NCBI GenBank assembly: GCA_913048295.1 | Contig: CAJWWK010000010.1 | Location: 1-49,551, forward strand | Reading direction: 5' to 3' | Length of the DNA stretch: 49,551 nt | Source: an uncultured Dehalococcoidia bacterium | GTDB lineage: Bacteria; Chloroflexota; Dehalococcoidia; Lucifugimonadales; Lucifugimonadaceae | Part shown: positions 1 through 49,551 of the stretch, in pieces | Layout: the number at the start of each line of letters is the position of its first letter | How positions within the stretch are numbered: position 1 is the first letter of the stretch | Notes under the pieces: model-generated | What the model saw: only the letters and a program-made list of their open reading frames with translations | The model's database searches: none | Told to the model about the DNA's origin: nothing | Program-made: the position numbers and the translations under genes

Positions 1-2
1 AC

Positions 3-593
3 ATGGGCAGCATGATCAAGATCGATCAGAGTCTCATGCCGTTCCTCGCGCAAAGAGGAATCGGCGCCGGTTACGGCAGCATCCTGTTTACCGATACCCG
101 GAGCATCGACGAAGTGCGAGACTGCATCAGGGCGGCCATGCCCGACCACCCCGACCACGGCGGTCTGTACGGCGTGGCCACCCGGCGAAACTCCTACATG
201 GAATACGGCGGCACGCCCGAATACGTCGAATCAATCGCCGACACCGTGCTCGCCTTCATGATCGAAAAGAAGGGCGCAGTCGACAACCTGGAAGAGATAC
301 TCGAAGAACCGAAAGTCGAGATGGTGCAGTGGGGCGGCTCAGACTTCTCGATGAACATCGGTCACCCGGACGACATGAACCACCCGGAAGTTGTTGCTGC
401 GAAAAAGAAAACGTTCGAAACCGCGATCAAGACGGGTGTGCCACCAAGGGCCGAGATCGAGAGCAGTGACCAGATGAAAGAGTTCCTAGACATGGGGGTG
501 CGCCATTTCTCGATCGGAACAGACATTACGATCCTGTACGACTTCTGGAATCGTGAAGGCGAGCAGATTCTCAGGGCACTCGAAGGGGAGTAA
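3..593 (+). CDS. HpcH/HpaI aldolase/citrate lyase family protein (5' end probably outside window)
   Basis: C-terminal part of a class II metal-dependent aldolase of the HpcH/HpaI family. Members cleave or form 2-keto-3-deoxy acids, or act on CoA-linked substrates, in a TIM barrel. Residues 86-88 (MIE) and the GGSDFS segment near 111-116 match the family's metal-binding Glu and Asp. The family is usually about 250 residues and this copy shows 196, with the frame open to the window edge. The ATG at position 3 is therefore probably internal and the gene 5'-truncated. The substrate cannot be read from the sequence. The next gene runs in the opposite direction after about 260 bases with nothing recognisable. 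Confidence 0.8.
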   Translation: MGSMIKIDQSLMPFLAQRGIGAGYGSILFTDTRSIDEVRDCIRAAMPDHPDHGGLYGVATRRNSYMEYGGTPEYVESIADTVLAFMIEKKGAVDNLEEILEEPKVEMVQWGGSDFSMNIGHPDDMNHPEVVAAKKKTFETAIKTGVPPRAEIESSDQMKEFLDMGVRHFSIGTDITILYDFWNREGEQILRALEGE

Positions 594-850
594 TTGACCT
601 GGCAGGAGGAAATCTCGAGGTTGGTGCTCATAACGCAGGCGAATTGAACATCGGCAACAGCATAATCATCCCAGCCCAGCCAGCAGCACCGACCACCACC
701 GACCCACATCGGCGCAACGACACCAACCCTAGTTGGCCACCGCTTCCAGCCTGCACGCGCGCTCTGTGGGCGCTAGCGATCTCAGGAGGTTGGTTGCGCT
801 ATGATGCCCCGACGCTGAGTTCTGACAGAACCGGTGAGCGGTCGTTATGG

Positions 851-1411
851 TCAGTTAGAACCGAGCGCGTCCCGAACGTCGCCTACCAAGGCATCCAAAT
901 TGGGTTCTTTCGAAGTATCGACCGTGAGACCAATGCCGACGTCGATAGTCCCGAGAAGTGCCAAACCCTTACCCCCTGCTACAAAGTCCGAGTAAGAACT
1001 CGCTGAATCCAGATGTCCCGGATGACGGTTTCTCTCGAAGAAACGGCGAGAGGCAATCTCGGCATTGCAGTCACAGTGCACTCGCACCAGTCGCCTCGAT
1101 AAGGTGGGAAGCCAGTCTGTTGGCGTTCCCGATTCCGGCTGCATGCCTGTCAGTTGCCACCAAGACACTAGAACGGCTCCGTCGGACTCGGATGCTCGCT
1201 CCTGAAAAATAACGTCACTTTTCCGGCTCAATCGATTACGCCACTCAGAGTCGCCTATGCCTTCCGACTCGAACAACTCTTCCAGAACGTCATCTTTATC
1301 GATAAAAGGTAGGTAGAACGCTGTTGCAAGCTTTCTTCCCAAAGTTGACTTGCCGCTGCCTGGCAGCCCAGAAAGAATGATGAAGGGTCTTTGCTCTTTA
1401 GATATCGTCAC
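851..1411 (-). CDS. Small P-loop kinase (AAA_33-like zeta toxin/gluconokinase-type fold)
   Basis: A 186-residue P-loop NTPase with Walker A GLPGSGKST at residues 15-23, followed by an acidic 'DKDD' segment near 37-40 as in small-molecule kinases that bind the substrate after the first strand. A lid-like Arg-rich stretch (near 118-132) also fits a kinase. The substrate is unknown; aminoglycoside, gluconate, shikimate-like or nucleoside kinases all share this layout. The start is GTG, with a GGGGAGG purine run about 10 bases upstream on the minus strand. The gene stands alone beside a tRNA gene in a sparsely coding stretch, so it may be an accessory gene. Confidence 0.6.
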   Translation of the reverse strand: MTISKEQRPFIILSGLPGSGKSTLGRKLATAFYLPFIDKDDVLEELFESEGIGDSEWRNRLSRKSDVIFQERASESDGAVLVSWWQLTGMQPESGTPTDWLPTLSRRLVRVHCDCNAEIASRRFFERNRHPGHLDSASSYSDFVAGGKGLALLGTIDVGIGLTVDTSKEPNLDALVGDVRDALGSN

Positions 1412-1816
1412 GGCTCACGCCGCCTCCCCAATAACGCTAGATGTTCTAAGATTCTCGCACGAAAATATCGGCAGGACTTGCATCGAATATCGAGTTGAAG
1501 CTACTCATCAACATCGAATCCAAGTGGCGAAGAACTAACAGGTTCGCCGAGTAATTTGGCTGATGCGGTGACGGACTCAGTTGAAGCTGTTGGACAAGCG
1601 GAAGGGGTGATGCAGTGAAACATCGGCTGAAAATTCCCAACGGGTGCTACCAGCACCACCTGCCACTCAGCTTGCTAAGAAGAACCCCGGTCACCTTCGC
1701 TGAGCACCTGTGCTTCAGCTTCTACAGCAGTTAAATTATCTTCGGTTGCTGTCAATTCTGCTGTCAAAAGACCCCAACCGAAAATGAATTCCAGTTGGAG
1801 CCTAGTTTGCGAAAAA
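1412..1816. other. Gene-free stretch next to tRNA-Pro
   Basis: No convincing gene on either strand; the open frames here are short and match nothing I recognise. An inverted repeat lies at about 1721-1763 (ACAGCAG ... CTGCTGT, about 28 bases between arms), just beyond the 3' end of the tRNA gene. It could be a hairpin or a remnant of an integration site, but I see no second copy of the tRNA 3' end in the window. Confidence 0.4.
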
Positions 1817-1893
<77 letters not shown>

Positions 1894-1910
1894 ACTGGCT
1901 GAACGTATCG

Positions 1911-1916
1911 ATTATA
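1911..1916 (-). promoter_or_regulatory. -10 box (TATAAT) for tRNA-Pro
   Basis: On the minus strand a perfect TATAAT lies 17 bases upstream of the tRNA 5' end, a plausible distance for a short leader. No clear TTGACA-like -35 is visible 16-18 bases further upstream, so the promoter call rests on the -10 element and its position. Confidence 0.45.
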
Positions 1917-1990
1917 GCGGTGGAAGCGGCCTGAATGGCACACGGTTGACGCACCTCGCAGCAGTTCACAAATTTGTTCTCTATCCGGCA

Positions 1991-2983
1991 TTAAACCGCG
2001 GGCACAACCCACTCGGGAGCTTCGCCGCGGACGACCCGGCCGGCGTTTTCCATCGTGTAGTGCACGGCGTTCACTTCCGATTCGATGGCCCGGGTCGCAA
2101 GGTGCGGCGTCACTACGACATTCGGCATGTTCGGCAGCGGGTTGTCATCTTCGATCGGCTCGATTTCGGTCACGTCAAGGCCAGCCCCGAAAATCTCTCT
2201 GGCTTCGAGTCCCCTAATCAGCGCGTTTTCATCGACAACCGGACCCCGGCAGGAGTTGATTAGAATTGCAGTCGACTTCATGAGCCCGAGTTCACGATCG
2301 GAAATCATGTGTCTTGTCGCGCGGTCGAGCGGTACGTGCAGGGTGATGATGTCGCAGGTTTCAAGCAGTTCGTCGAGCTCGATGCGTTTCGCGCCGGTGG
2401 CTGCCACGTAGTCGTCGTCATGATCGATAACGTCGCTGAAAACAATCTCGCACTCCCATCCGGCGAGTCGCTTGGCCACGCGTGAGCCGATCCGGCCGAG
2501 CCCGACGATCCCCACTCGCTTGCCGACCAGAGTGTGAAACTCGCTGCGTTCGCCCTCGACGCCCTTCATCCACGTGCCCTCTTTCACGCTGTCGATCTGG
2601 ACATCGAGCTTCCGGTAAACGGCGAACATCAGGCCAATTGCGTGCTCGGCAACCGCTACCGCGTTCGCACCGCCATTGTTTGCGACATCAATGCCCAACT
2701 CGGCAAGCCCGGCCTTGTCGATCCAGTCGGTCCCGGCGCTGGAGGTCTGGACTAACTTCAGCGTGCTCACCTTTCCGGCCAGTTCTGTCAGATGTTCGTA
2801 CCTGCCCTGCGGGAGAATTACCACCGCACCCTGGCACTGCTCCGAGATTTCATCGAGTGTCTGGCCGTTATCTACGAATCTCAGGTCGATTCCCCCAATC
2901 GCTTCGGCGACTTCGAGAGATTCCTTCATGCGAAGCTGAGCGCTCACGCTGTCGAGGCCGAGGATTACAACGATGTTCGACAT
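1991..2983 (-). CDS. D-isomer-specific 2-hydroxyacid dehydrogenase
   Basis: A 330-residue NAD(P)-dependent oxidoreductase of the D-2-hydroxyacid dehydrogenase family (phosphoglycerate, glycerate or lactate dehydrogenase relatives), interconverting a 2-hydroxy acid and a 2-keto acid. The nucleotide-binding GLGRIG lies at 161-166. The catalytic Arg (R246 in SCRG), Glu (E275 before Pro) and His (H294 in TPHLA) have the expected order and spacing. There is no C-terminal ACT domain, so it is not a long-form SerA. The frame is open 38 codons further upstream, but the ATG at 2983 gives the normal N-terminus (MSNIVVILG) and has GGAG about 13 bases upstream. It stands divergent from thrB. The exact substrate is not decidable. 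Confidence 0.88.
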   Translation of the reverse strand: MSNIVVILGLDSVSAQLRMKESLEVAEAIGGIDLRFVDNGQTLDEISEQCQGAVVILPQGRYEHLTELAGKVSTLKLVQTSSAGTDWIDKAGLAELGIDVANNGGANAVAVAEHAIGLMFAVYRKLDVQIDSVKEGTWMKGVEGERSEFHTLVGKRVGIVGLGRIGSRVAKRLAGWECEIVFSDVIDHDDDYVAATGAKRIELDELLETCDIITLHVPLDRATRHMISDRELGLMKSTAILINSCRGPVVDENALIRGLEAREIFGAGLDVTEIEPIEDDNPLPNMPNVVVTPHLATRAIESEVNAVHYTMENAGRVVRGEAPEWVVPAV

Positions 2984-3256
2984 ATCTTTTACTTTTCTCC
3001 AATAACACGGTAAAACGGCCCAAATCGGGCACCATCTCACGCTGACAATCGCATTGCTCAATTGGTGCCAAATTGGATCACTCTCAAGGCGGTCCATACG
3101 TACGACGGCGGATTATACTTGCAGGGTTGGATCGAAACACAACTGGTAGTCGATTAGTCGATCTTTTTCAAAAAACTGAATTTCACCGATCGTGCCTTTA
3201 TCCCTGGCTGTGATTAGACCGGCCAATTTCGTTTCACTTATTCCCATCTCACGAAA

Positions 3257-4177
3257 ATGATTCTGAATACAGTCACCGTTCGCGCCCCTGCGACTTCCGC
3301 CAATCTAGGACCCGGTTTCGACTGCATCGGCATGGCACTCGATATCTGGAACGAGCTGACACTGACCCGTGGGGAGTTCAGCGTTTCGGCAGTGGGTGAG
3401 GGTGCCGATCTGGTACCGCGGGACAGTTCCAACCTGGTGGTGATGGGCGTCGAGGCGGTTTTCAACTACATTGGCGAACTCGTACCGGGATTGCAATACG
3501 AGTGCACGAATCGGGTGCCGTTCTCACGGGGAATGGGAAGCAGTTCGTCGGCAATCGTGCTTGGTCTACTGGCTGGGTCGGCCATTTCCGGTGCTGACCT
3601 GAGCAAGGAAGAACTGACGATGATCGCAGCCGATATCGAAGGTCACCCTGATAACGTGGCGCCTGCCATTTACGGTGGCTGCACGATCGGTGTGCACAAC
3701 GGCGATGCGGGGTGGGTGGTTGACCAGGTGAGTATTCCTGAGGACTTGAACGCCGTATTGTTCGTGCCGGAGATGTTTGTAAATACCCATGAATCAAGGG
3801 GACGCCTGCCTGATCGGATCAGTCGCGTCGATGCTGTGTTCAACATCGGCAGGGCGGCACTGCTGGTAAATGCGCTTTCGACGGGTCGGCTCGAACTACT
3901 GAGGTACGCGACCGACGATCGGCTCCATCAGCCCCAGCGTTCTGAGGGTTTCGGGGCGATGCCGCACCTGATTGCGGCTGCTCTAACGGGGGGTGCACAC
4001 GGTGCATTTCTTTCCGGCGCAGGACCTTCGGTGCTGGCGCTGGCCACCGGGCGCGAGGTGACTATCAGTTATGAGATGGCCGAGACGGCACGTCACTTCG
4101 GCGTGGATGGCAAGACGATGATCCTCGCGGTGACTCGAGCCGGTGCGTCGGTGGTATCTGGAGCGGCGGGGGCATGA
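3257..4177 (+). CDS. thrB: Homoserine kinase
   Basis: A 306-residue GHMP-family kinase that phosphorylates L-homoserine with ATP, the step before threonine synthase. The N-terminal PATSANLGPGFDC segment (11-23) is typical of homoserine kinases. The ATP-binding GHMP loop is PFSRGMGSSSSA (88-99), and a Gly-rich GAGPS motif lies near the C-terminus. The stop codon overlaps the start of lysC (ATGA), so the two are translationally coupled. This joins the branch enzyme for threonine to the first enzyme of the aspartate pathway. hom and thrC are not in the window. Confidence 0.95.
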   Translation: MILNTVTVRAPATSANLGPGFDCIGMALDIWNELTLTRGEFSVSAVGEGADLVPRDSSNLVVMGVEAVFNYIGELVPGLQYECTNRVPFSRGMGSSSSAIVLGLLAGSAISGADLSKEELTMIAADIEGHPDNVAPAIYGGCTIGVHNGDAGWVVDQVSIPEDLNAVLFVPEMFVNTHESRGRLPDRISRVDAVFNIGRAALLVNALSTGRLELLRYATDDRLHQPQRSEGFGAMPHLIAAALTGGAHGAFLSGAGPSVLALATGREVTISYEMAETARHFGVDGKTMILAVTRAGASVVSGAAGA

Positions 4178-5418
4178 CACCTGAATGCGGAGCGCTGCCG
4201 GTAATTGTCCAGAAGTACGGCGGGAGCTCGCTGGCAAACGCCAAACTCATTCATAACGCGGCGAAGCGGATATGTAGCCTCAAAGACGATGGCACGGATG
4301 TGATTGTGGTCGTTTCAGCGATGGGCGATTCGACTGACAGTCTGATCGCCCTCTCGAGCGCGGTTACCGGCGAAGCGACACCCGATGCCCGTGAGATGGA
4401 CAATCTGCTATCGACCGGTGAAATGGTCAGCGCAACGTTGATGGCCATGGCCCTGAACACACGCGGGTACGGGGCGATCAGCCTCAGCGGTGGCCAGGCT
4501 GGCATCAAGACCGACTCTGTTCACGGCTCGGCCCGTATCGCCGATATCAATACCGACAGGCTTCGCCGCGAACTTGATAATGGCCGCATCGTGATCGTGG
4601 CGGGTTTTCAAGGGCTCTCTGATTCGGGCGATATCACCACGCTCGGCAGGGGCGCGTCAGACACGACGGCGGTGGCGCTTGCGGTTGCCATGCAGGCAAA
4701 GCGTTGCGAGATTTATACAGATGTCGATGGGATCTACACAACCGACCCCCGGCTGACAGACAGGGCGCGAAAGCTGGCTGAAATCGGCTTTCTCGAAATG
4801 CTGGAAATGGCCGCTCTCGGAGCAAAAATGAACCCGCGCTCGATCGAACTGGGTGCGGTGTACGACATGCCCATTTATGTCGCATCGTCATTTTCCGACG
4901 AACCCGGTACGCTTATCCACGGAGGAGAGCAGACGATGGAAATACGTAAAGCCGTGACCGGCATTGCCGTTGACCGCAATGTCGGGAAGATAACCGTTCG
5001 CGGGGTTGTAGACAGGCCCGGCATTGCTGCCGGTCTACTGCAGCCGCTGGCCGATGCAGGTATCAGCATCGACGTTGTTCTGCAGAACACGAGTTCGGAC
5101 GGCACGACCGACTTTACGTTTACCGTGGCGCAGGCCGACGTTGATGCCGCAGCCGAAATCGAGCGCAATCAGACGAATGTCGAGTTCGCTGAAGTGGTGG
5201 CAGGTACAGACCTAGCGAAGGTCAGCATCGTAGGGACAGGTATGGAGAACGCACCGGGCTACGCTGCCCGGATGTTCTCGACCCTGGCCGCGGCTGGTGT
5301 GAACATCGACATGATTACGACATCCGAGATTCGAATAACCACTATTATTGAACGGAGCCAGGTGCAGAACGCGGTGGAGGCACTTCACGATGCGTTCGAG
5401 CTTGAAAAGACCGGATAG
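4174..5418 (+). CDS. lysC: Aspartate kinase
   Basis: A 414-residue aspartokinase (EC 2.7.2.4) that makes L-aspartyl phosphate for lysine, threonine and methionine. The amino-acid kinase domain starts at KYGGSS (14-19) and carries the expected FQG and TDVDGIYTTDPR elements. Two C-terminal ACT domains begin near residues 271 and 348, implying feedback control by an end-product amino acid such as lysine or threonine. The length matches the monofunctional class. The ATG overlaps the thrB stop by four bases. lysA lies 12 kb downstream. Confidence 0.96.
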   Translation: MTPECGALPVIVQKYGGSSLANAKLIHNAAKRICSLKDDGTDVIVVVSAMGDSTDSLIALSSAVTGEATPDAREMDNLLSTGEMVSATLMAMALNTRGYGAISLSGGQAGIKTDSVHGSARIADINTDRLRRELDNGRIVIVAGFQGLSDSGDITTLGRGASDTTAVALAVAMQAKRCEIYTDVDGIYTTDPRLTDRARKLAEIGFLEMLEMAALGAKMNPRSIELGAVYDMPIYVASSFSDEPGTLIHGGEQTMEIRKAVTGIAVDRNVGKITVRGVVDRPGIAAGLLQPLADAGISIDVVLQNTSSDGTTDFTFTVAQADVDAAAEIERNQTNVEFAEVVAGTDLAKVSIVGTGMENAPGYAARMFSTLAAAGVNIDMITTSEIRITTIIERSQVQNAVEALHDAFELEKTG

Positions 5419-5508
5419 AACCAACGGTTTCCGCTTGTTGCCGGGTGCATCCTGGCCTCGTAATGTTGGTCTCGTGATTTCAACCTCAAAAATCATTTCG
5501 GGCGAATC

Positions 5509-6300
5509 TTGACCAAGCCGTATCTCAGCGTTGTCATTCCCGCCTATAACGAGGAGGCGCGTATCGCGTCTACGATCAGGGACCTGGTCGGTTATCTGTC
5601 CGGTTGGCCTGCCGAGGACAAGGCATGGGAGATTCTTGTTGTGAACGACGGTTCGACTGATTCGACAGCGAGCATTGTCGCGGAGATAGGCGAGACTGAC
5701 GTCCGGGTGCGGCTGGTCGATGTAGCGCATGCTGGCAAGGGCGCTGCGGTGAGGCGGGGGATGGCGGAGGCCGCGGGGGAGTGGCGGTTCCTTTGCGATG
5801 CCGATCTTTCGATGCCGGCATACAACCTGGGCCGGTTCTTCAACGGTCCGGGGGGAGACGTTGTCAGTGGCCCTATAAACGAAATTGGCAGTCCCTCGTA
5901 CGACGTTTCGATCGGCTCCAGGGAAGCACCGGGCGCGAGGCGGTTCAACGAACCGCGTAGCCGGCACATCAAGGGTCGACTGTTCAACTATGCGGTCAAG
6001 GTGCTCGCGCTCCGGGGCATAGAAGACACCCAGTGTGGTTTCAAGTTGTTTTCTGCCGAGGCCGCCGAGCGGCTGTTTCCGCACCAGTCCCTCGATGGCT
6101 GGGCCTTTGACGTTGAGCTGCTTGTAATGGCGAACAAAGCCGGTTTCACCGTCGGCGAGGTGCCGATCGATTGGTACTACGGTGCGGGGTCGAAAATGAC
6201 CCTGACAAAAGGCGTGATCGCGGTAATAGATGTAGCCAGGGTGGGAGCCAGAAACCTGCTCGGCAAGTACAGAATCGTTGGCCGAAAGAGCGGGTTGTAA
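5509..6300 (+). CDS. Family 2 glycosyltransferase, dolichyl/polyprenyl-phosphate glucosyltransferase-like
   Basis: A 263-residue GT-A fold transferase. The start SVVIPAYNEE (7-16) and the metal/sugar-nucleotide motif DADLS near residue 98 define family GT2. The later RHIKGRLFN and EDTQCGFKLF segments resemble ALG5-type enzymes, which move glucose from UDP-glucose to a polyprenyl phosphate at the membrane face. No transmembrane segment is visible. The start is TTG with only a weak ribosome site (GGGCG). It forms a run with the CoA-binding protein and a second GT2, suggesting lipid-linked sugar donors for the envelope. The actual sugar is inferred, not shown. Confidence 0.82.
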   Translation: MTKPYLSVVIPAYNEEARIASTIRDLVGYLSGWPAEDKAWEILVVNDGSTDSTASIVAEIGETDVRVRLVDVAHAGKGAAVRRGMAEAAGEWRFLCDADLSMPAYNLGRFFNGPGGDVVSGPINEIGSPSYDVSIGSREAPGARRFNEPRSRHIKGRLFNYAVKVLALRGIEDTQCGFKLFSAEAAERLFPHQSLDGWAFDVELLVMANKAGFTVGEVPIDWYYGAGSKMTLTKGVIAVIDVARVGARNLLGKYRIVGRKSGL

Positions 6301-6302
6301 CC

Positions 6303-6728
6303 GTGTTCATCAACCCGTCATTGGCCGAACTTTATTCATTCCTCCGGAAGGCAAAGACGATTGCAGTTGTTGGGATTTCCGAACGAGAGGACCGTGCGAG
6401 CAGGTACGTTTCCGAGTACCTGCAACGCGCCGGATACACGATCTATCCGGTAAACCCGAACATCGACAGTTGGAATGGACTGAAGGCGTACGACTCGGTT
6501 TCGGACATCCCAGCGCCTAACGGGGTGGATATCGTCGATGTGTTCAGGAGGTCGGAGTTCACTTTGCCGGTCGCTGAAGATGCGGTCACTGCCGGGGCCG
6601 AGGTGCTGTGGTTCCAGCAGGGAATTGTGAGGGAACAGGCCGCGGCACTGGCTATGAGCGAAGGCCTTTCGGTGGTGATGGACACCTGCATCATGGTCAC
6701 CCACAAATCGATGAAGCTGGGTATTTAG
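6303..6728 (+). CDS. CoA-binding domain protein (YccU-like)
   Basis: A 141-residue Rossmann-fold protein of the CoA_binding family, as found in the N-terminal domain of succinyl-CoA synthetase alpha. Seen here are KTIAVVGISE (18-27), YPVNPN (48-53), WFQQGIV (103-109) and a C-terminal VMDTCIMVTH segment (125-134) that in relatives carries conserved Cys and His. The frame is open upstream through the previous gene. The GTG at 6303, two bases after its stop, gives the normal family N-terminus. It sits between two glycosyltransferases with almost no spacing, so it is cotranscribed. Its cellular role is unknown. Confidence 0.85.
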   Translation: MFINPSLAELYSFLRKAKTIAVVGISEREDRASRYVSEYLQRAGYTIYPVNPNIDSWNGLKAYDSVSDIPAPNGVDIVDVFRRSEFTLPVAEDAVTAGAEVLWFQQGIVREQAAALAMSEGLSVVMDTCIMVTHKSMKLGI

Positions 6729-7508
6729 TTGACCCGCGAGACATCAGACGAACCTATGACACGCGAGCCGGAACAGCCCGGCCCCACTGACGTCGGTCCC
6801 ATGAAAGTCGCGATCGTAGTGCCTACATACAACGAGGCCGAAACTCTTCCTTTGCTGATCGAGAAGGTAGTCGCGCAGGATATCCCCGGATTGGGTTTCA
6901 TCGTGGTAGACGACGGTTCGCCAGATGGCACCGGCGACATTGCCGACCGATTGGCCGACGACTTTCCGGGCATGTTTTTAGTCGTACACCGTGAAGGGAA
7001 GCTCGGACTGGGCACCGCTTACATGATGGGGCTTCAGATGGCCGTTGATACGGGTGCGGAGCAAATAGTGGAGATGGACGCCGACCTGTCGCACCCGCCC
7101 GAGGTCTTGCCCGCCCTGATCTCCAAACTCGATTCCGCAGACGTTGTCGTAGCCTCTCGCTATACCGATGGCGGCGGGGTCGATCCTGCGTGGGGCTGGG
7201 GCAGGAAGCAGTTTTCGCACTGGGGCAACGTCGGGATTCGGCTCGTACTGGGGATAAAGGTGAAAGACGCCACCGCGGGCTTCAAGGCGTTCCGGCGAGA
7301 GGGCCTGGAAACGATAGGGATCAGCCGCATGCGTTTGACCGGTTTCGGGTTCCAGGCGGAGGTCGCGTTCCGGTGCCAGAAGGCCGGGCTGAAGGTTGTC
7401 GAACTTCCGTATGTGTTCATGGAACGCACAGCGGGCAAGTCGAAAATGTCGTTCGCCATCGCTTTCGAAGCATTCATCAAACTTACCTGGTTGCGGGTCC
7501 GCGGATAG
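6729..7508 (+). CDS. Polyprenol monophosphomannose synthase-like family 2 glycosyltransferase
   Basis: A 259-residue GT2 enzyme resembling DPM1/Ppm1, which transfers mannose from GDP-mannose to a polyprenyl phosphate. The catalytic domain begins at MKVAIVVPTYNEAE (residue 25 of this frame). DDGSPDGT follows, then the DADLSHPPE motif near 116 and a C-terminal KSKMS segment typical of the family. The TTG at 6729 directly follows the preceding stop, but the ATG codons at 6756 or 6801 are also possible, and 6801 would give a canonical N-terminus. It has no membrane anchor, so it is a soluble or peripheral form. Confidence 0.87.
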   Translation: MTRETSDEPMTREPEQPGPTDVGPMKVAIVVPTYNEAETLPLLIEKVVAQDIPGLGFIVVDDGSPDGTGDIADRLADDFPGMFLVVHREGKLGLGTAYMMGLQMAVDTGAEQIVEMDADLSHPPEVLPALISKLDSADVVVASRYTDGGGVDPAWGWGRKQFSHWGNVGIRLVLGIKVKDATAGFKAFRREGLETIGISRMRLTGFGFQAEVAFRCQKAGLKVVELPYVFMERTAGKSKMSFAIAFEAFIKLTWLRVRG

Positions 7509-7825
7509 CCGCTCGGGCTCTAGGCTCACACACCCGTAACTGACTTCTGCCTCGCGAAGATAACGCCACGCCCGGTTGCCGCGCCCGCACACCCCGCGGA
7601 TACGGTTCACACCTCGATCAACAAGTTGCACATATGCAAAACCTGTGTGCTAGCGCCCACACAAAGCGTGTGTCAGCACAGGGCGGGCGGGCACTTTTCA
7701 CCGATATCACGTCTGTAGCAAGTTATCGGACATCGATCTTTTCGCATGAAAACGGTTCTCTGAGAAACCAGATGGTCAGCCAGAGTCAGCCCCTGGAATT
7801 AACACGATTCTTCAAGATTATCTAG
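7509..7825. other. Gene-free stretch with two nested inverted repeats
   Basis: No gene seen. A small palindrome TTGCA-CATA-TGCAA lies near 7625-7638. A larger structure follows at 7642-7682, with outer arms CCTGTG(TG)CT/AGCACAGG and inner arms CACAC/GTGTG. They lie upstream of a TPR pseudogene and may be its former leader. No T run follows, so this is not an obvious terminator. Confidence 0.35.
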
Positions 7826-8301
7826 CAGGAGGCAATCGCCCATGCTCTCGAAGGACGATGGGAAGAAGCAATCGAGGTCAACCTCACAGGAATTGAGTTC
7901 GACGATGCCAATGTGGGCTGCCACAACCGACTGGCGAAAGCGTATCTGGAGCTGAGCAAGTACCGGGACGCGCGGGCGTCGCTTAAGGCGGCGCTGGCCA
8001 TCGATCCAAACAACCGGGTTGCGACCAGGCAGATGGCCCGACTTCCGATTCGGCAGTTATCGTCGTGGTAAGGGAGACAAGGCGCTCACCGGAACAGGCA
8101 TGAACAGCTTCATTCCCGTCTTATTTACAGAAAAGAATCGGCGATTTCGACATCGACGACCCGATGGGTATCAACGATGAGCTGCAAATGGAAGACGACA
8201 TGGACGAAGTGGTGCCCGCGCCGGCCGAGAACGATTCGATGAAATCGTTCATGCGCGGTGAGTTCGGTGAGTCGGCCGGCGACGCAAGCCTGAAGTTCTA
8301 A
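7826..8301 (+). pseudogene. Remnant of a TPR protein with acidic C-terminal tail
   Basis: Two coding fragments of one protein survive. The first (7826-8071) reads as a tetratricopeptide repeat pair: HALEGRWEEAIEVN, then CHNRLAKAYLEL and ALAIDPNNRVA. It has no start codon, because the frame is preceded directly by TAG, and it ends at TAA. The second (about 8125-8301, another frame) reads IGDFDIDDP followed by an acidic tail and a normal stop. Relatives I recall from Chloroflexota have about 200 residues between these parts, but here only about 55 bases remain. The gene therefore lost its start and its middle. The final codons overlap the convergent aminotransferase by four bases. Confidence 0.6.
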
Positions 8302-9638
8302 CTGTAGCCTGCCCGCTTCAGCACGTTTTTTACCGCGGTTACGAACGCATGGATGTCGTCTTCCGTGTGCACGGTCGAGACACTCCCCCCACACCGGCTT
8401 GAGATCAGGAAGCCCTCGTTCTGCAGGCCGATGAACATCGTATTCAACATGTCCATATCGTTCGTCCTGTAGGTCCGGTAATCGATAACTTCCTCCGCCG
8501 TGAACTGCAGTGCGAACAGTGAAGCGATTCCGGTCACGCCCATCGGGACTTCAAGTTCCGCAAACAGCGCCCTGAGTTCTTGCCGCAGCAGGCCGCCCAA
8601 TCGTTCGAGGTACTCGTACCTGTCAGGGGTCAGCGCCTCGAGCGTGGCAATCCCCGCGGCGGCGGTCATGGGGTTGCCGTTGAATGTGCCGGCGTGCTGA
8701 ACTGTGGCACCTCCGTTTGAAGGGTCCCACATCGACATGATGTCTTCCCGGCCCCCGAACGCCCCTACGGGCATCCCACCACCGACGACCTTTCCGAAAC
8801 AGGTCAGGTCGGGCGTTATTCCGTAGTAATCCTGGGCACCGCCATAAGCGATGCGGAAAGCGATCACCTCGTCGAATATCAGCACGATTCCCAGTTCATC
8901 GGTCAGCCGCCTTAACCCTTCAAGAAATTCGGGCTTGCCCGGTATCATCCCGCACTGGCCATTCACCGGCTCGACAATTACCGCGGCCAGTTCGTCGGCG
9001 TGCTCGCGGATGATTTTTTCAGCTGCAACGATGTTGTTGTACGGGATGATGAAAATATCATCGACGGCCGTATCGGAGATGCCGGGGAACGCTGCCACCG
9101 CCTGTGGCGATTCAGCGTCTCCCGCCTGATCGAGTGGCGGGATCACACTGATCTGGATGGCATCGTGGTTGCCGTGGTAAGCACCCTCGCACTTCACAAG
9201 TTTTCGTTTACCCGTAAATGCCCTGGCTGCCCTGATGGCGTTGATGGTGGCCTCGGTTCCCGTGTTTACGAACCTGACCTTGTCGAGGGACGGCACTCGA
9301 TCGCACATCAACTTGGCCCAACGGACGACCGGGGGGCTGGGTGCCGAATACGAGAGACCGTGTTCAATCTGTTCTTTCAGTGCAGATGTGACCTCTGGCG
9401 GGCGGTGTCCCAGGATCAACGTCGTCATGTTGCTGATGAAGTCGAGCCGTTTGTTCCCGTCGGCATCAGTTATGACACTGCTGTTGCCGTCGGTGATATA
9501 CAGCGGGAACGGGTCCCAGAATATCGAACCGCGGGTATCGCCGCCGGGCATGAATTCAGTTGCCCGCTCGTGCAGTTCAGCCGATTTCGGATTGGCTGCG
9601 GTGTAGGTGGCTATTTCTCGTTCGAGCGGTGTCGTCAT
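8298..9638 (-). CDS. Class III aminotransferase, glutamate-1-semialdehyde aminomutase-like
   Basis: A 446-residue PLP enzyme. The PLP-binding lysine is K283 in FGKVVGGGMPVGAFGG, with the cofactor-contacting Asp at 256 (IFDEV), and FVNTGTEA (123-130) matches the GSA aminomutase group. HemL makes 5-aminolevulinate from glutamate-1-semialdehyde, but many paralogues of this fold act on other amino acids. The gene lies far from other haem genes and diverges in several loops, so I do not give it the hemL symbol. It is the last gene of a minus-strand run after recF and the sirtuin, 55 bases behind the latter. Confidence 0.85.
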   Translation of the reverse strand: MTTPLEREIATYTAANPKSAELHERATEFMPGGDTRGSIFWDPFPLYITDGNSSVITDADGNKRLDFISNMTTLILGHRPPEVTSALKEQIEHGLSYSAPSPPVVRWAKLMCDRVPSLDKVRFVNTGTEATINAIRAARAFTGKRKLVKCEGAYHGNHDAIQISVIPPLDQAGDAESPQAVAAFPGISDTAVDDIFIIPYNNIVAAEKIIREHADELAAVIVEPVNGQCGMIPGKPEFLEGLRRLTDELGIVLIFDEVIAFRIAYGGAQDYYGITPDLTCFGKVVGGGMPVGAFGGREDIMSMWDPSNGGATVQHAGTFNGNPMTAAAGIATLEALTPDRYEYLERLGGLLRQELRALFAELEVPMGVTGIASLFALQFTAEEVIDYRTYRTNDMDMLNTMFIGLQNEGFLISSRCGGSVSTVHTEDDIHAFVTAVKNVLKRAGYS

Positions 9639-9693
9639 TTCAGTGTTGTGCCATCTTTTGCTCTACTCACGAACGGTGCCGGGCTGCTGGCCG

Positions 9694-10512
9694 CTAACTC
9701 AGAGCGTTCAGCAATGCAGGAAGTGCCTGACCTGCAGTGGCGCGCAAAGATACCTCACTTAGCGGGGTCAATTTCGTCTCCGTGGGGTTGATTTCGACGA
9801 TCTTTGCCCCCGCGGCCTCCGCTATCCACAGTAGTCCGCTGGCCGGCCTGACTGTCGCCGATGTCCCGATCGCCAGCACGCAGTCGGCGCTGTCGATTTC
9901 CGCCCTCGCTGCCGCCATCACATCGTCGGGTATCGGCTCGCCGAACATCACCGTATCGAACTTGACGAGACCTCCGCATACGTCACACGGGTCGGGAGCG
10001 AAGAGCGGCACTATCTCGCCCAGCGATTCGCGGTTGCCGCATTCCACACATCGCAGTTTTTGCCGGTTGCCGTGAATTTCGACCAGGTTTACAAGACCCG
10101 CTTTTTCGTCGAGCCCATCGATGTTCTGAGTAATCACCGAATCCAACACCCCGATCCGCTCCATGTCCACCAGGGCGAAGTGACCGGCATGGGGTTTGGC
10201 GTTTGCCAGGGCTTCGCGTAGTTCCATTACGTGGGAGTCGATCTTTCCGTTTGTCCTGCGGTTCCACCAGCCGACAGGGTCTTTGCGGAACTGGGCATAA
10301 CCGTCCATCGGTGGAGTTCCGTGGCGCGTCCACAGGCCGTCAGCACCTCTGAAGGGCGGGATACCGCTTTCGACCGATATTCCCGCACCGGTCATCGCGA
10401 CGGTGTAACTGGCCTTACGGATGATGCCTACAATGTCGTCGATTTGATCCAGCTGATCGGGATTGAGGACTGGCGATCCCCGAGTTTTAACTGGAGGCAC
10501 TGGCAATGGCAT
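9694..10512 (-). CDS. NAD-dependent protein deacylase, Sir2 family
   Basis: A 272-residue sirtuin. It has GAGIS (42-46) and PFRG for NAD binding, TQNID (128-132) and the catalytic His in EIHG (H147). A zinc ribbon with Cys at 155, 158, 176 and 179 follows, then GTSATVRPA and EINP near the end. It removes acyl groups from protein lysines using NAD+, yielding nicotinamide and O-acyl-ADP-ribose. The first about 20 residues are extra and Pro-rich; a later GTG could also start it. The ATG lies inside the last codons of recF (26-base overlap), so the two are surely cotranscribed. Acyl preference cannot be told. Confidence 0.92.
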   Translation of the reverse strand: MPLPVPPVKTRGSPVLNPDQLDQIDDIVGIIRKASYTVAMTGAGISVESGIPPFRGADGLWTRHGTPPMDGYAQFRKDPVGWWNRRTNGKIDSHVMELREALANAKPHAGHFALVDMERIGVLDSVITQNIDGLDEKAGLVNLVEIHGNRQKLRCVECGNRESLGEIVPLFAPDPCDVCGGLVKFDTVMFGEPIPDDVMAAARAEIDSADCVLAIGTSATVRPASGLLWIAEAAGAKIVEINPTETKLTPLSEVSLRATAGQALPALLNALS

Positions 10513-11815
10513 CCTGTGTCACCCGTCCGTTCATGACGGTATAAATATCGGCTTTGTCAAGAAATTCCGAAGGCACGATTCCTGGCTCGGTAGCGGTCAG
10601 CAGAACCTGCTCGTGCTCACTTGCGGCCGCAAGGACGCGCTCCCGTCGCGCAGGGTCCAGTTCCGAGAGAACATCGTCGAGAGCCAGCACCGGTGTGCGA
10701 CCGGTTGAGCGGGTGACGAAGATGGCTTCGGCAAGTTTCAGCGAGAGCGCAATTGTGCGCGACTGGCCCCTGGATGCGAACTGCCCTGCCAGGGTGTCGT
10801 TCAAGTAAATCATGAGGTCGTCCCGGTGCGGCCCGACAACGGTCGCGCCCTGTGCAACTTCCCTTCGCCGCACCGCCGGAAGGGCCTTCGCAATCTCCTG
10901 CTCAATCGTTTCGGAGTTCATCGAACCGACATCGGGTGATTCTTCCGATCTGGTACCAGGCGATGCTGTGATTCTTGGCCGGTATTCAAGTTGCAGTCTA
11001 CCGCCGTCCGAAAGATCGGCGTGCGCCGGTACGGCATGTTCGTTAAGGCCGTCGACCGCCCTTCTTCGAGAATCGGTGACTCTTGATCCTTCATATGCCA
11101 GCCTTTCGTCCCAGAACGTCAGCTCTTTGTCTCCTGCAACGCCCTCGCGGATTCTCCTCAGCAGCTGGTTCCGCTGACTGACTACCTGCCCGTAGCGTTG
11201 GAGCGACTTCAGGTAGGCGGGGTCCGATTGTGCAATCAGGATGTCGAGGTACCTGCGGCGCCTTCCTGGCGAGCCATGGATAATCTCGAGGTCGTCGGCC
11301 TCGAAAAACACCACATTCAGGCTGCCAACGAAGTCGGTCGCCGAGCGCTTGATCCCGTTTACGCGGAGACCTTTTCGAAATCCTGCCGATGCAGATGCTG
11401 CTGCTGTTACATCGACGTCGATCTGGGCCTGGATGGTCGTATCGCCGTCACGACCCACCCCGAGCACCTGCATGTGACCGCCAGATTCCGCCAACGACCA
11501 GTTGACCAGTTCACGATCGTTGGAGGCGCGGGAGGATTTGGCGATCGCAAGCATGTAGGCGGCTTCGAGCAGGTTGCTCTTACCCTCGCCGTTGTTGCCC
11601 TGGAAAAGGGTCAGACCGGGGCGCAGCTCCAGATCGGTGTTCGTGTGATTTCGAAAACCGGTAAGCGAAAGCCGAGATAGGTGAATCGAAATGCCTCTGA
11701 GTTTTTGCCGTTGAAACGACCGCTGGTAATAGTGGGCGCGGTCCAGGTTAGATGCCTGGCCAGACCGGGTCCGGTCCTGCCCGAATTCTAGCATCGCGCA
11801 GTTCATGGTCCACAA
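10487..11815 (-). CDS. recF: DNA replication and repair protein RecF
   Basis: A 442-residue SMC-like ATPase that, with RecO and RecR, loads RecA at gaps. It has Walker A GNNGEGKS (73-80), the ABC-type region and the Walker B-like LALDDVLSELDP near the C-terminus. Standard RecF proteins are about 360-390 residues and begin just before the strand that here is HLSRLSLTGFRN at residue 45. The first about 42 residues are an extra, basic, low-complexity lead, and there is no ATG, GTG or TTG between residue 8 and the conserved core. Either this is a real extension or translation starts at a rare codon. recF is not next to dnaA/dnaN here but heads a sirtuin and aminotransferase run. Confidence 0.92.
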   Translation of the reverse strand: MWTMNCAMLEFGQDRTRSGQASNLDRAHYYQRSFQRQKLRGISIHLSRLSLTGFRNHTNTDLELRPGLTLFQGNNGEGKSNLLEAAYMLAIAKSSRASNDRELVNWSLAESGGHMQVLGVGRDGDTTIQAQIDVDVTAAASASAGFRKGLRVNGIKRSATDFVGSLNVVFFEADDLEIIHGSPGRRRRYLDILIAQSDPAYLKSLQRYGQVVSQRNQLLRRIREGVAGDKELTFWDERLAYEGSRVTDSRRRAVDGLNEHAVPAHADLSDGGRLQLEYRPRITASPGTRSEESPDVGSMNSETIEQEIAKALPAVRRREVAQGATVVGPHRDDLMIYLNDTLAGQFASRGQSRTIALSLKLAEAIFVTRSTGRTPVLALDDVLSELDPARRERVLAAASEHEQVLLTATEPGIVPSEFLDKADIYTVMNGRVTQDAIASASS

Positions 11816-11989
11816 ATTTCCTGGTCGGCAATTATCTGCGGGTCCGAGGGACGTTACCCCAACTTGAATCCTTCGGGACTAGTCTGAAGCGCCTGAACCC
11901 CTTTCATCTGCATCTAACGTATTACTGAGCACAGGTGTTGTGCTCTCCGGGGAATCATTTGGCACAACAGCGCGGAGCGTGAGGTACCG

Positions 11990-12819
11990 ATGCACAGGGT
12001 GGTTGGGTTCGAGCTTATCTTCCTATTGCTTGGCTACCTGGCGTGGCTGGCAATCGGCGGTTCGACATTTTCACAGGGAGAGACAGTGGTGATTAACCGG
12101 GCAAACGGAGCCGACTCTTCAGTACCGACGCCAATGGAGCTGAACATTGTGACGCTGCTCGGGTTCGATGGGATCCAGTCGATCGAAGGCCCACGGTTCG
12201 TGGCCGCAGAGGTTGCGGACGAGACTTATGACCCGGACTGAACTCATACTCGGCGTGGAGATCGAAGGCGATGCCCGGGCCTACTCGGTACCGCTGCTCA
12301 GTCGCGACGAAATAGTCAACGATGTCGTGGGGGGAAACCGATCGTGGTTACATGGTGACCGCTCTGCTTTACTGGAATCGGGTATTCCAGAGAGATCGGC
12401 GGCAGGGGTTATCGGCGAGTCGAACCGAGACGATCGGCTGGCAACGAAGCAGTTGGTCCTTGGACTGGGTTTCGACGGCGATCCGCTGGCGTTCCCGCAC
12501 TCTCAACTGCGTGCCCAGCAGTTGTGAACCTCGTGCAGCCGGGCGGTGCGGCTGTAATTTACTTCGACCCGGCTACCGATACCGGTTTGGCGTTCAGTTC
12601 AGTCGTTGGGGAGCGGGAGTTGAGTTTCCAGCTAGTAGATAAGGACGGCAAAGAATGGCTGCAGGACGACCAGACGGGCACTCTGTAGGTGCCGTTTACA
12701 GGCCAGGCATTGAGTGGCGAGCTTGCTGGCTCGACTCTTGAACGGTTGCACGCGGTCAATGTGTTCTGGTTCGCATGGAGCGATTTTACCCTTCGAACGA
12801 GATCTGGGGGTTTGGCTGA
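11990..12819 (+). pseudogene. DUF3179 domain (seleno)protein, decayed
   Basis: Pieces of a DUF3179 protein can be followed through shifting frames. An N-terminal membrane segment and the GFDGI/PRFV region come first (11990-12238). ELILGVEIEGDARAYSVPLL then VNDVVGG follows (12240-12334, frame moved by one extra T). KPIVVTW-TGA-PLCFTG comes next (12335-12376, one base lost in a G run). Then AAGVIGESNRDDRLATKQLV (frame changed after an apparent deletion), VVNLV...YFDPATDTGLAF (12521 on), TGTL-TAG-VPFTGQAL (Trp to amber at 12686) and NVFWFAWSDF are read. The last frame is restored only if a lost T near 12785 is added, ending WGFG at 12819. At least five lesions and an internal loss of roughly 100 residues make it non-functional. 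The UGA at 12356-12358 sits where family members have Cys or selenocysteine. Confidence 0.8.
12356..12390 (+). promoter_or_regulatory. Selenocysteine UGA with bacterial SECIS-like hairpin (in DUF3179 pseudogene)
   Basis: The TGA at 12356-12358 is flanked by TW before and PLC after. A perfect 7-bp hairpin CTGGAAT-CGGGT-ATTCCAG occupies 12372-12390. Its loop starts 20 bases after the UGA, and one of the first two loop bases is G. Known bacterial SECIS elements have a loop 16-37 bases from the UGA, a loop of 3-14 bases and a G among its first two positions, so this one fits. Confidence 0.65.
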
Positions 12820-12872
12820 TTTCTGGAGCGCCAGTTGCGTTAGCGCTATTCCGCTCGGCATCGCTAAAATGT

Positions 12873-12890
12873 GAAGTCGTGAGCGACTTC
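12873..12890 (+). terminator. Perfect hairpin between DUF3179 remnant and apt
   Basis: GAAGTCG-TGAG-CGACTTC is a perfect 7-bp stem with a 4-base loop. Weaker outer arms CGCTA (12862-12866) and TAGCG (12891-12895) flank it. A partly T-rich stretch (GTTATTTCT) follows. It could end the former DUF3179 transcript or act in the apt leader, since it ends 24 bases before the apt start. Confidence 0.4.
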
Positions 12891-12914
12891 TAGCGTTATT
12901 TCTGGCGGTGCGAT

Positions 12915-13430
12915 CTGGATATCAAGTCACTGATTCGCGACGTACCCGGCTACCCGGCCGAGGGCGTTATATATCGCGACCTGACACCCGTGTGGGCGAA
13001 TCCTGAAGCCATGCGGTACATCACCGATACGGTCGCCGACCATCTGGGATCATTGAACACGCAGGCCATCGCGGCAATCGACGCCCGGGGATTTATTTTC
13101 GGAGCTCCGGTTGCCGGGCGCCTCGATATTCCCTTCATCCCGATCCGAAAAGCCGGGAAACTCCCGCCCCCGGTTGTGGGTACCGATTACGATCTTGAGT
13201 ACGGGACGGGACGGCTTGAAGTAAGGACAGGTGCTGTCGAGGGAGGGCAGCGGGTGGTGGTGATCGACGACCTGCTGGCGACCGGCGGATCGGCCGGAGC
13301 GGGGGTGAAGTTGATCACTTCACTGGGTGCGAATGTTATTTCAGTCACCGTTCTGGTAGAACTGGAATTCCTGAACGGACGAGCCGCTCTACCAGCCGAT
13401 CTAGATGTGTTCAGCATGGTGCAGTACTAG
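12915..13430 (+). CDS. apt: Adenine phosphoribosyltransferase
   Basis: A 171-residue PRTase that makes AMP from adenine and PRPP in purine salvage. The PRPP-binding loop is VVIDDLLATGGSAGAG, and the N-terminal DIKSLIRDVPGYP block matches the family's conserved start. That block lies upstream of the first ATG/GTG/TTG-initiated frame (13011 or 12990). Just before it, in frame, are only a TAG and the codons CGT TAT TTC TGG CGG TGC GAT. The only reasonable initiator is therefore CTG at 12915, with a GG-rich sequence 6-12 bases upstream. A start at 12990 would cut off conserved residues. The HAD gene starts two bases after the stop. Confidence 0.85.
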   Translation: MDIKSLIRDVPGYPAEGVIYRDLTPVWANPEAMRYITDTVADHLGSLNTQAIAAIDARGFIFGAPVAGRLDIPFIPIRKAGKLPPPVVGTDYDLEYGTGRLEVRTGAVEGGQRVVVIDDLLATGGSAGAGVKLITSLGANVISVTVLVELEFLNGRAALPADLDVFSMVQY

Positions 13431-13432
13431 CC

Positions 13433-14215
13433 GTGGCGGTGAGTTCAACCAACCCCGCCGCCGTCACATTCGATCTGTGGCAGACCCTTGTTTTCGAGTC
13501 TGACGGCTCTGCCAGGTCGGGCATACGCCGGAAGATCAGGGCGGATTATGGAGAAGCGGCGCTCTCACAACTTGGCGAGTCGGTAAGCAGAGAGACAATA
13601 GACGGCGCACTGCGCGATCTGTCCGAAGAGATCACGGTGGGGCACGATGAGGGATTCGATCGGACGTACGACGAATGGGTGGCGCATCTGATCGACCGAA
13701 TAGATCCGGACCTGGCCAGGCGAATCGGCCAGGCCGGGCTGGACACGTTTGGCGCGGTGATCGATCAGTCGTTCATAGAGTCGCCGCCCCAACTCGTCGA
13801 TGGCGCTGCGGACGTGCTGGCTTCTTTGTCCAGTTCAGGGCTGAAGATCGGGTTGATTTCCAACACCGGGTTGACCAGTCCGGCAACCTACGAAAAATGG
13901 TTTTCCACGATAAACGTGTTGAGCAGTTTCGACTACATTGCGTTCTCAAACGGACTCGCAGTGGCGAAACCTTCGAGGAAGATATTCAATGCGACGCTGA
14001 GCCAACTCGGAGTGGAACCAGCAAGGGCGCTGCACATCGGCGACAACATGCACACCGACGTGGCCGGAGCAGCGGCAGCCGGGATGTCGACCGTGTGGGT
14101 GAGGGGCGGGATCGATTCGCCAGTAAACACTTCATATGACCCCGACTACACAATCGATTCAATGGTCGAACTGTTACCGGCAGTCGACCGGTGGCTCGCA
14201 ACGCTGGACGGTTAG
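13433..14215 (+). CDS. HAD superfamily hydrolase
   Basis: A 260-residue haloacid-dehalogenase-type phosphatase. Motif I is TFDLWQTL (11-18, nucleophile Asp), motif II LISNTG, motif III Lys in VAKPSRKIF and motif IV HIGDNMHTDVAGA. The helical cap between motifs I and II fits subclass I. Small phosphorylated metabolites are the usual substrates and the specific one is unknown. It starts with GTG two bases after apt, so it is in the same transcript. A nucleotide substrate is possible from that context but is not shown by the sequence. Confidence 0.88.
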   Translation: MAVSSTNPAAVTFDLWQTLVFESDGSARSGIRRKIRADYGEAALSQLGESVSRETIDGALRDLSEEITVGHDEGFDRTYDEWVAHLIDRIDPDLARRIGQAGLDTFGAVIDQSFIESPPQLVDGAADVLASLSSSGLKIGLISNTGLTSPATYEKWFSTINVLSSFDYIAFSNGLAVAKPSRKIFNATLSQLGVEPARALHIGDNMHTDVAGAAAAGMSTVWVRGGIDSPVNTSYDPDYTIDSMVELLPAVDRWLATLDG

Positions 14216-14224
14216 CCAGGGCGT

Positions 14225-14974
14225 TCAGCGGCGCAATGTGCGATACCGGACCACCCGGGCGACCCCGAATAGCAGGGCGAAGTCGATGACTGTCAGCAGC
14301 CCGATAAACAGCGTCGCCTCAACAAAGAAGCGCTGCGGAAACATGATGATCAGGAAATCGGAAGAGGGATCGAGCAGCCAGAGGTCGTTCGCAAAGCTCA
14401 GGAAATGAAACTGGGTAAACAGCCAGCCGAAGTCGATTGCAGCCGTCAACCCAAACACCACGAGAAAAACGCCCGTTCCGATGGCCGACCAGCGCAGCGA
14501 TCTGAGCAGCAGCGGCGCGGTGTTGCGCCCGATGGTGAATGCACTTGCCAGGACCAAGACCAGTAGAGCGAATCCCAACCATCTCGTTATTGAAAAGACG
14601 CTCTGCATCAGCGCCTTTACGTCGACCATGTGAAGGATCTCGCGCTCCTTGTACAGGGAGATGCTGGACCCGCCAACATTCACCTGGAGATCGAGAAACT
14701 CGGCGTCGTTCCCGAAATACTCCTTGATCTGGTCGGCCCCATGGTTCAGTTGTTCAACCGGAAGTCCCGTACGGTTGGCGATGTCATTCCGCCACCATCC
14801 ATAGTCATACAGCCATTCACTGTTCGTAACGTAGCTCACGTTGAAAAGGATCAGGAACACGGGCAGGAGCAGCGCAAAGATGGCGGCTCCGGCAATGGTG
14901 GCCCTTTTTCGGTTCAGGCTTTCATGTGTTGTTTTGAGACCTTCCTGGGGCATGGCAGTTAGCATACGTGCCAC
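14225..14974 (-). CDS. TIGR01906/DUF1461 family integral membrane protein
   Basis: A 249-residue membrane protein with hydrophobic segments near 29-48, 128-150, 160-182 and 215-240. A large loop between the first two has the family's recognisable pattern LYDYGWW, then REILHMVDVK. Later FLSFANDLWLLDP and LIIMFPQRFFVEA follow. No enzymatic function is known for the family. It is convergent with the HAD gene (9 bases apart) and divergent from mazG, so it is a single-gene unit. Family assignment is by recalled motif pattern. Confidence 0.8.
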   Translation of the reverse strand: MARMLTAMPQEGLKTTHESLNRKRATIAGAAIFALLLPVFLILFNVSYVTNSEWLYDYGWWRNDIANRTGLPVEQLNHGADQIKEYFGNDAEFLDLQVNVGGSSISLYKEREILHMVDVKALMQSVFSITRWLGFALLVLVLASAFTIGRNTAPLLLRSLRWSAIGTGVFLVVFGLTAAIDFGWLFTQFHFLSFANDLWLLDPSSDFLIIMFPQRFFVEATLFIGLLTVIDFALLFGVARVVRYRTLRR

Positions 14975-15020
14975 TTTGTTTTTTCGTTTCGGATTGCGCC
15001 CGGATTAATCGGAGGATCGG

Positions 15021-15791
15021 TTGAGTTCACACAGCGAGCAGGCCACGGCGGCAGGTGCGGCCTTTGCCGAGCTGGTAGCGATAGTTGAGTTGCTTAGAGA
15101 CCCCGGGGGATGCCCGTGGGATGCCGAGCAGACCCACACTTCTCTCAGGCCGAACATGCTTGAAGAGACGTACGAAGCGCTTGAGGCGATCGATTCAGGC
15201 GACCCACGGAGTCTCGAGGACGAACTCGGAGATATCGTTACCCAAATCGTGTTTCACGCCGATATCGCCCGCCGCGACGATAATTTCGATGCGGCTTCTA
15301 TCTGCAATTCCGTGCGGGAAAAGCTGGTAAGACGACACCCGCATGTTTTCGGGGGCGACGAGGCGCTTGACAACTCTGATGAAGTGGTCGACCGCTGGGA
15401 GGCGCTGAAACGTGCTGAGTCGGGCGGTAACCGTTCGATAGTAGGGTCGCTGCCGATCGCGATGCCCGCGCTGGCATACGCGTCGTCTGTTCAGCGCCGG
15501 GTGATGCGCGCCGGGTTGCCCTGGCCCGAAAAGCACGCCATGCCACTCGCGTTCGGCAAGGTCGATGGCGAATCTCAGGAAGACGGCGAGGAACGGGCGG
15601 GCGAGTACCTGATGGGGGTCGCACGGCAGGTGCATGCGGCTGGGATCGACCCTGAAACCGCTTTGCGCAAGGCTGCGATCAACCTGCGCGACCACGTATT
15701 GCGGGCCGAGGAATTGGCCAAGGGTGTTCCGCTTGCCGACATGGACAGCAGGGAGCGCGACCGCACCTGGGACGCCGCCGAACACAGCTAG
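15021..15791 (+). CDS. mazG: Nucleoside triphosphate pyrophosphohydrolase MazG
   Basis: A 256-residue all-alpha NTP pyrophosphatase that cleaves NTPs and dNTPs to monophosphate and pyrophosphate, cleaning the pool. GGCPWDAEQTH (29-39) and the metal-binding LEETYEALEAI and DELGDI (near 51-73) belong to the first MazG domain. A second, weaker domain with LEEERAGE-like residues lies in the C-terminal half, giving the two-domain E. coli-type length. It starts at TTG with GGAGG 6 bases upstream, a good ribosome site. It runs convergent to selD. Confidence 0.92.
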   Translation: MSSHSEQATAAGAAFAELVAIVELLRDPGGCPWDAEQTHTSLRPNMLEETYEALEAIDSGDPRSLEDELGDIVTQIVFHADIARRDDNFDAASICNSVREKLVRRHPHVFGGDEALDNSDEVVDRWEALKRAESGGNRSIVGSLPIAMPALAYASSVQRRVMRAGLPWPEKHAMPLAFGKVDGESQEDGEERAGEYLMGVARQVHAAGIDPETALRKAAINLRDHVLRAEELAKGVPLADMDSRERDRTWDAAEHS

Positions 15792-15827
15792 GCGGCGTTT
15801 GTTTCAGGGCCAGACGGGTTTGCGACT

Positions 15828-15879
15828 GGGGACGGGACCACAATTGCGACTCTCACAAAACGGTGTGGGAAACGTCCCC
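15828..15879. repeat. Inverted repeat GGGGACG ... CGTCCCC between mazG and selD
   Basis: Arms GGGGACG (15828-15834) and CGTCCCC (15873-15879) enclose an imperfect hairpin with further partial pairing next to the arms. It fills the gap between the convergent mazG and selD and its right arm touches the selD stop codon. A GGGGACG-type arm recalls REP elements mobilised by RAYT transposases, but no such transposase is in the window. It may serve as a two-way terminator. Confidence 0.45.
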
Positions 15880-16931
15880 TATTTCCGAACGACGATCGTC
15901 CCTGCGTCACCCGTTACGACTTCGCCAATTACTTCACTGTAAAGTGTTTCATTAGCAATCAAACTCTTTACAAGGGCGCCCGCACGGTCCTCCGGAACTG
16001 AAATCAGCATCCCGCCAGAGGTTTGTGCGTCGGCCATAAGTACGAAATCGAGCTCGGACACCCCGTCTTCGAGTGAAACGGCATCGCCAAGAGCCTCCAT
16101 GTTTCGGCTGGTACCGCCCGAAACGTTCCCGGCTTCGAGAAGCTCTTCAACGCCGGGGAGAACTGGCACTGCCGACCGGCTCAGGACAGCCGAGAGCCCG
16201 CTCGCTTTCATCATTTGCGACAGGTGGCCCAGCAGACCAAATCCGGTCACATCGGTGGCAGAGCTTACACCCACTTCGAGCATTGCGTTTGCCGCCCCGC
16301 GGTTCAGAGTAGCCATCGATTGGACTGCGTTACGAATCACCTCTTCCGGTGCAGTTCCGGCTTTCCCGGCAGTTGTAATGACCCCGGAGCCAATCGCCTT
16401 GGTCAGCACCAGCACGTCGCCGGGCTGGGCGTTTGCATTCGTGATCTGCTCCCCCTGGGTCACGATTCCTGTGACTGCCAGTCCGTACTTGGGCTCTTTA
16501 TCGTCGACCGTGTGGCCACCAATGATCAGGATTCCTGCTTCTTCTGCTTTTACCTGCCCACCCTCGAGAACCCGTGCGATCACGTCCGGGCCGAGATCCC
16601 TCGGGAAGGCTGCAATATTCAGCGCGGTAAGGGGAATCCCACCCACGGCGTAAACATCGCTCAGGGCATTTGCCACCGCGATCTGGCCGTAATCGAACGG
16701 GTCGTCGACAATCGGTGCGAAGAAGTCGAGCGTGAGTACGAGAGCGACGCGTTCATCTATCCGGTAGATGGCCGCGTCATCTCCGGTTTCGAGTCCGACC
16801 AGCACGTTTGGATCAGTGATGGCCGGCGTTGGCAGCTTGCCTAAAACAAGGGCAAGTTCGCTCTGGCTGAGCTTCCCAGCTCAACCGGCGCAGGACGCCA
16901 GTTCGGTTAGTCGTACAGGTTTATCGTTCAT
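15879..16931 (-). CDS. selD: Selenide, water dikinase (selenophosphate synthetase), itself a selenoprotein
   Basis: A 350-residue enzyme making selenophosphate from selenide and ATP, the selenium donor for Sec-tRNA. The start is the ATG at 16931 (MNDKPVRLTELASCAG), followed by an in-frame TGA as codon 17 and then AGKLSQSE. Sec17 and Lys20 match the catalytic Cys17/Lys20 of the E. coli enzyme. The frame then continues without a break: GLETGDDAAIYRI, DFFAPIVDDPFDYGQIAA-type metal site and a C-terminal TSGGML motif. If the UGA is read as stop, only a 308-residue frame from a GTG at 16805 remains, lacking the active site. The gene implies a working Sec system whose selA, selB and selC are elsewhere. 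Confidence 0.93.
16836..16883 (-). promoter_or_regulatory. Sec UGA codon of selD (16881-16883) and downstream hairpin
   Basis: After the UGA the message contains CTTGCC-(9 bases)-GGCAAG, a perfect 6-bp stem (16851-16856 with 16836-16841) whose loop starts 30 bases after the UGA, within the known bacterial range. The loop begins CT rather than containing G in its first two bases, so the match to the E. coli-derived SECIS rule is partial. A closer hairpin, TGAGCT-GGGA-AGCTCA, overlaps the UGA itself. Which of the two, if either, is used cannot be told here. Confidence 0.5.
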
Positions 16932-17201
16932 AGCAATTGAATCCTGCCATACATATGTGCCAAAAGACATCGCCAGACCAATCCAAATTGGTATTGGCTT
17001 CGCCTGTCCAGGTGTCCGATATTGGATGTCGGGCGACGTTTTTTGGATGCAATTAACGATCGACCAAATTGACGTGCCGAGACCCGTATCCGACAATCAA
17101 TAAACACTCTGCTGCCCGCCGCTTACCCGACGTTCCGTAGAGCTGTCATCCCATCGGTGATTTCACGCAGATCGACATCTCCCAGGTTCGGCAATTCGCA
17201 C

Positions 17202-18527
17202 ATGACAAATATTCCAGAAGCAGATCTCCTTCCGATCACTGCCAGTTTGAGTGACGACGGTCGGCTGGCCATCGGCGGGTGCGACGTCCGGAAGCTTGTC
17301 GAAGAGTTCGGGAGTCCGCTGTACATCTACGACGAGGCGACTTTGCGCGGGATGTGTCGTGACTTTGTAGGCGGCTTTGCCGACGAATATCCGAGGTCAC
17401 ACGTCGAATACTCGTCCAAGGCGTTCGCGAACCCGGCGGTCGCCAGGATTATCGAGGAAGAAGATCTCGACATGGACGTCGTGACCGGTGGCGAACTGGC
17501 GGTGGCGATGGCGGCCGATTTCCCTGCCGAGCGGCTCAATTTTCATGGCAACAACAAGGGTCGAGAAGAGCTGGAAGAGGCAGTCAGGTACGGCATCGCC
17601 AGCATCACTCTCGACTCGCACCACGAGATCGACCTGCTTAGCGATGTGGCGCGTGAGTCGGGCGTGCGCCAGAAGGTGATGCTCAGGCTTTCGCCGAGTG
17701 TCGACCCGCACACGCACATGCTCACCGCGACCGGGATTCTCGACTCCAAGTTCGGGTTCTCGATCGAAACCGGCGATGCCGAACATGCGGTCGAACAGGC
17801 GCTGGCCCAGGAATGGCTCGAAGTCGAAGGGCTTCACTTCCACCTGGGTTCCCCGATATTCGAACTGGAACCGTATTCGGAAGCGATCGACTATGTGTTG
17901 CGATTCGCCGCAGACATGCGCGATAAATACGGGCTGGACCTGCAACGGTTCAGTCCCGGTGGCGGGTTCGCCATCGGCTACGTAACCGACACCCTGCCGC
18001 CATCGATCAGCGCCTACGCCAAAGAAATCGCAACCGCTGTACGTTCGGGATGTGACAGGTACGGCCTCGATGAGCCGGAACTGACCGTCGAGCCGGGGCG
18101 GGCCATCGTTGGCCGGGCCGGTGTCGCCGTTTACACAGTTGGCGGGATCAAGACCATTCCGGGTGTGCGGACCTACGTGAGTGTGGACGGCGGGATGGGC
18201 GACAACATTCGTCCGGCCCTGTACGATTCGGAGTACGCCGTTGTGCCGGTGGATCGGCCTAATGCGGTGCGGGATGTGGTGACTACGGTAGCCGGGAAGT
18301 ACTGCGAGTCGGGCGACGTCCTCGCCCGCGACGTTGAACTGCCAGCACTTGAACCCGGGGAATTACTGGCGCTTCCCGCATCGGGCGCATACTGCCTGAT
18401 GATGGCGAGCAACTACAACATGCAAACCCGCCCGGCGGTGATCCTTGTGAACGACGGTCAGTCGCGACTTATCCGCAGGCGCGAAACCTACGCCGACCTG
18501 CTTGCACCGAGTCTCGACCTTGACTGA
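17202..18527 (+). CDS. lysA: Diaminopimelate decarboxylase
   Basis: A 441-residue PLP enzyme of fold type III catalysing the last step of lysine synthesis. The PLP lysine is K73 in YSSKAFANPAV. Other family marks are the HFHLGSPI block, the Gly loop SPGGGFAIGY near 250, EPGRAIVGRAG near 298 and CESGD near 368, with the catalytic Cys supplied across the dimer. The frame begins with a GTG at 17157, but the ATG at 17202 gives a normal N-terminus. It is followed directly by holB with overlapping codons. Together with lysC, it shows that the organism makes its own lysine. Confidence 0.95.
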   Translation: MTNIPEADLLPITASLSDDGRLAIGGCDVRKLVEEFGSPLYIYDEATLRGMCRDFVGGFADEYPRSHVEYSSKAFANPAVARIIEEEDLDMDVVTGGELAVAMAADFPAERLNFHGNNKGREELEEAVRYGIASITLDSHHEIDLLSDVARESGVRQKVMLRLSPSVDPHTHMLTATGILDSKFGFSIETGDAEHAVEQALAQEWLEVEGLHFHLGSPIFELEPYSEAIDYVLRFAADMRDKYGLDLQRFSPGGGFAIGYVTDTLPPSISAYAKEIATAVRSGCDRYGLDEPELTVEPGRAIVGRAGVAVYTVGGIKTIPGVRTYVSVDGGMGDNIRPALYDSEYAVVPVDRPNAVRDVVTTVAGKYCESGDVLARDVELPALEPGELLALPASGAYCLMMASNYNMQTRPAVILVNDGQSRLIRRRETYADLLAPSLDLD

Positions 18528-19707
18528 AGCAGATTCAGTTTCGATTGACACCAGGGAAGACGACGCGCAATCGGCGTCCGAATCATCAGGTACAACCCGG
18601 CCGCCGATCGTTGGCTGGAAAACGTTCGGGCACCCGGGTGCGACCAACCTGCTTTCAAAGTCGTCGGAAACCGGTCGGTTGGCCCACGCCTACCTGATCA
18701 CAGGGCCTGAAAAGATTGGCAAACGCACGCTGGCCATCGACATGGCGTGCATGGTGAACAGCGAACCGGTCGTCGATATGTTTGGTGCCGCTCCGAATAT
18801 CGATCTCAATGCATCGCAACAGGCCGAGCGAATTCGCAGGGGGGTTCATTCGGACGTAGAGGTTATCGACCCCAACACTGAGCTCGAAATAGACAACCGC
18901 CCGACGCGGGGGAGTGAGGATGGGGAAGAACGGGGTCGCCAGACGATTTCGATTCTTCACGTGCGTCAGATGATCCGCCAGTCAGCGACGAAGCCGTTTG
19001 AAGGCTCTAAAAAAGTTTTTATCTTCGACGGGGCCCACAGAATGGTCGAGGCTGCGTCGATCGCGTTCCTGAAAACGCTCGAAGAGCCTTCGGATGATGT
19101 GCTGATAATTCTCACCGCGCCCAACGCCGATTTGCTGCCCCAAACCGTTGTATCCCGTTGTCAGACCATCGAGCTAAGGCCAGTCGACACCGAAGTGATC
19201 AAGGTGGAACTCATCGAGCAGTTCGGGGCCGATGAAGAACAGGCCCGCCAGCTGTCGCGGCTGGCAAGGGGCTGTCCCGGCTGGGCGATCGAGGCCATGA
19301 ACGATCCCACGATTCTCGATGCTCACAACCAGGCGGTGCTCCGCTTCGCAGAGATCATCACCGGGAACGTCGAGGAACGGTTCCGGTACGCCCGCCAGAC
19401 AGGCAATCAGTTCTGGCGTGACCGGCTGGCCGTGTTGGCGGAAATGCAGCGCTGGCTCGAGTGGTGGCGGGACGTTGCGATCATGCGACACAAACTCGGC
19501 GAGATCGTCACGAACGTCGAGTGGACCGACCTGCTTTCAGAGATCGCTGGCGAGCTGAAAGAGGATCAGATCGCAGCGGCTGTTACGGCAGTTCAGAGCG
19601 CCCTGGTTGCCCTGGAGGCGAACGCGGTGCCGCAACTGACGCTGGAGGTGCTTATGCTCGACCTCCCGTGGGTCGATCCCGTAAAAGTGCCGTCGCTCGG
19701 GGGTTAG
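18502..19707 (+). CDS. holB: DNA polymerase III delta-prime subunit
   Basis: A 401-residue clamp-loader AAA+ subunit. GRLAHAYLITGPEKIGKRTL contains a modified Walker A. The sensor region has ATKPFEGSKKVFIFDGA, then AFLKTLEEPSDD (arginine-finger motif region) and VVSRCQ. This is the delta-prime pattern that opens the sliding clamp ring together with delta and tau. The Cys zinc-binding module of standard delta-prime/gamma is not seen; an acidic insert of about 50 residues lies at that place. The start is TTG at 18502 inside lysA, or TTG at 18520; neither has a good ribosome site, so coupling to lysA is likely. Confidence 0.88.
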   Translation: MHRVSTLTEADSVSIDTREDDAQSASESSGTTRPPIVGWKTFGHPGATNLLSKSSETGRLAHAYLITGPEKIGKRTLAIDMACMVNSEPVVDMFGAAPNIDLNASQQAERIRRGVHSDVEVIDPNTELEIDNRPTRGSEDGEERGRQTISILHVRQMIRQSATKPFEGSKKVFIFDGAHRMVEAASIAFLKTLEEPSDDVLIILTAPNADLLPQTVVSRCQTIELRPVDTEVIKVELIEQFGADEEQARQLSRLARGCPGWAIEAMNDPTILDAHNQAVLRFAEIITGNVEERFRYARQTGNQFWRDRLAVLAEMQRWLEWWRDVAIMRHKLGEIVTNVEWTDLLSEIAGELKEDQIAAAVTAVQSALVALEANAVPQLTLEVLMLDLPWVDPVKVPSLGG

Positions 19708-19741
19708 GGCGTTAGTCTCCTGGCGTCCGAAGGCGCGCTTG

Positions 19742-19762
19742 GGCGACCGCGCGAGCTCCGCG
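19742..19762 (-). repeat. 21-base dispersed repeat, copy 1
   Basis: The minus strand here reads CGCGGAGCTCGCGCGGTCGCC, identical over 21 bases to 28288-28308 on the plus strand. The core is the palindrome GAGCTC within alternating CG. It lies in the short gap between holB and the ADP-ribosylglycohydrolase pseudogene. Confidence 0.7.
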
Positions 19763-19791
19763 GCGTAGGCCAAGTGAAGCTCGAAATACTC

Positions 19792-20706
19792 ATGACGAAC
19801 TTAACTCCACAAGTGATTGACCGAGCCAGAGGAGTTCTCGTTGGCATGGCCGTCGGGGACGCCCTCGGCGCTCCTGTGGAGTTCGACCCGCCAGAACAGA
19901 TCGCAGGGCTGCGTGAAGAGTTATTCGCATTTCCTGGCGGCGGTGGTTGGGACCCGGGTGAGTTCACCGATGACACACAAATGTCCATTCTGCTCGCTCA
20001 ACACCTCGCCAACGGACAGTTCGACGGTAATAAGTTAGCGACGAGCTGGGCTGTATGGGCCATTCACACGAGCACCAAAGACGTTGGAATTCAAACCAGC
20101 CTGGTGTTGAGTGAAGTTGCACGCGGACAACACTGGTCGGTGGCGGTGAGTGGATTGCCCGCAGCCGCAGCCGGCAACGGAAGCCTGATGCGGGTCGCAC
20201 CTGTCGCCCTGTTCCAACTCGCCCATTCATTCGATATAACTGATCTGGCCCGGGCTCAATCCCGGATCACGCACCCTAATGCCTGGTGCTAGGAAGCCTG
20301 TGTCGCGTTTTCAACTGCACTGCGATACATGCTCCTGTCCGGTAAGCAACCCGAGATGGAGTACGTTCAGGCGTCGACACCAAATTCCGATGTCAGGGAC
20401 CGAATCGCCCGAGCATGGTCGGATGACCAACCACAAGCCGGCGGTTTCGTGCTCGACACTCTGACGGTCGGACTCTGGGCTGCAAGAACTGCTGATAATT
20501 TCGACGATGCAGTCTGGAGCGCCGTTTCTCGGGGCGAAGATGCGGACACATCTGCTGCCGTGGCCGGTGCTCTCGCGGGTGCACGATTCGGTGCGAGCGG
20601 AATCAGTCATGGAGACAAATCCACGTTCAACTCTTCGCACCTAATGTTCGCCGAAGTAGATCGGACGTATCTTGAGTCGGTCGCTGAAAAACTGGCGACG
20701 CTCTGA
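19792..20706 (+). pseudogene. ADP-ribosylglycohydrolase interrupted by a single amber codon
   Basis: One continuous frame carries a full ADP-ribosylglycohydrolase (removes ADP-ribose from proteins or small molecules, Mg-dependent): GMAVGDALGAP, the metal motif FTDDTQM near residue 59, AAGNGSLMRVAP and the C-terminal GEDADTSAAVAGALAGA. A TAG at 20290-20292, just after ITHPNAWC, is the only defect. The reading frame continues EACVAFSTALRYML and stays open to the TGA at 20704. CAG (Gln) to TAG by one transition is a simple origin. All catalytic motifs lie on both sides, so the truncated product lacks the C-terminal metal ligands. ATG 19792 is preferred to the GTG at 19774. It is either a recent pseudogene or a sequence error. 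Confidence 0.8.
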
Positions 20707-20818
20707 CCGGCCGATAGGGACCGCTGGCGATCACCGTAGCAACATCTCGTCTGCGTATACTGAAACGCCCTTTCGCGTCTGCCTTTCTGCCAATCACCGA
20801 CGAATCAATAAGAAACCC

Positions 20819-23044
20819 ATGTCCCAAACTCCTTCGATTATCTACACCTGGACCGACGAAGCGCCCGCACTCGCAACTCATGCGTTTCTGCGCGTCATCC
20901 GTTCTTACACGGGTACGGCCGGAGTTCACGTCGAAACGCGCGATATCTCACTCGCTGCCCGGGTACTCGCCCGGTTCCCCGACATGCTGGAAGACGGGCA
21001 AAAAACTGCAGACGATCTGGCTGAGTTGGGCCGCATGGTGGAGATGCCAGAGGCAAACATCATCAAGCTCCCGAACATAAGTGCCTCCACGCCGCAAATG
21101 AAGGCGTGTATTGCTGAGTTGCAGGCCCAGGGGTACACGCTTCCCGACTATCCGGACGAGCCGACCACCGATGAAGAAACAATAACGAGGTCACGCTACG
21201 ACCAGGCAATGGGCAGCGCCGTGAACCCTGTGCTGCGTCAGGGCAACTCCGACCGTCGCGCGCCGAACGCGGTCAAAGACTTTGCGAGGGCGAATCCGCC
21301 GCGAATGAGCGAGTGGCCCGAAGATTCCAGGACGCACGTTTCGACTATGTCCGGGCATGATTTCTTCCATAACGAGAAATCGACCACGCTCGGGGCAGCG
21401 ACGATGGCGCGAATCGAACACGTTGCAACGGACGGAACGGTAACGGTGCTGAAAGAATCGCTGCCCCTGATGGCCGGTGAAGTGCTCGATGCCACGTTCA
21501 TCAGCAAGCGCGCCCTGGTTGATTTCTACCGCGCAGCGATCAAGGACGCCAAAGCTCAGGATGTGCTTTTATCTCTCCATTTGAAGGCCACGATGATGAA
21601 GGTTTCGGACCCGATCATATTCGGCCACGGCGTACGAACCTATTTTGCAAGCCTCTTTGCAAATCACGGAGATGAACTCACTGATCTTGGTGCCGACCCA
21701 GACAACGGATTCGGTGATGTCCTTGCGAAAATTTCCGGTCTCCCAGAAGACATAAAAGATCGGTTTATGACAGATATCGAAACCGATTACGAGAACGGCC
21801 CCGGTATTGCGATGGTGGATTCGGGCAGAGGGATCACGAATCTGCACGTGCCGAGCGATGTCATCATCGACGCCTCGATGCCGCCGATGATCCGTGATTC
21901 CGGGCAGATGTGGAACAACGCAGGCAAGCTCCAGGACACAAAAGCTGTCATTCCAGACTCGACGTACGCGGGAATTTACGATGCGATCATCCGGGACTGC
22001 CAGCAGCACGGTCAGCTCGATCCGTCAGTGATGGGCAGCGTGCCCAATGTTGGACTCATGGCACAGCAGGCCGAGGAATATGGTTCACACGACAAGACTT
22101 TCGAAATCGGTGGTACTGGCGTCATCCGTGTTGTCGATGCGACAGGCATCACGCTCATACAGCACGCGGTAGAGGAAGGCGACATCTGGCGAGCATGCCA
22201 GACTAAAGACGTTCCGATCCGTGACTGGGTGAATCTCGCGGTGAGGCGCGCACGCGCCACTGGAGTGCCTGCAGTCTTCTGGCTGGACAACGCGCGGGCA
22301 CACGATGCCGAGGTGATTCGCAAGGTCGAGACGTATCTTGCCGAGAACGACACCGAAGGGCTCGATATCAGAATTCTGGATCCCGTCACTGCGATTCAAC
22401 TATCTTTGGAACGTATTCGAAGGGGTGAAGACACGATCTCGGTGACGGGTAACGTTCTGCGGGATTACCTTACCGACCTGTTCCCAATTCTCGAGATCGG
22501 CACATCCGCTCGCATGCTCTCGGTAGTACCGCTGCTGAACGGCGGTGGGCTTTTCGAGACGGGCGCGGGCGGTTCGGCACCCAAACACGTTCAGCAGTTC
22601 GAGGCAGAGGGTCATCTGCGATGGGATTCGCTGGGTGAGTACATGGCGCTCGGGGCATCGCTGGAGCATCTGGGCGAGCAGTTCGACAACAAGGGGGCAA
22701 AGGTCCTCGCCGATGCACTCGACACTGCGACGGGCCGCTATCTTGAAAACGATCGCTTGCCTTTAAGGAAGGTGCATGAGATCGACAATCGGGGGAGCAC
22801 CTTTTACCTGACGCTCTACTGGGCGCAGGCGCTCGCCGAGCAGGATGCGGACCTGGAGTTGGCCAGGCGGTTCGGACCGGTGGCTGCTGCCCTCGCCGAA
22901 AACGAGGGGAAGATCCTATTGGAGCTTGACCAGGCACAGGGCGACGCACAGGACCTAGGTGGGTACTACAAGCCCGACGCCGCTCGGGTGACGGCCGCAA
23001 TGTGCCCCAGCGAAACGCTCAATCGGATAATCGACGCGGTTTAG
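20819..23044 (+). CDS. icd: Isocitrate dehydrogenase (NADP), monomeric type
   Basis: A 741-residue protein of the monomeric NADP-isocitrate dehydrogenase family, making 2-oxoglutarate, CO2 and NADPH in the TCA cycle. The size, the opening [15 protein letters not shown], and the blocks SNRRAP-like [42 protein letters not shown] and [17 protein letters not shown] are characteristic of this form, which is unrelated in length to the dimeric Icd. The frame is open upstream, but the ATG at 20819 gives the normal N-terminus. It stands as its own unit after the pseudogene. Confidence is high. Confidence 0.95.
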
Positions 23045-23128
23045 TTGGCCGGTTGAAAAGGTCGCTGTTCCGAATATCGCTCGAACGCTGCTCTTGGAAG
23101 CACCGTTCCGACTCGGGCGATATCTGGC

Positions 23129-23695
23129 CTAATCGCCAGCAGCACCCGCCGGGGCCAAACTGCTCGACGGGTTCGACTCAGGCACAAGCCACGGCACGAA
23201 CGGCAGCCATGTCTTCTTGAGCGAGGCAACCTTGAGGAACGAATAAGGGTTGGGCCGCGGTTCGTAAGGGTCCTTGCGCAGCCGCATGCCGGCCTGTTGC
23301 GGCGTTCGACCCGCCTTACGGTGGTTGCACGCCTTGCAGGCGCTCACAACGTTGGTCCACGTGTGCTCCCCGCCTTCGCAACGGGGCAGCACGTGATCGA
23401 TTGTCATATCCCTGGGCGTCGCACCGCAGTACTGGCAGGAGTTGTTATCACGGGCGAAGATCTCGTTGCGGGACATCTTTCTGCGCGGTACCGGACGCTT
23501 GACCATGTAGACGAGCCGGATCACGTCGGGCCGTTCGAAAATGTCGGAGACCGTGTAGATGTACTCCCCGCTGTCCTGCACCGACTGCGCCTTGCCCTTG
23601 CCGACGAGCTTCACCGCCCTGCGAATGTCGCAGATGTTCAGCGGTTGGTAGTTTTGATTGAGCACCAGTACAGGTGCCCGCGTGGTCTCGCTCAT
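23129..23695 (-). CDS. HNH endonuclease family protein
   Basis: A 188-residue protein. The N-terminal VLVLNQNYQPLNI block is common to a widespread bacterial HNH family. The beta-beta-alpha-metal nuclease core has Cys pairs at 87/90 and 120/123, the DH of the active site at 100-101 and Asn115 (HTWTNVV). The C-terminus is Pro-rich with RPNPYSFLK. These proteins are chromosomal, often near housekeeping genes, and their role is not settled (DNA repair or recombination is suspected). It is convergent with icd with an 84-base gap and has no phage genes around it. Confidence 0.88.
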   Translation of the reverse strand: MSETTRAPVLVLNQNYQPLNICDIRRAVKLVGKGKAQSVQDSGEYIYTVSDIFERPDVIRLVYMVKRPVPRRKMSRNEIFARDNNSCQYCGATPRDMTIDHVLPRCEGGEHTWTNVVSACKACNHRKAGRTPQQAGMRLRKDPYEPRPNPYSFLKVASLKKTWLPFVPWLVPESNPSSSLAPAGAAGD

Positions 23696-23799
23696 CGTTT
23701 GTAAACCAGTTGCAGTCGTTGGCCGATTGAATGTTTCGACCCCGATGTTACCCGGGTGAGCCCCCCAATAGACAGGCCAGGCCCATCTTGAAGGGCATT

Positions 23800-24417
23800 T
23801 TATGAAGCGTCCACTTCATCAATTCTGGATTCGAGAATATCGAGGGCTACTCCGAAGTCTTCCGGTGCAAATTCGATGACTACCCCGCGCAGACCGAGGA
23901 GTGAGGGTACTAGCTGCGATTCGGTAAGAAAGCCGTCGAGCTTGTCCCTGGCACCCTGTTCCACATAGTTTTCTGCGGCCTGTTGGATCATGTCCTGAAT
24001 ACCGGCTGATGTCAGGTCGTCGGTATTTTCGGGAATGATGTAGGTGTAGCGGGCCGCCACGGTCATGACGCCACCTGCAATTAGCATGCCTGCCACCAGT
24101 CCGATAACTATTCCACCAAGGTTATCGACCCAACCCATGAACGTGATTTTCAGTGCCTTCTTGATGATGCCGGACACGATGCGGCTCGCAATAAATACTG
24201 TCACGAAGATGATTACGTATCCGATCGCGGTTGAAACCGATTCGCTTTCAACACCATCCCAGAAGAGTGATAGAACCCGAGCGGCGAAGAGTCCGCTCAA
24301 GAACAGGCCTACATAAATAGTGATCGCGTTGAGCGCGGCATCAATCAATCCGGCTTTATATCCCCACAGGGCTGTGAGGGCAAACACTACTATCAGCACC
24401 CAATCAAACACGTTCAT
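23800..24417 (-). CDS. CvpA family membrane protein
   Basis: A 205-residue protein with four hydrophobic segments near 5-22, 30-48, 62-85 and 97-122. The opening NVFDWVLIVVFALTALWGYKAGLI is the CvpA signature, with the usual Gly-rich GWVDNLGGIVIGLVAGML third-fourth helix region. The remaining C-terminus is soluble, acidic and not conserved. Relatives are linked to colicin V production and biofilm, with unknown mechanism. It starts at ATG 24417, divergent from cmk across a 279-base gap that shows no clear regulatory element apart from a CCCCTAGGGG palindrome at 24673-24682. Confidence 0.8.
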   Translation of the reverse strand: MNVFDWVLIVVFALTALWGYKAGLIDAALNAITIYVGLFLSGLFAARVLSLFWDGVESESVSTAIGYVIIFVTVFIASRIVSGIIKKALKITFMGWVDNLGGIVIGLVAGMLIAGGVMTVAARYTYIIPENTDDLTSAGIQDMIQQAAENYVEQGARDKLDGFLTESQLVPSLLGLRGVVIEFAPEDFGVALDILESRIDEVDAS

Positions 24418-24696
24418 TATTCAACAGTCTCTGCTGGTGTTAAGCGAACGCTGAAGACTCGCGATCGCGCCCGCATTCACGATACTACCGACAATGCGTT
24501 ACCAGAATATTGACTACGCATACGCCCTTTTGTGGTCGGGATTTTAGCAGTAGGCGTTCAAATTGTTTCGAGAGATTTTTTCGCTCGTGTGGTCAAATAT
24601 GTGGATTGGTAACACGAATTGGCCCTGTAGCCGAGAAAATCCCAGGCCGGAGACGCGCCAGCGGATATGAACCCCTAGGGGACAAACGGAGGACCT

Positions 24697-25416
24697 TTGT
24701 CGAGCGCAGAAATTTCTAGCCCACGGGCATTGTCGGTCGGAATAATCGCAATAGATGGCCCGGCCGGTTCAGGCAAGTCGTCCGTCGGCAAATCTGTCGC
24801 TTCCCAGATCGGATTCAGGTTTCTCGACACCGGTCTGATGTACCGTGCGACGACGTGGTACGCCATTAAAAGTGGCGTTGACATGCACAATCCAAAAGCG
24901 GTGATCATGGTGGCGAGCCAGATGGAAGTTTCAGTGCACACCGGAGAAGCCGGTGAAAACCTGATCGTGGTGAACGGCGAAGATGTTACGGGGTTCCTCC
25001 ACTCGACCGGGGTCGACGATTCAGTTTCTTTCGTTTCAGCCATCAGCAGGGTCAGGGAAATGATGGTGGCCGAGCAGCGCAGTCTCGCCAGCGAGGGCAA
25101 AATCCTAATGGTCGGACGTGACATCGGAACGGTTGTCATCCCCAACGCTCCACTCAAGATTTACCTGACCGCCTCGGCCAGAACCCGCGCCGTCAGGCGG
25201 CACCGAGACTTTGTTGCCGCCGCTACCGCCGCTGAAAGACAAAAAATCGATTTTGAAGAGATCCTACGGTCGATCGAAAAGCGAGATCTCGTCGACTCTT
25301 CGCGCACTGACTCCCCGCTGCGACCCGCCGACGATGCGGTGGTGCTCGATACCGATGGGCTGACACTCAACCAGGTTGTGATCCGGGTTGTCGAGCTGGC
25401 AAGGGCGGGAATCTGA
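24697..25416 (+). CDS. cmk: Cytidylate kinase
   Basis: A 239-residue nucleoside-monophosphate kinase phosphorylating CMP and dCMP. It has Walker A GPAGSGKSS (21-29), FLDTGLMYRATTW for base recognition, SVSFVSAISRVREMMVAEQR, GRDIGTVVIPNAPLKIYLTAS, and the lid with paired Arg. The start is TTG with ACGGAGGA six bases before it, a strong ribosome site. Its stop overlaps the start of plsC by one base, and glmS follows, so the three form an operon. The cmk-plsC order is common in bacteria. Confidence 0.95.
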   Translation: MSSAEISSPRALSVGIIAIDGPAGSGKSSVGKSVASQIGFRFLDTGLMYRATTWYAIKSGVDMHNPKAVIMVASQMEVSVHTGEAGENLIVVNGEDVTGFLHSTGVDDSVSFVSAISRVREMMVAEQRSLASEGKILMVGRDIGTVVIPNAPLKIYLTASARTRAVRRHRDFVAAATAAERQKIDFEEILRSIEKRDLVDSSRTDSPLRPADDAVVLDTDGLTLNQVVIRVVELARAGI

Positions 25417-26123
25417 TGGTCCAGTGGCTGTTCCCGCCATGCAATTTCGGGTTCAAACTCACCCTGAAATGGTTCGCAGATTTTGCGATCGAAGGCCAGG
25501 AGAACATACCTCCGTCTGGACCCTTGCTGGTCGCCTCCAACCACCTATCGAACCTCGATCCGGCCATCGTGGCCGCAGCGCTGCCGCGACCACCGGTTTT
25601 TCTCGCAAAAAAGGAGTTGTTCAAGTACTCCCTCGGAGCTTTTTTGATGCGTGGCTACGGTGCGCACCCCGTGGACAGGCGGGGCGGGGACGTTGCGGCA
25701 CTGAACTGGATTACGCACCAGCTGTCGGTCGAAAACCGGATGGCGATCGTGTTTCCCGAAGGGACCCGGAGCAAAACTGGCGGGCTTTTGCGTGGCCAGC
25801 CGGGAATTGCCCTGATTGCAATTTCTACCGGTGTGCCCGTGGTGCCGGTTGCCCTGACCGGTTCGGAGCCCCTTCAAAACACTTTGAAGGTGCTCAAACC
25901 CACTGCCACCATTAGACTGAAGGTCGGCAAACCGTTCGTCGCAAGGAACACTTCTGGAAAGCTATCAAGGAAGTCCGCATCTGCCCTGATGACCGAGATC
26001 ATGTATCGCATCGCGCAGATGCTTCCCGAAAGCAAGCGTGGCGAATACGCTGACCTGAGCGATCTCGAAATGACCGAATCTGTCGATTTCACAATGTCGC
26101 CGACCGCTACAGGGTCGGGCTAG
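25416..26123 (+). CDS. plsC: 1-acyl-sn-glycerol-3-phosphate acyltransferase
   Basis: A 235-residue membrane-associated acyltransferase that adds the second acyl chain to make phosphatidic acid. The catalytic NHxxxxD is NHLSNLD (42-48) and the substrate-binding FPEGTRS lies near 114, with a later VPVVPVALTG block. An amphipathic N-terminus (WLFPPCNFGFKLTLKWF) probably docks it to the membrane. The ATG overlaps the cmk stop (TGATG). It implies ester-linked phospholipids of ordinary bacterial type. Confidence 0.93.
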   Translation: MVQWLFPPCNFGFKLTLKWFADFAIEGQENIPPSGPLLVASNHLSNLDPAIVAAALPRPPVFLAKKELFKYSLGAFLMRGYGAHPVDRRGGDVAALNWITHQLSVENRMAIVFPEGTRSKTGGLLRGQPGIALIAISTGVPVVPVALTGSEPLQNTLKVLKPTATIRLKVGKPFVARNTSGKLSRKSASALMTEIMYRIAQMLPESKRGEYADLSDLEMTESVDFTMSPTATGSG

Positions 26124-26136
26124 AGGAGCCGGGTAG

Positions 26137-28005
26137 TTGTGCGGAATATTTGCATACGCGGGAACTGAAAACGCCGTTCCCCTGCTCATCGACGGTCTGC
26201 GATCGGTCGAGTATCGTGGCTACGATTCAGCCGGGATCGCAGTGATCGATAACGACGGCAATATCCGCATAGCCAGGCGCGGGGATCACAAGGCCAGTCT
26301 CGAAAACCTTGCCGAAGCACTGACGGGGGGCCGCGAACCGGGTATGGACGGGGTGGTAGGAATCGGGCACACCCGCTGGGCCACCCACGGCGAGGTCAAC
26401 CAGAAAAACGCCCATCCACACTCTTCTGACGACGGCGTAGTCGCCATCGCCCACAACGGCATCATCGAAAACTTTCTCGAGTTGAAAGACGAGTTGATCG
26501 ATAGCGGTATCGAGTTCAAGTCCGATACCGATTCAGAGGTCCTCGCCCACCTGGTCGGCCGCGGTGTGGCAAACGGCTCGAGCCTGCGTGAGTCGGTCGT
26601 TAGCGCGGCCGGCCGGATTAATGGCAACACCGCGATTGTCGCGCTGTCTGCGCTGGAACCCGACACGGTCGTCGGGCTGCGGATCGGCAATGCCGGGGGC
26701 ATTGTGGTCGGCACGGACACGGAAACGAATGCGAACGTCATGGCTTCCGACACCATCGCACTGCTGCCATTCACGAACCGGGTCATGTACCTTGAGCCCG
26801 GTGAGGTGGTGGAAATCGGGGGCGGGGCAATCAGGCTTTTCGATGTTGAAGGCGTACCGATCGACCGGGAGCCAGTCACAGTTAACCAGAATTTCGAAGC
26901 GGCGAAAAAAGGCAGTCACCCCGACTTCATGTCGAAGGAAATAGCCGAGCAGCCCGACGCAGTTCAGGGTGCACTCCGGGGCCGTGCAGATTTCGTAAGC
27001 GGAACACTGGGCCTACCTAAAGTTATGCTGACTCCCGACCAGATCAACTCGATCGACCGGGTCGTGCTCACCGGCATGGGGACATCTCTCCACGCCGGGA
27101 TGTTCGGGGCGTCGGTGATCGAATCGATCGCCCGTATCCCGGCGGTCGCCGAAAATTCTTCAGAACTCCGGTATCGTAACCCGGTGCTCGGGCCGAACAC
27201 CCTCGTGGTAGCGGTGACGCAGTCGGGCGAAACGGCCGACACGCTTGCAGCAATGGAACACGCGCACCAGGCAGGTTCGCCGCAGATTGTCGTCCTTGAG
27301 CAGGAGGACTCGCAGGCCACGAGAATCGCAGATGTCACCCTGCCAGTGAGGGCCGGTCAGGAAATTGGCGTCGCGTCGACGAAAACGATGATCGCAAGTA
27401 TGACGACGCTGCTTGAACTGGCGGTGTTCCTCGCGAAATCAAGGGGTGTGATCGATTCCGAACAGGTGAAGAGCATCGTCGGAATGTTGGCCGAACTGCC
27501 GTCACTGGTGGCATCAGCGCTCGAAATTGATGGCGAGATGACCGCTCTCGCCAAACACCTGTCGGGTTTTTCAGATTTGCTTTACCTCGGCAGAGGATCG
27601 CAGCTCCCGATAGCGCTCGAGGGAGCGCTGAAGATGAAGGAACTCGCGTATATCCACGCCGAGGGCTGCGCGGCAGGCGAGATGAAGCACGGTGTAAACG
27701 CGTTGCTGGGTTCTGAAATGGCAACGGTAGTTTGCGTTCCGAAAAACCATCTCCACGAGAAAATGCTTTCAAATATCAGTGAAGTGAAAGCCCGAGGCGG
27801 CGAGGTCGCGGCGATCGCTACCGAGGGCGACGACTCTGTAGGTCGCCTTGCCGACCGCGTGATTTATGTGCCCGATTGCCCCACACTGCTTCAGCCGTTC
27901 ATGACGCTCGTACCGCTGCAAATACTGGCCTACCGCACCGCACTGACACTGGGGCGAGACCCCGACAAGCCACGGAACCTCGCCAAGACGGTGACCGTAG
28001 AGTGA
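26137..28005 (+). CDS. glmS: Glutamine-fructose-6-phosphate aminotransferase (isomerizing)
   Basis: A 622-residue enzyme making glucosamine-6-phosphate from fructose-6-phosphate and glutamine, the entry to peptidoglycan and other amino sugars. The glutaminase domain starts with the nucleophile Cys2 (CGIFAYAG), then GHTRWATHGEVNQKNAHPH. Two SIS domains follow, with LTGMGTSLHAG near 311 and GRGSQLPIALEGALKMKEL near 485; the C-terminus ends KTVTVE. The TTG start has GAGGAG 10 bases upstream. It is 13 bases behind plsC. No glmS ribozyme-like leader is possible in that gap. Confidence 0.96.
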   Translation: MCGIFAYAGTENAVPLLIDGLRSVEYRGYDSAGIAVIDNDGNIRIARRGDHKASLENLAEALTGGREPGMDGVVGIGHTRWATHGEVNQKNAHPHSSDDGVVAIAHNGIIENFLELKDELIDSGIEFKSDTDSEVLAHLVGRGVANGSSLRESVVSAAGRINGNTAIVALSALEPDTVVGLRIGNAGGIVVGTDTETNANVMASDTIALLPFTNRVMYLEPGEVVEIGGGAIRLFDVEGVPIDREPVTVNQNFEAAKKGSHPDFMSKEIAEQPDAVQGALRGRADFVSGTLGLPKVMLTPDQINSIDRVVLTGMGTSLHAGMFGASVIESIARIPAVAENSSELRYRNPVLGPNTLVVAVTQSGETADTLAAMEHAHQAGSPQIVVLEQEDSQATRIADVTLPVRAGQEIGVASTKTMIASMTTLLELAVFLAKSRGVIDSEQVKSIVGMLAELPSLVASALEIDGEMTALAKHLSGFSDLLYLGRGSQLPIALEGALKMKELAYIHAEGCAAGEMKHGVNALLGSEMATVVCVPKNHLHEKMLSNISEVKARGGEVAAIATEGDDSVGRLADRVIYVPDCPTLLQPFMTLVPLQILAYRTALTLGRDPDKPRNLAKTVTVE

Positions 28006-28054
28006 CGGCCCGGTTTGCCGTTAGCTCCGGGCGTCCCGATCGAATCGGGAATTA

Positions 28055-28099
28055 CCAGATGACTGGCGTGAGCAAGTCGCCGCTGCAATCTACCCTCCC
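28055..28099 (+). repeat. Dispersed palindromic repeat, copy 1
   Basis: CCAGATGACTGGCGTGAGCA and following bases, ending in CAATCTACCCTCCC. It shares this block with 28176-28220 and, for the first part, with 37453-37480. The unit carries the palindrome CCAG-ATGA-CTGG and is followed by the CCCTCC-CGAA-GGAGGG hairpin. Confidence 0.75.
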
Positions 28100-28155
28100 T
28101 CAGTCCCTCCCGAAGGAGGGAAGTCGGACAGGCTCCGGGCGTTCGCTTTAGCCCA

Positions 28156-28220
28156 GGGCGTCGTCGGACGACTTGCCAGATGACTGGCGTGAGCAAATCG
28201 CTCGTCGCAATCTACCCTCC
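28156..28220 (+). repeat. Dispersed palindromic repeat, copy 2
   Basis: GGGCGTCGTCGGACGACTTG then CCAGATGACTGGCGTGAGCA. It is nearly identical over about 45 bases to 37434-37480 (one C/T difference in the hairpin and one A/G after it) and ends in CAATCTACCCTCCC like copy 1. It contains two hairpins in tandem, as in REP/BIME-type elements. Confidence 0.8.
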
Positions 28221-28287
28221 CCTCCGAGCTCTCTCGCGCTCCCAACAGCTAACACTGACTCCGATGCCAGCAGGCCCTAGTGTACCG

Positions 28288-28308
28288 CGCGGAGCTCGCG
28301 CGGTCGCC
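28288..28308 (+). repeat. 21-base dispersed repeat, copy 2
   Basis: CGCGGAGCTCGCGCGGTCGCC, an exact inverted match to 19742-19762. It lies at the end of the repeat cluster before the MFS gene. Confidence 0.7.
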
Positions 28309-28404
28309 AAAGTGCGGCCTCGGCACGCCCGGCGACTAACCAACGGGCGTAAGATCATCGCTTTCGTAATTGCAACCCTTCCATAGTGGAGCGCCCGGCG
28401 AATA

Positions 28405-29676
28405 TTGGCAACGACAATTGAACAGCAAGTCCCGACCGGATTCAGGGCGAACCTGACGAGCAAGTTCGGTGCTCTCGGCAACGCCCGATACCGTCGCTAC
28501 TGGCTCGGCTCACTGGCATCGGTGGGCGCCATACAAATGGCTTTCATGGCCCAGAACTGGCTGATGGTCGATAGCCTTGGCGGTACCGCGCAGCAACTCG
28601 GGTTCCTTGGAGCTGCGACCGCCGTCCCGACGATCCTGGTGAACATGTTCGGCGGTGTGCTGGCCGACCGCGTCGACAGGCGCATGCTGATCATGAGCGT
28701 ATCGGCGGCATCTTCGTTGCTGTTACTGCTCCTTGCAATTCTCGACGCGACGAACACTATTCAGATCTGGCACCTAGTCGCCATAGCTTCGGCGCAGGGA
28801 CTCGTTATGGGTTTCGACGGTCCGGTGCGAAGTTCTTTTTTCCCGCTGTTGATCGAGCGGAAGCAGATGATGAGCGCGGTGGCCCTGGGCTCGGTGATGT
28901 GGCAGTTCTCACGGCTCGTCACTCCGATCGCAGGGGGGCTGCTCATTACGCACGGCGGCACGGAATCGGTCTTTTTCGTAGGCGTTGTCGGCTGGGTGAG
29001 CATGCTGCTGGTAATGATCTCATTGCGCATCAGTTCACCGCCCCCGGACAAGAGCCGAAACGTTGTCGAAGACATAGTCGAGGGCGTCCGGTTCATCCTG
29101 GCTCGCCGTGACTTCATCTTGCTGATCGGGCTGACGTACTCCACGCACTTTTTCGGGATGCAATATCTGCAGTTGATGCCTCTCTTCGCCCAGCGATTTG
29201 GCAGGGATGCCGACGGCTACGGCATCTTGCTGTCTGCCCTCGGACTGGGCGCACTCACGGGCACGGTGGTGGTGAGCCGAATCCGAAGACACCCGCGCGT
29301 CGGTTACATCATGTTGAGCGGGTCGTTGGTTTTCACGGCGATGGTCATGGCATTTGCCTTCGCTCCATCGTTCTACATGGCGTTGGTGTTTCTCTACATC
29401 GGTGGGCTGGCGAACACGATCTTCTTTGTCGTGGCCATGACAGTTCTGCAGTTGCGGGTGCCGGAACAGATGCGTGGCCGCGTAATGGGCATGTACACAA
29501 TCACCTTCAGCCTGATTCCACTGGGTGGCCTGATGGGCGGTACGATCGCCTCGATCTATAACGAGCGAATCGCCATCGCGATCGGCGCCGCAATTCTCGC
29601 GGCGATATTCGTGCTCGTTGGCATCACTCAACCGGTCATCAGGTCGCTGAACGGCACTCAGCTGGAAGAAGTTTGA
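28405..29676 (+). CDS. MFS transporter, exporter type (MFS_3 / EntS-like)
   Basis: A 423-residue protein with about 12 hydrophobic segments. It has the major-facilitator motif GVLADRVDRR in the loop between helices 2 and 3, and a second-half LRVPEQMRGRVMGMY segment typical of the MFS_3 exporter group. Such proteins export small molecules such as siderophores or drugs by proton antiport. The substrate is unknown. It starts at TTG 28405 without a strong ribosome site. A second, broken MFS gene of the same group follows within 65 bases, so the pair may derive from a duplication or a two-part exporter. Confidence 0.85.
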   Translation: MATTIEQQVPTGFRANLTSKFGALGNARYRRYWLGSLASVGAIQMAFMAQNWLMVDSLGGTAQQLGFLGAATAVPTILVNMFGGVLADRVDRRMLIMSVSAASSLLLLLLAILDATNTIQIWHLVAIASAQGLVMGFDGPVRSSFFPLLIERKQMMSAVALGSVMWQFSRLVTPIAGGLLITHGGTESVFFVGVVGWVSMLLVMISLRISSPPPDKSRNVVEDIVEGVRFILARRDFILLIGLTYSTHFFGMQYLQLMPLFAQRFGRDADGYGILLSALGLGALTGTVVVSRIRRHPRVGYIMLSGSLVFTAMVMAFAFAPSFYMALVFLYIGGLANTIFFVVAMTVLQLRVPEQMRGRVMGMYTITFSLIPLGGLMGGTIASIYNERIAIAIGAAILAAIFVLVGITQPVIRSLNGTQLEEV

Positions 29677-29738
29677 GTACGACCGAACCGTCTTAAGATC
29701 GGTCAGGACGACCACGGCCCACCCGGCGCACGATCGCC

Positions 29739-30907
29739 CTAGCCTACCGCCCGTTCCGAATCTATTTCACCGGTTCCGTGCTCGCCATGAACGCCCTACG
29801 GCTCGGCGCGGTCGTACAGGGCTTGCTGATCTGGGACCTCACCGGCTCAGTATTGAGCCTCGGGGTAATCGCGGCGGTCGTTGCGCTCCCAATGATGATC
29901 GTAAATGTGTTCGGTGGGGTGCTCGCCGACCGGTTCGAAGCAAGAAATATTCTGGGTGGATCCTCGCTTGTGGGAGCCACGCTGTTGGTGACCCTGGGAG
30001 TTCTCGACCTGAACGGGATCGTCGAGCCGTGGCACGTAGTCACGATTGCCATCTTGTCCGGACTTGTTGCGGGTGCCGATCAGCCTTCGCAACAGGCTTA
30101 TTTTCCGTCGCTTGTGTCGGGGGCGGCGCTGAAAAGCGCGATCACCATCAAAGGTTCGCTGCTTGCATCGGCATCTGTCGTTGCGCCGACACTCGGGGAT
30201 TGTTGATTGCTGCAACTGCCACGCACATCGGTTTTTTTGTTGCCGCCGGGGGATGGATAGCCATGTTCATCGCCAATTTGTTCTTGCCCCGCCGGGGATC
30301 GTCACCCGAGCAGCGGAGCGTGATTCGCGAGTTGGCGACCGGATTCCGTTTCATACGCGGTCACAGGGTGCTGCTGATGCTGATGGGATTCGGGTGGATC
30401 GGTCTGCTCCCCGCGTATGTCGATCAGTTAGGCGGTGGTGCCAGAGAAGTTGGCTTCGTGTTTTCTTCAGCCGGCATCGGGGCGCTCAGCGGCATCGTCG
30501 TAGCGGGTCGGTTGTCTCCCCGGCGGCACGCCGGAAGGCTTATGCTGGGGGCCGCTGCCGCATTCTCAGCGACTATGTTGTTCGTTGCCAATTCGCCTTC
30601 TCTCTGGCTTGGGATGGGGCTGGCGGTAGTTGCCCATTTCGGCAATGGGATGTTCAATATTTCGGCGTTGGTGGCAGTTCAACTGCGGGTGCCCGATGCG
30701 ATTCGCGGGCGCGTCATGGGCGTGTTCGCAATCTCGCAGAGCATCGGGCTGCTCGGGGGGCTCTGGACCGACGCGTTGGCCGCGGCAATTGGGCTCAGGG
30801 CGGGGATGATGGTGGGCCCGGTGGTTCTTCGCGTCCTTATTTTCACGGTATTCGCAACCCAGAGGAAAGTTCGAGAACTGCACGAAGACACTGTGCTGGA
30901 CGGGTGA
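29739..30907 (+). pseudogene. MFS transporter, frameshifted
   Basis: The same MFS_3 group as the gene before it. The first half reads from about 29739 (YRPFRIYFTGSVLAMNALRL) through GGVLADRFEARN to LLASASVVAPTLG. There, in a CGGGGA run near 30195-30200, one base appears lost: the frame ends at TGA 30206, while GLLIAATATHIGFFVAAGGW and the remaining six helices go on in the next frame to 30907. The second half keeps VPDAIRGRVMGVF. There is no usable start codon before the conserved N-terminus, whose frame opens after TAA 29694. The GTG at 29778 is the first possible one. The combination suggests decay and not only a sequencing slip. Confidence 0.75.
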
Positions 30908-30940
30908 CCGTTTTGGGCTTCGCATATAGTGTTTACCCCG

Positions 30941-32074
30941 ATGAGTACGACCCCTGAAAATACGAAGCAAAAATCTGAACCCGACCTCGCCCTGGTGCGC
31001 CAGCGATTGGAACGGCGCGAGGAGTTGCTTTCCCCTTTCGCATCGCGGTCGGTTGATGCTGTGCGTGCCATCTCTGAAGAGGGTGACCCATCACCCGTGC
31101 GTACGGCCTTTCAGCGGGATCGCGACCGGATTATCCACACGAACTCGTTCCGCCGCCAGAAGCACAAGAGCCAGGTGTTCGTTGCGCCTGTTGGAGATCA
31201 CTTCACGACGCGGCTGACACACGTTATCGAGGTGTCGCAGGTTGGTCGGACTATCGCCCGCGGGCTGAACCTTAACGAAGACCTGGTGGAGGCGATTGGG
31301 CTCGGACATGACCTCGGGCACACCCCGTTCGGTCACATTGGCGAAGGCGTTCTCAACCAGGTGCTGCCCGGCGGCTTTCATCACAGTCGGCAGTCGGTGC
31401 GTCTTGTCACACTGTTGGAAAAAGACGGGAAGGGGTTGAACCTTACCGGGCACGTCATCGACGGCATCAGGGACCACTCGAAGCCCGAAGGAGAGTTTCT
31501 TTCCAGGGAGGCTGTCGCTGATCTCACCCTGGAGGCCCAGATCGTCAGAATTTCCGACGCGCTTGCCTATCTTGCCCACGACATTATCGATGCGCTGAGA
31601 TCTGGATTCATAAGTCTCGAAGACCTTCCCGCCGATGCCATCGAAATGCTCGGCGAGCGTCATTCGCAGCGGGTGAATACCGTTATCGAAGATGTGATCG
31701 GGTCGTCGTGGGACTGCGTTGGAGAAGCGGGCGGCGAAGGCGGGCAGACAACGGCAGACGACATGCCGTGGATCCGAATGTCCGATGAGCTTGGAAAGAT
31801 CGTCACAGAACTCAGGGTGTTCATGTTTGAGCGGTTCTACCACCGGATCAGCAACTCGGTGCAGGGCCGAAAAGCGGCGGCGATTGTCGGAGTACTGTTC
31901 GAGCATTTCAACCGCCAACCAGACAACATTCCGAATCGGTTGCGCGAACTTTCCGAGTCGACCGAACGTGCTGCTGCCGACTTTGTGTGCGGTATGACCG
32001 ACAACTTCGCCCTGAACATGGCCGAGCAGATAAGCCCCGGTCTGAGCGGCGACGTTTTCAAGGGACGAATTTAG
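30941..32074 (+). CDS. dgt: Deoxyguanosinetriphosphate triphosphohydrolase-like HD protein
   Basis: A roughly 377-residue HD-domain dNTPase that splits dNTPs to deoxynucleoside and triphosphate, helping to set the dNTP pool. Seen are NSFRRQKHKSQVF, TRLTHVIEVSQVGRTIA (first His), the HD of GLGHDLGHTPFGH, DGIRDHSK and AYLAHDIIDALR. The family often lies just before dnaG, as here. The ATG at 30941 is preferred; a GTG at 30929 is also in frame. An acidic Gly-rich insert near residue 265 is not conserved. Confidence 0.88.
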   Translation: MSTTPENTKQKSEPDLALVRQRLERREELLSPFASRSVDAVRAISEEGDPSPVRTAFQRDRDRIIHTNSFRRQKHKSQVFVAPVGDHFTTRLTHVIEVSQVGRTIARGLNLNEDLVEAIGLGHDLGHTPFGHIGEGVLNQVLPGGFHHSRQSVRLVTLLEKDGKGLNLTGHVIDGIRDHSKPEGEFLSREAVADLTLEAQIVRISDALAYLAHDIIDALRSGFISLEDLPADAIEMLGERHSQRVNTVIEDVIGSSWDCVGEAGGEGGQTTADDMPWIRMSDELGKIVTELRVFMFERFYHRISNSVQGRKAAAIVGVLFEHFNRQPDNIPNRLRELSESTERAAADFVCGMTDNFALNMAEQISPGLSGDVFKGRI

Positions 32075-32164
32075 AAATCACCAGAAAACACCCCCGCTGG
32101 CGGGGCGCGGGGAAATGAGTCTCCGTATACTCCCGGTAGCGTCCCGCTTATCCGAATCCGTGTA

Positions 32165-32276
32165 GCGGTCTTCCGCCGTGCACCGCAGGGTCGTAGCATG
32201 CTCTCTGGTGCGGAACGACAGGCCCGGCTACGGTAGCAAGGTCGTATGTGACACCGGTCCGGGACTTCGTGGCCGC
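32165..32276 (+). ncRNA. ffs: Probable signal recognition particle RNA (small bacterial type)
   Basis: About 112 bases between dgt and dnaG fold like 4.5S RNA. Terminal arms GCGGTC (32165-32170) and GGCCGC (32271-32276) pair. Further in are CTGGTG/CACCGG (32205-32210 with 32252-32257), ACGAC/GTCGT (32215-32219 with 32241-32245) and CCG/CGG around the tip. The internal loop has the SRP marks CAGG on the 5' side and AGCA on the 3' side, with the UGAC of the asymmetric loop before the lower helix. The tip reads CCGGCTACGG where GGAA is the rule, and the lower-middle helix is poor. This unusual tip is why I keep the confidence moderate. Confidence 0.5.
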
Positions 32277-32291
32277 ATCCCTTAGGATGCG
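32274..32291 (+). promoter_or_regulatory. Perfect hairpin covering the dnaG ribosome site
   Basis: CGCATCC-CTTA-GGATGCG, a 7-bp stem ending one base before the TTG start of dnaG. The only Shine-Dalgarno-like AGGA (32284-32287) is inside the right arm. It may end the upstream RNA, or hide the dnaG ribosome site; no T run follows. Confidence 0.45.
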
Positions 32292-34118
32292 TTGAGTTTC
32301 AAAATTATGGCGTTAGTCGACGAGGTAAAAAGCCGGTCCGATATAGTTCAGGTCATATCTGATTATGTGGACTTGGATACCTCGTCGCGCCAGCCGAAAG
32401 CGCTCTGCCCGTTTCATTCGGAGCGCACACCGTCGTTCGTAATCTACCCCGACACCGGAAACTGGCACTGCTTTGGCTCATGTGCCGAGGGCGGGGACGT
32501 CATCTCGTTCTTGATGAAGCAAGAGAACCTGTCGTTTGCAGAAGCGCTGGAGAACCTTGCGAACCGGGCCGGCATCAAGATTGAAGAGCGCAATAACGAA
32601 CCACGAAAAAAGCCGATCACCGGGCTGATCGAGGCCAACGAGATTGCCGCTGACTATTTTCTATCGAGGCTGAAAGCGCCTATGGGAGAAGAAACTCAGG
32701 CGTATCTTGCCGATCGCGGAATCGATATTGAAACGGCTGCCCGCCGCGGCATGGGGCTTGCCCCCAACGGTATGGAGAGCCTTTCCGGGCATTTAAAAAC
32801 GCGGAACGTCAAGGCCAGTACCGCACGCGACGCCGGTTTGATTGCACGGACCAGTGACGGTTCGTGGCGCGATATGTTCCGGGGGCGGTTGACGATCGAG
32901 ATACGTGATGCGCGCGACCGGATTATCGGGTTTGGTGCCAGGACGCTGGATGGATCGGAGCCAAAATACCTGAACACTCCCCAGACGGATGCGTTCGACA
33001 AATCTTCTGTCCTTTACGGCCTGAACTGGGCCGCCGAATCTATTCGTTCTTCAAACGAAGCCGTCGTCGTCGAGGGCTACATGGACGTAATAGCGGCCCA
33101 TGAGCACGGCTTTACGAATGTTGTGGCATCAATGGGTACCGCGGTGACGGGCCTCCAGCTCGATGCCCTTGCCCGACACGCCGCATCGGGCAAGGCCGGC
33201 GCGGCCGGTGTTGTGATTTTGTGTCTCGATTCGGACGAAGCAGGTGAGGCCGCGACCATGCGTGCTCTGGAAGGGGTTACTGTAGAACTGAGTTCGGGCC
33301 ACAGCCGCGGAATCGAAGTGAAGGTGGCGCGTCCCGATGGCGGAAAAGACCCTGATGAGGCGATACGCAGCGATCCGGACAACTGGCGCGGGTCGCTGAA
33401 CGATGCGGTGGCACTGCTCGATTACATGATCGATGTTAAGTCAAAGCTTTATAACCTCGATTCGGGACAGGGTATCGCTGACTTTGCGAACGACATCGCC
33501 CCAATGATCTACAACGTTCCCAACGATTACGACCGCGACCGTTACTGGCTCAGCACTGCAAGAATTGCCGGTGTGTCCGAGCAGCGTTTGAAGACGATAG
33601 TCGACCGACCCCGCGGTGCGAGTCGAATTCGGGGAAAAAGACTCAGAGGGGCTGGATCTGACCGCATTTCGCCCCAGCAGGCAAGTGCGGCACTCGAATC
33701 GTCGACGGGTAGTCCTCTCGAAGAGCATCTACTGTCACTCATACTGCAGATGGACGATTTACGTGAACACGCGATAGCGATGCCTGCCGAATTTTTCCAT
33801 GAATCTGATAACCGGGCGTTATTTACGGCGTGGCAATCCTCATCTAATCTAGGCGAACTTTCGGACGAACTCGGTGAAGATTTAACGAAAAAGATGCACC
33901 GTTTTGCCGAACGTGAGCTTCCTCCGTCGGATCAGGCTCGACTCATAGAGGATGTTACTCAGTGTGTTAGGCGGTTGAGAGAACGGCACTTTCGACGCAT
34001 AAAAGAGCTCGAATCAGAACAGTTGAAGCAACTGGAAGGTGAGGAAGCCCAGGAGCTATTGGATCGATCGCTCCACCCGAACGAGAATCTTCGCAAAGTA
34101 ATGACAGGACGGGCGTGA
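32292..34118 (+). CDS. dnaG: DNA primase
   Basis: A 608-residue primase that makes RNA primers at the replication fork. The N-terminal zinc domain has Cys39, His42, Cys60 and Cys64 (CFGSC, the spacing common in Chloroflexota as I recall it). The RNA polymerase domain carries [20 protein letters not shown], and the Toprim core [18 protein letters not shown] and DGGKDPDEA. The C-terminal DnaB-binding part is present but less clear. The TTG at 32292 has AGGA in a hairpin. The ATG at 32307 ([10 protein letters not shown]) also fits the family start. It overlaps rpoD, so primase and sigma factor are coupled as in the macromolecular synthesis operon, without rpsU. Confidence 0.95.
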
Positions 34119-35659
34119 CGATGGCGCGATCCAATCAGCCGACCGACAACGAAGACCAACTTCAGGACCTCGTGAGTTCAGGGGGGTTGCTGCTGTCCAA
34201 CAGTGGCACAAACCTTGAGGGCGACGACTTGGAGGGAGACGACTCCGACGACCGAATGGTGCCGGTGGTGCTCCGTTCGGCTGCGGTTGCGGCAAACGCG
34301 TCGGAACTTGAGACCTGGGACTCGAAACAGGCAGAGGGTTTTGGCGCCCTCAGTTTCAACCCAACCGTCGAAGATTCTGAGATCTCCGATGACCCGGTCC
34401 GAATGTATCTTCGAGAAATCGGTCGCGTTGGCCTGCTTACTGCCTCGGACGAACGGTTTCTCGCCCGGGGTATGGAGATTTCACAGCGACTGGCCGATAT
34501 ACAGGCCGACATGGCCGCGAAAACCGGTCGCATGCCTGCCGCTGCCGATACCACGATTGAACTGCTGAACCGGGTTGGAGCCCAACACGAAGTCGCATCG
34601 GCAATTGCCGGATATATCGGACTTCCAAAGGGTGTGACTCTCGGTACATTGCTGGGCGTGGAAGATCTGAGAACCCTGATCGACGGTCCGCATGATGAAT
34701 CGTTGATGGCGTTTCTTTCGGATGCGTTCAACTGCGAGGTCGAACAGGCCCAGGAAATGGTAAGGGACCTTTCGATCGATTCCGCCCTGATAGCCCCAGA
34801 AACGCTGGACGCCCTTGATACCGACCCCAGGGTCGAAGACCTTTCCAGGAAGTCGTCCAGCCGCACCTGCCGGAAACAGCTGATCGTCTATGAATTCCTT
34901 CTCGGGGCGTTCTTTTCAAAGATACGTGGAAATGCCGAGCGGTCCGAACGCCATCTTGCTGAGGCGAACCTGCGGCTGGTCGTTTCCGTTGCAAAGAAGT
35001 ACATCGGCCGGGGTATGTCGCTTCTGGACCTGATCCAAGAAGGCAATATAGGTCTTATTCGCGGCGTGGAGAAATTCGATTACCGCAAGGGTTACAAGTT
35101 CAGCACATACGCAACGTGGTGGATACGGCAGGCGATCACACGCTCGATTGCCGACCAGGCCCGGACGATCCGCATCCCGGTCCACATGGTCGAAACGATC
35201 AACAAGCTGCTCAGGGTCAGTCGCCGGTTGGTTCAGGAGTTCGGTCGCGAACCCACATCCGAAGAGATCGGTCAAGAGATGGAGATGTCGGCCGACCGTG
35301 TGAGAGAAATTCTCAAGATATCCCAGGAGCCGGTCTCGCTCGAGACGCCCATCGGCGAGGAAGAAGATTCTGCGCTTGGTGATTTCATTCCGGACACCAA
35401 TACCCAGGCCCCTTCCGATGCCGCGTCGTACCAGCTGCTGAAGGAGCAGGTCGACGACGTACTCGGCTCGATCAGTCAACGGGAACGAAGGGTGTTGCAA
35501 CTCCGCTTCGGGCTGGAAGACGGTCGGAGCCGTACGCTTGAAGAAGTCGGGCGCGAATTCGGTGTGACCCGCGAGCGAATCCGCCAGATCGAGGCCAAGG
35601 CGCTGCGAAAACTTCGCCATCCGACCCGCTCAAAGAAATTACGCGACTTTCTTGAGTAG
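34115..35659 (+). CDS. rpoD: RNA polymerase primary sigma factor (sigma-70)
   Basis: A 514-residue housekeeping sigma factor. Region 1.2 is [17 protein letters not shown] near 92-108. Region 2 has [29 protein letters not shown] and [15 protein letters not shown] for -10 recognition and melting. Region 3 is HMVETINKL, and region 4 [26 protein letters not shown] for the -35. A long acidic N-terminal region resembles region 1.1. The GTG at 34115 overlaps the dnaG stop (GTGA) with AGGA five bases upstream; the ATG at 34121 is an alternative. Perfect TATAAT boxes such as that of tRNA-Pro fit this factor. Confidence 0.96.
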
Positions 35660-35729
35660 GCCGCTTACTGGTGATCGCTTCCAGTCGCCTGTTCATTTGC
35701 GCGTTTGACTAGTTGAATATTGGCCGCCT

Positions 35730-36562
35730 ATGCCCGAAGCTCCCGATCTTGTAGTAATCCGGGAATACTTGCTGCCGCGGCTCGTCGGTGACGAAATCAC
35801 CGGTGCCACAGAACGAAAACCGCTTGTGCTGCGCAACATGGTGGGCCTTGCTTCCGAAGGTGGACTCAACTTTGGTGCCGACATTGCGGACAGGCGGATC
35901 GAGTCGCTCGATAGGCGGGGCAAACTGCTGATTATCGGTCTTGCAGGCGATCGCGAATTAATCATCAGCCCGATGCTTACAGGCGGGTTGATGTGGTGCA
36001 ATGCATCGGCCAAGGTCGCCGCATCGACTGTCCTCATCTTCGAAATGAAGTCCGGCATGCACCTGGGGTACTTCGACCAGAAAAAATGGGGCAGGTCTAC
36101 TATCTCTCGACCGGTCAACGCGGCGAAATTATCAGACTTGAAAACCAGGGGCCCGATGTGATTGACGAGCCATTTTCGCTCGACGATTTCAAGCTTGGCC
36201 TGAAACCATTTCACGGTGAAGTGAAGGGCGTGCTGACAAGGGGACGGTTGGTTTCTGGCATCGGCAACGCCTATGCCGATGAAATCCTCTACGAAGCCCG
36301 GCCTTACCCGTTCAAGATCACGGCACATGAACTGGTCTCGCTGCACCGAGCGGTCTATTCGGTCCCTGCCAAAGCGTTGAGGGTCCTCCGCGAGAGAGTA
36401 GGCGACAAGATACACAGGAAAGTGCGGGATTTTCTGAAGGTGCACGGCAAAAAGAACGACGCCTGCCCCAGGTACGGCAACACGATCACTGCCATCACCG
36501 CAAATCGACGTGAAACTAACTACTGTCGTCACTGTCAGCCCGGATCTCTACTAGACAAATAG
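35730..36562 (+). pseudogene. Formamidopyrimidine-DNA glycosylase-like gene, frameshifted
   Basis: A base-excision-repair glycosylase of the Fpg/Nei family, with the catalytic N-terminus MPEAPDL (Pro2, Glu3) and the lesion-site Lys in RRGKLLII. The frame breaks in a run of six A near 36080: DQKK is followed by W, whereas one more A would give DQKKMGQVYYLSTGQ, which continues in the next frame to the normal end. The second part has the helix-two-turn-helix GIGNAYADEILYEARP and the zinc finger. The finger's first pair reads CPRY in place of CPRC, so one metal ligand is lost, while CRHC and QPG remain. Two independent defects argue for a true pseudogene. Confidence 0.78.
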
Positions 36563-36753
36563 ACTAGTATTTCATTAATAAGTATTTACTATACACACTT
36601 GCGGGAGTGCCGTTAGCGCTGCTACGATTATTCTGTCGCATGGTTGTTCCCGGGGTTCGGTCGGTCTTGCAGACAACCGATTGGTATTTATCTGGAAGCC
36701 GGTAAGAATATTGGATTCGACGCACGGGTCGCACGCCATGCACCAGGGAACAC

Positions 36754-37056
36754 ATGACCTCCTCTGAGGCTATCGCTCAAATCAAAGACATCGTCGTCAT
36801 CCTCTTTCTTGCGTTCACTTCGGTCGTCGTGGTCGTTGCCGCAGTGATGGGTGTCCGCCTCTACTGGAGAGTGGGGCGTTTCATCGACCGTATGGAGAAA
36901 GTTGCCGACCGGTTGGAATCCACGTTTTACGGCGTGGCGGTGGCCGGAAGGGCGCTGCGCCCCATGGCGAGCGGTCTGGGCCTGCTGGGAGCCGCCCAGG
37001 GGATCGGGCGGTTGTTTGGCCGTGGACGTAATGACTCGGACGATATAGATGACTGA
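36754..37056 (+). CDS. Small membrane protein (DUF948-like)
   Basis: A 100-residue protein with one strongly hydrophobic segment at about 12-36 (IVVILFLAFTSVVVVVAAVMG). An amphipathic, possibly coiled stretch (RVGRFIDRMEKVADRLEST) and a Gly-rich tail with acidic end follow. This layout resembles DUF948-type proteins, often found next to YtxH proteins as here (48 bases downstream). The function is unknown and envelope stress is only a guess from the neighbour. Confidence 0.65.
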   Translation: MTSSEAIAQIKDIVVILFLAFTSVVVVVAAVMGVRLYWRVGRFIDRMEKVADRLESTFYGVAVAGRALRPMASGLGLLGAAQGIGRLFGRGRNDSDDIDD

Positions 37057-37104
37057 ATTGCAAGCGATGATGAAATTCATCCGATCGCGTGTAAAAGGTG
37101 TGTA

Positions 37105-37386
37105 ATGGCTGATAACGATAACGGTGGCGGCGGATTCCTTCTCGGATTGCTGATCGGTGGCGTCGGCGGGTTTGTCGCAGGCATGGTTTTCGCACCCAAA
37201 TCGGGCGAGGAAACCCGTGCTTTCATACTTGACCAGAGCCGGGAGTGGCGGGACAAGGCCGACGAGCTAACTTCAGCTACACGAGAGAGGCTGGCGAACG
37301 CTGCCTCTGAAGGTAGACGGGCTGCATCCCAGATGCGCGACCTCGATGGTTTTGACGATCTCGACCTGGACGACAAGGATCTTTAG
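37105..37386 (+). CDS. YtxH domain protein
   Basis: A 93-residue protein. A Gly-rich hydrophobic helix at 9-30 (GGGFLLGLLIGGVGGFVAGMVF) is followed by APKSGEETR, the YtxH signature, then a charged, coiled-coil-prone helix and an acidic tail. YtxH proteins are small membrane-anchored proteins linked to general stress in Bacillus; their molecular role is not known. It follows the previous small membrane protein and precedes a repeat cluster. Confidence 0.8.
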   Translation: MADNDNGGGGFLLGLLIGGVGGFVAGMVFAPKSGEETRAFILDQSREWRDKADELTSATRERLANAASEGRRAASQMRDLDGFDDLDLDDKDL

Positions 37387-37433
37387 GGCTCGGGCGCGGG
37401 GCGTTAGCTCCGGGCGTGGCGTTAATAGCTCCG

Positions 37434-37566
37434 GGCGTCGTCGGACGACTTGCCAGATGATTGGCGTGAGCAAGTCGCCGCTCTAATCGCGTTATGGGCG
37501 GGGCGTTGGGGGCCGACTTGGTAGCGCGTCGCAATCTACCCTCCCCTAACCCCTCCCGAAGGAGGT
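37434..37566 (+). repeat. Dispersed palindromic repeat, copy 3 with CCTCC/GGAGG hairpin
   Basis: GGGCGTCGTCGGACGACTTG then CCAGATGATTGGCGTGAGCA (37434-37480) matches 28156-28200. After a non-matching insert (GGGCGGGGCGTTGGGGG), the CAATCTACCCTCCCC block and hairpin CCTCC-CGAA-GGAGG (37532-37566) follow. Preceding GTTAGCTCCGGGCG units (37404 and near 37423) match 28020. The cluster fills the convergent gap between the YtxH gene and pheA. Confidence 0.78.
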
Positions 37567-37668
37567 GGAAGCGCGTAGGGCTCGGGGCGTGTGAGGCGCT
37601 GAACATCGATTCGGCCATCTCTGGCCATGCGGTTCGTGCTGCGAGGTAGCCCGCGTCCCGCCAGCGGG

Positions 37669-38523
37669 CTATTCGTCCAACTGCCTCACCGACATCCCCT
37701 CGGCCCGCGGGTAGGTACCGAGCACTTTGAACGTCGACGTGTGTCCCTGTAATTCGGTGATTGCCTGCTGGACGTGCGGCTCGTCGATATGGCCTTCGAG
37801 ATCGAGCAGGAAGATGTAATTACCCATCCCCGTGCCGGTCGGGCGTGATTCGATCTTCGTAAGGTTGATACCGCGGTCTGCGAAAGGTCTCATCGCTCCG
37901 TAGACCAGGCCGGGCGCATCGGGCTTATCGAAATCGAACGCAATCGTCGTCTTATCGCTACCGGACGGTGGCATGCTGCTCGACGCCAGTACTGCGAACC
38001 TGGTGACATTGTTCTTCCGGTCCTGAATACCGTGGGCGAGTACGGGTAATCCAGCCAGTTCGGCAGCCCTGCGCGGACCGATCGCCGCAGTGCGGTCGTC
38101 GGCTTCTTTCAGATCGACCACAGCGAGGGCCGTGCTGGTTGCCGGTACCTGCTCGGCAAAGCGCAACTCGCGGGCCAGAAATTGCCGGCACTGTGTGAGG
38201 GCCTCCTGCTTTGAAACCACTACCCTGATATCGCTGAGTCTCACGCCTGGTCTTGTAATGAGGCAGTGATCGATCGGAAGTAGAAATTCGTCCTTTATCT
38301 GGGACTTTTCCGACGCGATCAAAAAATCTACGACCTCGATCACGGTGCCACCGAGTGAATTCTCGATTGGGACAACGGCCTCATCGACATTCCCCTCCTC
38401 GAGCGCGCTCATCACCAGACCAAGTGAAGCGAAAGGCACACGTTCGGCACTGGGGGCATAGAGGTAGGACGCCTCGTCGGTGTAGGTACCGATGGGTCCG
38501 AGGAAGGCGATTTTTTTAGGCAC
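37669..38523 (-). CDS. pheA: Prephenate dehydratase
   Basis: A 284-residue monofunctional enzyme that converts prephenate to phenylpyruvate for phenylalanine. The catalytic domain opens with KIAFLGPIGTYTDEAS and has VPIENSLGGTV and the TRF motif in NNVTRFAVL near 180. A C-terminal ACT domain includes the ESRPTGTGMGNYIFLLDLEGH block that binds Phe, so feedback inhibition is expected. No chorismate mutase part is fused. It is the last gene of the minus-strand TrkA/Usp run, three bases behind the preceding TrkA gene, a grouping with no obvious metabolic logic. Confidence 0.94.
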   Translation of the reverse strand: MPKKIAFLGPIGTYTDEASYLYAPSAERVPFASLGLVMSALEEGNVDEAVVPIENSLGGTVIEVVDFLIASEKSQIKDEFLLPIDHCLITRPGVRLSDIRVVVSKQEALTQCRQFLARELRFAEQVPATSTALAVVDLKEADDRTAAIGPRRAAELAGLPVLAHGIQDRKNNVTRFAVLASSSMPPSGSDKTTIAFDFDKPDAPGLVYGAMRPFADRGINLTKIESRPTGTGMGNYIFLLDLEGHIDEPHVQQAITELQGHTSTFKVLGTYPRAEGMSVRQLDE

Positions 38524-38526
38524 TAA

Positions 38527-39192
38527 CTACCTCAATTCCGTGAGTACTTCCCACAACTCGGCAGTTGTGCTTGCAGGAGACAGGGCCACGATTTCATCTT
38601 CGCCCTCGAGAACCGCGTCGGCGTCAGGATTTTTCGTCCTTCCGTCGGCCGAAACGATCAAGACGATGTTCGTGCCATACGGCAGGGTTATTTCAGAAAG
38701 GGTTCGCCCGATCACCGCTCCGGCAGCCGGAAGTTTAACGGCTACGAGTTCCTGTGCGCGGTCGGCCACCGGCATCAACCTGATCAACGGATGCACTGGA
38801 AGCGCGGTTGTCAGGTTCGCTATCACCAGGTCGGTGGCGCTCACCACGAGGTCGACGCCGACCCGTTCGAAGAGCTGGGCATTTTCGGGATTGTTCGCGA
38901 TCGCTATCGTACGTGGGACATCGAAATTACTTCTGGCAAGCTGACAGGCCGCCAGGTTGTCCTCATCTGAGTCGGTGGCGGCAATGATCGCACCGGCCCG
39001 CGATATCCCTGCGTCTTCGAGTGCACGCAGCGATGAAGCATCGCCCACTGTCGCGATCATTCCGAGTTGACGTTGCAGCGCGGCAACCCTGGCGGGGTCG
39101 TGATCGAGCACGAACACCTCGTGCCCCTCATTAATGAGGGACGATGCGAGGGGATGTCCCACTTTTCCGCCGCCGACAATTACGAGATACAA
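38527..39192 (-). CDS. TrkA family potassium uptake regulator (RCK_N + RCK_C)
   Basis: A 221-residue cytosolic regulator for a potassium or related channel. The Rossmann RCK_N domain opens with VIVGGGKVGHPLA (4-16) and has the acidic end of the second strand (FVLDHD) for NAD(H) binding. The C-terminal TrkA_C part includes GAVIGRTLSEI and GEDEIVALSP. It follows another TrkA-N protein by 7 bases. Such split pairs bind the same channel or an amino-acid permease. The membrane partner is not in the window. Confidence 0.88.
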   Translation of the reverse strand: MYLVIVGGGKVGHPLASSLINEGHEVFVLDHDPARVAALQRQLGMIATVGDASSLRALEDAGISRAGAIIAATDSDEDNLAACQLARSNFDVPRTIAIANNPENAQLFERVGVDLVVSATDLVIANLTTALPVHPLIRLMPVADRAQELVAVKLPAAGAVIGRTLSEITLPYGTNIVLIVSADGRTKNPDADAVLEGEDEIVALSPASTTAELWEVLTELR

Positions 39193-39199
39193 CTGCTCT

Positions 39200-39652
39200 C
39201 TACTGCTCCGTCTGCTTCACTGGGGTCTCCTGGTTTTCTTGCATCTCGGGCAACAGTCCGGCCAGCTGTTCGCTTGCAATCGACGTCTTGTCGATGGTGA
39301 TAATCCCAAGTGAATCGTAGAGACTCCTTGTGGATTCTTCTTTTACCGCTGTCAGCACCTGATCGACCCGAAATATAGTTTTTGCACGTTGCGCGGCAAG
39401 GCCGTTGAGGGAATCTTTGCCCGTGGCTGCAATAAACACATCGGCCTCGGCGATTCCGGCTTCGATCATCGCGGCACCGGTGGAGCCGTCACGGTGCACG
39501 ACGGACATGGCTCCCGACTCGATTCGCCCGCGCGGTAACTGCGAAACAGCCCGCGGGTCGTTTTCGATCACAGTGACCCTGTGCCCCATACCGCTTATCT
39601 TTCGAGCCAGTGATGAACCGAGATTCCCGGCTCCCATGATGATTACGTTCAA
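39200..39652 (-). CDS. TrkA-N domain protein without TrkA_C
   Basis: A 150-residue protein consisting of the RCK_N Rossmann fold alone. NVIIMGAGNLGSSLARKI (2-19) is the dinucleotide loop and VTVIENDPRA ends the second strand with the ribose-binding acid. The C-terminal tail is short and charged. The open frame continues 57 codons upstream in a basic, low-complexity stretch, but the TTG at 39652 gives the normal start (LNVIIMGAG). It probably pairs with the full-length TrkA encoded 7 bases downstream. Confidence 0.8.
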   Translation of the reverse strand: MNVIIMGAGNLGSSLARKISGMGHRVTVIENDPRAVSQLPRGRIESGAMSVVHRDGSTGAAMIEAGIAEADVFIAATGKDSLNGLAAQRAKTIFRVDQVLTAVKEESTRSLYDSLGIITIDKTSIASEQLAGLLPEMQENQETPVKQTEQ

Positions 39653-39738
39653 TTTGCCATTACGTTCGGTCTGATGATTCGTTCGTTCCGGTGAAGATTC
39701 CGGGCGATCCGGCACTCGCCGGTTCGCGGGGGATGTAT

Positions 39739-40227
39739 TCAGCCGACCCTTGCGGCCCTGCCGTTGCGTGCCGTTCGGGCCGTTCGCGCGGCGGGTTTTG
39801 CAGATCCACTGTGTTCTCGCCACAAAATTACATCACATGGCGCGTGTTCAAGTATGTACGGGATATCACTTCCCAGTGAAAAGGCGCCGAATTCGGTCGG
39901 ATACGAAGTTCCGATAACGATGGCGTCTGCATCCCTGACGATGGCCTCGTGTACCACGGCCGGTCCGATCATCCTCGCCTGTAGCAACTGGGAATCGATG
40001 TCACTGCGGGGGAGCCGGGCCAGTCGCTCGGAACGGTGCAACACTTGTTCGCCACGTGCCACCTGCTCTTCGATCTCAGCATCGAGGGGCAGCGAGCGCT
40101 CGACTTTGATCACGTAGACGACGAACAACTGTCCATGGTCGTCCCGCACGATGTCCGCCGCCCGCGAGATGGTGTTGATGTCGGATGGATCGTCGGAAAC
40201 GACGGCAATGACTCTGTTGAAAGGCAT
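39739..40227 (-). CDS. Universal stress protein (UspA) family
   Basis: A 162-residue single-domain Usp. The first strand region is RVIAVVSDDPSD, the middle VYVIKVERSLPLDAE is typical, and VIGTSYPTE, then GSDIPYILEHAPCDVILWR, forms the ATP-loop region. The ATP-binding G-2x-G-9x-G(S/T) pattern is not complete (GTSYPTEFGAFSLGS), so nucleotide binding is uncertain. The last 20 residues are Ala/Arg-rich. It lies between TrkA genes, as Usp proteins often do beside ion or amino-acid transport regulators. Confidence 0.85.
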   Translation of the reverse strand: MPFNRVIAVVSDDPSDINTISRAADIVRDDHGQLFVVYVIKVERSLPLDAEIEEQVARGEQVLHRSERLARLPRSDIDSQLLQARMIGPAVVHEAIVRDADAIVIGTSYPTEFGAFSLGSDIPYILEHAPCDVILWREHSGSAKPAARTARTARNGRAARVG

Positions 40228-40337
40228 GTTATTTCGCTACGTGTATCTGGCCTGAGACTACATCTGCGGTGGCTTGCGTGTGGTCATGTGCATTCACGAT
40301 CGCACGACGACGAAAACCCGGGATTGCCCGTGTGCAG

Positions 40338-41000
40338 CTAGTTAGTGATTTGGCTTACGAACTCATCTCTTCCTGCCACGACCAGGATGTCCCCTGCCCG
40401 AAGTCTCTCATCAGAATCGGGACTCAGCGTGATTTCATCACCGCGCTTTAGGGCAACAATTGCGATACCATACTTGTCGCGGGCTCCGGCGAAGCCAGCT
40501 TCGTTGAGTGTCATGTTCGTGAACCTGTCCGGGACCTGCAACCGACTTACACCGAAGGCAGATGCCAGTTCCATGTATTCCTCCACCTCGGGGTTGAAAA
40601 GGCTGTGGGCAAGCCTGGTACCGGTCTCCTCTTCGGCGTGGATCACCCGGTGGCAACCGAGCCGTTGCAACGTATTTCCGTGAAGTTCGCTGTGGGCACG
40701 AGCAATGATGTACGGCAGGTTCATGGTCTGAAAAAGCACGCTCACCATGATGCTGGCCTCGACATTCGCACCAATACCCACGATTCCGATGTCGAAGTTG
40801 TGGACACCGAGTTCACGCAGCACCGCTTCCTGCGTTGCGTCACCGGCAACGGGGTAGGTCACTTCGCCCATAAGGGTCTGAACGCGCTCTTCATCGATAT
40901 CGATTGCCATCACGTCGTGCCCCAGCTGATACAGGGTCCGTGCAACGTTACCGCCGAATCGGCCCAATCCAACCACTACGACTTGCTGCTTAGTTTTCAT
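40338..41000 (-). CDS. TrkA/KtrA-type potassium channel regulator
   Basis: A 220-residue RCK protein. It has the dinucleotide loop VVVGLGRFGGNVARTL (8-23), AIDIDEERV at the end of the second strand, YPVAGDATQEAVL, and a C-terminal RCK_C with GDEITLSPDSDERLRAGDILVVAG. It resembles KtrA/KtrC, the cytosolic ring that gates KtrB-type potassium channels with ATP/ADP or c-di-AMP. No KtrB or TrkH is in the window. It is the first gene of the minus-strand run and is third in a set of three TrkA-like proteins. Confidence 0.9.
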   Translation of the reverse strand: MKTKQQVVVVGLGRFGGNVARTLYQLGHDVMAIDIDEERVQTLMGEVTYPVAGDATQEAVLRELGVHNFDIGIVGIGANVEASIMVSVLFQTMNLPYIIARAHSELHGNTLQRLGCHRVIHAEEETGTRLAHSLFNPEVEEYMELASAFGVSRLQVPDRFTNMTLNEAGFAGARDKYGIAIVALKRGDEITLSPDSDERLRAGDILVVAGRDEFVSQITN

Positions 41001-41475
41001 CGGTTTCTGAGATCGGAGTCCTCTCCACTGCAGTTCAAATACACGGAAACGCTACACGGAACCATTATCCGGTAACGGCCTATTCGCTTGCATGTCCATT
41101 CTACCCGCGGGCCACAAGCGTGAACACGGGTTGGGCGTACACAGTAATGCCTTTGTGAAAGACCTCATCCAGGCCTCTTCGATAGTTTCGAGCACCAGCG
41201 CTAGAAACTCAAAACCACACTGCCAGCAGAATCGCCATAGCAACTCGCCACACAGCTCGGCAACGCATTCACGAATTACGAATGTTTTGGACCTGCAATC
41301 GAGCGCCCTACTTGCGAACCGACGACGATTTCGACACAGTGTCCATACGGCCCGGTGCCGTGGCGACGCGGTATCGTGAATGTTTGCAACTGGCACGCCG
41401 GATCATGTGCGAGTGATTCCTTCTCACCGGGAGAAGGAAATAATAGTAATCCACAAGCCAAAATAAGGAACTGCA
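41001..41475. other. Gene-free stretch upstream of metF and trkA
   Basis: This 475-base divergent gap shows open frames up to 114 codons on the minus strand (41052-41396) and 95 on the plus strand, but neither resembles a known family. The Cys/Trp/Arg-rich composition of the minus frame looks like chance. It probably holds the promoters of the two divergent units. AAGGAA before 41476 is the metF ribosome site. Confidence 0.4.
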
Positions 41476-43086
41476 TTGGAACCGTCTGGCACGGCTACTC
41501 AAGACCTGCGGAGCATGCTGGAAGGCAGCGATAGGTTTCTGACGGCTGTCGAAATCGAAACTTCACGCGGTCTGCTGATGGCCGAAACTTCACGCAAGAC
41601 GGCTGAACTGGCGAAGTCGCTTTCTGAGTTCGATCGGGTCGATTTTGTCGCCCTGACCGACAACCCCGGCGGAAATCCCCACATTCGCCCTGAAATCCTC
41701 GGCCAGGACCTGGTGTTCCGTGGCCGTGACGTAGTAATCAACATGTCGTGCAAGGACTACAACCGCAACGGGATTGAAAGTCGGCTCTGGGCACTTGGAA
41801 GCCAGGGTTTTACGAACGTGCTGGCACTTTCGGGCGACTACCCGACCGGCGGGTTCCAGGGGCAGGCTCAGCCGGTTTTCGACATCGATTCGGTAGGCCT
41901 GCTGGAACTGATCGAGCAGATGAACGAAGGCCTGCCAAACCGGGCATGGGGGTCGGTTGGCAGGGAGGACCGGCTCGAAACGACCAGTTTCTACGCGGGC
42001 TGCGCCGTGAGCCCATTCAAAAAGCTTGAAGGCGAACTGATGACGCAGTACTTCAAGCTTGCCATGAAGGTCAGGACAGGGGCGAAGTGGGCCGTCACCC
42101 AGATCGGCTACGACTCTCGGAAACTCGGCGAGCTTCAACAGTACGTTCAATCCACAGGAATCAATATTCCGCTAATCGGGTCGGTTTTTATCCTGACCGC
42201 GCCCGCGGGCCGATTTTTCAACAACTGGGGCATGCCCGGCGTGTGGGTTTCGGACGAGCTCCGCGACATCGCCAACGAACAGGCCAGGTCGAAGGATCGC
42301 GGTCGTGCTTTCTTTTCAGAGCTTGCAGCAAGGCAGATTGCGATCCTGAAGGGCCTCGGCTATCGCGGGGCATACATTTCCGGTCGGCCCCAACTCGAGC
42401 GAATCCAGCACATTCTCGAAATGGTAGATTCGTATGGCGAGAACGACTGGAAGGAATTTGCAAAAGAGATCAAATTCGCCCAGGACGACGAGTTTTACTA
42501 CTTCGAGCAGGGAGACCACCCAGGGCTTTCCTCGGATGCGGTAAACAAGGAATATCTCGCTTCCAAATCAAGGTCGAAGCTGGGTCGGGCGAGGGCCCGA
42601 ATGACGGTGCCGCTGCAGTATCGGCTCGGCAAATTCGTTCATGACCGCGTATTTACAGAAGGCACACTGGGGTTCAAGGCTGGCAGCGCGATTTACGGCC
42701 AGGTGGAAAAGAGCAAAAAGCTGACCGAAGTGGCGCATGTTCTCGAACAGGCGAGCAAGGTTCCGGTCTACCACTGCAGGGACTGTGGTGACTGTTCGCT
42801 TCCGGACGTTGCATACATGTGTCCGGAATCGGAGTGCGTTAAAAATCAGCGCAACGGGCCATGTGGCGGGACGAAGGCCGGCATGTGCGAGGTGCTCGAC
42901 AAGGAGTGCATCTGGCTGCGTGCGTACGACCGCCTGAAGCCGTTCGGCCAAGAGGAGAAGATGCTAGAGCGGCCGGTTGTGTTCCGCGATGCGTCGCTCC
43001 GCAACACGTCGGCATGGGCCAACACGTTCCTACTACGGGATCATCACGCAAAACGGAACCCCGCCGATCGCCTCGGTGGGGCATAA
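41476..43086 (+). CDS. metF: Methylenetetrahydrofolate reductase fused to a Cys-rich MTHFR_C/MetV-like domain
   Basis: A 536-residue protein. Residues 1-300 form the MetF TIM barrel that reduces 5,10-methylene-THF to 5-methyl-THF: AVEIETSR (25-32), NMSCKDYNRNGIES, LALSGDYP and IGSVFILTAPAG. A long linker leads to a C-terminal domain with a dense Cys cluster near 433-475 (YHCRDCGDCSLPD, then MCPESEC, GPCGG and MCE), as in MetV or MTHFR_C domains of one-carbon systems, suggesting an Fe-S or zinc site. The TTG start has AAGGAA upstream. It precedes a methyl-THF:corrinoid methyltransferase-like gene, so the methyl group may pass to cobalamin. Confidence 0.88.
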   Translation: MEPSGTATQDLRSMLEGSDRFLTAVEIETSRGLLMAETSRKTAELAKSLSEFDRVDFVALTDNPGGNPHIRPEILGQDLVFRGRDVVINMSCKDYNRNGIESRLWALGSQGFTNVLALSGDYPTGGFQGQAQPVFDIDSVGLLELIEQMNEGLPNRAWGSVGREDRLETTSFYAGCAVSPFKKLEGELMTQYFKLAMKVRTGAKWAVTQIGYDSRKLGELQQYVQSTGINIPLIGSVFILTAPAGRFFNNWGMPGVWVSDELRDIANEQARSKDRGRAFFSELAARQIAILKGLGYRGAYISGRPQLERIQHILEMVDSYGENDWKEFAKEIKFAQDDEFYYFEQGDHPGLSSDAVNKEYLASKSRSKLGRARARMTVPLQYRLGKFVHDRVFTEGTLGFKAGSAIYGQVEKSKKLTEVAHVLEQASKVPVYHCRDCGDCSLPDVAYMCPESECVKNQRNGPCGGTKAGMCEVLDKECIWLRAYDRLKPFGQEEKMLERPVVFRDASLRNTSAWANTFLLRDHHAKRNPADRLGGA

Positions 43087-43154
43087 TCGATAGCCCTGAT
43101 CCCATAACGTAGAGTTGCGAAATCAGAACGACTCGCAGTCTTGAGTGACACGAC

Positions 43155-44192
43155 ATGCCAAGAGTTATCGACAGTCCCGACCAATTCATCGTCCTAGGCG
43201 AAAATATCCATGCCACGCGGGTCGTAAAGCGCGGAGGTGTCCGGGGACATGTCTTCGATGACGGCTCTGAGGCCATCAAGTACCGGCTGGACGGCGAACG
43301 CAAATACGTGCACGTCCCCGAGCACTTCACCAGGACGCAGCCGTATGAACAGGGCATGCTTAAGCATTTCATGATCGCCATATGGAAGGGCCTAAATGGC
43401 GACGCTGACGAGTCGGCCGAAGGCAAGATATACGTCCAGTACGAGGTGAACCGGCAGATAAAGGCGGGCGCGCAGTACCTCGACCTGAACGTCGATGAAT
43501 CTTCGTACAGACTGCCCGAGCAAAAAGAGTCGATGGAGTGGCTGATCAAATTCGTGGAGTCGGTTTCGACGGTGCCGCCGAGTGTAGATTCGTCGAACCC
43601 GGAGATCATCGAGGTTGGACTGGAAGCATACGGTGGGACCCAGGGCAGGCCCATGCTCAACTCGATAGCGCTCGAGCGCCCCGACACGATTGACCTTGCA
43701 TTGAAGCATGATGCCCGGGCCGTGGTGATGGCAGCGAACGAAGTCGGAATGCCCGCAGATGCGAGCGAACGGGTGGAAAACGTCGGACGGATTCTTGAGA
43801 TGGCCCTCACTAAGGGCATGGCCAAAGACGACATATTTGTCGATCCGCTGATGTTCCCGATTGCGGTCGATTCGAACTACGGGAACCATGTTTTCGAGGC
43901 GATCGCGCGGATAAGGGCGGATTTCGGCAACGAAATTCACATTGCGGGGGGCATGAGCAACGTTTCGTTCGGCATTCCGAAACGAGCAATTGTGAACGAT
44001 GCTTTTCTGCACCTTGCGATAGAGGCCGGTGCCGATGCCGGAATTGTCGATCCGATCACAACTTCAGCAGAGCGGGCGATGAATATCGATCTTGAATCGA
44101 AGCCCATTAAGCTGGCAATGGACCTGCTTCTGGGCAACGACGAATACGCAATGAACTACATCGGTGCGTATCGGGCTGGCGAACTGGACTGA
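43155..44192 (+). CDS. Pterin-binding methyltransferase (methyl-THF:corrinoid type)
   Basis: A 345-residue protein with the DHPS-like pterin-binding barrel found in AcsE, MtgA and the middle of MetH. The strand ends FIVLGENIHATR (11-22), YLDLNVDESS near 113, PPSVDSSNPE near 141, and NSIALE are the folate-site motifs; GMSNVSFGIPKR (near 272) is the conserved loop. A roughly 45-residue insert near 25-70 is not in AcsE. It follows metF by about 70 bases, so 5-methyl-THF from MetF is the likely substrate. The methyl acceptor (corrinoid protein) is not in the window. Confidence 0.85.
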   Translation: MPRVIDSPDQFIVLGENIHATRVVKRGGVRGHVFDDGSEAIKYRLDGERKYVHVPEHFTRTQPYEQGMLKHFMIAIWKGLNGDADESAEGKIYVQYEVNRQIKAGAQYLDLNVDESSYRLPEQKESMEWLIKFVESVSTVPPSVDSSNPEIIEVGLEAYGGTQGRPMLNSIALERPDTIDLALKHDARAVVMAANEVGMPADASERVENVGRILEMALTKGMAKDDIFVDPLMFPIAVDSNYGNHVFEAIARIRADFGNEIHIAGGMSNVSFGIPKRAIVNDAFLHLAIEAGADAGIVDPITTSAERAMNIDLESKPIKLAMDLLLGNDEYAMNYIGAYRAGELD

Positions 44193-44315
44193 CGGCACCG
44201 TGTTGTCGAGTGCCTTTGAGCGAGTGATGCGCCTCAACCGGGTCTGGTTCTGGCGAATTCGGTTCCGGGCTTCGATTGCGCCGTTTGGTCCAAGTTGGGC
44301 ACAATAGCTGGTCAG

Positions 44316-45335
44316 ATGTTTCGCGCAATCTCTTTTTCGATCAGGTTTATTGCCAGCAACTTAAATGAATTTCTTGGCAAGAACGGGCCGTACATGTCGG
44401 CGGCCATTGCGTTCTACGCGTTCTTCTCGCTGTTCCCGCTATCGCTGGCGATAATTGCCGTATTCTCCCTGGTGCTGGGCATCGAGGGGTTTGAGGAGCG
44501 GCTTATCGAGGGACTCCGCATGCAGATTCCGGTCCTCGCTGAGGCCGATGACGAGTTCCTAGGCAACTTCTTTGAGAGCATCACACGCGGTCGAACCGCC
44601 GGTGGTGTGGTCGCTATCATCGGGCTGTTCTGGGTTTCGCAACAGGTGTTCAGCGCGATTCGCAAGAGCATCAACATCATCTGGGGCATCAGCAAGCCGC
44701 GTCCCTTCCTTACCGAACGAATCATGGACATCGCGCTCATGTTTGGCGCCGCGACTCTGCTGTTCGCATCGGTGTTTACAACCGGACTGCTCACATTTTT
44801 CCAGGAGCTTTCCGCGATCTGGCTTCCTGATGCCCCGCTGAGCGATCCGGTACTATGGCAGAGGTTTGCGATTCTTGTTCCGTTCCTGCTTACGTTCACG
44901 GTGTTCCTGACCCTGTACTGGTGGTTACCGAACACGCGACTGCGCTTCCGCGAGGTCTGGCCCACCGCCCTGGCCGGTGCCGCTGCATTCGAGATTTCGA
45001 AGGCGATTTTCATCTACTACATTCGAAACGTGAGCGGTGTTGCCACTTCGATCTACGGTGGTGTGAGCATCATCATCACGCTCATGATCTTCGTTTACAT
45101 ATCGGCGATCATCCTGCTTATCGGAGCGATGCTGACGTCTCGATACGCCTTTTTCCTGGTCGAGACCGAGCAAAAGAAGCGAAACCAATCGCTTTCGCGC
45201 AGCCTCGAACGCATACGTGGCACCTCATCCCTGCCGGGAATGCCGAACCCCGTACCGGCCGGCGCTTCCGAGCCCACTCCTCCTGCCGCTCCCGCCGCAA
45301 TGCGCAACGAAGACGACGTGGATCCGGAGGCCTAG
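44316..45335 (+). CDS. YihY/BrkB family inner membrane protein
   Basis: A 339-residue protein with six hydrophobic segments. The N-terminal MSAAIAFYAFFSLFPLSLAII block (near 28-48), the central YWWLPNTRLRFREVWPTALAGA and the C-terminal SIYGGVSIIITLMIFVYISAIILLIGA are the YihY pattern. The last 60 residues are a Pro/Ala-rich cytosolic tail. The family was once called RNase BN by mistake; its true function is unknown. I prefer the ATG at 44316 to the TTG at 44295. Confidence 0.9.
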   Translation: MFRAISFSIRFIASNLNEFLGKNGPYMSAAIAFYAFFSLFPLSLAIIAVFSLVLGIEGFEERLIEGLRMQIPVLAEADDEFLGNFFESITRGRTAGGVVAIIGLFWVSQQVFSAIRKSINIIWGISKPRPFLTERIMDIALMFGAATLLFASVFTTGLLTFFQELSAIWLPDAPLSDPVLWQRFAILVPFLLTFTVFLTLYWWLPNTRLRFREVWPTALAGAAAFEISKAIFIYYIRNVSGVATSIYGGVSIIITLMIFVYISAIILLIGAMLTSRYAFFLVETEQKKRNQSLSRSLERIRGTSSLPGMPNPVPAGASEPTPPAAPAAMRNEDDVDPEA

Positions 45336-45355
45336 AGCAACGTCTTCACTGACGC

Positions 45356-46693
45356 TCAGGCTTCTGGCTCAACTGCTGCAACTTCCTCAGGCATGTCTCG
45401 AAGTCTCCGTATGGCCGGGTGGAGCAGTACCAGTCCCGCGATGAGCAGAATCACGAACCCCATCGCAAGTGTTACTCGCAGCCCTGCCAGCTCGGCGACT
45501 ACTCCGGCGATGGAAAACCCGATTAGCATCGCCAGCCTTTCTGACACCTTCAGCGCACTGGCGACTCTGCCTCAAAGATGCTCAGGTGTGACAGCTTGTT
45601 GGAGGCTCACTTCGTTGATGTTATGCATCATCGCGAAACCGTCACCCAAGATCTGCGGTAGCACAAAAAATACCGTGGCTATCCATATCTGGGTAGGAGC
45701 AAGTGGAATAAGAAACCCGATCAGTCCGTAAAAGATCGCACCCAGCGTCATCGTCGGTCCGACTCCCAACTTTCTGGTCACGCGGGTTGCGTACAGCGCT
45801 CCGATAAGCGAACTGATTCCGCCAACTCCATATATAACGCCGAGTGGACGGGGCTGAAATCCTATTTCCGTGGTGGCAAAGAGCGCAATCATGCCGCCGA
45901 TGATCCCGCCTACACCTGCCGATATCGCACCGCTAATGGCGACAATCCTGAGAAGCCGGTGACTTATAATGAACCGGTAGCCTTCGATGAGTTCTCGTCT
46001 AATATTTCCTTCCCGTTTATCGGAAACCGGTTTAGGCTCAGGTCGCCGAATTGTCAAAATCAGGAGCCCGGAAACCGCGAATGTGACGGCCTGGACAACG
46101 CTGGCGCTGATCGCCGACGCGAGTTGCGCGATGAAACCTCCGACACTGAATCCGATCTGCTCCACTACCGCATCGGACGCAGCCATCCTGGAGTTTGTCT
46201 CCAGCAGGCGATCCCGATCTACAAGACTCGGTAAGTACGCCCGGCTCGCCACCTCGTTGAATATTCCGAGCGACCCGTTGATAAACGCAACTACGCAAAG
46301 ATGCTCGATGCGAAGTTCGAACGCGAAATATGAGACCGGGATGCTGGCGATCGACACAGCCCGGCCCGGGTCGGTCACAACCAACACCTTACGGCGCCTC
46401 GTACGGTCGACCCACGGCCCGGCGATGAGTCCGAACGCCAGTCCCGATGCGGCACTCGCGCCGCCAATGACCGCCATCTGGTAGGGGCGCGCCTCCAGCA
46501 CGAGAATCGCGACGAGTGGCAGCACCGTCATAAGCTGCCCGAGGCTGGACGTTGACAGGGCGGTCCAGAATTTCAGGAAGTCCGGGTTCCGCCAAAGACT
46601 TGCCTGCTTCGGCGGCGTGAGCGACACATCCCCGGCCCCCCCCAGGAATCGGGACGCGTGATGAGGGCGTGGTGTCGATTTCAGGCATGCCAC
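45356..46693 (-). pseudogene. MFS transporter (MFS_3) interrupted by an opal codon
   Basis: A third exporter-type MFS gene. It reads well from the conserved SLWRNPDFLKFWTAL through GPWVDRTRRRKVL to NEVSLQQAVTPEHL. There a TGA (45572-45574) stands where the family has Arg (EHLRGRVAS). The same frame then continues GRVASALKVSERLAML and three more hydrophobic segments to the stop at 45356. CGA to TGA is one transition. The start may be the GTG at 46693 or, more likely, the GTG at 46627 (MSLTPPKQ). The product without the last helices is unlikely to work. Selenocysteine is not a credible reading here, since Arg is expected. Confidence 0.78.
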
Positions 46694-46771
46694 ATGATGA
46701 CATGACCTGATATGCCCGGCTCTGCGCTGGCTAACAGGAATTAGTTATGCAATCGGACCGAACCCAAAGGC

Positions 46772-47785
46772 CTAGTCGACCGGGTCGGTGATGTGAATCC
46801 ACATTGGCTGATCGCCGACAGGTTGGGTAGTGATGTGGGTAAGGCGGCCGGAGGCATCATCGATACGGTAAGTAGCCAGATCGCCATCGTCGAGTCCTCC
46901 GACGAGCATGTACTTACCGGTGGGGTCGATTCCAAACGCCCGCGGCGTACCGACCGTCGCCTGTTGTCCGAGCGCGGTCAGCCTGCCCGATGCGGGATCG
47001 ACTGCAAACATGGCGATGCTGTTGTGCCCGCGGTTGGTGGCGTAAAGGAAGTCGCCAGAAGGTGTCATGTGCAGTTGCGCGCACGAGTTATCGCCCGACC
47101 AGCCGTCTGGAAGGGTCGAAACTGTCTGTAACGGCGAAAGGGTGCCGGTGTCAGGGTCGAAGCTGTACGCGGTCACGCTGCAGCCCTGCTCGTTGTCAAA
47201 ATAGACATAGCTGGCATGTGGGTGGTAGGCGTAGTGGCGGGGGCCGTCACCCTCGGGCGCCTCGACAACAGGTGGGTCGTTGGGGGTTAACGACCCGCTG
47301 TCGGCGTCGAATCGGTACTGGTAGATCACATTCGACTCGCCAACGTGAGGCAGGAATGTGAAGCTGTTTGACGGGTCGGTGTGAGCGCAGTGGGCCTTGA
47401 GACGTGTGCGATTCCATACGGTAGCGAGGTCGCCCAGTGCCCCGGTCGAATCGATAGGGTGTACGGCGATGTGGCCCGCGCTGTAATAGGCGGATAGGAG
47501 GTAGCGGCCGGTGGCGTCGACGGAGACGTAACAGGGGTCGGATTCGAGATCGACTTCACCGGTTCGGGTGAGTGTCCCGGTCGACTCATCGATCGCGAAA
47601 CTGACCATCGATTTGGCGGTGCGCAGCCCGCTGTAGGCATGCCGACCGTCTGGCGAAACACCGAATGGCGCGGGCCCACCGATTACCTCGACATCTTCCT
47701 GGTGGGTAAGATTTCCTGAGGTCGGGTCGAGGTTGTAGATGGCGATATTGTCGTCGCCATTAAGTGTTATGTAGACGCGTTGCAC
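46772..47785 (-). CDS. Lactonase/6-phosphogluconolactonase family beta-propeller
   Basis: A 337-residue seven-bladed propeller of the lactonase (Pgl) family. Repeats of the form 'NLDPTSGNLT', 'SPDGRHAY', 'DATGRYLLSAYY', 'DPDTGTLSPLQ' and 'DPTGKYMLVG' run about every 45-50 residues. GDGPRHYAYHP near 180 and SGDNSCAQLHMTPSGDFLYATNRGHNSIA near 229 are the best family marks. YbhE-type members hydrolyse 6-phosphogluconolactone in the pentose phosphate pathway, but many relatives have other substrates. No zwf or gnd is nearby. There is no signal peptide, so it is cytosolic. Confidence 0.85.
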   Translation of the reverse strand: MQRVYITLNGDDNIAIYNLDPTSGNLTHQEDVEVIGGPAPFGVSPDGRHAYSGLRTAKSMVSFAIDESTGTLTRTGEVDLESDPCYVSVDATGRYLLSAYYSAGHIAVHPIDSTGALGDLATVWNRTRLKAHCAHTDPSNSFTFLPHVGESNVIYQYRFDADSGSLTPNDPPVVEAPEGDGPRHYAYHPHASYVYFDNEQGCSVTAYSFDPDTGTLSPLQTVSTLPDGWSGDNSCAQLHMTPSGDFLYATNRGHNSIAMFAVDPASGRLTALGQQATVGTPRAFGIDPTGKYMLVGGLDDGDLATYRIDDASGRLTHITTQPVGDQPMWIHITDPVD

Positions 47786-47954
47786 GTTGCTGGTTTCCTA
47801 TCGATTTATCCGCAGGTTGTGGCGGGGACTTTAGCAGGGTGGGGGTGTTGCTGCACCCGGTTCGAGAGGTTGGGGTAGCGTTCGTGAGCCGCTGGCGCCG
47901 ACTCTCCAGAGGCACGCACTGATATCGATACAGGCAGAAAACCAATTCCCCGAA

Positions 47955-49551
47955 CTACGCTTTTTCGAGGGCTACCGTTACTTCTGAATCGTCGTCGAGT
48001 TTGAGCGTTTCGGTGGCAGCCACAGCCATGGCGTCGTCGCTGAGGACAGCACCGATCTCGACGCTGTTGGCCAGAGTCTCTCCGGCAATATAATCGGAGT
48101 GCGCTTCGAGCGAACTTGTTACATCTCCTGAACACAAAATCCACAGGTTGATGCGATCGGATATCTCGAGTCCCGACGACTTGCGCAGGTTCTGGATGAC
48201 GCGCACTACTTCTCTTGCCGTTCCTTCCGCTTTCAGTTCGTCTGAGACAACTGTCAGCACTGCACCTGCGTAACCGGCGTCGGTTGCCACCGCGTAGTTT
48301 TCGAGGGCCACGCGTTCAACCAGCACTTCCTCTGGCGCAAGCTCAAACGCGCCGACTGTAATCGTTTCGCCAGCTTCCGAGGCGCGTGCGATTTCGTCAG
48401 GATCGGCCGCGGCAATCGCGGCTCGGATTTCACCCATCTGCCTGCCGTATTTTGGCCCGAGCAACCGCAGGTTCGGCTTGATCTCGAACCCGAGAAGTCC
48501 GCCCATTTCGGCTGCATCGCGGACGCGCTTTACGTTCAGTTCTTCCTTCAGGATCGGTTCGATCTCGGCCAGCGCGAAGTGCTCCCAGTCGTGGCGGACT
48601 TCAGCGACGAACTCAGCAAGGGGCTGCCTGACTTTGAGGCGTGACTGTGCCCGCGCCGAACGGCCGAGCGAGGCCAGCCGAATCGCGAGCCGCGTGCGGT
48701 TCATTACGTCCTGGTCAATAAGCGAGTCGTTGGCTTTCGGCCACGACGTGAGGTGAACGGAGTCGGGTGCATCTGGAACCCGATCGGCAACAAGGTTGCG
48801 GTACATGATGTCGGCCACGAACGGCGTGAACGGTGCCATCAGGCGTGAAAGGGTCGTCAGGCACGTGTAGAGCGTCGAATAGGCGGCGTTCTTGTCCTTA
48901 TCGCCCTCTGTCTTCCAGAAGCGGCGGCGTGACCGCCTGACGTACCAGTTCGACAGGTCTTCGACAAGCTGCTCGACGGATCCGGCCGCGTGCGGAAGCT
49001 GCCAGTTTTCGAGGTTTTCAGTTGTTCGCCTGACCAGCTGGTTCAGTTCGGAGAGAATCCAACGGTCGAGCTCCGAAAATCCCTCCGATTCATCCGGCAT
49101 CTCCCACGATTCGTACTCGTTCTTTTCGCCGTCTTTCCCGAACCCGAGCGACAACGGAATCGAGCAATCAGCAGGAGCCCATCCGTCGAGGTTCGCGTAG
49201 GTGGTGAAGAACGAATAAATGTTCCAGAGCGGGATCAGGAACTGGCGGCGCACCTCGTCGCCGGCCTTGTATCCGAAATTAAGGTTCGACGCCGGGTTGT
49301 GGCGACTGAAGGTCCAGCGCATCACGTCGACGCCAATCTTGTCGGCCGCGTCCTCGAACCAGATGGCGTTGCCCTTCGACTTGTGCATCTCTTCGCCGTT
49401 TTCGTCGCGCATCAACGCGTACGAGAAGACCTGCCTCGCCGGTATCGAATCTTCAAGCACGGCGGCCATCACGATTAGCGAATAGAACCAGTTGCGGAAC
49501 TGGCCCGGGAAGCTCTCGGATATCCAGTCGGCCGGGAACCACTCTCTCCAG
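47955..49551 (-). CDS. ileS: Isoleucyl-tRNA synthetase, C-terminal part (5' end outside window)
   Basis: Open to the window edge; 532 residues are visible. It begins with WREWFPADWISESFPGQF and the ATP-site KMSKS equivalent HKSKGN. The anticodon-binding domain (DVMRWTFSRHNPASNLNFG, WYVRRSRRRFWKTE, LTTLSRLMAPFTPFVADIMYRNL) and the long C-terminal domain of the eukaryote-like IleS type follow. No C-terminal zinc finger with CxxC pairs is seen. This long form is the kind tolerant to mupirocin in some bacteria, which is family knowledge and not shown here. The stop TAG is at 47955-47957. Confidence 0.95.
   Translation of the reverse strand, partial: WREWFPADWISESFPGQFRNWFYSLIVMAAVLEDSIPARQVFSYALMRDENGEEMHKSKGNAIWFEDAADKIGVDVMRWTFSRHNPASNLNFGYKAGDEVRRQFLIPLWNIYSFFTTYANLDGWAPADCSIPLSLGFGKDGEKNEYESWEMPDESEGFSELDRWILSELNQLVRRTTENLENWQLPHAAGSVEQLVEDLSNWYVRRSRRRFWKTEGDKDKNAAYSTLYTCLTTLSRLMAPFTPFVADIMYRNLVADRVPDAPDSVHLTSWPKANDSLIDQDVMNRTRLAIRLASLGRSARAQSRLKVRQPLAEFVAEVRHDWEHFALAEIEPILKEELNVKRVRDAAEMGGLLGFEIKPNLRLLGPKYGRQMGEIRAAIAAADPDEIARASEAGETITVGAFELAPEEVLVERVALENYAVATDAGYAGAVLTVVSDELKAEGTAREVVRVIQNLRKSSGLEISDRINLWILCSGDVTSSLEAHSDYIAGETLANSVEIGAVLSDDAMAVAATETLKLDDDSEVTVALEKA

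Follow-up and report, generated by a model that had tools for sequence, protein, structure and literature searches.

The locus studied here raises the question of whether an in-frame UGA in a broken gene is a selenocysteine (Sec) codon or simply one more of its lesions. The window, meaning the whole stretch of 49,551 nucleotides that was analysed, comes from G000, a draft assembly of 2.43 Mb in 110 contigs with a completeness of 89%, and carries a DUF3179 (PF11376) pseudogene on the plus strand at 11990..12819, with a start and an ancestral stop (12817-12819) that align with those of an intact orthologue in the congener G010. The reading we favour, at a probability of roughly 0.93, is that of a DUF3179 selenoprotein gene recently inactivated in a SAR202 (Candidatus Lucifugimonas-type) genome, whose intact relatives are predicted to read UGA as Sec.

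In the frame of position 11990 the gene translates as ...GGKPIVVTW*PLCFTGIGYSRE. Frame translation and orthologue comparison place the TGA (12356-12358, plus strand) at the U of a UxxC motif, as the ancestral Sec codon, and the TGC at 12365..12367 (plus strand) encodes the partner Cys of U-P-L-C; the UGA that the earlier note had reported within KPIVVTW-UGA-PLCFTG was thus borne out. Its description of a perfect 7-bp SECIS-like hairpin at 12372..12390 (plus strand) held as well, on folding and covariation: the stem strands (12372-12378 and 12384-12390) enclose the loop CGGGT (12379-12383), 13 nt separate the UGA from the stem and 20 nt from the loop, and the second loop base is G. Two segments match PF11376, with 29.9 bits at 12533-12790 and 26.8 bits at 12225-12338 (44.3 with neighbours) against a cut-off of 27, while the intact orthologue scores 297 bits.

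The pseudogene is flanked upstream by an open frame for a RecF/SMC-N type ATPase (10487..11815, minus strand) and downstream by one for an apt-like phosphoribosyltransferase (12894..13430, plus strand, start approximate), both conserved neighbours. About 3 kb away lies selD, encoding selenide, water dikinase (15879..16931, minus strand), which is itself a UGA gene, open but for one in-frame UGA (CAG-U-AGK; 16881-16883). The open reading frame list ends selD early at this UGA (15879..16805).

Aligned to the intact G010 orthologue, with which it shares three DNA blocks of 78-84% identity, the window copy has six lesions besides the UGA; the earlier note had counted at least five and judged the gene dead. 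Four are single-nucleotide indels: an insertion near 12239, where the resulting +1 frameshift produces a TGA stop (12239..12241, plus strand), and deletions in a G-run near 12330, near 12524 and near 12785. The others are a stretch of about 257 nt missing by comparison with intact orthologues, with its junction at 12399..12400 (plus strand), and a nonsense TAG at 12686..12688 (plus strand), where G010 has TGG. UGA aside, the reading frame is interrupted in the window copy and open in six congeners. The window copy is therefore a relic of a DUF3179 selenoprotein family member and not a working one. Two further DUF3179 copies of this genome are also damaged: the second UGA copy (contig C35) retains UGA and hairpin and has lost about 172 nt near the C end, and the Cys copy (C22) is divided between two frames.

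Across 19 genomes of the genus, this locus (the TWUPLC type) is open in G005, G010, G012, G013, G014 and G017, each with a single in-frame TGA at this column and at the same genomic place. These six contradict both the idea that the TGA is confined to the pseudogene and the idea that intact relatives never have Cys or UGA there. The apt gene lies downstream of all six, and the RecF-like gene lies upstream of five, whereas the G010 copy sits where its contig ends; apt also adjoins the copies of G001, G004 and G011, and the RecF-like gene is found on the opposite side wherever the sequence extends that far, G008 included. The G014 protein is identical to that of CP046147, and G014 is most likely Candidatus Lucifugimonas marina JH1073, which is cultured and has a closed genome; NCBI places its genus in Chloroflexota, Dehalococcoidia, SAR202 cluster.

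In the full set, DUF3179 was matched in 31 of the 40 genomes searched, and most matches were analysed, with some end fragments left out (e.g. G017:C2, G011:C15). The column held U at 42 sites (broken copies included), C at 25 (counting the Cys members L048 and L131, which were excluded from the hairpin counts and the tree) and neither at 16. Within the genus the U form comes in four types, TWUPLC, VFUTLC, TYUILC and T/SWUPIC. A separate scan of named genomes used the Cys-coded patterns TWCPLC and GVSGKLIM, so it carries no bias toward U; it covers Chloroflexota and says nothing on other phyla. From the best 80 of its 121 relatives, by title all Chloroflexota, 79 loci yielded 80 sites with 76 U, 3 C and 1 R; one U belongs to the broken G004 copy, the R to the broken G011 copy, and L191 gave no site. 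The alternation of U and C that the earlier note had proposed is thus seen in both sets. On a tree whose 126 rows comprise 98 with U, 22 with C and 6 with neither, five state changes suffice, three of them single Cys rows inside the U of the TWxPLC clade; this tree was quick, midpoint-rooted and weak in its deep branches, and omitted eight U sites that were broken or partial, four C sites from broken copies, and identical cores. On this comparative evidence the UGA codon is ancestral, and its predicted reading as Sec is correct by descent.

Fourteen of the 16 sites with neither residue read SPVTYS (L003, L065-L069, L071-L073, L136, L139, L159, L163 and L164), a form that persists in the genus down to its smallest genomes, in which the search matched no U form. 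A further DUF3179 copy, L147 (G014:C1:2387000-2389000), contains two in-frame UGAs eight codons apart (VGULPVLVSWUPICYTG), which may reflect a fresh nonsense codon or something odder.

A bacterial SECIS is a stem-loop right after the UGA, with a small loop some 16-37 nt away and a G in the first two loop bases; the window hairpin, with a loop CGGGT that begins 20 nt past the UGA, follows this rule. Folding 12350-12400, as the earlier note suggested, gave an unexceptional energy (z = -0.57; 56 of 200 dinucleotide shuffles fold equally well). Fold energy, being uninformative here, was dropped as proof of the hairpin. For the 45 nt following the UGA, the fold z was -2.7 against 500 mononucleotide shuffles. 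That the hairpin is beyond chance follows instead from intact orthologues sharing both UGA and hairpin and from the covariation of the helix. A free-loop score separated the classes poorly (p <0.1 at 57% of 42 U sites and 26% of 23 Cys sites), with mean fold z of -1.48 at U versus -0.17 at Cys sites. We then applied a fixed rule, set post hoc once the free-loop data were known: a stem of at least 5 pairs and a loop of 3-8 nt beginning 18-23 nt past the UGA, with G in its first two bases. Such a hairpin was present at 75 of the 76 named U sites (best 80 of 121 relatives) versus 12.7% of shuffles, and at 33 of the 42 U sites in the 40-genome set, which overlaps the named one, versus 13.4% of shuffles, in agreement with the earlier note's expectation that intact genes carry it. 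At Cys sites it was found in 1/3 named and 2/23 from the 40-genome set (3/26 together). Seven of the nine U sites without it are of the U-P-I type, and in the tandem pair of L192 the hairpin is present in the UGA copy and absent from the TGT copy.

Covariation was assessed in 20 sequences (the window and 19 of the 42 U sites, chosen for one loop register). Pairing was retained in 95% of helix cells, 4/7 pairs had changed on both sides, and the covariation score was 0.42 versus 0.09, with 0/500 shuffles as high. When the strands were slid, 21-54% of cells paired, a comparison that favours the unslid version because the structure was taken from the window. On comparative evidence the hairpin is a SECIS; as it is also part of the coding sequence, constraint on its codons acts in addition to the pairing.

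The machinery for Sec appears to be alive in the window genome. The genes selA (C56, open frame of 473) and selB (C22, open frame of 635) score over cut-off, as does the selD of the window, and the DUF3179-to-selD distance is about 3-4 kb also in G010, G005, G004, G011 and G001. The tRNA-Sec is represented by two overlapping pieces, one at an end of contig C18 and the other at an end of C36, whose anticodon arm shows TCA; ARAGORN made no call for either piece, and it calls the whole G010 gene tRNA-SeC (tca). Loss of the pathway had been suspected since Rfam tRNA-Sec matches resembled tRNA-Ser, Leu and others, and was ruled out by selA and selB, a pattern search for the TCA arm, the contig-end tRNA-Sec pieces (L008, L174) and the selD of the window. 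With sel genes and tRNA-Sec pieces present, the death of the gene was not caused by Sec loss. At the assembly break the tRNA-Sec is followed by a tyrosine integrase gene (PF00589; L008 1-1173 = G000:C36; end of L174 = G000:C18), an arrangement that would fit an integrative element with its target site in the tRNA-Sec gene.

Three reduced genomes of the same family (G022-G024, 1.3-1.5 Mb) have no selA or selB over cut-off, no tRNA-Sec and no DUF3179. Sec genes occur without DUF3179 in G028, G032, G035-G037 and G039, so the family is dispensable. G026 has a UGA DUF3179 gene (L064), selA, selB and selD, with no tRNA-Sec at E 1e-9, and G003 and G008 have selA and selB but show neither a selD over cut-off nor a tRNA-Sec arm; these missing parts are probably draft gaps.

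The decay of the window gene looks recent, since its changes are mostly silent. For this count we used codons in agreement between sister and outgroup: the window lineage shows 29 silent and 10 replacement changes, and that of its intact sister G010 shows 21 and 5. With outgroup G017 the replacement excess is not significant (p 0.76), so some of the 1-nt indels could be errors in this one assembly; other outgroups gave p 0.21 (G013), 0.27 (G014), 0.18 (G005) and 0.02 (G012). In the window/G010 comparison first-position changes were raised (32/234 vs 8/210, p 0.0002) and second-position changes were not (10/237 each). The block at 8.3-19.7 kb is colinear with G014, and for the downstream portion of this block the same holds of the G010 contig.

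The same locus is broken in three other genomes of the genus (G001, G004, G011), and the lesions differ among the four copies. The G004 copy retains UGA and hairpin and has an additional TGA and a frameshift. The G001 copy retains the UGA, its partner Cys is gone and two of the seven hairpin pairs are broken, although a different pairing nevertheless places it within the loose hairpin rule. In the G011 copy the UGA has become CGA and the partner Cys has become Ser. The G008 locus ends at a contig edge and its UxxC reads UPLG, and eight drafts of the 19 gave no match to the locus. It thus appears that within a single genus one locus decayed in four genomes, each with lesions of its own, with a common first hit possible. 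The earlier note was right that the Sec signature survives in a dead gene, but the survival is no paradox: the decay looks recent, and the worse wrecks G001 and G011 show a damaged hairpin or CGA. Persistence of UGA and hairpin requires no function; they are left over by inertia. The genus therefore offers, in genomes that still have sel genes, successive stages in the decay of one Sec gene: intact, broken but retaining both UGA and hairpin, retaining the UGA beside a damaged hairpin, and without the UGA.

Could the UGA be a chance nonsense mutation of a Cys codon in a dying gene, with the hairpin a coincidence? A single substitution makes TGA from TGC or TGT, the fold energy is ordinary (z -0.57) and the gene has other stops. 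We nevertheless consider this explanation hardly credible, and it was rejected on finding intact UGA orthologues: in six congeners the frame is open but for this same UGA, U occupies 76/80 named sites (best 80 of 121 relatives), and the hairpin covaries and accompanies the UGA. Just as implausible is a suppressor tRNA that inserts Cys or Trp at the UGA in place of Sec. Cys tRNAs with a UCA anticodon are known elsewhere, and the presence of Sec in the product is deduced from sequence. Against this stand the tRNA-SeC (tca) called by ARAGORN in G010 and the same arm in the window genome, the presence of selA, selB and selD, the SECIS-like hairpin beside the UGA, and the G010 and G013 genes, which also terminate at a TGA stop.

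Somewhat less remote, yet still improbable, is the proposal that the gene is intact and its frameshifts are sequencing or assembly errors of the draft genome. Two of the 1-nt gaps fall within G or T runs, substitutions remain mostly silent, and the lesioned C22 and C35 copies fit the same proposal. However, neither the ~257-nt gap nor the TGG to TAG change is a run-length error, the seven neighbouring genes examined are all open and all match their families, and other lesions break the same locus in G001, G004 and G011. A recently inactivated selenoprotein gene remains the preferred reading. In intact relatives, the mRNA hairpin just past the UGA would recruit SelB with Sec-tRNA, and UGA would be read as selenocysteine, placing a Sec-x-x-Cys pair on a beta-rich, two-repeat protein that is anchored at its N terminus and probably exported. 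In the window genome, indels, a deletion and a nonsense codon destroyed this copy, and the Sec pathway stayed.

The protein probably faces outward or is exported with an N-terminal anchor, as orthologues in the genus start with a hydrophobic stretch (MHKVVGIGLIALLIGYVLWIA in G014). An AlphaFold model of the intact orthologue is beta-rich (mean pLDDT 88.6). When the G013 protein was compared with the G004 locus, the C-terminal half of the former aligned with the N-terminal half of the latter (E 4.8e-13), which indicates two repeats, with UxxC confined to the first. Foldseek against the PDB gave high-probability matches (0.90-1.00) to NirD-like and Rieske proteins, with E of 0.006-0.18, none <0.001, and TM of 0.43-0.63 on small targets and ~0.2 on the query. 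By sequence the PDB held no useful match, and a Rieske profile comparison (13 Rieske sequences from 30 loci) gave one alignment, to the second repeat, at a probability of 0.8%. The Rieske ligands C-x-H and C-x-x-H are absent: the invariant columns of a 24-sequence alignment are U/C-P-L-C, with no His. The modelled fold is thus a weak hint of a Rieske-like link. A BFVD fold search with the DUF3179 model gave one match, to an Indivirus giant-virus protein (A0A1V0SD44), at E 3.8e-8 with TM 0.60 on target and rmsd 9.7.

The most likely role of the Sec/Cys pair would be thiol/selenol redox chemistry outside the cytoplasm. A wider scenario is possible, though we hold it doubtful: DUF3179 may be a tandem-duplicated Rieske-like beta fold that abandoned metal binding, the Sec-Cys pair of its first repeat taking over the redox work, and Chloroflexota including SAR202 may have made Sec usual in one subfamily and multiplied it into several exported paralogues, one near selD, of which copies are now repeatedly lost.

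The link between DUF3179 and selenocysteine is already known. The DUF3179 domain (PF11376) appears as a UxxC/T prokaryotic selenoprotein family in tables of PMC9312934 and PMC13188914, and a passage of the former credits the family to Zhang and Gladyshev 2007 and an Olavius algarvensis symbiont; an Idiomarina DUF3179 protein is listed in PMC9230427 as predicted cytoplasmic-membrane. No word starting with 'selen' occurs in the main text of PMC10444878, which reports SAR202 cultivation, and our literature searches on selenoproteins or selenocysteine, SAR202 and Chloroflexota returned no published account of a DUF3179 selenoprotein in SAR202. New as far as searched are the Sec-dominant SAR202/Chloroflexota clade, the covarying SECIS and the decay of one locus by differing lesions in four genomes. 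A little-described tabulated family is now tied to a culturable ocean clade, with a SECIS tested by covariation, and the function of DUF3179 becomes testable in an isolate with a closed genome.

Among known systems, Rieske-type ferredoxins and NirD share a fold resemblance only, with neither sequence match nor ligands, and DUF3179 is not a member of that group. Cys-form DUF3179 proteins (CPLC) are of the same family, have CxxC at the same column and occur as paralogues in the same genomes, but they use a Cys codon and show the hairpin at only 2/23 and 1/3 sites. Closest are the tabulated DUF3179 UxxC/T selenoproteins, which belong to the same Pfam family with U first in UxxC, whereas the window copy is broken and its host is a SAR202 genome. 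Compared with that tabulated family, the Chloroflexota subfamily is mostly U (76/80 sites, best 80 of 121), and a single genus has four types of U site.
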